34,964 bases of DNA from Frankiales bacterium (GTDB taxonomy: Bacteria; Actinomycetota; Actinomycetes; Mycobacteriales; SCTD01), in contig JAOPWV010000005.1 of assembly GCA_025965475.1 (NCBI GenBank), forward strand, positions 1 to 34,964, given 5' to 3'. The notes below the pieces were generated by a model. The model did no database searches. It was given only the letters and a program-made list of their open reading frames with translations, and was not told the DNA's origin. The stretch's first letter is position 1; every line of letters starts with the position of its first letter. Of this stretch, positions 1 to 34,964 are shown one piece after another. The translations under genes were made by a program, and so were the position numbers.

Positions 1-1
1 C

Positions 2-181
2 GCGGCCAGGCGGGCGGCAGCTGCCGTCGCAGCCGGTCTGCTCAGCTGCCGGCTGGACGGGGACGTGGCCGACGTCGTGGTGGTCCTGCGGCCACCGGGC
101 CCGCTGGGAGGCCTCGGCCAAGCCACGTCGCGGGCCAGGGCCGGTCCGGCGGCTGAGACGGCAGCCCGGCCGGCCGGGTAG
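2..181 (+). CDS. TadE-like pilus-assembly/secretion protein, C-terminal fragment (5' end outside window)
   Basis: An open frame of 59 codons enters from the left edge and ends at TAG 179-181. It is Ala-rich and contains the segments GLLSCRLDGDVADVVV and a tail rich in Ala/Arg, which resembles the C-terminus of the Rv3654c-type TadE-like proteins of actinobacterial Tad (Flp) pilus loci. The context agrees: in actinobacteria this family lies close to an MrfA-like helicase, as here, about 1.4 kb away. No catalytic motif is expected in this family. Only the last third of the protein is visible, so the call rests on composition, the short conserved segment and neighbourhood. It could be another Ala-rich C-terminus. 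Confidence 0.45.
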   Translation, partial: AARRAAAAVAAGLLSCRLDGDVADVVVVLRPPGPLGGLGQATSRARAGPAAETAARPAG

Positions 182-323
182 CCGCGGCCAGGAGCCGGCC
201 GCCCGGGTGAGAGACCGCCCGACCGCTCGACCTGGTACACGTGGTGACGGCGCGTAACGTCCCGGATGGTCCCGTTGCGTCGGGCCCAGAGCCTGCGGTC
301 CGAGCAGCGGGAGGCAGACCGGC

Positions 324-1088
324 ATGCAGCCGTCGTTCGTCGTCCCGCCGGTGCCGGCGGTCCCCCGGGCGTTCCGCGCCCTGCTCGGCGACGCGCTGCG
401 CCGGCCGGGCGGACGGCGCTGCGTCTCGGTGCTGTCGATGGTGCTCTTCGTCGCGGGCATCGCGATGTTCGCCTACCCGGTCGGCACCGACCTCTACGGC
501 GGCTACCGACAGCAGCATCTCCAGCAGCAGGTGCAGGGCGGCTTCGACGACCCGGTCGTCCAGCACACCTACCGCCAGCGCAAGGTGGCCGTCGGGGACG
601 GCCTCACCCTGCTGCGCATCCCGAAGATCGGCGTCAAGGTGCTCGTCGTCGAGGGGACCACGCAGGACGCCCTGCGGGCCGGTGCGGGCCACTACCCGGG
701 TACGCCGCTGCCGGGCGACGCCGGCAACGTCGCCATCGCGGGCCACCGCACGACGTACGGCCGGCCGTTCAACCGGCTCGACGAGCTCGGCCCGGGCGAC
801 GAGCTGACGCTCGAGACGCCGCTCGGGACCTACACGTACCGCGCGGTGCCCGCGTTCGGCGGACACGCCAACCCGTGGGTCGTCGTACCGACCGACTTCT
901 CGGTGGTCAGCCAGAGCACCGGGCATCTGCTGACGCTGACCACGTGCAACCCCAAGGGCAGCGCGAGCCAGCGCCTGATCCTGCGGTTCGCGCTCGTCGC
1001 CGGCCGCCCCAAGGCGCCCGCCGCGCAACCGGACGCCACCGACAGCACGACGCCCGCCGGAGAACCGACGGGCGCCGCACGAGGCTGA
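324..1088 (+). CDS. Class E-type sortase (membrane-anchored transpeptidase)
   Basis: This is a 254-aa sortase that would cleave a sorting signal on secreted proteins and attach them to the cell wall or to other subunits, acting on the outer face of the membrane. One N-terminal membrane segment (about residues 33-52) is followed by the sortase barrel. The catalytic triad is visible: His141 in GHRTTYG, Cys208 in TLTTCNP and Arg217 in SQRLIL. The spacing and the TLTTCNP motif fit class E enzymes of actinobacteria. The tail after residue 228 is Pro/Ala/Thr-rich and probably disordered. The ATG at 324 has GGAGG at 310-314. No LPXTG/LAXTG substrate lies next to it, so the substrate is unknown. The gene converges on the minus-strand LapA-like gene. 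Confidence 0.88.
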   Translation: MQPSFVVPPVPAVPRAFRALLGDALRRPGGRRCVSVLSMVLFVAGIAMFAYPVGTDLYGGYRQQHLQQQVQGGFDDPVVQHTYRQRKVAVGDGLTLLRIPKIGVKVLVVEGTTQDALRAGAGHYPGTPLPGDAGNVAIAGHRTTYGRPFNRLDELGPGDELTLETPLGTYTYRAVPAFGGHANPWVVVPTDFSVVSQSTGHLLTLTTCNPKGSASQRLILRFALVAGRPKAPAAQPDATDSTTPAGEPTGAARG

Positions 1089-1107
1089 CGTGGACAGCTG
1101 ATCAGGG

Positions 1108-1545
1108 CTACCGGTGGAACAGTCCCGGCCGGCTGCTCTCGGCCGGGACATCGGTACGTACCGCGTGCCGTCCGGCCGTGTTGCCGTCGGCCGGGTCGGG
1201 AGAGACCGGGGCGGCCTCCAGACGCGCGGTGCGTTCGTGTTCGAGCTCCGCCTGCAGCCGCGCGTTCTCCTCGGCGAGGGTCTCGCGCTCGTCGTGCACG
1301 TCCCGGACCTCCCGCTTGAGGCCGACCCGCTTGGACCGCCGGCGGGTGGCGCCGGCCAGCATGATCGCCAGGCCGAGGCCGAACACGACGCCGGTGATGG
1401 CGCCGACGAGGAACAGGCCGCCGAGCGAGACGTTCGACAGCGACACCCCGAAGGCCGAGGCGGCCACCGGGTCGGTGTTGGACAGCACGACGCCTGCGGT
1501 GAGCAGGCCGGACAGCACGATCAGGACGAGACCGAGGGCAACCAC
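1108..1545 (-). CDS. LapA-like small membrane protein with cytoplasmic coiled coil
   Basis: This protein of about 145 aa has two hydrophobic helices near the N-terminus (LGLVLIVLSGLLTAGVVL and LGGLFLVGAITGVVFGLGL) separated by a short loop with SNTDPV. A basic stretch (RRRSKR) and a heptad-like Glu/Arg-rich coiled coil with the segment RETLAEENARLQAELEHER follow. This is the architecture of the LapA/YciS (DUF1049) domain, a membrane scaffold protein in other bacteria; its actinobacterial role is not known. I chose GTG 1545 because the first helix starts immediately after it; an AGGAGG lies about 30 nt upstream with no usual start codon at the ideal distance, so the start is uncertain. It ends in TAG. 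It lies 37 bp downstream of the helicase gene on the same strand and may be co-transcribed. Confidence 0.6.
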   Translation of the reverse strand: MVALGLVLIVLSGLLTAGVVLSNTDPVAASAFGVSLSNVSLGGLFLVGAITGVVFGLGLAIMLAGATRRRSKRVGLKREVRDVHDERETLAEENARLQAELEHERTARLEAAPVSPDPADGNTAGRHAVRTDVPAESSRPGLFHR

Positions 1546-1582
1546 GGCGGGCTCCAGACGTAGACGGACAGTTGCCGTCCTC

Positions 1583-3898
1583 CTACCCCGCGGAAGCCGT
1601 CGCCAGACCGGTCGCGAGAACCGCGTCCAGGAACCGCACCGCACCGGCCTTGTCCAGCGGCTCGTTGCCGTTGCCGCACTTGGGCGACTGCACGCAGGAC
1701 GGGCAGCCGGTCGTGCACTCGCAGGAGGCGATGGCGTCCCGGGTGGCCTGCAGCCAGGCGGCGCCACGGGCGTAGCCGCGCTCGGCGAATCCGGCCCCGC
1801 CCGGATGCCCGTCGTACACGAACACCGTGCACTCGCCGGTGTCCTCGTGCAGCGCGGTCGAGACACCGCCGATGTCCCAGCGGTCGCAGGTCGCGAACAG
1901 GGGGAGCAGGCCGATGGCCGCGTGCTCAGCCGCGTGCGCGGCGCCCGGCACGTCGGCCCACTCCAGCCCGGCCTGCGTCAGGACCTCCGCGGGCACCGTG
2001 TACCAGACCGAGCGCGTCCGGAGCTCGCGCGGCGGCAGGTCCAGCGGCTCCTCGCCGAGCACCTCGCCGCTGCCGAGCCGCTTGCGCAGGAACGACACGA
2101 CCTGGTTGGTCACGTCGACCGTGCCGAACGAGAGCGTCACCCCCTCATACGACGCGCTGCGGAGAGTCTCGACGACGCGGATGTCGGTCACGTCCCGGGC
2201 GGACGTCGAGTAGTCGGGGTCGTCCGGCCGGACCAGCGCGACCGACTCCTCGAGGTCGAGCCGCTCGACGACGTAGGTCTCGCCCTGGTGCAGCTAGACC
2301 GCGCCGGTCTGCGCCTGCCCGTGCGCGGACGACGCGTCGACGGTCCCCAGCAACCGCCCGGTCCCGCTCTCGACCAGGCGTACCGGCGGGCCGCCGGCGC
2401 CGCGGATGTCCACCTCGGGCCGTTCGCGGGACGTCCAGAACCAGCCCTTCGGCCGCGACCGGAGCACCCCCCGGCGTACGAGGTCGGCGAGCAGCAGCTT
2501 CACCTCGTCCGGGTCCCCGAACAGCGGCAGGTCGGCCTCCGTCAGCGGGAGCTCGGCGGCGGCGCAGCACAGGTGCGGGCCGAGCACGTACGGGTTGGAC
2601 GGGTCGAGCACGGTCGTCTCGACGGGCCGACCGAACAGCGCCTCCGGGTGATGCACGAGGTAGGTGTCGAGCGGGTCGTCCCGGGCGACGAAGACCGCCA
2701 GCGCACCCTGACCGGCGCGGCCGGCGCGGCCGGCCTGCTGCCAGACCGAGGCGACGGTCCCCGGCCAGCCGGTCAGGACGACCGCGTCCAGCCCCGCCAC
2801 GTCCACGCCGAGCTCCAGCGCGTTCGTCGCCGCGACGCCCAGCAGGTCGCCGGACTGCAGGCGCCGCTCGAGCTCCCGGCGCTCCTCGGGCAGGTAGCCG
2901 CCGCGATAGGCGGCCACCCGGGAGCCGAGCTCCGGGGCCGCCTCGAGCAGCGCGCGGCGCGCGTTCATGGCCACCGACTCCGCGCCGCGCCGGGACCGGA
3001 CGAAGGTGATCGTCCGGGCGCCCTCGATGACCAGGTCGGCGAGCAGGTCGCCGGTCTCCGCGGTGGCGGACCGGCGGACCGGTGCGCCGTGCTCGCCGCC
3101 GTAGTCCGGCATCAGCGGGGGTTCCCAGAGCGCGAACTCGGTGGCCCCGCGCGGGGACGCATCATCCGTCACCGGGACGACGTCCAGCCCGGTCAGCCGG
3201 CCGGCCGACTCCTCCGGCGAGGACACCGTGGCCGAGGCGAGCAGGAAGACCGGCGAGGCGCCGTACCGCTCGCAGATCCGGCGCAGCCGCCGCAGGACGT
3301 GCGCGACGTGCGAGCCGAAGACCCCCCGGTAGGTGTGGCACTCGTCGATGACGACGTACTTCAGGCCGCGCAGGAAGGTGGCCCAGTCGGCGTGCCGCGG
3401 CAGGATCCCGCGGTGCAGCATGTCCGGGTTCGTCAGCACCAGCCGGCCGTGCCGGCGAACCCAGTCCCGCTCCTCGCGGGGGGTGTCGCCGTCGTACGTC
3501 GCGGCGCGGACGGCCATCAGGTTCAAGGCGCGTACGGCGCGCAGCTGGTCCGTGGCGAGCGCCTTGGTGGGGGACAGGTACAGCGCGGTCGCCCGCTCGT
3601 CCTCCAGCTGCGACGACAGCACGGGCAACAGGTAGGCGAGCGACTTGCCGCTCGCGGTCCCGGTGGCGATCACGACGGAGGACCCGCCGCGCGCCAGGTT
3701 CGCCGCCTGGGCCTGGTGCTCCCACGGCGCGGGAACGCCGGCGTTCCGGAGCCGGTCCACGAGCAGCGGGGCCGCCCACTCCGGCCACTCCGCCGTTCGC
3801 CCCACGCGCGGCCGGACATGCTCGACGTGCGTCACGCGCTCGCCCCGGGTGGGGTCGCGGACCAGGCGTCCCAGCAAGGTTTCCGGCAGGCTCGTCAC
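1583..3898 (-). CDS. MrfA/Hrq1-type DEAH-family DNA helicase with DUF1998 domain, interrupted by in-frame TAG at codon 535
   Basis: This encodes a superfamily 2 helicase of the MrfA/Hrq1 group, linked in other organisms to repair of DNA cross-links and bulky adducts. From GTG 3898 the frame has Walker A ATGTASGKS (78-86), the Walker B DECH box (185-188, followed by TYRG), motif III SATVSSP and motif VI QQAGRAGRAG. The DUF1998 part follows, with the zinc-type pattern C-x3-C-x2-C-x5-C at residues 728, 732, 735 and 741 and the family segment SPKCGNGN. Total length is 771 codons, normal for the family. The frame is continuous except for TAG at 2294-2296, between GAV and LHQGETYVV, where relatives usually have Tyr. 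As read, the product splits into a 534-aa helicase core and a possible 202-aa DUF1998 fragment (GTG 2191). Its true stop is also TAG. Confidence 0.85.
2294..2296 (-). other. In-frame amber (TAG) codon inside the helicase gene
   Basis: The coding strand reads GCC GTC TAG CTG CAC CAG GGC, that is A-V-stop-L-H-Q-G. The frame is intact on both sides and both halves are typical of the family. Relatives usually carry Tyr here, so one base change from TAC explains it. It may be a sequencing or assembly error, a recent null allele or a readthrough site. Confidence 0.9.
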
Positions 3899-4013
3899 GA
3901 CCGGGCCATTGTCCCTGCTGCTGGCGCGGGCAGCACGGACGATGGCCGGCGCGCGCTTGCGGTTAGATCTTGGGTGCCCGGGTACGGCAGTGCCGGGGTC
4001 CCGGTGGGAGCCT

Positions 4014-4070
4014 GATACTCGTACGTCACAACCGGGGGGCGGGAGCGCCCTCCGACTGCTGCATGGAGGA
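4014..4070 (+). promoter_or_regulatory. bldG leader: possible -10 (GATACT) and strong ribosome binding site
   Basis: The 177-bp region between the divergent helicase and bldG genes holds a -10-like GATACT at 4014-4019 and a clear GGAGGA at 4065-4070, five bases before GTG 4076. The ribosome binding site is firm and decides the bldG start. The -10 has no convincing -35 partner and is tentative. Confidence 0.35.
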
Positions 4071-4075
4071 AAGCC

Positions 4076-4417
4076 GTGGACCTGTCCCTGTCGACCCGTA
4101 CCGAGGGTGACCGCACCGTCGTGGTCGTGGGTGGCGAGATCGACGTCTACACGGCGCCGAAGCTCCGAGAGCAGCTCATCGACCTGGTCAGCAGTGGTCA
4201 GTACCACCTGGTCGTCGACATGGAGGGTGTCGAGTTCCTCGACTCCACCGGCCTCGGTGTCCTGGTCGGCGGGCTCAAGCGCGTGCGCGCCCACGAGGGC
4301 TCGCTGCGTCTCGTGTGCACCCAGGAGCGCATCCTGAAGATCTTCCGGATCACCGGCCTGACGAAGGTGTTCCCGATCCACGGCTCCGTCGAGGAGGCTG
4401 TGGCGGCTACGGACTGA
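4076..4417 (+). CDS. bldG: Anti-sigma factor antagonist BldG (STAS domain)
   Basis: This is a 113-aa single-domain STAS protein. In Streptomyces BldG is a phosphorylatable anti-anti-sigma factor that binds several anti-sigma kinases and controls development and stress responses in the cytoplasm. The sequence is very close to what I know of Streptomyces BldG along its whole length, including the segments [50 protein letters not shown] and the end [10 protein letters not shown]. The phosphorylatable residue is Ser57 in LDSTGLG. The start is GTG 4076, with GGAGGA five bases upstream. The next gene, 21 bp on, encodes an RsbW-like anti-sigma factor, the same order as bldG-orf3 in Streptomyces. Confidence 0.95.
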
Positions 4418-4438
4418 CGTCCGAGCCCCCACCCGCAG

Positions 4439-4915
4439 ATGGCACACGTCGAGCTCACGCTCAGCCCGCTACCCGCGCACGTACGTACCGTGCGTCTCGT
4501 CGCCGTCGCCGCCGCGCGGCGGGCGGGGCTCGAGGCCGGCCTCGTCGACGAGCTGCGTCTCGCCCTGGGCGAGGCGTGCTCGCGCGCGGTGGCCCTGCAC
4601 GCCCGGCATGCGCCGGACGTGCCGGTCTCGGTGCTCGTCACCGACGGCCCGGACGGGCTCACGGTCGAGGTGAGGGACCGTGGCCCCGCCGCCGGGCCGC
4701 TCTCCGGCAACCTGGCCGAAGAGATGCTCGACAACGCCGACGAGCCCGATGGGCTCGTTGATCCCGATGTGGCTCTGGCGGTCCTGTCCGGACTCGTCGA
4801 CGACTGCGACATCGCGGTGCGCCCGGACGGGACGACGGTCACCATGCGGTGGCCGCTGCCGCCGCCGGTACTCGGTGTCGCCGGCCCCGGATCGACGGCC
4901 GTCGCGCAGGCCTGA
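4439..4915 (+). CDS. Anti-sigma regulatory factor / serine kinase-like ATPase (RsbW type, BldG partner)
   Basis: This 158-aa protein has a GHKL/HATPase fold. It shows a helix with the N-box pattern DELRLALGEACSRAV (residues about 35-49) and a D/G1-box-like VEVRDRGP (about 76-83), followed by a C-terminal segment with GTTVTMRWPL. Members sequester sigma factors and phosphorylate STAS partners. It lies 21 bp downstream of bldG in the same direction, as orf3 does in Streptomyces, so it probably binds BldG. No sigma factor gene is adjacent, so its sigma target lies elsewhere. The second glycine-rich ATP-lid box is weak, so kinase activity is inferred rather than shown. Confidence 0.85.
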   Translation: MAHVELTLSPLPAHVRTVRLVAVAAARRAGLEAGLVDELRLALGEACSRAVALHARHAPDVPVSVLVTDGPDGLTVEVRDRGPAAGPLSGNLAEEMLDNADEPDGLVDPDVALAVLSGLVDDCDIAVRPDGTTVTMRWPLPPPVLGVAGPGSTAVAQA

Positions 4916-5079
4916 CCGCCTGGCGTACTGCCCCTCCTGACCCGCCTCAGGGTGATCTGGACCACACCCGGTTGATCACGCCTGGTACGACGGCCGTTAT
5001 GCTCCCGCCGCTCGTCCCCCGGCCGCGCTGAGCGCGGCCGAACGCGTGATGCCTGCGGGCGACCGTCGGCACCCATACC

Positions 5080-5085
5080 AGGAGG
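5080..5085 (+). promoter_or_regulatory. Ribosome binding site AGGAGG deciding the hppA start
   Basis: AGGAGG is followed by two ATGs in different frames, at 5086 and 5090. Only ATG 5090 opens the pyrophosphatase frame, so translation should start there. I see no firm promoter in the 174-bp upstream gap; a TATGCT at 4998-5003 lies 20 bp from a TTGATC, which is too wide. Confidence 0.7.
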
Positions 5086-5089
5086 ATGC

Positions 5090-7387
5090 ATGCGCTCGCT
5101 CACCCTCGCCGCCGGCGGGGATCGTCTCGCCTCACTCGCAGATGGCGATCGTTCGATCGTCGTCGCCGTCCTTCTCGCCTCCCTCGTGGCGCTCGTCTTC
5201 GCCGCCGTCTTCGCCCGGGAGGTCCTTGCCGCCGAGCAGGGTCCCGAGCGGATGCGGGAGATCTCCCGAGCCGTCCAGGAGGGGGCCGCGGCGTACCTGT
5301 CCCGGCAGTTCCGCACGCTGGCGATCTTCGCCGGTCTCGTCTTCCTGCTCCTGTTCCTGCTGCCCGCCCACGACACCAGCGTCCGGGTCGGCCGCTCCGT
5401 GTTCTTCCTGGTCGGCGCCGGCTTCTCCGCGCTGGTCGGCTTCATCGGGATGACCCTCGCGACCCGCGCCAACGTCCGCGTGGCGCACGCCGCCAACACG
5501 ACCGGCACCAAGCGCGCGCTGCGCATCGCGTTCCGCTCCGGCGGCGTGGTCGGCATGTTCACCATCGGCCTGGGCCTGCTCGGCGCGTCCGTCGTACTGC
5601 TGGCCTACAACAACTACGCGCCCGAGGTCCTCGAGGGCTTCGGCTTCGGTGGCGCGCTGCTCGCGATGTTCATGCGCGTCGGCGGTGGCATCTTCACGAA
5701 GGCCGCGGACGTCGGCGCCGACCTGGTCGGCAAGGTCGAGCAGGGCATCCCCGAGGACGATCCGCGCAACGCCGCCACGATCGCCGACAACGTCGGTGAC
5801 AACGTCGGTGACTGCGCGGGCATGGCCGCCGACCTCTTCGAGTCGTACGCCGTCACGCTCGTCGCGGCCCTGATCCTCGGCCAGGCGGCCTTCGGCTCCG
5901 AGGGCCTCGTCTTCCCGCTGATCGTGCCGGCCATCGGTGTCATCACCGCGCTGGTCGGCATCTACGCCACGGCCCCCCGCGACAGCGACCGCACGGGCAT
6001 GAGCGCCATCAACCGCGGGTTCTTCCTGTCGGCGATCGTCTCCGCGGTCCTCGTGGCCGTCGCGGCGTACAGCTACCTGCCGAGCACCTTCGCGGGGCTG
6101 CACGGCGGCACCACGAGCGACCGCGACCCGCGTCTGATCGCCGTGGTCGCCGTCATCATCGGCATCGTCCTGGCCAGCCTCATCCAGGTCCTGACCGGCT
6201 ACTTCACCGAGACTGCCCGCAAGCCGGTGCGGGAGATCGGCCGGTCGTCGCTGACCGGTCCGGCGACGGTGATCCTGGCCGGCATCTCGGTGGGCCTCGA
6301 GTCCGCCGTCTACTCGGCCATCCTCATCGGCGGTGCGGTCTACGCCGCCTTCCTGCTCGGCGGCGGATCCACCGTCGTGGCGCTGTTCGCAGTCGCGCTG
6401 GCCGGGACCGGGCTGCTCACGACGGTCGGCGTCATCGTCGCGATGGACACCTTCGGCCCGATCAGCGACAACGCGCAGGGCATCGCCGAGATGTCCGGCG
6501 AGGTCGGCGAGGAGGGCGCCCTGGTCCTGACCAGCCTGGACGCGGTCGGCAACACGACCAAGGCGATCACCAAGGGCATCGCGATCGCCACCGCCGTCCT
6601 CGCGGCGACCGCGCTGTTCGGCTCCTTCCGCACGTCGGTCGAGCGGGCGCTCGTCACCGCTGGGCGCAGTGCCAACGACTTCTCGCTGTCGATCGAGAAG
6701 CCGAACCTGCTGTTCGGCCTCATCATCGGCGCGTCCGTCGTGTTCCTGTTCTCCGGGCTGGCCATCAGCGCGGTGTCCCGCGCGGCCGGGCGGGTGGTCT
6801 TCGAGGTACGCGAGCAGTTCCGCACCCACCCGGGCATCATGACCTTCGACGAGAAGCCCGACTACGCCCGCGTCGTCGACATCTGCACGAAGGACTCGCT
6901 GCGTGAGCTCGCGACGCCCGGTCTGCTCGCGGTCCTGGCGCCGATCTCGGTCGGGTTCGCCCTCGGCTACGCGCCGCTCGGTGCCTTCCTCGCCGGCGCC
7001 ATCGCGGCCGGTGTCCTCATGGCCGTCTTCCTGTCCAACTCGGGCGGAGCCTGGGACAACGCCAAGAAGCTCATCGAGGACGGCACGCACGGCGGCAAGG
7101 GGTCGCCGGCGCACGAGGCGACCATCATCGGCGACACCGTCGGGGACCCGTTCAAGGACACCGCCGGGCCGGCCCTCAACCCGCTGATCAAGGTGATGAA
7201 CCTGGTCGCCCTGCTCATCGCCCCGAGCGTCGTGAAGTACGGCATCGGCGCCGACGCGAACCTCGGCGTCCGGTTCGTGATCGCCGCGATCGCCATCCTC
7301 GGCATCGTCGCCGCCGTGACCGTGAGCAACAAGCGCGGCGTCGCGGGGGCGGCCGAGGTGGTCGAGAAGGTCAGCACCTCGGCCTGA
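5090..7387 (+). CDS. hppA: Membrane-bound H+-translocating pyrophosphatase, K+-insensitive type
   Basis: This 765-aa protein couples hydrolysis of pyrophosphate to proton export across the membrane, with many membrane helices. The signature active-site stretch is present: DVGADLVGKVE (207-217), then EDDPRNAATIADNVGDNVGD (222-241). A second acidic motif, GDTVGDPFKDTAGPALNP, lies near the C-terminus. Lys491 in GNTTKAITKG occupies the position that is Lys in K+-insensitive, proton-pumping enzymes and Ala in K+-dependent ones. Length is normal for the family. The start is ATG 5090 after AGGAGG. The gene stands alone and is closed by a hairpin at 7405-7450. In actinobacteria the pump recycles pyrophosphate from biosynthesis; its placement here says nothing more specific. 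Confidence 0.96.
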   Translation: MRSLTLAAGGDRLASLADGDRSIVVAVLLASLVALVFAAVFAREVLAAEQGPERMREISRAVQEGAAAYLSRQFRTLAIFAGLVFLLLFLLPAHDTSVRVGRSVFFLVGAGFSALVGFIGMTLATRANVRVAHAANTTGTKRALRIAFRSGGVVGMFTIGLGLLGASVVLLAYNNYAPEVLEGFGFGGALLAMFMRVGGGIFTKAADVGADLVGKVEQGIPEDDPRNAATIADNVGDNVGDCAGMAADLFESYAVTLVAALILGQAAFGSEGLVFPLIVPAIGVITALVGIYATAPRDSDRTGMSAINRGFFLSAIVSAVLVAVAAYSYLPSTFAGLHGGTTSDRDPRLIAVVAVIIGIVLASLIQVLTGYFTETARKPVREIGRSSLTGPATVILAGISVGLESAVYSAILIGGAVYAAFLLGGGSTVVALFAVALAGTGLLTTVGVIVAMDTFGPISDNAQGIAEMSGEVGEEGALVLTSLDAVGNTTKAITKGIAIATAVLAATALFGSFRTSVERALVTAGRSANDFSLSIEKPNLLFGLIIGASVVFLFSGLAISAVSRAAGRVVFEVREQFRTHPGIMTFDEKPDYARVVDICTKDSLRELATPGLLAVLAPISVGFALGYAPLGAFLAGAIAAGVLMAVFLSNSGGAWDNAKKLIEDGTHGGKGSPAHEATIIGDTVGDPFKDTAGPALNPLIKVMNLVALLIAPSVVKYGIGADANLGVRFVIAAIAILGIVAAVTVSNKRGVAGAAEVVEKVSTSA

Positions 7388-7404
7388 CCTCCGCAGGTCC
7401 CGTC

Positions 7405-7450
7405 CACAGGGCCCGCTTCCCCGTCGTACGGCGGTGGAGCGGGCCTTGTG
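7405..7450 (+). terminator. Intrinsic terminator downstream of hppA
   Basis: An inverted repeat of 13 bases, CACAGGGCCCGCT (7405-7417) and AGCGGGCCTTGTG (7438-7450), pairs with a single G-U, around a 20-nt loop that is itself partly self-complementary. It begins 18 bp after the hppA stop. There is no T-tract, as is common in high-GC actinobacteria. Confidence 0.75.
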
Positions 7451-7530
7451 GCTTCCACGCTCCGTCCTCACACGGATGCACGCTCGGTCTACGCCGCACC
7501 CTGACCCGGTAGCCGTCCGGCCGCTGCCGG

Positions 7531-7546
7531 TAGCGTCCGACCGATG
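7531..7546 (+). promoter_or_regulatory. Possible leaderless promoter of the methyltransferase gene
   Basis: A TANNNT-type -10 element (TAGCGT, 7531-7536) ends seven bases before ATG 7544. Transcription would start at or next to the start codon, the common leaderless arrangement in actinobacteria. No Shine-Dalgarno sequence is visible. No good -35 is seen. Confidence 0.45.
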
Positions 7547-9016
7547 ACCGCGCCGCAGACCGACCCGGCCGACCTGCCCGAGCTCCCCGACCCGGCCGCG
7601 CTGCTGGCGGACGCGCCGCGGATGCGGGACGCGCTCGATCGGGCCGGCTGGTCGCCGGCGGCGCTCGACGACCTCCTCGGGGTCACCGCGCGGACCCACC
7701 TCGACCGGGACGAGCTCGCACCTGTCCTGCGGCGCACCCGGGACGGCAGCCCGCTGTCCACCCTCGCCCGGCTGTTCGTCGCCGGCGTGTCGGTGCCGCC
7801 CGGCGCGGCCGCGGCCGCGGGCGTCCCGGCCTCCTGGCTGCGCCCGGAGGGCGACGGGGTCACCAGTCCGGTCCGGCTGCAGCCGGTCTCCCACGGCGGT
7901 GTCGACGTGACCGCACCGCACGACCCCGGCCGCGCCGCGACAGGCGTCCACCCCGAACAGGTGCTCGGCGTCGGCGCGGCCAGCCTGACGCTGGCGGCCG
8001 CCACCCCCCGTCGCAATGTCGCCCGCACCCTCGACCTGGGCACCGGCTGCGGGGTCCAGGCGCTGTTCGCCGAGGACCACTCGGCGACCGTCGTCGCCAC
8101 CGACCGCAACCCGCGGGCCGTGGCGTTCACGCAGCTCGCGGCGACGCTCGGCGGCGTCGAGCTCGACTCCCGGCAGGGCGACCTGCTCGCGCCGGTGGCC
8201 GGCGAGACGTTCGACCTCGTCGTGTCCAACCCGCCGTTCGTCGTGAGTCCCGGCGCCCGCTACACCTACCGCGACGCGGGCCTCGACGGCGACGAGGTCT
8301 GCCGGCGCCTGGTCCGCGACCTGCCGTCGGTCCTCGCGCCGGGCGGGGTCGCCGTGCTGCTCGTCAACTGGCTGCACGTCGAGGACGAGGACGGCGACGC
8401 CCGGGTCCGGAGCTGGCTCGAGGGCACCGGCTGCGACGGCTGGGTGGTGCAGCGCGAGCTCGCCGCGCCGGAGGACTACGTCACGGCCTGGCTGCGCGAC
8501 ACGGACGAGGGCCCGCACTTCGACGAGCTGTACGACGAGTGGGTGGACTGGTTCCACGCCCGCCGGGTGGAGGCCGTGGCCTTCGGGGTGCTCGCGCTGC
8601 GCCGCCGTACGTCGGGTCAGGCGAAGGTCGTCCTCGACGAGGTCGACCAGCTGGTCGCCCCGACCTGGGGCGAGGAGGTGCTCGACCACTTCGCGCGGCT
8701 CGACGCCCTCGACGGCGACGTCCTCGACCGCGCCTGGCGGCTGCGCGACGACGTCCGGCTGCACCAGGTCGCCGAGCGTGACGACGAGGGCTGGATGGTG
8801 GAGAGCCAGCGTCTGCAGCAGTCCCGTGGGTTGCGCTGGACGGGCGGCACGGACGAACACGGCGCCGCGCTGCTCGCCGCCTGCGACGGCACGATGCCGC
8901 TGCGGACACTGTTCCAGTTGCTCGCCGTCGGCGCCGGGATCCCCGAGCAGGAGGCCGTCGAGCAGGGACTTCCGGTGGTGCAACGTCTTGTGGAGCAAGG
9001 GTTCCTCGTACCCTGA
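7544..9016 (+). CDS. Class I SAM-dependent methyltransferase, N5-glutamine/N6-adenine type
   Basis: This 490-aa protein has a central Rossmann-fold methyltransferase domain: motif I LDLGTGCGVQALFA (163-176), an acidic residue in VVATDRNP (183-190) and the catalytic NPPF (229-232). NPPF/NPPY motifs act on planar amino groups (glutamine in release factors, or adenine/guanine in nucleic acid). Residues 1-120 form an actinobacterial N-terminal extension, and the last 170 or so residues, with RGLRWTGGTDEHGAALLAAC, form a further C-terminal domain that may recognise substrate. The substrate is unknown to me. The gene lies between hppA and topA in its own unit, apparently leaderless. It could be a rRNA or protein methyltransferase. 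Confidence 0.8.
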   Translation: MTAPQTDPADLPELPDPAALLADAPRMRDALDRAGWSPAALDDLLGVTARTHLDRDELAPVLRRTRDGSPLSTLARLFVAGVSVPPGAAAAAGVPASWLRPEGDGVTSPVRLQPVSHGGVDVTAPHDPGRAATGVHPEQVLGVGAASLTLAAATPRRNVARTLDLGTGCGVQALFAEDHSATVVATDRNPRAVAFTQLAATLGGVELDSRQGDLLAPVAGETFDLVVSNPPFVVSPGARYTYRDAGLDGDEVCRRLVRDLPSVLAPGGVAVLLVNWLHVEDEDGDARVRSWLEGTGCDGWVVQRELAAPEDYVTAWLRDTDEGPHFDELYDEWVDWFHARRVEAVAFGVLALRRRTSGQAKVVLDEVDQLVAPTWGEEVLDHFARLDALDGDVLDRAWRLRDDVRLHQVAERDDEGWMVESQRLQQSRGLRWTGGTDEHGAALLAACDGTMPLRTLFQLLAVGAGIPEQEAVEQGLPVVQRLVEQGFLVP

Positions 9017-9161
9017 CGGGGTGCCTCCCACAGTCCGGTCGCCCGGCTGAGAGGCTCACCCGGGGCACGACCGGCCCACTGCCCGCGTTTGACACGCCGG
9101 ACGGGGCGGGGGTCCACTGCCCGCCGACCGTCACCACCCCTGATGTCGTCCTTGGAGAGAT

Positions 9162-11984
9162 GTGCCCGACACCGACCTGGAGACCGCCACCGCTGTCGAC
9201 GTTCCGACAGGCCGGCGGTCCTCGCGCACGGGTACCGGTACCGGGATGCGGCTGGTCATCGTCGAGTCCCCGGCCAAGGCCAAGAAGATCGCGTCGTACC
9301 TCGGCGCCGGCTACACCGTCGAGAGCTCGATCGGCCACATCCGTGACCTGCCGCGCAACGCCGCGGACGTCCCGGCCAGCCACAAGGGCCAGGCCTGGGC
9401 CCGGCTCGGCGTCGACGTGGACAACGACTTCCAGACCCTCTACGTCATCAGCGCCGACAAGAAGTCACAGGTCGCCAAGCTCCGCGCCCTGCTGAAGGAC
9501 GCCGACGAGCTCTTCCTCGCGACCGATGAGGACCGCGAGGGCGAGGCGATCGCCTGGCACCTGCTCGAGACGCTCAAGCCCAAGATCCCGGTCCGCCGGA
9601 TGGTCTTCCACGAGATCACCCCGCAGGCCATCCAGCACGCCGTCGAGACGCCCCGCGAGCTGGACCGGGCGCTCGTCGACGCGCAGGAGACCCGTCGCGT
9701 CCTCGACCGGCTCTACGGCTACGAGGTCTCGCCGGTCCTGTGGAAGAAGGTCATGCCCCGGCTGTCGGCCGGCCGCGTGCAGAGCGTCGCGACCCGGATC
9801 GTCGTCGAGCGCGAGCGGGCCCGGATGCGCTTCGTCGAGGCGTCGTACTGGGACGTCGAGGGCACCTTCCTCGCCGGCCGGCAGGACGACCCGACCGCGC
9901 CGCGGGCCCTCACCGCGACCCTCGTCGCGCTGGACGGCAAGCGCCTCGCCACCGGCCGTGACTTCGACGCCGACACCGGCCGGCTGCGGACCGACGCGGT
10001 CATCCAGGTCGACGAGGCGAGCGCCCGTTCCCTCGTCGAGCGGCTGGCCGACGTGCCGTTCGCGGTCCGCTCGGTCGAGGACAAGCCCTACACGCGCAAG
10101 CCGTACGCGCCGTTCATGACCTCGACGCTCCAGCAGGAGGGCGGCCGCAAGCTGCGCTTCTCCGCGCAGCGCGTCATGCAGACCGCCCAGCGGCTGTACG
10201 AGAACGGCTACATCACCTACATGCGTACCGACAGCATCAACCTGTCGGAGACCGCGGTGACCGCCGCCCGCCAGCAGGCCCGCGAGCTGTACGGGCCGGA
10301 GTACGTCCCGGACGCCCCGCGCCGCTACACGAGCAAGGTCAAGAACGCGCAGGAGGCGCACGAGGCCATCCGACCGTCCGGCGACGTGTTCCGGACACCG
10401 GGGGAGCTGGCCCGGGAGCTGTCCGGCGACGAACTGCGCCTGTACGAGCTGATCTGGCAGCGCACCGTCGCCTCCCAGATGGCCGACGCCCGGGGCGTCT
10501 CGGCCAACATCCGCCTCGGCGCGCAGACCGCCGACGGCGCCGACGCCGAGTTCTCCGCCAGCGGCAAGGTCATCACCTTCCCCGGGTTCCTGCGCGCCTA
10601 TGTCGAGGGCAGCGACGACCCCGACGCCGAGCTGGAGAGCACCGAGCGACGGCTGCCCCGCGTGGCCGTCGGCGACGGCCTGGACGTCGACCGGCTCGAG
10701 GCTCAGGGGCACACGACCAGCCCCCCGGCCCGCTACACCGAGGCCTCGCTGGTCAAGCAGCTCGAGGAGCTGGGCATCGGCCGCCCCTCGACGTACGCCT
10801 CGATCATCACGACCGTCCAGGACCGCGGCTACGTCTGGAAGAAGGGCTCCGCCCTCGTCCCGACCTGGCTCGCCTTCGCGGTGATCGGGCTGCTCGAGCA
10901 GCACTTCGGCCGGCTCGTCGACTACGGGTTCACCGCGTCGATGGAGGACGACCTCGACAACATCGCCGACGGCGGCGAGAACTCCGTCGCGTGGCTGACG
11001 CGCTTCTACTTCGGCTCCGAGGACGGAGCGGAGGGCGGGCTGTCCCGGCAGGGCGGCCTGAAGAAGATGGTGCACGGCAACCTCGACGACATCGACGCGC
11101 GCGAGATCAACTCGATCCCGATCGGGCGCACGGAGGACGGCACCGAGGCCGTGGTCCGCGTCGGCCGGTACGGGCCGTACGTGCAGGTCGGTGAGCTGCG
11201 CGCCTCGCTGCCCGAGGACCTGGCCCCGGACGAGCTGACCCCCGCGCTCGCCCTCGAACTGGCCTCCGCACCGAGCGGCGACCGCACGCTCGGCCGGGAC
11301 CCGGGGACCGGGTACGACGTCGTCGCCAAGGCCGGCCGGTACGGGCCGTACGTCTCGCTGGTCCTCCCGGAGGGCTCGAAGGACAAGCCGCCGACGGGCT
11401 CGCTGTTCGCCTCGATGTCGCTGGACACCATCACGCTGGAGCAGGCGCTCGAGCTGCTGACGCTGCCGCGGGTTCTCGGTGCTGCCGAGGACGGCGAGGA
11501 GATCACCGCGCAGAACGGCCGGTACGGGCCGTACATCTCCAAGGGCAAGGACTCGCGGTCGCTGACCAGCGAGGAGCAGCTGTTCACGGTCACCCTCGAG
11601 GACGCGCTGGCGCTGCTCGCGCAGCCCAAGCCGCGCGGTCGCGGTGCGGCGTCCGCGAAGCCGCCGCTCAAGGAGCTCGGCGCGGACCCGGTCACCGGCA
11701 CGCCGATGGTCGTGAAGGAGGGCCGGTTCGGGCCCTACGTCACCGACGGCGAGACCAACGCGTCGCTGCGCAAGGGCGACGACATCGAGTCGCTGACCGA
11801 CGAGCGGGCCGCCGAACTGCTCGCCGAGAGGCGCGCGCGCGGCCCGGCACCGAAGAAGACGGCCCGCAAGAAGGCGCCGGCCAAGAAGGCTCCGGCCAAG
11901 AAGGCGGCGCCGGTGAAGAAGGCGGCGAAGAAGGCCACGGCCCCCAAGGCTGCTGCCAAGAAGGCACCCGCCAAGAAGTCATAG
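9162..11984 (+). CDS. topA: DNA topoisomerase I (type IA)
   Basis: This 940-aa enzyme relaxes negative supercoils by transient single-strand cleavage. The Toprim domain starts at LVIVESPAKAKKIASYL (Glu35) and has the metal site in TDEDREGEAI (121-130). The catalytic tyrosine is Tyr353 in ITYMRTDSINLS. After the core come several repeats of the form GRYGPYV (near 11166, 11335, 11519 and 11726), the TopoI C-terminal repeats that replace zinc ribbons in actinobacteria. The last 45 or so residues are Lys/Ala-rich (repeats of PAKKA/KKAP), a DNA-binding tail known from this phylum. GTG 9162 follows GGAGA; an alternative is ATG 9246, just before the conserved start, so the first 28 residues are uncertain. 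The stop is TAG. Confidence 0.97.
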   Translation: MPDTDLETATAVDVPTGRRSSRTGTGTGMRLVIVESPAKAKKIASYLGAGYTVESSIGHIRDLPRNAADVPASHKGQAWARLGVDVDNDFQTLYVISADKKSQVAKLRALLKDADELFLATDEDREGEAIAWHLLETLKPKIPVRRMVFHEITPQAIQHAVETPRELDRALVDAQETRRVLDRLYGYEVSPVLWKKVMPRLSAGRVQSVATRIVVERERARMRFVEASYWDVEGTFLAGRQDDPTAPRALTATLVALDGKRLATGRDFDADTGRLRTDAVIQVDEASARSLVERLADVPFAVRSVEDKPYTRKPYAPFMTSTLQQEGGRKLRFSAQRVMQTAQRLYENGYITYMRTDSINLSETAVTAARQQARELYGPEYVPDAPRRYTSKVKNAQEAHEAIRPSGDVFRTPGELARELSGDELRLYELIWQRTVASQMADARGVSANIRLGAQTADGADAEFSASGKVITFPGFLRAYVEGSDDPDAELESTERRLPRVAVGDGLDVDRLEAQGHTTSPPARYTEASLVKQLEELGIGRPSTYASIITTVQDRGYVWKKGSALVPTWLAFAVIGLLEQHFGRLVDYGFTASMEDDLDNIADGGENSVAWLTRFYFGSEDGAEGGLSRQGGLKKMVHGNLDDIDAREINSIPIGRTEDGTEAVVRVGRYGPYVQVGELRASLPEDLAPDELTPALALELASAPSGDRTLGRDPGTGYDVVAKAGRYGPYVSLVLPEGSKDKPPTGSLFASMSLDTITLEQALELLTLPRVLGAAEDGEEITAQNGRYGPYISKGKDSRSLTSEEQLFTVTLEDALALLAQPKPRGRGAASAKPPLKELGADPVTGTPMVVKEGRFGPYVTDGETNASLRKGDDIESLTDERAAELLAERRARGPAPKKTARKKAPAKKAPAKKAAPVKKAAKKATAPKAAAKKAPAKKS

Positions 11985-12014
11985 TTCGTCGGGCGCGGCC
12001 GGGCGACGGCCCCG

Positions 12015-12030
12015 TAGGCTCGACGCTGTG
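12015..12030 (+). promoter_or_regulatory. Possible leaderless promoter of the MFS-tmk gene
   Basis: TAGGCT (12015-12020) is spaced seven bases from GTG 12028, and no ribosome binding site precedes the GTG. This fits a leaderless transcript in the 43-bp gap after topA. Confidence 0.45.
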
Positions 12031-14091
12031 AGCCGAGCCCCGAGTGCCGACGGGCTCCCGGATCCCGCCGACCTGGTGGGGGCGGGGGTGGGCCGAGCGC
12101 GCGGGGTCCTGTCGATCCGGCCGTTCCGGCAGCTGTTCACGGCGCTCGCGCTGTCCAGCTTCGGTGACTGGCTGGGTTTCCTCGCGACCACGGCGCTGGC
12201 CGCCCAGCTGGCAACCACCTTCGAGGGCAAGGCCTACGCCACCGGCGCCGTCCTGGTCTTCCGACTGCTGCCGTCGGTGCTGTTCGGGCCGTTGGCCGGC
12301 GCCTTCGCCGACCGGTTCGACCGGCGCCGGACGATGGTCGTCAGCGACCTGGTGCGGGCCGCTCTCTTCGTCTCGATCCCGCTGTCCGGTTCGCTGGTGT
12401 GGCTCATGGTGGCCACCTTCCTGGTCGAGGCCTTCGGGATGTTCTGGATCCCGGCCAAGGAGGCGTCCGTACCGAACCTGGTCGGCAAGGAGCGCCTGGA
12501 GGCCGCCAACCAGCTCTCCCTGATCGCGACGTACGGCTCTGCTCCGGTGGCCGCGGCGGCCTTCGCCCTGCTCGGCCTGGCCAACCGGGTGCTCGGCAAC
12601 AACGTGCAGTTCTTCGCGAGCCGCCCGGTCGACCTCGCGCTGTACCTGAACGCGGCGACGTTCCTGTTCGCCGCCGTGACGGTCTTCCGGCTCGACATCC
12701 CGAGTCCGCACGGCGAGCGCGGCAGGAGCGGCGCCCCCGCCCCGACCCTGCTGGCGAGCGTCCGGGAGGGCTTCGCCTTCGCCCGAACCAGCCCGCTGGT
12801 GCGCGGCCTGCTCGTCGGGATGCTCGGCGCCCTGGCGGCGGGCGGCACGGTCATCGCGCAGGGCCAGCTGTTCGCCACCGAGGTGCTGTCCGGTGGCCAG
12901 GCGGCGTACGGCCTGCTGTTCGGCGCCGTGTTCGTGGGCATCGCCGCCGGCGTGGCTCTCGGCCCGCGCATGCTGGGGGACCTGTCCCGGCGGCGGGTGC
13001 TCGGCCCGACGATCGTCGGAGCCGGTGCCCCGCTCGTGGTGATGGCGCTGCTGCCGAACCTGTTCCTGGCCGTCCTGCTGACCCTCCTGGTCGGCTTCTT
13101 CGCGGGGATCGCCTACGTCGTGGGGCTGACCCTGCTCGGCGGCGAGGTGGACGACGAGTTCCGCGGCCGGGCGTTCGGCCTCGTCCAGTCGCTCATGCGG
13201 ATCGACCTGCTGGTCGTCACCGCGGTGACGCCGTTCGTCTCCGGCGCCATCGGCCGTCGCACCGTCGAGCTGCCCGGGACCGCGCACCTCACCCTCAACG
13301 GGGTCTCCGTCACCCTCGTGCTCGGCGGCCTGCTGGGGATCGGCGTCGGCGTCCTCGCGTTCCGGCAGATGGACGACCGGCGCGGCGTGCCGTTGCGCAC
13401 CGACCTGCTGAACCTGTTCAAGCGGACGCACGCGCCGTCGTACCCCGGCCTGTTCCTGGCGCTGGAGGGCGGTGAGGGCGCCGGCAAGTCCACCCAGACC
13501 CGGCTGCTCGTGGCCTGGCTCGAGCAGAGCGGCCGCGAGGTCGTCGTGACCCGCGAACCGGGCGCCACGCCGGCCGGCGCCCGGATCCGGGCCCTGCTGC
13601 TCGACCCGGCAACCGGATCGCTGGCCCCCCGTGCCGAGGCCCTGCTCTACGCCGCGGACCGCGCGCAGCACGTGGAGCACGTGATCGTGCCGGCGCTGCG
13701 GCGCGGGGCCGTCGTCGTGACCGACCGCTACGTCGACTCGTCGCTCGCCTACCAGGGCGCGGGCCGCGAGCTCGACCGTGAGGAGGTCGAGAAGCTGTCC
13801 CGCTGGGCGACCGGCGGCCTGAACCCGGACCTGACGCTGCTCCTGGACGTCGACCCGGTCGTCGGGCTCGCGCGGATCGCGGGTGCGCCGGACCGGATCG
13901 AGCAGGAGTCGCTCGCCTTCCACCGGCGGGTCCGCCAGGGCTTCCTCGACCTGGCCACGGCGCATCCCGAGCGGTACCTGGTCGTGTCCGCGGCCGAGCC
14001 GCCGCAGTCGGTGCACGACGCGGTCCGTGCGCGGGTCGGCGAGCTGCTGCCCGCGCACGACGCGCCCGTCCGGGAACCTGCCCGCCCATGA
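12028..14091 (+). CDS. tmk: MFS-domain / thymidylate kinase fusion protein
   Basis: This 687-aa protein has two parts. Residues about 30-450 form a 12-helix major-facilitator domain of the enterobactin-exporter/MFS_3 type, with the loop ADRFDRRRTMVVSDL. Residues about 473-680 form a full dTMP kinase: P-loop GGEGAGKST (481-489), TREPGATPAG and the DRY motif DRYVDSSLAYQG. The kinase makes dTDP for DNA synthesis; the substrate of the MFS part is unknown and it may only anchor the kinase. Membrane-fused thymidylate kinases are known from Streptomyces and relatives, so this is a real fusion, not an assembly join; the frame is continuous without an internal start signal. The stop overlaps the holB start (ATGA), so the two are translationally coupled. 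Confidence 0.93.
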   Translation: MSRAPSADGLPDPADLVGAGVGRARGVLSIRPFRQLFTALALSSFGDWLGFLATTALAAQLATTFEGKAYATGAVLVFRLLPSVLFGPLAGAFADRFDRRRTMVVSDLVRAALFVSIPLSGSLVWLMVATFLVEAFGMFWIPAKEASVPNLVGKERLEAANQLSLIATYGSAPVAAAAFALLGLANRVLGNNVQFFASRPVDLALYLNAATFLFAAVTVFRLDIPSPHGERGRSGAPAPTLLASVREGFAFARTSPLVRGLLVGMLGALAAGGTVIAQGQLFATEVLSGGQAAYGLLFGAVFVGIAAGVALGPRMLGDLSRRRVLGPTIVGAGAPLVVMALLPNLFLAVLLTLLVGFFAGIAYVVGLTLLGGEVDDEFRGRAFGLVQSLMRIDLLVVTAVTPFVSGAIGRRTVELPGTAHLTLNGVSVTLVLGGLLGIGVGVLAFRQMDDRRGVPLRTDLLNLFKRTHAPSYPGLFLALEGGEGAGKSTQTRLLVAWLEQSGREVVVTREPGATPAGARIRALLLDPATGSLAPRAEALLYAADRAQHVEHVIVPALRRGAVVVTDRYVDSSLAYQGAGRELDREEVEKLSRWATGGLNPDLTLLLDVDPVVGLARIAGAPDRIEQESLAFHRRVRQGFLDLATAHPERYLVVSAAEPPQSVHDAVRARVGELLPAHDAPVREPARP

Positions 14092-15269
14092 GCGTCTTCG
14101 ACGACCTCGTCGGCCAGCAGCCGGTGGTCGCCCAGCTGCAGGCCGCCGCGGACGCGGCCGGCCGGATCGTGGCCGGGAACGACCGTGGCAGTTCGGCGAT
14201 GACGCACGCGTGGCTGTTCACCGGGCCGCCGGGATCGGGACGGTCCGTAGCGGCGCGGGCGTTCGCAGCGGCGCTGCAGTGCGAACAGGGCGGTTGTGGG
14301 CACTGCGCGGCCTGCACCCAGGCGCTGGGGGGCACCCACCCCGATGTCGCGGTCGTCGTGCCCGAGGGGCTGCACCTGCTCGTCAACGACGCCCGGGAGG
14401 TCATCCTGCGCTCGTCGCGGGCACCGACCCGGGGCCGCTGGCAGGTGACCCTCATCGAGGACGCGGACCGCATGGAGGAGCGCACCTCCAACACCCTGCT
14501 CAAGGCCGTGGAGGAGCCGCCGCCGCACGGCGTCCTGCTGCTGTGTGCGCCGAGCGTCGAGGATCTGCTGCCGACCATCCGGTCGCGCTGCCGGCTCGTC
14601 CCCCTCCGCACCCCCCCGTTCGAGGCGGTCGCCGAGGTGCTCGTACGGCGTGACGGCATCGACCCGGCCATGGCGGCGTTCGCCGCACGGGCCGCGCAGG
14701 GTCACATCGGCCGGGCCCGCCGTCTCGCGCGTGACGAACAGGCCCGCCGGGAGCGCAGCGACGTCCTGTCGCTGCCGCGCTCGCTGCAGGGCATCGGCTC
14801 CGCGATGCAGGCGGCGAAGGACCTCGTCGACGCCGCGCAGGCCGAGGCGGCCCGGCTGACCGGCGACCGCGACACGGCCGAGAAGGAGGCGCTGTCGACG
14901 GCGCTGGGCGGCGGCGCGACAGGCAAGGGGTACACGGGCGGTACGCCGCGCGGCGGTGCCGGCGCGCTGAAGGACCTGGAGAAGCGACAGAAGAGCCGCG
15001 GCACCCGTACCTCCCGGGACGCCCTGGACCGCGCGCTCGTCGACCTGGCGGCGTTCTACCGGGACGTGCTCACCATCCAGCTCCGGACCGGGACCGCGCT
15101 GATCCACGACGACCTGGGCGAGCAGGCGGCGACGATCGCCCGCGCCACGTCCCCCGAGTCGACGGTCCGCCGTATCGACGCGGTGCTCGCGTGCCGCACG
15201 GCCCTGGAGGGCAACGTGGCGCCGTTGCTCGCTGTGGAGTCCATGGCGCTGGCCCTGCGCACCGGCTGA
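14088..15269 (+). CDS. holB: DNA polymerase III subunit delta' (clamp loader)
   Basis: This 393-aa AAA+ clamp-loader subunit works in the replisome to load the sliding clamp. Visible features are a degenerate P-loop GPPGSGRS (46-53, Arg in place of Lys, usual for delta'), the four-cysteine zinc module C65-x4-C70-x2-C73-x2-C76, the segment EDADRMEERTSNTLLKAVEEPP and the sensor motif TIRSRCR. The C-terminal part carries a Gly/Lys-rich linker (ATGKGYTGGTPRGGAG) that is longer than in E. coli HolB but common in actinobacteria. The ATG overlaps the tmk stop by four bases, and tmk-holB is a conserved pair. A tRNA gene follows 47 bp later. Confidence 0.93.
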   Translation: MSVFDDLVGQQPVVAQLQAAADAAGRIVAGNDRGSSAMTHAWLFTGPPGSGRSVAARAFAAALQCEQGGCGHCAACTQALGGTHPDVAVVVPEGLHLLVNDAREVILRSSRAPTRGRWQVTLIEDADRMEERTSNTLLKAVEEPPPHGVLLLCAPSVEDLLPTIRSRCRLVPLRTPPFEAVAEVLVRRDGIDPAMAAFAARAAQGHIGRARRLARDEQARRERSDVLSLPRSLQGIGSAMQAAKDLVDAAQAEAARLTGDRDTAEKEALSTALGGGATGKGYTGGTPRGGAGALKDLEKRQKSRGTRTSRDALDRALVDLAAFYRDVLTIQLRTGTALIHDDLGEQAATIARATSPESTVRRIDAVLACRTALEGNVAPLLAVESMALALRTG

Positions 15270-15282
15270 CCGGTTCATCCCC

Positions 15283-15288
15283 TAGACT
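15283..15288 (+). promoter_or_regulatory. Possible -10 element (TAGACT) of the tRNA-Thr gene
   Basis: TAGACT lies 28 bases upstream of the tRNA 5' end and matches the actinobacterial TANNNT consensus. No convincing -35 hexamer is seen at 16-19 bases, so the call is tentative. Confidence 0.4.
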
Positions 15289-15316
15289 CGTCGGCGGACC
15301 TGCCCCGGCGGGATCC

Positions 15317-15392
15317 GCCGCCTTAGCTCAGTCGGCAGAGCACCTCACTCGTAATGAGGTTGTCCGCGGTTCGATTCCGCGAGGCGGCTCCA
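15317..15392 (+). tRNA. tRNA-Thr (anticodon CGT)
   Basis: This is a complete cloverleaf. The acceptor stem GCCGCCT (15317-15323) pairs with AGGCGGC (15382-15388). The D-arm begins AGCTCAGTCGGCAGAGC. The anticodon arm is CCTCA-CTCGTAA-TGAGG with anticodon CGT, which reads ACG threonine codons. The T-arm is CGCGGTTCGATTCCGCG. The discriminator is T15389 and CCA is encoded at 15390-15392. The ACG codon is common in the genes around it. Confidence 0.97.
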
Positions 15393-15402
15393 CGCTTGCC
15401 CC

Positions 15403-15432
15403 CGACGGTCCAGTTGTTTGACTGGACCGTCG
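15403..15432 (+). terminator. Perfect hairpin terminator after tRNA-Thr
   Basis: CGACGGTCCAGT (15403-15414) and ACTGGACCGTCG (15421-15432) form a perfect 12-bp stem with a six-base loop, TGTTTG. It begins ten bases after the CCA end, so it most likely ends the tRNA transcript. No T-tract follows. Confidence 0.75.
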
Positions 15433-15492
15433 GTCTCGGCGCACAGGCCGCCTCGTGGACGTCGCGCGCAGCTGCGTGGTTCGAGGTCCTGA

Positions 15493-15663
15493 GCGCGCCG
15501 GCGCAGAGGCACCCGCCTCGGCGACCTCGTCCCGCTCTGCGACAGCAACCACCACGACATCCACGAACGCCGACGCACCCTCCGGCGACGCGGCGGGCGC
15601 CACATCAACCCCACCGGCTGGGCCGACGGACCCGCACCCTGGCCTGCGGGTGGGGGAGAATGA
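15493..15663 (+). pseudogene. Probable C-terminal remnant of an HNH endonuclease
   Basis: A frame open from 15493 and ending at TGA 15661-15663 encodes, in its last 46 codons, LVPLCDSNHHDIHERRR, then TLRRRGGRHINPTGW. The C-x3-HH-x2-H pattern after LVPLC is typical of the last part of HNH nucleases. A stop at 15490-15492 cuts the frame before the first Cys pair and the central His-Asn, and I see no upstream HNH domain. It lies 61 bp after the tRNA terminator, where integrated elements often leave debris. The 306-bp stretch between the tRNA and the next gene otherwise holds only the hairpin. A chance frame in GC-rich DNA is the alternative. Confidence 0.4.
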
Positions 15664-15698
15664 CGGAGTCCCCCGAAGACCCGGCCGAGGAGGCGACG

Positions 15699-16079
15699 AT
15701 GAGCACCCCCCGTCGGCCCCTGCGCGCCCGTCACCCGGGGGCGGCGTCCGGCGGCACCGTGTTCCGCGGCGTCCTGAACGCCCGCCCCTACCCGGCGCCC
15801 GCGATGACCGCCCGCGACTGGACCCGGATCGCGCCGCGGCAGGTCCGGCTCGACGACCTCATCACCGTCAAGGCCGAGCTCCGGCTCGACGTACTGCTGG
15901 CCGAGGACTCCACGTTCTACGGCGACATGTTCTGCCACGTCATCGAGTGGCAGGGCGAGCTGTACCTCGAGGACGGGTTGCACCGCGCCGTCCAGGCAGC
16001 GCTGCAGCAGCGGTCCCTCCTGCACGTGCGGGTCGCGCACCTCGACGACGAGGGGCAGTGGACCGGCCCCGTGGTCTGA
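15699..16079 (+). CDS. Conserved actinobacterial protein, ParB-like fold suspected
   Basis: This 126-aa soluble protein of unproven function belongs to a family I recognise from Streptomyces and relatives, sometimes labelled a VapB-type antitoxin without clear support. Conserved-looking segments are VFRGVLNARPYPAPAMT, PRQVRLDDLITVKAEL, LLAEDSTFYGDMFCHV and YLEDGLHRAVQAALQQR. The last, with a Gly-His-Arg centre, resembles the DGxHR box of ParB/sulfiredoxin-like domains. The start is set by GAGGAGG at 15687-15693, five bases before ATG 15699; an in-frame ATG at 15660 lacks such a site. No toxin gene is adjacent, which argues against an antitoxin role here. Confidence 0.65.
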   Translation: MSTPRRPLRARHPGAASGGTVFRGVLNARPYPAPAMTARDWTRIAPRQVRLDDLITVKAELRLDVLLAEDSTFYGDMFCHVIEWQGELYLEDGLHRAVQAALQQRSLLHVRVAHLDDEGQWTGPVV

Positions 16080-16155
16080 CGGCAGCCCCGCGGTGAGCAG
16101 GACCCGCTCCGGTGCCATGATCGGCGCGAGGACGTCGCCGACCGAGGAGTCCGCT

Positions 16156-16758
16156 GTGCCCGGCGCAGCCGCGTACGACCCCGCCCGGGGCGGAGCGCGT
16201 CTCCTGCGTGCCGTCGTCTGGGCCGTCGTCGCACTCGGACCGGCCGCCCTCGCCCACGCGACCGTGCAGGGCTGCGTCAGTGCCCTGGGGACGGCCGAGG
16301 CGCTTGTCGCCTGCGGCCTGGGCTCGTACGCGGTGCTCGGCCGCGAGCGCGGCGGGGCTGCCCTCCTGCTCTGGCTGGTCGGCTGCCAGAGCGTCACGCA
16401 CGGCCTGCTCGAGTGGCACTGCTCGGGGCCGGCCCAACCGCTTGCGTCGCTCTCCGTGTGGGCGCGCCCGCTGCTGCTCGGCGAGTCCGGCCCGATGCTG
16501 CTCGCTCATGTGCTCGCGGTCCTGGTGTCGTTCGCCGTCCTGTCCCGGGCGGACGCCGCGTTGTGGGCGGCGCACCGCCTGGGCCGGGCCCTCCGCAGGC
16601 TCGTACGACGGGTCGTCCCGGCTGCCGTCGTCGTCCCGACCGTAGCGGCGTTGCGATCCACCGCCACCGCGTTCGTCGGGCCGCTGCTGCGCGGCAGCAT
16701 CTGGCGGGCGCCACATCCGGTCCGCCGCGGTCCGCCGCGGCCGGCCCTGGCGCTGTAG
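16156..16758 (+). CDS. Unknown membrane protein with Cys/His-containing loop
   Basis: This 200-aa protein has about four hydrophobic segments (LLRAVVWAVVALGPAALAH; ALVACGLGSYAVLG; ALLLWLVGCQSVTHGLL; LLAHVLAVLVSFAVL) and a long basic cytoplasmic-type tail after residue 140. Several Cys and His residues sit in or next to the helices (HATVQGC, GCQSVTHGLLEWHC). Together with the following YcnI-like and CopC-CopD genes, these suggest metal handling, but this is inference only. I do not recognise the family. GTG 16156 is chosen because GAGGAG lies at 16144-16149; GTG 16093 would add 21 residues. A perfect 10-bp tandem repeat (TCCGCCGCGG twice, 16721-16740) lies inside the tail. The gene ends in TAG, 117 bp before the ycnI-like gene. 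Confidence 0.6.
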   Translation: MPGAAAYDPARGGARLLRAVVWAVVALGPAALAHATVQGCVSALGTAEALVACGLGSYAVLGRERGGAALLLWLVGCQSVTHGLLEWHCSGPAQPLASLSVWARPLLLGESGPMLLAHVLAVLVSFAVLSRADAALWAAHRLGRALRRLVRRVVPAAVVVPTVAALRSTATAFVGPLLRGSIWRAPHPVRRGPPRPALAL

Positions 16759-16875
16759 CCCCGCGCCCACTCTCCACCTTCCCGCGCGACCTCCGGTGGC
16801 GCTGCCCGCCGCTTCGCGCACGACTCTGCCGCGCCGACGCGCGGCTCCCTCGACATTCCAAGGAGCACCAGTTCC

Positions 16876-17595
16876 GTGTTGCGTTCCCTCTCCCGTACCG
16901 GCGCCTGCGCCGGTCTGGCCTCGGCCGCGGTCGTCCTGCTCGCCGGGCCGGCCCTCGCCCACGTCACCATCCAGTCACCTGGCGCGAGCCAGGGCGGCTA
17001 CGCCAAGGTCACCTTCCGCGTCCCCGCCGAGAAGCCGCTCGCGACGACCAGGCTCCAGGTCGTGTTCCCGGCCGACGCGCCGCTCGGCAGCGTGCGCGTG
17101 AAGCCGCACCCCGGCTGGACCTATGCGGTCGCCACCGGCAAGCCCGCAGCGCCCGCCAAGGACGCGAACGGCGACGCTCTGGCCTCGGTCGTCCAGAGCG
17201 TCACCTGGACCGCCACCGCCGGGGGCATCGAGGCCGGCGAGTTCGACGAGTTCGACATCTCCGCCGGGCCGCTGCCCAGGGTCGACCAGATGACGTTCAA
17301 GGCGCTGCAGACGTACGCCGACGGCTCGGTCGTGCGGTGGATCGAGGTGGCGGCGCCGGGAGCGGCTGAACCCGCGCACCCCGCGCCGGTCCTGAAGCTG
17401 GCGCCCGCCGGTGCGTCGGCCGCAGACACGATGTCGCATCCGACGACGGTCTCGTCCACGGGGGCGATCACCGCGAGTGCCACGGGTAGCAGCGCGTCCA
17501 CCGGCCTGTCGGTGGCGGCGCTCGCCGTTGCCGTCCTCGCCGGCGTACTGGCCCTCGTCGCCGTCCTCCGCGGGCGCTCGACGGCCCGCACGTGA
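16876..17595 (+). CDS. YcnI-like (DUF1775) secreted, membrane-anchored copper-associated protein
   Basis: This 239-aa protein has a signal peptide ending near ALA-HVTI, so mature YcnI would begin with His. In Bacillus YcnI that N-terminal His helps to bind Cu(II). The DUF1775 domain shows VTFRVPAEKP, TTRLQVVFP, HPGWTYAV and EFDEFDISAGPLP. A Ser/Thr/Ala-rich linker leads to a C-terminal membrane helix (LSVAALAVAVLAGVLALVAVL) and an Arg-rich end, which anchors it on the outer face. The start is GTG 16876 with AAGGAG at 16860-16865. The CopC-CopD fusion gene follows closely, the standard pairing of ycnI with ycnJ, so a role in copper uptake or delivery is likely. Confidence 0.88.
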   Translation: MLRSLSRTGACAGLASAAVVLLAGPALAHVTIQSPGASQGGYAKVTFRVPAEKPLATTRLQVVFPADAPLGSVRVKPHPGWTYAVATGKPAAPAKDANGDALASVVQSVTWTATAGGIEAGEFDEFDISAGPLPRVDQMTFKALQTYADGSVVRWIEVAAPGAAEPAHPAPVLKLAPAGASAADTMSHPTTVSSTGAITASATGSSASTGLSVAALAVAVLAGVLALVAVLRGRSTART

Positions 17596-17663
17596 CCGCA
17601 GTCCGGCCCCGGTGCACCCGACCGGGGCCGGGCAGCCGGCTCCTCCCACCGCAAGGACCTGCC

Positions 17664-19310
17664 GTGACACGACGCCACGTGCGCTCCCGCCGCGCTGCCG
17701 TCGTGCTCGCCGCCGTACTCGCGGCCCTCGTGGTCGGCGGCCTGACCGCCCCGGCCGCATCGGCCCACGCCGCGCTGCTGGCGACGACGCCCGCCGACGG
17801 CGAGATCCTCGCCCGGCCGCCGACCGCGGTCACGCTGACCTTCGGCGAGCCGGTGGGCACGGGCCTCGGGTCACTGAAGGTGCTGTCCAGCCAGGGGGCC
17901 CGTGCCGACACCGGCCAGATCACGACGACGGGCGGCGGGACGGTCGTCCACCTGGCGCTGCGGCCGCACCTGGCACGAGGCAGCTACCTGGTCCTGTGGC
18001 GCGTGGTGTCCGCCGACAGTCATCCGGTCTCGGGCACCTTCACCTTCAGCGTCGGTGCGGTGAGCCCTCTGGCGACCGGCCACCCGGGATCCGCGCCCGG
18101 GCCCGGCCTGATCCTGGGGGCCACGCGGTTCCTCGGGTTCGGCGCACTGCTGGCGCTCGGGGGCGGCGCACTGTTCTGCCTGCTCCTGTGGCCGGGGGGC
18201 CTGCGCGAGCGTGCGGTCCGGCGGGTGCTCGTCGGCGCGGCCGGAGCCGAGCTGCTCGCGGCGATCGGCGCGCTGCTCGTCCAGGGGCCGTACGCCGCGG
18301 GTCTCGGCCTGTTCCACAGCCTCGACGGCACGCTGCTGTCGGCGGTGACGGGGACCCGGTACGGCACCGCGACCTCGACCCGGATCGCCTTGAGCGCGGT
18401 GGCGCTGGGAGTCGCCGTCGCCGTACGCCGGCTGCCCGACCGGTCCGTCGCGCTGACGCTGACGGTGCTCGCGGGCGGGATGGCGGCGACGTGGACCGCC
18501 GCGGGCCATGGCGGCGCAGGGGAGCTCCAGCCGTGGGCTGCGGCACTCGACTTCTCGCACCTGCTCGCCGTCTCGGCCTGGACCGGTGGGCTGCTGATGC
18601 TGGTCCTGGGTCTGCACGGCCGCTGGGACGACCCAGTGGCGGCCAGGATCCTGCCGGCCTGGTCGCGGCTCGCGACGTGCGCGGTAGTCGTACTCGTGGT
18701 GAGCGGTGTCTTCGCCGGCTGGCGCGCGGTGCGCGGCGTCGACGCGCTCGCCTCCACGCCGTACGGGCTGCTGCTCATCGCGAAGACATCGACCGTCGGA
18801 CTGATGCTGTTCCTCGGCCTGCTCGGGCGGACGTACGTGCGCCGGCACCAGCGGTCGCCCGCCGCTCCCGCTACGGCGGAGGACGTGGACCTGCTCCGGC
18901 GCGGCGTCGTCAACGAGACCGGCCTCGCCGTCGTCGTCCTCGTGGTCACCGCGGTGCTCGTGCAGACCGTCCCGGCGGCCGAGGCCTATGCCCCGCCGCA
19001 CCACGGCACCTCGTCGGCCGGTCCGTTGCGGGTGCAGGTCGACCTGCTTCCGGCACGCAGGGGTGTCAACGGGCTGCACGTCTACACGCTGGGCGCGGGC
19101 GGTCGCACCGTGGACGTCGCGGAGGTGGCCGGGCAGCTGGTCGGCGCGGACGGGACGACGGTGACCGTCCGACCGGCGCACCGGTCACCCGGGCACTACG
19201 AGGACCTCGGCGTCGTCCTCCCTGCGAGGGGGACGTGGCGGCTCGACCTGCAGATCCGGACCAACGACGTGGACAGCTACCCGACGACGCAGACCATCAC
19301 GGTCCGCTGA
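17664..19310 (+). CDS. CopC-CopD fusion copper transport protein (YcnJ type)
   Basis: This protein of about 548 aa has a signal peptide followed by a CopC domain starting HAALLATTPADGEIL, in which the N-terminal His and a later His in SADSHPVSGTF are Cu(II) ligands of the family. About eight membrane helices of the CopD domain follow (residues about 140-440). A periplasmic-type C-terminal beta domain, with GVNGLHVYTLG and DVDSYPTTQTITV, resembles the extra domain seen in YcnJ. It probably binds copper outside the cell and moves it inward. GTG 17664 after AAGGAC places the signal peptide at the N-terminus; GTG 17592, overlapping the ycnI-like stop, would add 24 residues. No copper-responsive operator was recognised upstream. 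Confidence 0.87.
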   Translation: MTRRHVRSRRAAVVLAAVLAALVVGGLTAPAASAHAALLATTPADGEILARPPTAVTLTFGEPVGTGLGSLKVLSSQGARADTGQITTTGGGTVVHLALRPHLARGSYLVLWRVVSADSHPVSGTFTFSVGAVSPLATGHPGSAPGPGLILGATRFLGFGALLALGGGALFCLLLWPGGLRERAVRRVLVGAAGAELLAAIGALLVQGPYAAGLGLFHSLDGTLLSAVTGTRYGTATSTRIALSAVALGVAVAVRRLPDRSVALTLTVLAGGMAATWTAAGHGGAGELQPWAAALDFSHLLAVSAWTGGLLMLVLGLHGRWDDPVAARILPAWSRLATCAVVVLVVSGVFAGWRAVRGVDALASTPYGLLLIAKTSTVGLMLFLGLLGRTYVRRHQRSPAAPATAEDVDLLRRGVVNETGLAVVVLVVTAVLVQTVPAAEAYAPPHHGTSSAGPLRVQVDLLPARRGVNGLHVYTLGAGGRTVDVAEVAGQLVGADGTTVTVRPAHRSPGHYEDLGVVLPARGTWRLDLQIRTNDVDSYPTTQTITVR

Positions 19311-19340
19311 CGACCCGGGGATTCCCTGAAGGAGGCCGTC

Positions 19341-20252
19341 ATGCCCCCACCGAACCGAGCCGAGGAACGGGCCCGCAAGGCCGCCGAGCTGCGTGCCCGG
19401 GAGGCCAGCCATGTCCGCAACCGGCGACTCCTCCTCGCCGGGAGCGCGGTGACCGCCGTCCTGGTCGTCCTCGGCGTGCTCGTCACCGTCGGTCTGCACC
19501 GCGGCACGCCTGCGAGCAGCCCGAGCGCCGCGAGTGGCCCGGCGCCCGCCCCGGTCGTCCAGGCCGTCACCTCGGTACCGCCGTCGGTCCTGCAGACCGT
19601 GGGTGCCGGCGGGACGAAGCAGACCCTGTTCGCGCTCGACGGCAAGCGGCTGCTCAGCGGCGGCAAGCCCCTCGTGCTCTACATCGGCGCCGAGTACTGC
19701 CCGTTCTGCGCGGCGGAGCGCTGGCCGGTGGTGGTCGCGCTCTCCCGGTTCGGGACCTGGGCGCACCTGGGTGCCACGACCTCCGCCGCGGACGACGTCT
19801 ACCCGAGCACGCCGACGTTCTCGTTCCACGGTGCGAGCTTCACCAGCCCGTACCTCACCTTCCAGGGCGTCGAGACGCAGAGCAACAAGCGCAGCGGGAG
19901 CTCTTACGCGCCGCTCGACACCCTGTCGCCCGAGCAGCAGAGGATCCTCGACACGTACGACGCCCCGCCGTACGTCCCCGCGGCGTCCGCGGGGGCCATC
20001 CCGTTCATCGACGTCGCGGGCAGGTACGGCATCTCGGGATCGGGCTACGACCCGGGGCTGCTGCACGGCAGGACGCTCCCGCAGATCGCGGACGAGGTGC
20101 GTGCGGGCAACAGCCCGGCTGCCCGCGCCATCCTCGGCAACGCCAACCGGCTCACCGCCGCGGTCTGCGCGGTCACCGGCGGCAAGCCGGCGCAGGTGTG
20201 CGCGGCTGCAGCGGTCTCGTCGCTGACGACGGACCTGCCGCGTGTCCCCTGA
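19341..20252 (+). CDS. DUF929 membrane-anchored thioredoxin-like protein with CPFC motif
   Basis: This 303-aa protein has a basic N-terminal segment, one membrane helix (about 30-51), an Ala/Ser/Pro linker and an extracytoplasmic thioredoxin-like domain. The redox motif is C120-P-F-C123 in IGAEYCPFCAAERW, the usual DUF929 signature. Later segments PTFSFHGASFTSPYL and IPFIDVAGRYGISGSGYDP are also typical. GAAGGAGG lies 6 bases before ATG 19341. The 3' end overlaps the VKOR gene by 11 bp, so the two are translated together. The pair would form a disulfide-forming system in which VKOR re-oxidises this protein, which then acts on secreted substrates. Substrates are unknown. Confidence 0.87.
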   Translation: MPPPNRAEERARKAAELRAREASHVRNRRLLLAGSAVTAVLVVLGVLVTVGLHRGTPASSPSAASGPAPAPVVQAVTSVPPSVLQTVGAGGTKQTLFALDGKRLLSGGKPLVLYIGAEYCPFCAAERWPVVVALSRFGTWAHLGATTSAADDVYPSTPTFSFHGASFTSPYLTFQGVETQSNKRSGSSYAPLDTLSPEQQRILDTYDAPPYVPAASAGAIPFIDVAGRYGISGSGYDPGLLHGRTLPQIADEVRAGNSPAARAILGNANRLTAAVCAVTGGKPAQVCAAAAVSSLTTDLPRVP

Positions 20253-20724
20253 CGCCCCGCCGCGCTGGGCGCCGCCGCTCACGCTCGGCCTGGCCCTGGC
20301 AGGAGCGGCCGTCGCCGCCTACCTCACCGCCGAGCACTACACGTCGGCCCTCACCTTGGCCTGCCCGAACACCGGCACCGTCAACTGCGCGAAGGTGACC
20401 ACCAGCGCGCAGGCGGTGTTCCTGGGGGTACCGGTCGCGGTGCTCGGGCTGCTCTGGTTCCTGGTGCTGCTGCCCTTGATGACCGGACGGGTGTGGCGCT
20501 CTCCGCGCCGGGGGCTCGTGCGGCTCCGGGTGGTCGGCACCGCCCTCGGCATCCCGGCGGTGCTGTACCTGGTCTACGCCGAGCTGTTCGAGGTCCGCGC
20601 CGTCTGCCTGTGGTGCACCGCCGTCCACGCACTGGCCGTCCTGCTCTTCGCGGCGGTCGTCCTCGCGGAGGCCCTGCGCCCCGTCGCCGACCCGCAGGTG
20701 ACAGATCAACGTCGGCATGTATAA
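20242..20724 (+). CDS. Vitamin K epoxide reductase (VKOR) family thiol oxidase
   Basis: This 160-aa integral membrane protein has four to five helices. All four functional cysteines are present: C41 and C49 in the outer loop (ACPNTGTVNCAKV) and the C122-x2-C125 active site (VCLWCTAVH) near the quinone site. The Ser/Thr after the loop and the GVPVAVLG segment are also typical. Bacterial VKOR passes electrons from a thioredoxin-like partner to quinone, playing the part of DsbB. Its GTG start lies inside the end of the DUF929 gene, in another frame, which points to that protein as its partner. The iron-box promoter of the next unit follows directly. Confidence 0.92.
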   Translation: MSPDAPPRWAPPLTLGLALAGAAVAAYLTAEHYTSALTLACPNTGTVNCAKVTTSAQAVFLGVPVAVLGLLWFLVLLPLMTGRVWRSPRRGLVRLRVVGTALGIPAVLYLVYAELFEVRAVCLWCTAVHALAVLLFAAVVLAEALRPVADPQVTDQRRHV

Positions 20725-20740
20725 GGTTAGGCTCACCTAA
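20722..20740 (+). promoter_or_regulatory. IdeR/DtxR-type iron box
   Basis: The 19-bp site TAAGGTTAGGCTCACCTAA matches the consensus TTAGGTTAGGCTAACCTAA at 17 of 19 positions and is a near-perfect dyad. It ends 21 bp before ATG 20762 and contains a -10-like TAGGCT (20728-20733). An Fe(II)-loaded IdeR/DmdR repressor bound here would block transcription of the iron transporter when iron is plentiful. Confidence 0.9.
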
Positions 20741-20761
20741 CCAACTCGAGCGAGGATGTTC

Positions 20762-21820
20762 ATGACGAACGGCAGGCGTACGACCGCCATTGTTGCAGGA
20801 CTGGCCGCCCTGGCCCTTGGCGTCACCGCATGCGGGGGGTCCAGCGCTTCGAGTACGGCCGGCGCGGGCGGCTCAGCGAGCCCGGCGGGGACCAACACGC
20901 TGACGCTGTACAACGCGCAGCACGAAGACCTCATGCAGCAGATGGTCGACGGGTTCACCAAGCAGACCGGCATCAAGGTCCAGATGCGCAACGGCAGCGA
21001 CTCCGAGATGGCCAACCAGATCATCCAGGAGGGCAGCGCCTCCCCGGCCGACGTCTTCGTCACCGAGAACTCCCCGGCCATGACCCTGGTCGACAGCAAG
21101 GCCGGCTTCAGCAAGCTCGGCGCCGACACGTTGTCCCAGGTACCCGCCCGCTACGCGCCGGCCGACGGCAACTGGGTGGGCTTCGCGGCCCGCTCGACCG
21201 TGCTGGCCTACAACTCCAAGCAGCTGAAGCCCGCTCAGCTCCCCGCCTCGCTGCTCGACCTCGCCAAGCCGGAGTGGAAGGGCAAGTTCGGGTTCTCCCC
21301 GAACGGCGCCGACTTCCAGGCCATCGTCAGCGCCGTCGTCGCGGTCTCGGGTGAGCCGGCCGCGACACAGTGGCTCAAGGGCCTGAAGGAGAACGGCAAG
21401 ATCTACCAGGGCAACAGCACGGTCATGAAGGCCGTCAACCGCGGCGAGATCCAGGCCGGCGTCATCTACCACTACTACTGGTACAAGGACCGCGCGGAGT
21501 CCGGCGCGAACAGCAAGGACGTCGAGCTGCACCTGTTCGGCAAGAAGGACCCCGGTGCGTTCATCAGCATCTCCGGTGCGGGCGTCCTGAAGTCCAGCAA
21601 GCACCAGGCGGAGGCCCAGCAGCTGGTGAAGTACCTGACGAGCAAGGACGGTCAGCAGGTGCTCGCGAGCAGTAAGGCGCTGGAGTACACCGTGGGCAAC
21701 GGCGTGGCGGCCAATGCCGTCCTCAAGCCGCTGTCCGAGATCGACGCCCCTGACGTTCCGGTCGCCGACCTCAACGGTCCTAAGGTGATCGAGATGATGC
21801 AGCAGGCCGGACTGCTCTGA
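20762..21820 (+). CDS. Iron(III) ABC transporter substrate-binding lipoprotein (FbpA type)
   Basis: This protein of about 352 aa is the extracytoplasmic ferric-ion binding protein of the downstream transporter. A signal peptide ends in the lipobox VTAC (Cys24), so it is lipid-anchored. The class C fold begins TLTLYNAQHEDLMQQMVDGF, and the tyrosine-rich ferric ligand segment GVIYHYYWYKD is present. ATG 20762 is preferred because GCGAGG ends six bases before it; ATG 20756 has the same GAGG directly against it. It lies just behind an iron box, which supports iron as the substrate. Permease and ATPase genes follow in the same direction. Molybdate or thiosulfate binders of the same fold lack the Tyr pair. 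Confidence 0.9.
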   Translation: MTNGRRTTAIVAGLAALALGVTACGGSSASSTAGAGGSASPAGTNTLTLYNAQHEDLMQQMVDGFTKQTGIKVQMRNGSDSEMANQIIQEGSASPADVFVTENSPAMTLVDSKAGFSKLGADTLSQVPARYAPADGNWVGFAARSTVLAYNSKQLKPAQLPASLLDLAKPEWKGKFGFSPNGADFQAIVSAVVAVSGEPAATQWLKGLKENGKIYQGNSTVMKAVNRGEIQAGVIYHYYWYKDRAESGANSKDVELHLFGKKDPGAFISISGAGVLKSSKHQAEAQQLVKYLTSKDGQQVLASSKALEYTVGNGVAANAVLKPLSEIDAPDVPVADLNGPKVIEMMQQAGLL

Positions 21821-21822
21821 GC

Positions 21823-23370
21823 GTGACAGTCACGACGTCGGTGGCACGGGGGGGTGGGTCGCGCGCGACCTATCCGCCCGTGCTGCTGGCTGTCTCCGTC
21901 GTGGTCGCGGCGCTGACCCTCATCCCGCTGCTGTTCGTCGTGGGGTTCGGGATCAGCATCGGCTGGGACGCCATGTGGAAGCTCGTCGTCCGGCCACGCA
22001 CCGGTGAGCTGCTGTCCAACACGGCCCGCCTGGCGCTGGCCTGTGTCCTGGCGTGCGCCGTGCTGGGCACGACCGCGGCCTGGCTCGTCGAGCGCACCAA
22101 CCTGCCGGGCCGCAAGTTCTGGAACGTCGTGCTGGTGGCGCCGCTCGCGGTCCCCGCCTTCGTCAACAGCTTCGGCTGGGTGTCGCTCACGCCGCGCGTC
22201 GAGGGGTACGGCGGCGCGCTGCTCATCGTGACGCTCTCGTACTACCCGCTGGTCTACCTCCCGGTGGCCGCCACCCTCCGGGGCCTGGACCCGGCGCTGG
22301 AGGAGACGGCGCGGGCCCTCGGTCACGGTCCCTGGCGCGGTTTCGCCCGCGTCGTCCTGCCGCAGTTGCGGCCCGCGCTGATGGGCGGCTGCCTGCTCGT
22401 GGGGCTGCATCTGCTGGCGGAGTTCGGGGCCCTGCAGATGCTGCGCTTCCCGACGTTCACGACCGCCATCTACGACCAGTACCAGTCCTCGTTCAACGGG
22501 CCGGCGGCCAACGCGCTCGCCGGGGTCCTCGTGCTGTGCTGCCTCGGCCTGCTGCTGCTGGAGCTGCGGTTGCGCGGCCATGCCCGCTATGCGCGGGTCG
22601 GCGGCGGTGCCGCCCGCACGGCGGTGCCGGCCCGGCTGGGCTGGTTCACCGCCCCGGCGCTCGTGGGGCTGCTCGTCGTGGTCGTGCTCGCGGTGGGGGT
22701 TCCGGTGGGCAGCCTCGTGCACTGGCTCCTCGTGGGCAGCTCGACCGCCTTCCCGGCGGGGGAGCTGGTCCGGGCGGCCGTCACCACCGTCGGCCTCGGC
22801 CTGGCCGCGGCCCTGATCACGTCCGCGCTGGCGCTCCCCGTCGCCTGGCTCTGCGTGCGGCACCGCGGCGTGGTCAGCACGGTGCTCGAGCGCAGTACGT
22901 ACTTCGGCAGCGCCCTGCCGGGCATCGTGGTCGCCCTGGCCCTCGTGACGGTGACCATCCGCTTCGCGCAGCCGGCGTACCAGACGACCGGGCTGCTGCT
23001 TGCCGCCTACGCGATCCTGTTCCTGCCCCGCGCGATGGTCAGTCAGCGGGCCGCGTTGGCGCAGGCTCCGCCCCTGCTCGATGATGTGGCGCATGCCCTC
23101 GGAGCCCGACCGCTCACGACGCTGCGCCGCGTCACCCTGCCCCTCATCGCCCGGGGCGTCGGATCCGGCGCGGCGCTGGTGTTCCTCGCCGTCGTGACCG
23201 AACTGACCGCCACGCTGTTGCTGTCGCCGATCGGCACCGAGACGCTGGCCACCCGCTTCTGGAGCAACGCCAGCGACGTCGCGTACGGCGGCGCGGCGCC
23301 GTACGCCGCCCTCATGGTTCTGCTGTCCGGGCCGGCCACCTACCTGCTCACTCGGGCGGCGAACCGGTGA
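21823..23370 (+). CDS. Iron(III) ABC transporter permease (FbpB type)
   Basis: This 515-aa inner-membrane permease has two fused transport domains of about six helices each. Each half carries the cytoplasmic EAA loop that contacts the ATPase: LEETARALGHGPWRGFARVV in the first and LDDVAHALGARPLTTLRRVT in the second. This two-domain layout is characteristic of ferric-ion (FbpB/SfuB) permeases. GTG 21823 follows the stop of the binding-protein gene by two bases and the 3' end overlaps the ATPase start (GTGA), so the three genes form one translationally coupled operon under the iron box. Confidence 0.9.
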   Translation: MTVTTSVARGGGSRATYPPVLLAVSVVVAALTLIPLLFVVGFGISIGWDAMWKLVVRPRTGELLSNTARLALACVLACAVLGTTAAWLVERTNLPGRKFWNVVLVAPLAVPAFVNSFGWVSLTPRVEGYGGALLIVTLSYYPLVYLPVAATLRGLDPALEETARALGHGPWRGFARVVLPQLRPALMGGCLLVGLHLLAEFGALQMLRFPTFTTAIYDQYQSSFNGPAANALAGVLVLCCLGLLLLELRLRGHARYARVGGGAARTAVPARLGWFTAPALVGLLVVVVLAVGVPVGSLVHWLLVGSSTAFPAGELVRAAVTTVGLGLAAALITSALALPVAWLCVRHRGVVSTVLERSTYFGSALPGIVVALALVTVTIRFAQPAYQTTGLLLAAYAILFLPRAMVSQRAALAQAPPLLDDVAHALGARPLTTLRRVTLPLIARGVGSGAALVFLAVVTELTATLLLSPIGTETLATRFWSNASDVAYGGAAPYAALMVLLSGPATYLLTRAANR

Positions 23371-24419
23371 CCGCCCTCACCGTCAGCGGCGTCACCAAGA
23401 ACTTCGGCCCCGCACAGGTCCTGCGCGGCGTGGATCTGCACGTGCCCGCCGAGAGCTTCACCGCGGTCCTCGGCCCGTCCGGGTGCGGGAAGACGACGCT
23501 GCTGCGCCTGATCGCCGGCTTCGCCGACCCGGACGCCGGCAGTATCCACTTCGGGGCGGACGAGGTCTTCGGCCCGTCCCGGCGGGTGCCGCCGCAGCGC
23601 CGGCGGGTCGGCTACGTGCCCCAGGAGGGGGCGCTGTTCCCACACCTCGACGTTGCCGCCAACATCACCTTCGGCCTGCCCCGCCGGGCCCGGCGCGCGG
23701 ACGACCGCGTCGACGAGCTGCTCGCGCTGACCGGCCTCGACCCGTCGGTACGCCGGCGGCTGCCCCACGAGCTGTCCGGCGGCCAGCAGCAGCGGGTGGC
23801 GCTCGCGCGCGCCCTCGCGCCGGAGCCGTCGATCGTGCTGCTCGACGAGCCCTTCGCGTCCCTCGACGCCGGCCTACGCGAGGACACCGGCCGGGCTGTC
23901 GCCGGTGCCCTGAAGGCCGCGCGGGCCACGGCTGTCCTCGTCACGCACGACCAGGGGGAGGCCCTGTCGCTGGCCGACCAGGTCGCGGTCATGCGGGCCG
24001 GCCGGCTCGTGCAGGTCGGCGCGCCCGACCAGCTGTACCGGTTCCCGGCCGACGTCGGCGTGGCCACCTTCGTCGGTGCCGCCGTCGTCCTGCCGGCGAC
24101 CGTGGCCGGGGACCTGGCCATCTGCGCGCTGGGCACGCTGCCCGTCGGACCCGGCTCGTCCCAGGGCGCGGCGCAGGTCCTGATCCGGCCGGAGCAGCTG
24201 CAGATGCTGCCGGCAACCGCCTCCGCCGGCCCAGGCGTGCGCGCCCGGGTTCTCGAGGTCAGCTACTACGGCCACGACGCGGCCGTCCGGCTCGAGCTCG
24301 TCGACGGCGCCCGGGTGGTGGCCCGGGTCTCCGGGTCCGAGGCGCCGCCCGCGGGGTCCGAGGTCGAGGTGGTCGTCGCGGGCCGGGCCCTGGTCTACGA
24401 GCAGGCGGCCGGGCTCTGA
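23367..24419 (+). CDS. Iron(III) ABC transporter ATP-binding protein (FbpC type)
   Basis: This 350-aa ATPase powers the ferric transporter. It has Walker A GPSGCGKTT (36-44), signature [15 protein letters not shown], Walker B IVLLDEPFASLD and the switch His in VLVTHDQGEAL. A C-terminal TOBE-like regulatory domain (about 240-350) contains VLIRPEQLQML and YYGHDAAVRLEL. The GTG overlaps the permease stop by four bases. Length and domain order fit the FbpC/PotA group. The operon ends here; a PHO-type site begins within 10 bp of its stop and belongs to the next gene. Confidence 0.92.
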   Translation: MTALTVSGVTKNFGPAQVLRGVDLHVPAESFTAVLGPSGCGKTTLLRLIAGFADPDAGSIHFGADEVFGPSRRVPPQRRRVGYVPQEGALFPHLDVAANITFGLPRRARRADDRVDELLALTGLDPSVRRRLPHELSGGQQQRVALARALAPEPSIVLLDEPFASLDAGLREDTGRAVAGALKAARATAVLVTHDQGEALSLADQVAVMRAGRLVQVGAPDQLYRFPADVGVATFVGAAVVLPATVAGDLAICALGTLPVGPGSSQGAAQVLIRPEQLQMLPATASAGPGVRARVLEVSYYGHDAAVRLELVDGARVVARVSGSEAPPAGSEVEVVVAGRALVYEQAAGL

Positions 24420-24428
24420 GCGCAAGAG

Positions 24429-24450
24429 CTTCACCGCGCGTTCATCTGCC
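24429..24450 (+). promoter_or_regulatory. PHO box upstream of the phospholipase C-type gene
   Basis: Two adjacent 11-nt direct repeats, CTTCACCGCGC (24429-24439) and GTTCATCTGCC (24440-24450), fit the actinobacterial PHO unit G(G/T)TCAYYYRGC, with one mismatch at the first base of unit 1. The site lies 42 bp before ATG 24492, where a PhoP/RegX3-like activator would bind during phosphate starvation. I see no clear -10 between the box and the ATG. Confidence 0.75.
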
Positions 24451-24491
24451 GGTGGGCAGGACCGGGGCGGTCGCCGGGGAACCGGACGGGC

Positions 24492-25823
24492 ATGGAACTC
24501 ACCCGCCGACAACTGCTCGGCTCCGCCGCAGGCCTGGGCGCCGCCGCCGCGCTCGGACCGGGCGCGGTCGCCGCCCTGGCCGGCACCGCCCCCCGGCCCG
24601 TGCGCTACGCACCGCTCCCCGACCCTCGCAGCAGCGGGCTCGACCACATCGTCGTGGTCTGCATGGAGAACCGGTCGTTCGACCACTACCTCGGCTGGCT
24701 GCCCGGTGCCGACGGGCGGCAGTCCGGCCTGTCCTACGCCGACGCGCACGGCACGCCGCACCGGACGTACCACCTGGCCAACCGCGACGGCTGCGGGATG
24801 AACGACCCCGACCACTCGTACGAGGGCGGGCGGGTGCAGTTCGCGAACGGCGCGATCAACGGCTTCCGCAAGGGCACCAACGACGACTTCGCGCTCGGGT
24901 ACTACGTGGAGAAGGACCTGCCGTTCTACGGGCCGTTGCTCGAGCAGGCCACCACGTTCGACCGGTACTTCAGCTCCATCCTCGGCCCGACGTACCCGAA
25001 CCGCTTCTACACGCACGCCGCCGCGACCGACCGCATCAGCAACGCCTCGACGACCAGCACGTTGCCGACGATCTGGGACCGGCTGGCGGCGGCCGGGGTG
25101 CCGGCCAGGTACTACTTCTCGGACGTCCCGTTCCTCGCCCTGTGGGGCCAGAAGTACCTGTCCATCAGCAACCCGGTGGAGCGCTTCTTCGCGGAGGCGG
25201 CCGCCGGGCAGCTGCCGGCCTTCTCCTACCTCGACCCCTTCTTCGTCGGTGAGGACCAGGGCGGGTCGAACGACGACCACCCGCACGCGGACATCCATCG
25301 CGGCCAGGCGTTCCTGTCGCAGGTAGCCCGGGCCCTGACGACCTCGCCGCTGTGGTCGCGCACCGCGCTGGTGATCACGTACGACGAGTGGGGCGGCTTC
25401 TTCGACCACGTACGGCCCCCGCGGCTGGCGGACGACCACGACACCGGCCCGCACGGCGCCGACGACCATGCGCAGGCCGGCTTCCGGGTCCCGTGCCTGG
25501 TGCTCAGTCCGTTCGCCCGCCGCGGTCATGTCGGCCACCAGGTCTACGACCACAGCTCGATCCTGAAGATGGTCGAGTGGCGGTTCGGCCTGCGGCCGCT
25601 GACGAAGCGGGACCGCGCGGCCCGCAACCTCGCGGAGTCGTTCGACTTCGCACATCCGCGCCCGACCCCTCCCACGCTGCCGGTCGTCGCCGACCCGGGC
25701 CCGCACGTGTGCCAGGTGCCTGCGGCGCAGAACCCGATGGCCGGCGAGGACCCCTACTGGCGTGAGCTCGCGCAGTCCGCGCGGGCCCGTGGCTGGAACG
25801 ACCCGAAGGTAGGTATCCGTTGA
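24492..25823 (+). CDS. Secreted phospholipase C / acid phosphatase family phosphoesterase (Tat substrate)
   Basis: This 443-aa enzyme of the phosphoesterase family PF04185 includes bacterial non-hemolytic phospholipases C and acid phosphatases. The N-terminus TRRQLLGSAAG is a twin-arginine signal, so export is in folded form. The metal and catalytic motifs are visible: IVVVCMENRSFDHYLGWLP with Glu and Asn near residue 58, AITYDEWGGFFDHV (spelled VITYDEWGGFFDHV here) and HVGHQVYDHSSILKMVEWRF. It probably releases phosphate-bearing head groups from phospholipids or phosphoesters outside the cell. A PHO box precedes it. It overlaps the next phosphoesterase gene by four bases (TTGA), so the two are coupled. 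Substrate preference cannot be read from the sequence. Confidence 0.88.
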   Translation: MELTRRQLLGSAAGLGAAAALGPGAVAALAGTAPRPVRYAPLPDPRSSGLDHIVVVCMENRSFDHYLGWLPGADGRQSGLSYADAHGTPHRTYHLANRDGCGMNDPDHSYEGGRVQFANGAINGFRKGTNDDFALGYYVEKDLPFYGPLLEQATTFDRYFSSILGPTYPNRFYTHAAATDRISNASTTSTLPTIWDRLAAAGVPARYYFSDVPFLALWGQKYLSISNPVERFFAEAAAGQLPAFSYLDPFFVGEDQGGSNDDHPHADIHRGQAFLSQVARALTTSPLWSRTALVITYDEWGGFFDHVRPPRLADDHDTGPHGADDHAQAGFRVPCLVLSPFARRGHVGHQVYDHSSILKMVEWRFGLRPLTKRDRAARNLAESFDFAHPRPTPPTLPVVADPGPHVCQVPAAQNPMAGEDPYWRELAQSARARGWNDPKVGIR

Positions 25824-26956
25824 ACCGCCGTCTCCTGGCCGGCTGCGCCGCCGTACTCGGCCTGCTCGTCGCCGCCGGCGCGCCGGCCGGTGCCGCCGCT
25901 GCGGCGGCGCCGGCCCGCGTCGGCCACCTGTTCGTCATCGAGCTGGAGAACAAGGGCTACGACGAGACGTTCGGCCCGACGGCGCCCACCTACCTGGCCC
26001 GCACCCTGCCGTCGCAGGGCGCCCTGCTGACGCAGTACCACGGCACGTCGCACGCCAGCCTGGGCAACTACATCACCCAGATCTCCGGGCAGGCGGCCAA
26101 TCCGCAGACGCAGGCCGACTGCCGGCGCTACGTCGACGTCGTCCCGGGCCTCCCCGCCGCGGACGGGCAGGTCCTCGGCCAGGGGTGTGTCTACCCGCCG
26201 TCGGTGAAGACGCTGCCGGACCAGCTCTCTGCCCAGCGCAAGACCTGGCGCGGCTACATGGAGGACCTCGGCGCGGACCCTGCGCGGTCCAAGGCGCCCT
26301 GTGGAAGTCCGGGCAACCCGGCCCCTCCCGGGGTCACGGACCCGACGCAGAGCGCGACCGCCACGGAGCAGTACGCGGCCCGGCACAACCCGTTCGTCTA
26401 CTTCCACTCGCTGCTCGACAGCGGCGCCTGCGCGCGCAACGTCGGCCCCCTCGGCGGCCTCACGAAGGATCTGCATTCGGCCGCGGCCACCGCCCACTTC
26501 ACCTGGATCACCCCCGACCTGTGCAGCGACGGGCACGACGCGCCCTGTGCCGACGGCCGCCCGGGCGGGCTGACGTCCGCGAACGAGTTCCTGCGGACCT
26601 GGGTGCCCCGGATCACCTCCTCGCCCGCGTTCAAGAAGGACGGGCTGCTGGTCGTCACGTTCGACGAGGCGGAGAACCAGGACGGCTCCTCGTGCTGTGG
26701 CGAGCCGACCGGTCCCAACACCCCGATGCCCGGCATCACCGGCCCGGGTGGCGGGCGGACCGGTGCGGTCCTGCTCTCGCCGTTCATCCGGCCGGGCACC
26801 CGCACCGACGTGCCGTACGACCACTACAGCGCGCTGCGCAGCTACGAGGACCTGCTCGGGATCCGCACCGGCGGCACGGACGGCAAGGGTCACCTCGGCT
26901 ACGCGGCCCGCGCCGGCATGGTCACGTTCGGTAGGGACGTCTTCACAGCGCGGTGA
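25820..26956 (+). CDS. Second secreted phosphoesterase (PF04185 acid phosphatase type), TTG start
   Basis: This 378-aa exported protein has a Sec-type signal (MNRRLLAGCAAVLGLLVAAG, Ala-rich to residue 31). It belongs to the same superfamily as the preceding gene but is shorter and clearly divergent: FVIELENKGYDETFG carries the metal-binding Glu-Asn, YHGTSHASLGNYI the second site, LVVTFDEAEN the third and YDHYSALRSYEDLLGI the fourth. It is closer to acid phosphatases than to phospholipase C. The TTG start overlaps the previous stop by four bases and depends on coupling. It shares the PHO box at 24429-24450. The Gly/Pro-rich insert near 26290-26340 is probably a loop. Confidence 0.83.
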   Translation: MNRRLLAGCAAVLGLLVAAGAPAGAAAAAAPARVGHLFVIELENKGYDETFGPTAPTYLARTLPSQGALLTQYHGTSHASLGNYITQISGQAANPQTQADCRRYVDVVPGLPAADGQVLGQGCVYPPSVKTLPDQLSAQRKTWRGYMEDLGADPARSKAPCGSPGNPAPPGVTDPTQSATATEQYAARHNPFVYFHSLLDSGACARNVGPLGGLTKDLHSAAATAHFTWITPDLCSDGHDAPCADGRPGGLTSANEFLRTWVPRITSSPAFKKDGLLVVTFDEAENQDGSSCCGEPTGPNTPMPGITGPGGGRTGAVLLSPFIRPGTRTDVPYDHYSALRSYEDLLGIRTGGTDGKGHLGYAARAGMVTFGRDVFTAR

Positions 26957-26974
26957 CCCGGGCGTACCGCGGTT

Positions 26975-26996
26975 GTTCACCCCGCCGTCACGGCGA
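26975..26996 (+). promoter_or_regulatory. Candidate PHO box upstream of the GDPD gene
   Basis: Two adjacent 11-nt units, GTTCACCCCGC (26975-26985) and CGTCACGGCGA (26986-26996), match the PHO repeat; the second is weaker. They sit in the 79-bp gap before ATG 27036, so the phosphodiesterase gene may have its own phosphate-starvation promoter. Confidence 0.55.
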
Positions 26997-27035
26997 GGTT
27001 CCGCCCCGGACCGCCGGGCAGGTGAGCGTGGACGC

Positions 27036-27776
27036 ATGGAGATCCTCGGCCACCGCGGCCGGCCCACCCCTGCGACTCCCGAGAACACCCTCGCGTCCGT
27101 CGAGGCCGCCCTGGCCGGCGGCGCGGACGGCGTCGAGGTGGACGTGCGCCTGACCGCCGACGGCATCGCGGTCTGCTGCCACGATGCGGACCTGGTCCGC
27201 GTCGCCGGCGTCGCCCGCGACGTCAGCAGCCTCACCCTCGCCGAGCTCACTGCCGTGCGGGTGGGTGGCCATCCGGTGCCGACGGTCGCCGCGGTCCTGG
27301 CCGCGGTCGGTGCCCGGGGCCGCGTCGTCCTGGACCTCAAGCCCGAACCGCGGCCGGAACGCCTGCTGACCGCGGTCCGGCGCGCCGTCGCGGAGGCCGG
27401 CGTGCGCAGCGGCGAGGCCGTCGACCTGGTGCTGTCGTCGTTCGAGCGGGACATCCTCGAGGTCTGCGCCGCCGAGGCCCCCGAGGTGCCGCGCGCCGTG
27501 ATCATCGGGAGCGACCAGCCGTGCACCCAGCTCATCGCGCAGGCCCTGGCCCGCGGTGACGAGGCCATGCACGTGGAGGCCCGCACGCTGTTCGTCAACC
27601 CGGACCTCGTCGCGGCGGCGCACGCCCGCGGCCTGCTCGTCCGGGCCTGGACCGTCAACCGCCTCATCGACGTCCGGCTCCTGGGGCTGCTCGCTGTCGA
27701 CGCGGTGATCTCCGACGTACCGGACACGGTGCGCGCCCTCGCCGGACGCCCCGCAGCGATGACCAGCGCGGAGTGA
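27036..27776 (+). CDS. Glycerophosphodiester phosphodiesterase
   Basis: This 246-aa TIM-barrel enzyme hydrolyses glycerophosphodiesters to glycerol-3-phosphate and an alcohol. Catalytic and metal residues are visible: His6 and Arg7 in LGHRG, Glu16 in PENT, Glu34 and Asp36 in GVEVDVRLT, and His49 in VCCHD. The C-terminal VRAWTVN segment is also typical. There is no signal peptide, so it is the cytoplasmic (UgpQ-like) form that would process deacylated phospholipids taken up by the cell. This fits downstream of a phospholipase. ATG 27036 starts right at the conserved barrel. A candidate PHO box lies upstream. Its stop is 41 bp before the HAD-like gene. Confidence 0.92.
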   Translation: MEILGHRGRPTPATPENTLASVEAALAGGADGVEVDVRLTADGIAVCCHDADLVRVAGVARDVSSLTLAELTAVRVGGHPVPTVAAVLAAVGARGRVVLDLKPEPRPERLLTAVRRAVAEAGVRSGEAVDLVLSSFERDILEVCAAEAPEVPRAVIIGSDQPCTQLIAQALARGDEAMHVEARTLFVNPDLVAAAHARGLLVRAWTVNRLIDVRLLGLLAVDAVISDVPDTVRALAGRPAAMTSAE

Positions 27777-27817
27777 TCCCGGCTCCGCACCGGCCGACGT
27801 CAGATTCCGGAGGAAGC

Positions 27818-28498
27818 ATGACCGTCCCCCACGCACTCGTGTGCTTCGACCTGCCGTGCCTGGTACGTCCCGCCGAGGGGGTCGCCCACGAGGCCCTGGA
27901 CCGTGCGCTGCGACGGCTGGGTGTCGGACCCGGGACCTCCGCGCACTCTGCGGCGTTGCGGTGCGGTCTGCGCTGGCCCGGCGTCGCGGCGAAGGAGATG
28001 TTCCGCCTGCTGTTCGGCAGCGCCGACCGGGGCGAGGCCGGGGCGGCCGCGTTCGACGATGCCTTCGGCGTCATGATCGCCCGCCGCGGAGCCGCGGTGG
28101 CTCCCGGCGCGGCAGCGGTCGTGGCCGCCTGCCGGCAGTCGGGGACGGCGGTCTGCGTCACCACCGAGTTCTCCGCGGCCACCCGTGAGGCGGTGCTCGA
28201 CGTCCTGGACTGGGCCGAACTCGTGGCGATGACCGTCTCGCCGGGGAACGGGCACGACGGGGATGCGGTACCCGCGGTACGGACGGCGGCCGCGCGCGCC
28301 CTGGTGCCGAGGGGAGACCGGTTGGCCGTCGTCAGCGGTACGCGCAGCGGCGTCCGCGCCGGTGTCGCCGCGGGAGCGGGTGCTGTCATCGGGATCCCCG
28401 CCGAGGACGACGAGGCCGTGCTGGGGGCCGCCGGTGCCACCTTGGTGTGCGATCTGGCCGGCCTCACCGACCGGTGGTCGCGCCAACTGGTCGGGTGA
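27818..28498 (+). CDS. HAD-superfamily protein, phosphonatase-like, with degenerate catalytic motifs
   Basis: This 226-aa protein resembles the HAD/phosphonatase group in layout: motif I region LVCFDLPCLVRP with the nucleophile Asp11, an all-helical cap (HEALDRALRRLG to FDDAFGVMIARRG), a motif II-like VCVTTEF, and a C-terminal VVSGTRSGVRAGVAAGAGAVIGI in the place of motif IV. However, the second residue after Asp11 is Pro, and the motif IV acidic pair is replaced by Ser-Gly-Thr-Arg, so catalysis is doubtful. The start is ATG 27818, four bases after GGAGGA (27809-27814); GTG 27773, overlapping the GDPD stop, would put that site inside the coding region. It lies downstream of GDPD, probably in the same unit. 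It may be a regulatory or binding derivative. Confidence 0.65.
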   Translation: MTVPHALVCFDLPCLVRPAEGVAHEALDRALRRLGVGPGTSAHSAALRCGLRWPGVAAKEMFRLLFGSADRGEAGAAAFDDAFGVMIARRGAAVAPGAAAVVAACRQSGTAVCVTTEFSAATREAVLDVLDWAELVAMTVSPGNGHDGDAVPAVRTAAARALVPRGDRLAVVSGTRSGVRAGVAAGAGAVIGIPAEDDEAVLGAAGATLVCDLAGLTDRWSRQLVG

Positions 28499-28613
28499 CG
28501 GATGCGAGCAGGGTCACTGCGCGCGTGGGTAAGCCTGTGCTGCGTCGTGCCGTTGTGCCCCATGGCGGCCGGCCGACCCGGTCGGACCGCCTCCTGACGA
28601 CCTGAGGACAGAC

Positions 28614-28844
28614 GTGACCCCCGGCACTTCCCCGTTCACCGCCCTGCGTACGACGCTCGCGATCCGACGCTCCGCCCGCGAGGGCCGGCGTCAGCTCGAG
28701 CGTGAGCTGGCCAGCTACGACACACCGGCCGCCCGGGCCGAGCTCGACGCGATCCTCGGGCGTTACTCCGCCGACGAGACCCACGAGGTCCAGGCGATCC
28801 TGAGCCAGCAGGCTGCGGCGCGACTGGCCGGCGCCGCCCGCTGA
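28614..28844 (+). CDS. Small hypothetical helical protein (76 aa)
   Basis: This short, charged, mostly helical protein has no signal or membrane segment. The N-terminal half is basic (TLAIRRSAREGRRQLERELASYD); the C-terminal half has an acidic-amphipathic segment (AELDAILGRYSADETHEVQAIL) and an Ala-rich end. Heptad-like spacing suggests helical bundling. I do not recognise a family with certainty; similar short proteins occur in actinobacteria. GTG 28614 is preceded by GAGGACA. It sits 115 bp after the HAD-like gene and before a PHO box, between phosphate-related genes, but nothing in the sequence shows its role. Confidence 0.55.
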   Translation: MTPGTSPFTALRTTLAIRRSAREGRRQLERELASYDTPAARAELDAILGRYSADETHEVQAILSQQAAARLAGAAR

Positions 28845-28860
28845 GCGAGCGCCACCTGGT

Positions 28861-28893
28861 GGGCACCTGTCGTTCATCAGATGTTCATCGGCT
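28861..28893 (+). promoter_or_regulatory. PHO box upstream of the 76-aa three-helix-bundle protein gene
   Basis: Units GTTCATCAGAT (28872-28882) and GTTCATCGGCT (28883-28893) are direct 11-nt repeats, and the preceding 11 bases GGGCACCTGTC (28861-28871) form a weaker third unit in phase. This is one of the strongest PHO sites in the window. It ends 40 bp before ATG 28934. Confidence 0.8.
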
Positions 28894-28933
28894 CAGCGCC
28901 CACGATCCGCTTCCCGTTGGGCACGCTGTGTGC

Positions 28934-29164
28934 ATGGCGATCGCTGCTGACGAGACCACCCAGTTGCGCCTCGTGGAGCAGCAGCTGCTGCGTGCGTTCG
29001 CGGGCCGGGTGCCCGACGAGGACATCTGCCGGGAGGTCTCGGCGGGGATGAGCGACTTCCGCGACGCCCGCATCCGGACCTTCATCCCGGTGCTCCTGCA
29101 GAAGCGGGTGGCCGACCGGCTGCGCCGGCGGACCTCCGAGCGATCTCTGCGGGGCGCCTCCTAG
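28934..29164 (+). CDS. Three-helix-bundle dimerization-domain-like small protein (76 aa)
   Basis: This 76-aa soluble protein has three predicted helices: TQLRLVEQQLLRAFAG, EDICREVSAGMSDFRD and RIRTFIPVLLQKRVADRLRR. The order and the segment RTFIPVLLQKR-x-A-x-RL match the actinobacterial 'three-helix bundle dimerization domain' proteins, in which a related FVPVLVER-type motif recurs. Function is unknown; the fold suggests a dimeric regulator or adaptor. ATG 28934 is used because the longer frame from 28859 would place the PHO box inside the coding region. There is no clear Shine-Dalgarno sequence. The gene converges on the response-regulator gene 10 bp away and is followed by no obvious hairpin. 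Confidence 0.65.
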   Translation: MAIAADETTQLRLVEQQLLRAFAGRVPDEDICREVSAGMSDFRDARIRTFIPVLLQKRVADRLRRRTSERSLRGAS

Positions 29165-29174
29165 CGGCCTGCTC

Positions 29175-29849
29175 CTAGGGGCGTAGCGCGTATCCGGCCC
29201 GCCGGATCGTGAGCAGATGGCGGGGCCGTGCGGGCTCGAGTTCGATGCGTCGCCGCAGCCGCTTGATCACGTGGTCGAGGTTCTGCGGGTTGCCCGCGTA
29301 GCCCGGCCCCCAGCACTCCTCCATCAGCTCCTGCCGGCGGACCAGGGTGTCGACGCGGCGCAACAGCAGTGACAGGACCGTGAACTCCTGGGCCGGGACG
29401 TGCACCTCGGCGCCTCGGACCGTCACGAGCCGCCGTTGCACCTGCATCCGCACCGGTCCTGCACACAACTCGATCTCCGGCTCCGGCAGCCACGGCCGGC
29501 GCCGCCGCAGCACCGCGTTCATGCGGGCGACGAGCACCGGCAGCGAGTACGGCCGGGTCACGTAGTCGTCGGCACCGAGTTCGAGCAGCAGGACGCGGGA
29601 CACCTCGCTGTCGTCGTCGCTCACGACGATGATCCCGCCCCCGCCCGGGCGTACGCGACGCAGAAAGTCGGCGGGGGCGATGTCGCCGAGCCGGTCGTCC
29701 AGGAGCACGATGTCGTAGCCCTGGGCCAGCTCGTGGAACGCGGCGGCGCCGCTGTCGACGGCCACCGGCGCCGGGTGCTCGGCGCCGATCTCGCGGACCA
29801 GCCGGTGCCGCGTCGCGGGGTCACCGCACGCCACCAGCACTCGGGACAC
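29175..29849 (-). CDS. OmpR/RegX3-type response regulator with non-canonical receiver domain
   Basis: This 224-aa regulator has a receiver domain (1-115) and a winged-helix DNA-binding domain (about 125-224; VPAQEFTVLSLLLRR, NLDHVIKRLRRRIELE, LLTIRRAGYAL). The phosphoacceptor Asp51 in IVLLDDRLG and Ser77 in VVSDDD are present. The usual N-terminal acidic pair (VEDD/VEDE) reads ACGD, and the conserved Lys is Arg99 in DDYVTRPYS. The phosphorylation pocket is therefore altered and control may not depend on a kinase; no histidine kinase gene is adjacent. The GTG at 29849 starts directly before the first beta-strand, with GGGAG upstream. It is divergent from phoU, the position phoP or regX3 often takes, so control of the PHO sites is an inference. 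Confidence 0.85.
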   Translation of the reverse strand: MSRVLVACGDPATRHRLVREIGAEHPAPVAVDSGAAAFHELAQGYDIVLLDDRLGDIAPADFLRRVRPGGGGIIVVSDDDSEVSRVLLLELGADDYVTRPYSLPVLVARMNAVLRRRRPWLPEPEIELCAGPVRMQVQRRLVTVRGAEVHVPAQEFTVLSLLLRRVDTLVRRQELMEECWGPGYAGNPQNLDHVIKRLRRRIELEPARPRHLLTIRRAGYALRP

Positions 29850-29954
29850 GCCACTCCCAGACCCTCGGCGCGCGGCCCGGCCGCACGCGTTGAAGGACCG
29901 AACGTAAGGTCGCGCCGCGCCCATCGCGAGCGCTCCGAGGCCCTGCCGCGGCTT

Positions 29955-29987
29955 CTTCACCCAGGCTTGGTGCGCCGTTCACGTGCC
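29955..29987 (+). promoter_or_regulatory. PHO-box-like array between the response regulator and phoU
   Basis: CTTCACCCAGG (29955-29965) and GTTCACGTGCC (29977-29987) match the PHO unit and are exactly 22 bases apart, with a degenerate unit CTTGGTGCGCC between them, so three units sit in 11-nt phase. The array lies in the 188-bp divergent region and could serve both genes. It ends 22 bp before the phoU -10. Confidence 0.6.
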
Positions 29988-30009
29988 AGCACGCGGGCTC
30001 CGTCAGGAC

Positions 30010-30015
30010 TAGTGT
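30010..30015 (+). promoter_or_regulatory. -10 element of phoU (TAGTGT)
   Basis: TAGTGT fits the TANNNT consensus, 22 bp downstream of the PHO array and 22 bp before ATG 30038. A ribosome site GAGGGG follows at 30027-30032. No good -35 is seen, as expected for an activator-dependent promoter. Confidence 0.45.
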
Positions 30016-30037
30016 TCACCCTTCCAGAGGGGCGGCC

Positions 30038-30697
30038 ATGCGCGACAACTACCACGACCATCTCGACGCGATCGGCGACGACCTCGTCGAGATGAGCAGG
30101 CTCGTCGCTGTGGCCGTACGACAGGCCACCACGGCGCTGGTGACCGCCAACCTCCAGCTGGCCGAGGCCGTCATCGCCGGCGACGAGGTTGTCAACGAGC
30201 TGTACCACTCGGTGGAGTCGCAGGCCTACGACCTGCTGGCCCGGCAGCAGCCGGTGGCCGGCGACCTCCGCGTCCTCGTGACGAGCCTGCGCATGGTGGT
30301 GGACCTCGAACGGGCCGGCGACTACGCGGTGCACCTGGCCAAGATCGCCCGGCGCCGGCATCCGGCCTCCGCCGTGCCGGCCGAGCTGATCGACACCATC
30401 GTCGCCATGGGGCAGACCGCGGAGCGGATCGCGAACAAGGCGGGCCGGGTCATCGCCACCCGGGACATCGACCTGGCGCGCGAGCTGCTCGGCGACGACG
30501 ACGCGATGGACATGCTCCAGCGCCGGCTCTTCACGATCATGCTCGGCGGCGGCGGCGACCACGGCACCGAGGCCGCGATCGACGTGACCCTGGCCGGGCG
30601 CTACTACGAGCGGCTGGCCGACCACGCCGTGGCGGTCGCCCGGCGGGTGACCTACCTGGTCACCGGCGAGCACCGCGACGAGCCGGCGCTCGACTGA
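30038..30697 (+). CDS. phoU: Phosphate signalling regulator PhoU
   Basis: This 219-aa protein is made of two PhoU-type three-helix bundles in tandem. Each repeat has its metal-binding region: ADLRVLVTSLRM (here GDLRVLVTSLRMVVDLERAGDYAVHLA) in the first, and a matching YYERLADHAVAVARRVTYLVTGE in the second. PhoU links the PstSCAB transporter with the phosphate two-component system and damps the PHO response when phosphate is ample; it acts at the membrane on the cytoplasmic side. It lies divergent from the response regulator and upstream of pstS, a normal actinobacterial neighbourhood. Length is normal. The start is ATG 30038. Confidence 0.95.
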   Translation: MRDNYHDHLDAIGDDLVEMSRLVAVAVRQATTALVTANLQLAEAVIAGDEVVNELYHSVESQAYDLLARQQPVAGDLRVLVTSLRMVVDLERAGDYAVHLAKIARRRHPASAVPAELIDTIVAMGQTAERIANKAGRVIATRDIDLARELLGDDDAMDMLQRRLFTIMLGGGGDHGTEAAIDVTLAGRYYERLADHAVAVARRVTYLVTGEHRDEPALD

Positions 30698-30773
30698 CCC
30701 GCCGGGTCGCCGCGTCGCCGTGATCGGGCGAAACGGGCGAACCGGTGCTGACGGTGACCGTCCGCCTCGTCTC

Positions 30774-30795
30774 GTTCACTCGTCGTTCATGTTCC
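30774..30795 (+). promoter_or_regulatory. PHO box of the pst operon
   Basis: Two 11-nt direct repeats, GTTCACTCGTC (30774-30784) and GTTCATGTTCC (30785-30795), match the PHO unit. A -10-like TAGCGT lies at 30823-30828, so an activator bound here would sit just upstream of the -35 region. This is the expected control point for phosphate-starvation induction of pstSCAB. Confidence 0.82.
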
Positions 30796-30822
30796 CAGCA
30801 CCGACGAGTCATGCGCGCTGCC

Positions 30823-30828
30823 TAGCGT
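30823..30828 (+). promoter_or_regulatory. -10 element of pstS (TAGCGT)
   Basis: TAGCGT, 27 bp downstream of the PHO box, would give a 5' leader of about 75 nt before GTG 30909. The leader shows no riboswitch-like fold that I can support. AAGGAAGG at 30894-30901 is the ribosome binding site. Confidence 0.45.
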
Positions 30829-30908
30829 CGTCCGCGAAGTCCACACCGCATGACGGCGCCTCCGCCGGCCCGGCGGCAGTGACCCTCACCGACAAGGAAG
30901 GCCCACCT

Positions 30909-32030
30909 GTGATGAACACCCGGACCGGCGCGCTCGCCGGCCTCGTGCTCACCTCGGCGCTCGCACTGAGCGCCTGCGGCAGTGACAACAACACGACCAC
31001 CACCCCGGCCGCGAGCGGTGGCGCCTCCGCCGGCGCCGCGTCGAACATCACCTGCGCCAAGGGCAGCATCACCGCCGCTGGCTCCAGCGCGCAGAAGAAC
31101 GCCATGGACGAGTGGATCAAGGCCTACCAGAGCGCCTGCTCCGGGGCCACGATCAACTACCAGCCGGTCGGTTCCGGCGCCGGCGTGCAGCAGTTCATCG
31201 CCGGCACCGTCGACTTCGCGGGCTCCGACTCCGCCCTCAAGCCGGCCGAGCACCCGCAGGCCGACGCCCGCTGCAAGACCGGCAAGGCGATCGACCTGCC
31301 CATGGTCACCGGCCCCATCGCGATCGCCTACAACCTGTCCGGCGTGACCGGCCTCGTGCTGGACGCCCCGACGATCGCCAAGATGTTCTCGGGCAAGATC
31401 ACCACGTGGAACGACCCGGCCATCGCCGCGCTCAACTCCGGCGCCAAGCTGCCGTCGGCCAAGATCCAGGCGTTCCACCGCTCGGACGAGTCCGGCACGA
31501 CCGACAACGTGCAGAAGTACCTCACGGCCGCCGCGCCCAAGGACTGGACCTTCGGGGTCGGCAAGAAGTTCAACGCCCCCGGTGGCCAGAGCGCCAAGGG
31601 CTCGGACGGTGTCACGCAGGCCGTCAAGTCGACCGAGGGTGCCGTGACGTACACCGAGCTGTCGTTCGCCAAGAACGCCTCGCTCGGCATCGCCAAGCTC
31701 GACACGGGAGCCGCGAGCCCGGTGGAGCTCACGACGGACAGCGCCGCCAAGGCCGTGGAGGCCGCGACCGTCGCCAGCTCCGGTGCCAACGACCTGACCC
31801 TCAAGCTGGACTACGCCACCAAGGCCGAGGGCGCGTACCCGCTTATCCTGGTGACGTACGAGATCGCCTGTGAGACGGGGACCCCGGCCGACAAGCTCGC
31901 GCTGGTCAAGGGCTTCCTCGGCTACACCTCCGGTGCGGACGGCCAGAAGATCCTGACCGACCTCGGGTACGCCCCACTGCCTGAGACCATCCGGAGCAAG
32001 GTGGCCACCGCCGTCCAGGCGCTGGCCTAG
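30909..32030 (+). CDS. pstS: Phosphate ABC transporter substrate-binding lipoprotein PstS
   Basis: This 373-aa lipoprotein has a signal peptide ending in the lipobox LSAC (Cys23), followed by an Asn/Thr/Ala-rich linker. The phosphate pocket motifs are present: ITAAGSSAQKNAMDEW, GSGAGVQQFIAGTVDFAGSD and HRSDESGTTDNVQKYL. It captures phosphate outside the membrane for PstCA. GTG 30909 lies seven bases after AAGGAAGG; ATG 30912 is the next codon and is also possible. The PHO box 114 bp upstream explains its induction. The stop is TAG, followed by a strong hairpin before pstC, which would allow more PstS than permease to be made. Confidence 0.95.
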   Translation: MMNTRTGALAGLVLTSALALSACGSDNNTTTTPAASGGASAGAASNITCAKGSITAAGSSAQKNAMDEWIKAYQSACSGATINYQPVGSGAGVQQFIAGTVDFAGSDSALKPAEHPQADARCKTGKAIDLPMVTGPIAIAYNLSGVTGLVLDAPTIAKMFSGKITTWNDPAIAALNSGAKLPSAKIQAFHRSDESGTTDNVQKYLTAAAPKDWTFGVGKKFNAPGGQSAKGSDGVTQAVKSTEGAVTYTELSFAKNASLGIAKLDTGAASPVELTTDSAAKAVEAATVASSGANDLTLKLDYATKAEGAYPLILVTYEIACETGTPADKLALVKGFLGYTSGADGQKILTDLGYAPLPETIRSKVATAVQALA

Positions 32031-32074
32031 CCGGGTCCGCGCCGTACCCACGGCGCGACTCGTTCAGGACGACC

Positions 32075-32113
32075 GGGACGCCCTGCCGCTCATCGCGAGC
32101 GGCGGGGCGTCCC
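32075..32113 (+). terminator. Strong intra-operon hairpin between pstS and pstC
   Basis: GGGACGCCCTGCCGCT (32075-32090) and AGCGGCGGGGCGTCCC (32098-32113) form a 16-bp stem with one mismatch and a seven-base loop. There is no T-tract. It could end part of the transcripts or protect the pstS mRNA 3' end. A TAGGCT (-10-like, 32114-32119) follows directly and could start a second transcript for pstC. Confidence 0.7.
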
Positions 32114-32137
32114 TAGGCTGATGCGGAGGAGGTGGGC

Positions 32138-33205
32138 GTGAGCGAGCGAATGCTGCCGCCGGACCGCGAGCTCGACCCGCAGGTCCGCAGCACGGGTACG
32201 ACGGTGGTGGCCGGTGACGACGCCCGGCTGCCGGGCGCACCCGGTGGGGGGCTGCTCCCGCGTACGGGTGGCCGCTCCTCGGTCCGTCGAGGCGACCGCG
32301 TCTTCCGTGGCCTGTCGGTGGGCGCCGGCGTGGGCCTGCTGGGGATCATCGTCGCGATCGGGGTGTTCCTGGTCTACCGCGCCATCCCGGCGCTGCAGGC
32401 CGACAAGGGGAACTTCCTCACCGACCAGAACTGGGATCCGAACGCGCTCCCGCCGGTCTTCGGCATCGTCGCCCTCGCCTTCGGGACGATCCTGTCCTCA
32501 CTCATCGCCCTGGTGATCGCCTTCCCGGTCGCGATCGGCGTGGCGCTGTTCATCTCGCACTACGCGCCGCGCCGGCTGGCCGGGCCGCTGGGCTACGTCA
32601 TCGACCTGCTCGCCGCGGTGCCCAGCGTCGTCTACGGCCTGTGGGGGATCTTCTTCCTCAACGACGTGATCAAGGGCCTGTCGGCGTTCCTGCACGACTA
32701 CCTGGGCTTCATCCCCCTGTTCGCCGCCGACGGCATCTACGGCCGCTCGATCCTGCTGGCCAGCGTCGTTCTCGCGATCATGATTCTGCCGATCATCGCC
32801 TCCCTGTCGCGGGAGGTCTTCCTGCAGGTGCCCGCCGCCAACCAGGAGGCGGCGCTTGCCCTGGGGGCGACCCGCTGGGAGATGATCCGCATCGCGGTGC
32901 TGCCCTTCGGCAAGCCCGGCATCATCGGGGCCACCATGCTCGGCCTCGGCCGCGCACTCGGCGAGACGATCGCGGTGGCCCTGGTGCTGTCGCCCGCCTT
33001 CATCGTCAGCCTGCGGATCCTCGAGCCGGGCCAGGGCAACACGATCGCCGCGAACATCGCCCTCGGCTTCGGTGAGGCGACGGCGAACGGGCGCGGCGCG
33101 CTCATCGCCTCCGGCCTGGTGCTGTTCATCATCACCCTGGTCGTCAACGTCATCGCCCGTGCCGTGATCTACCGGCGCAAGGAGTTCACGGGGGGCACGC
33201 TGTGA
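32138..33205 (+). CDS. pstC: Phosphate ABC transporter permease PstC
   Basis: This protein of about 355 aa is one of the two membrane subunits of the phosphate importer. A long cytoplasmic N-terminus (about 60 residues, Gly/Arg-rich) precedes the first helix; the remaining helices form the permease core. The EAA-type loop contacting PstB is NQEAALALGATRWEMIRIAVLP. The segments LLAAVPSVVYGLWGIFFL and GRALGETIAVALV are typical. GTG 32138 is favoured because GGAGGAGG (32125-32132) then lies at the right distance; GTG 32132 overlaps that site. The 3' end overlaps pstA by four bases (GTGA). Confidence 0.94.
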   Translation: MSERMLPPDRELDPQVRSTGTTVVAGDDARLPGAPGGGLLPRTGGRSSVRRGDRVFRGLSVGAGVGLLGIIVAIGVFLVYRAIPALQADKGNFLTDQNWDPNALPPVFGIVALAFGTILSSLIALVIAFPVAIGVALFISHYAPRRLAGPLGYVIDLLAAVPSVVYGLWGIFFLNDVIKGLSAFLHDYLGFIPLFAADGIYGRSILLASVVLAIMILPIIASLSREVFLQVPAANQEAALALGATRWEMIRIAVLPFGKPGIIGATMLGLGRALGETIAVALVLSPAFIVSLRILEPGQGNTIAANIALGFGEATANGRGALIASGLVLFIITLVVNVIARAVIYRRKEFTGGTL

Positions 33206-34248
33206 CCGTCCTGACGGCCGGCGCACCCGTGACGCTGCGCCGCGGCCACCTGTCCGCCTGGGTCCTCGGAGCCGTCGGCGTCGTCGTCCTGCTCGTGACC
33301 GCGGGCCTGTTCGCCGTCACGCCGCTGGAGGGCACGGCCGGCTTCGTCATCGTGGCCGCGGCGCTGTTCCTGGCAGCCCAGGGTGTCGTGTCGACGGTCG
33401 TCGAGGGCCGCCGGCGCGCGATCGACCGCACGGTCACCAGTGCCGTCGTCTTCGCCTTCCTGCTCGCCCTCGTACCGCTCGTGTCGGTCCTGACGTACGC
33501 CCTGCGCCAGGGTGCGCACCGCTTCGACGTCGAGTTCTTCACGCACTCGCTGCGCAACATCGGGGCGCGCGACGCTGGTGGCGGCGCGTATCACGCGCTG
33601 ATCGGCACCCTGCAGCAGGTGCTCATCACCACCGTCATCTCGGTCCCGTTCGGCCTGCTCGTCGCCGTCTACATCGTCGAGTACGGCCGGGGCCGCCTGG
33701 CCGCCGCGATCCGCTTCTTCGTCGACGTCATGACCGGTATCCCATCGATCGTCGCCGGCCTGTTCGTCCTGTCGTTCTGGACGCTCGGGCTGGGCCAGGG
33801 CTTCTCCGGCTTCGCCGCGTCGCTCGCGCTGACCGTCCTGATGCTCCCGGTCGTCGTACGCGCCTCGGAGGAGATGCTCAAGCTCGTGCCGGACTCGCTG
33901 CGCGAGGCGAGCTTCGCCCTCGGCGTGCCCCGGTGGAAGACCATCCTGCGCATCGTGCTGCCGACCGCCCTGCCCGGGATCGTCACCGGCGTGATGCTCG
34001 CGATCGCCCGCGTCACCGGCGAGACGGCCCCCGTGCTGCTCACCGCGTTCGGTGCCGCGTCGATCAACACCGACCCGTTCCACGGGCCGCAGTCGTCCCT
34101 GCCGCTGCTCGTGTTCCAGCAGGCACAGGACGCACAACAGACCGCGGTGAACCGGGCCTGGACCGCCGCCCTCACACTGATCCTTGTGGTGATGGTGCTC
34201 AACCTGGTCGCCCGGCTGCTCACCCGACGTAACCGCCTCGAGCGTTAG
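33202..34248 (+). CDS. pstA: Phosphate ABC transporter permease PstA
   Basis: This 348-aa second permease subunit has a longer N-terminus than E. coli PstA, with two extra hydrophobic helices (LGAVGVVVLLVTAGLFAV and TAGFVIVAAALFLAAQGVV), usual in actinobacteria. The core shows VDVMTGIPSIVAGLFVLSFW, the EAA-type loop LREASFALGVPRWKTILRIV and ARVTGETAPVLLTAFG. GTG 33202 overlaps the pstC stop, and pstB starts 12 bp after its TAG. It forms the membrane channel with PstC. Confidence 0.94.
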   Translation: MTVLTAGAPVTLRRGHLSAWVLGAVGVVVLLVTAGLFAVTPLEGTAGFVIVAAALFLAAQGVVSTVVEGRRRAIDRTVTSAVVFAFLLALVPLVSVLTYALRQGAHRFDVEFFTHSLRNIGARDAGGGAYHALIGTLQQVLITTVISVPFGLLVAVYIVEYGRGRLAAAIRFFVDVMTGIPSIVAGLFVLSFWTLGLGQGFSGFAASLALTVLMLPVVVRASEEMLKLVPDSLREASFALGVPRWKTILRIVLPTALPGIVTGVMLAIARVTGETAPVLLTAFGAASINTDPFHGPQSSLPLLVFQQAQDAQQTAVNRAWTAALTLILVVMVLNLVARLLTRRNRLER

Positions 34249-34260
34249 GACGAACCCGGC

Positions 34261-34964
34261 ATGGCAAAGCGCATCGAGGCGATCGATCTGGACGCCTACT
34301 ACGGCGGCTTCCGGGCGATCGAGGGCGTGTCGATGGTCATCGAGCCCAAGACCGTCACGGCCCTCATCGGGCCGTCCGGCTGCGGGAAGTCGACGTTCCT
34401 GCGGACGCTCAACCGGATGCACGAGGTGCTGCCCGGCGCCCGCGTCTCCGGTCGCCTGCTGCTCGACGACGAGGACATCTACGGCCCCGGGGTCGACCCG
34501 GTCGGCGTACGCCGCGCGATCGGCATGGTCTTCCAGCGGCCCAACCCGTTCCCGACGATGTCCATCTACGACAACGTCGTGGCCGGGCTGCGGCTCAACG
34601 GGACCAAGCGCAAGGCCGAGCTCGACGTCGCGGCGGAGCGCTCCCTCAAGGGCGCGAACCTCTGGACCGAGGTGAAGGACCGGCTCAACAAGCCGGGGGC
34701 CAGCCTGTCCGGCGGGCAGCAGCAGCGGCTGTGCATCGCCCGGGCCATCGCGGTCGAGCCGCAGGTCCTGCTGATGGACGAGCCGTGCTCGGCGCTGGAC
34801 CCGATCTCGACCCTCGCTATCGAGGACCTGATGACGTAGCTCAAGGACCGCTTCACGATCGTGATCGTCACGCACAATATGCAGCAGGCCGCGCGGGTCT
34901 CCGACACCACCGGTTTCTTCACCATCGACGGCCCCGGCAGCCCCGGCCGGCTGGTCGAGATCGA
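34261..34964 (+). CDS. pstB: Phosphate ABC transporter ATPase PstB, with in-frame TAG at codon 193; 3' end outside window
   Basis: This ATPase drives the phosphate importer. Visible motifs are Walker [10 protein letters not shown] (37-45), Q-loop [16 protein letters not shown], signature [16 protein letters not shown] and Walker [14 protein letters not shown]. The frame then meets TAG at 34837-34839 (after IEDLMT) and continues open to the window end with [20 protein letters not shown], the conserved end of PstB that includes the switch His. Relatives have Glu where the TAG stands, so one base change (GAG to TAG) explains it. If the stop is real, the 192-aa product lacks the H-loop and would be inactive. 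The gene lies 12 bp after pstA. Confidence 0.9.
34837..34839 (+). other. In-frame amber (TAG) codon inside pstB
   Basis: The sequence reads ATG ACG TAG CTC AAG GAC CGC (M-T-stop-L-K-D-R). Family members read LMTELKDRF or close variants, so a GAG codon is expected. The frame stays open for the remaining 125 bases of the window and codes for conserved PstB sequence. Like the codon in the helicase gene, it may be an error, a fresh null mutation or readthrough. Confidence 0.92.

Follow-up and report, generated by a model that had tools for sequence, protein, structure and literature searches.

The regulator encoded beside phoU2 in the window, by which we mean the whole stretch of 34,964 nucleotides of Frankiales bacterium DNA analyzed here, appears to be a RegX3-like factor with a pseudo-receiver, which would function without classical phosphorylation control and tune the local phoU2-pst locus. 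Taken as a whole, this reading has in our estimate about an even chance of being correct. An earlier sequence-only reading had proposed an orphan, non-canonical regulator of a phosphate locus, controlled by a signal other than phosphorylation and possibly through Cys8; the orphan status and the phosphate context stand, and activity independent of phosphorylation is probable judging from the pocket residues, but control through Cys8 is not sustained.

The frame of this regulator, P0001, is translated from 29849 to 29178, with the stop codon extending to 29175, and reads VSRVLVACGDPATR...IVLLDDRLGD...IIVVSDDDSE...ADDYVTRPY. Its G+C content by codon position is 0.80/0.46/0.92, and a putative ribosome site, GGGAG, was recognized by eye before the GTG. 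The architecture, a receiver fold followed by a winged-helix Trans_reg_C domain, places it in the OmpR/PhoB class. Pfam recovers the latter domain (PF00486) with 62.3 bits and the receiver (PF00072, Response_reg) with 32.1 bits against a cut-off of 30.2, as compared to 103.1 bits for the RegX3 of the same genome. The AlphaFold model, computed from an alignment with 29 relatives obtained in the genome-contig scan, displays an OmpR-type receiver and a winged helix at a mean pLDDT of 86; its best full-length fold match is PrrA (Z 25.0, rmsd 2.5, 220 aligned), with MtrA (Z 24.0, rmsd 3.3, 219 aligned) as a further top match.

In the nomenclature of PMC12632262, the pocket of P0001 comprises Cys8 (DD1), Gly9 (DD2), Asp51 (D), Gly55 (D+4), Ser77 (T), Asp78 (T+1), Tyr96 (K-3), Arg99 (K) and Tyr101 (K+2). 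The translation and the alignment thereby confirm what had been noted before, namely a regulator adjoining phoU with an altered phosphorylation pocket, in which Cys8-Gly9 stands in place of the acidic pair, Asp51 is retained and Arg99 occupies the position of the conserved Lys; additionally, they reveal the replacement of Thr by Ser77, of the T+1 Ala by Asp78 and of the D+4 Pro by Gly55. The alignment has 84 rows (P0001, its counterpart P0002 from a congeneric genome, and 82 others), drawn from 40 of the 80 loci kept in the contig scan and from loci found in genome searches. With P0001 and P0002 set aside, all rows but one (81 of 82) carry canonical residues at DD1, DD2, D, D+4, T+1 and K, with Glu or Asp at DD1, Asp at DD2, an Asp acceptor, Ala or Gly at T+1 and Lys at the lysine position; the single exception, L178, is also a pseudo-receiver. 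Ser at the T position is seen in 10 of these 82. With three of the five key phosphotransfer positions lost and a domain score above the Pfam cut-off, P0001 falls within the pseudo-receiver (PsR) definition of PMC12632262, and it does not classify as a canonical phosphorylatable regulator, the acidic pair and the Lys being gone while Asp51 and Ser77 are present. The same review reports that K is commonly replaced by Arg and D by Glu, and that small residues at T+1 are lost (PMC12632262). The motif GADDY-x-TRP, sought with CGN codons for Arg, was recovered from 3 of the 397 order genomes searched, where it belongs to P0001, to its congeneric counterpart and to one unrelated regulator. The last of these, a GADDYMTRP protein from G079, was dropped as having the canonical Glu-Asp and belonging to another regulator type.

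The nearest kin of P0001 in the genomes searched are RegX3 proteins, at about 46% identity (46% to the copy in its own genome), and its top PDB sequence match is likewise RegX3 (PDB: 2oqr; E 9.8e-41). In the tree it is placed inside the RegX3 clade (96/93) on a very long branch. Since no SenX3 is linked to it and its pocket is non-canonical, we consider it a RegX3-like paralog rather than RegX3 itself. No close ortholog of P0001 was detected in 24 genomes of the family, in 397 of the order, in 394 of the class at E<=1e-47, in one genome-contig scan (80 of 586 confirmed loci kept, all at 46% or less), or among 550 plasmid records, all below 60% identity; a search of the 397 order genomes for a close ortholog of P0002 was equally negative. 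The comparison of orthologs that had been suggested for ACGD and Arg99 thus yielded no true ortholog, and canonical residues at these sites were seen only in RegX3 paralogs and other regulators.

A canonical kinase/regulator pair, which the earlier reading had suggested seeking, is indeed encoded elsewhere in the same genome (G000), where contig C31 carries regX3, senX3 (with HisKA and HATPase_c domains) and a divergent phoU of its own in the canonical arrangement. Its presence implies that P0001 is an extra paralog and not the main phosphate regulator of the genome. The reported lack of an adjacent kinase gene also holds, as the neighbors encode a small three-helix-bundle protein and PhoU (Table 1); the sole kinase-type ATPase domain among the subset of window ORFs scanned is a stand-alone HATPase_c_2 protein at 4418-4912, 24 kb away. 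Frames similar to the small protein are found near pst in two congeners, G001 (37%) and G002 (65%). The two phoU copies of the genome, phoU2 and the one on C31, share 73% identity, and the window pstB is the only pstB of the genome at E<=1e-70. The in-frame TAG in this gene follows 192 codons (34837-34839), after which the frame remains open and PstB-like to the contig end; it may stem from faulty sequencing or indicate that the Pst transporter is broken. A pstB match in G019 also contains one TAG. Tetranucleotide profiles of the window halves agree with other loci of the genome at 0.88 and 0.91 and with one another at 0.89, a value that a foreign set (G018) also reaches with the second half. 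Contamination of contig C87 is disfavored by these correlations, by the single-copy pstB, and by G001, which also combines a canonical pair with a degenerate regulator. Further upstream, 24492-27773 encodes two PF04185 phosphoesterase-family proteins and a glycerophosphodiester phosphodiesterase, which together with pst and phoU constitute a phosphorus-scavenging island.

Table 1. Features of the regulator-phoU2-pst locus, in window coordinates
Feature	Position	Strand	Details
Exact PHO-type direct repeat	28872..28887	+	upstream of small gene 28934-29164
Small three-helix-bundle-domain protein, convergent with P0001	28934..29164	+	NF046112; DUF3562 below cut-off
RegX3-like OmpR/PhoB-type regulator P0001, pseudo-receiver	29175..29849	-	224 aa, GTG start
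Regulator/phoU2 divergent intergenic region	29850..30037	.	two lone GTTCA half-sites
phoU2, PhoU domain	30038..30697	+	domain scan, phoU comparison
Exact PHO-type 11-bp direct repeat GTTCAN6GTTCA	30774..30789	+	upstream of pstS
pstS, phosphate-binding protein	30858..32030	+	PBP_like_2; homologous frames in pst loci of relatives
pstC	32132..33205	+	homologous frame in pst loci of relatives; named by gene order
pstA	33202..34248	+	BPD_transp_1, homologous frame; named by gene order
pstB, in-frame TAG	34261..34839	+	PstB-like sequence beyond stop

With GTTCA taken, as we assume, to be the PHO repeat unit, the exact repeat GTTCAN6GTTCA occurs three times in the whole genome, and two of these copies lie in the window. 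When one mismatch is allowed the window contains four repeats against 0.54 expected, a number reached in none of 100 shuffles; one such 1-mismatch repeat, at 24429, precedes the first PF04185 gene. Direct repeats of 11 nt are described for Streptomyces PHO boxes (PMC7866108). At up to one mismatch, repeats are present in the phoU/senX3 junctions of C31 and of two congeners, G002 and G003, and upstream of senX3 in the third, G001, where a further 1-mismatch repeat (L211:8262) lies roughly 300 bp upstream of P0002. In contrast, the region between P0001 and phoU2 has no PHO direct repeat at up to two mismatches, the only elements being half-sites at 29977 and 30014 with a spacing of 37. This difference from the senX3-side junctions suggests that phoU2 might no longer be under direct RegX3 control. 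Scans of 28800-30900 for sigma-70 promoters and terminators returned none, and a repeat search of the regulator/phoU2 intergenic region recovered short imperfect repeats only.

We envisage that the receiver of a RegX3-like OmpR/PhoB factor became a pseudo-receiver: with the acidic Mg2+-binding pair gone, Asp78 at T+1 and Arg99 in place of Lys, normal phosphoryl uptake would not be expected, and Asp51 and Arg99 probably form a fixed charge pair. The activity of P0001 would then be set by the amount made, or by partners, rather than by a kinase. For pseudo-receivers, PMC12632262 lists constitutive activity, control through the level of expression and interaction with partners as possible mechanisms. 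The divergent orientation of P0001 relative to phoU2, its position next to pst and its altered recognition helix point to local action, most likely on the phoU2 promoter or its own in the intervening region, and P0001 may thus tune the Pho response locally, in addition to an intact SenX3-RegX3 system. Among the options considered, control of the local phoU2-pst locus through the level of expression appears the most likely, the main rivals being partnership with RegX3 and decay, and some residual chemistry through the retained Asp51, Ser77 and Tyr96 is possible.

The losses extend well outside the pocket. Among sites with at least 95% conservation across 73 RegX3 rows, P0001 keeps 35 of 58 in the receiver and 27 of 54 in the DNA-binding domain, and in the recognition-helix stretch the own-genome RegX3 reads TKTLDVHVKRLR but P0001 PQNLDHVIKRLR. 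The RegX3-conserved Asp84 is also lost, and the conserved alpha5 residues Arg104 and Glu105 are Pro and Val. Given the 27 of 54 domain sites kept, DNA binding could be weakened, and the altered alpha5 residues may have weakened the usual dimer. Such losses in both domains (23 of 58 and 27 of 54 sites), along with the very long branch, the lack of a close ortholog in the 24 family genomes and the in-frame stop in the neighboring pstB, would be consistent with a former RegX3-like paralog that is decaying under relaxed selection and has no function. However, decay is rendered rather unlikely by the 224-codon open frame with its strong coding composition, by the confidently predicted fold, by GGGAG as a plausible ribosome site ahead of the start codon, and by G001, in which a similarly degenerate regulator with an intact frame adjoins phoU. 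Partnership would entail an alpha4-beta5-alpha5 heterodimer that changes or blocks RegX3 action at PHO boxes, in the manner of WhiI with BldM. This is compatible with the RegX3-like kinship, with the coexistence of a canonical RegX3 in both species and with the exact PHO repeats beside the locus (two of the three in the genome), and it has a precedent in the WhiI-BldM pair, WhiI being without the Lys and one acidic residue (PMC4125116). As P0001 is missing the RegX3-conserved Asp84, Arg104 and Glu105, and as its divergent recognition helix makes binding to common PHO boxes doubtful, we accord the heterodimer only a low probability.

Two further alternatives retain a regulated switch within P0001 itself. 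A redox switch would more probably involve Cys129, at the junction of the receiver and the DNA-binding domain, than Cys8, by analogy to Cys128 of RitR. P0001 is the sole row of the 84 with a Cys in the linker stretch (codon 129, window 29463-29465); RitR, which diverged from CovR, uses its linker Cys128 (PMC5965902), and the full-length fold matches include RitR mutants (PDB: 5u8k; Z 19.7, rmsd 4.2, 221 aligned). Nevertheless, the congeneric regulator has Asp, Asp and Val at the sites of Cys8, Cys129 and Cys179, and PMC5965902 reports a Cys in 28% of regulator linkers, making this switch very improbable. The Cys8 version raised earlier is unsupported because this residue is not common to the congeneric regulator, and none of the other 82 aligned rows has a Cys there. 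Weak phosphorylation of Asp51 by SenX3 or another kinase would be in keeping with the retention of Asp51 and Tyr96 and with Ser77 as a permitted variant of Thr (10 of 82 rows), but the loss of both metal ligands, of the Lys and of the small T+1 residue leaves it scarcely credible.

P0001 joins a known class of atypical OmpR/PhoB regulators. A literature search, as far as the accessible texts extend, returned no publication describing a pseudo-receiver regulator that neighbors phoU. RegX3 of the SenX3-RegX3 system, the best sequence match, shares with it the two-domain architecture and the phosphate-locus context, but combines a linked kinase with a Glu-Asp, Asp, Thr-Ala, Lys pocket, whereas the pocket of P0001 reads Cys-Gly, Asp, Ser-Asp, Arg, its recognition helix is altered and no kinase accompanies it. 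The OmpR-type regulators GlnR, ChxR, HP1043 and CosR are described as phosphorylation-free (PMC12632262; see also PMC3960148, PMC5253667 and PMC3139631) and have different regulons; in GlnR, to which P0001 is likened by description while its best sequence matches are RegX3, the Asp is said to matter for dimer formation (PMC12632262). WhiI of Streptomyces is also an orphan with a degenerate pocket and acts with a second regulator, BldM (PMC4125116), but its role is developmental. RitR of Streptococcus pneumoniae, as described in PMC5965902, resembles P0001 in its kept fold, linker Cys and derivation from a canonical regulator; it differs in being without the Asp and in repressing iron uptake, and the linker Cys of P0001 is absent in the congener. 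The on-off switching of bacterial pseudo-receivers is called a mystery in PMC12632262, and PhoU is a known modulator of SenX3 (PMC12301784). The occurrence of P0001 beside PhoU in a genome with canonical RegX3 allows two paralogs of one pathway, one phosphorylated and the other presumably not, to be compared directly.

Among three genomes of the same genus, G001 has a phoU-pstSCAB locus like that of the window, with a pstB 89% identical. Its regulator, P0002, lies directly upstream of phoU in the same strand sense, the TGA ending 2 nt before the phoU ATG as read by eye, whereas P0001 is divergent from phoU2. The P0002 pocket has Asp-Thr, Glu for the acceptor Asp, Ser-Arg and Arg for Lys, with Gly at D+4; hence the two proteins have in common the K to R and T to S changes, the Gly at D+4, a bulky charged T+1 residue and the pst-phoU location, at identities of 32% in the receiver and 26% in the DNA-binding domain. 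In the tree, which carries a long-branch warning, P0002 falls outside the RegX3 clade and P0001 inside it, and constraining the two to one clade gives a p-AU of 0.17, a value that neither establishes nor rejects their monophyly. A common origin is plausible, and a parallel origin may also apply. The pst-linked phoU genes of the window and G001 cluster together (91/92), apart from the senX3-side phoU genes of G000, G002 and G003, and in both G000 and G001 a canonical RegX3 coexists with the degenerate regulator. In G002 and G003, phoU lies beside senX3-regX3, near another pst cluster; the phoU stretches read contain no regulator besides regX3 in G003 and, in G002, one additional regulator frame, located beyond phoU, whose receiver scores at full strength. 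It is conceivable, if distinctly doubtful, that the pst-phoU locus of the genus has its own kinase-free pseudo-receiver Pho regulator, which would read PhoU/Pst status directly beside SenX3-RegX3 and whose translation would, in one species, probably be coupled to that of phoU, which it abuts.

In the sister genus g2, a second RegX3-like pseudo-receiver protein is present in 6 of 7 genomes at 69-80% identity (L253:7111-7869 in G016; L258-L262), and no regulator was seen beside the ppk gene of G000. Were the genus-wide reading true, this ppk-side protein would show RegX3-like copies repeatedly turning into kinase-free phosphate regulators. In the two g2 loci read (G016 and G010) it is divergent from ppk-ppx and near gdpd. 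Its acceptor Asp is replaced by His in the aligned row, and its DNA-binding domain is largely retained, the single row tested having kept 39 of the 54 conserved sites.
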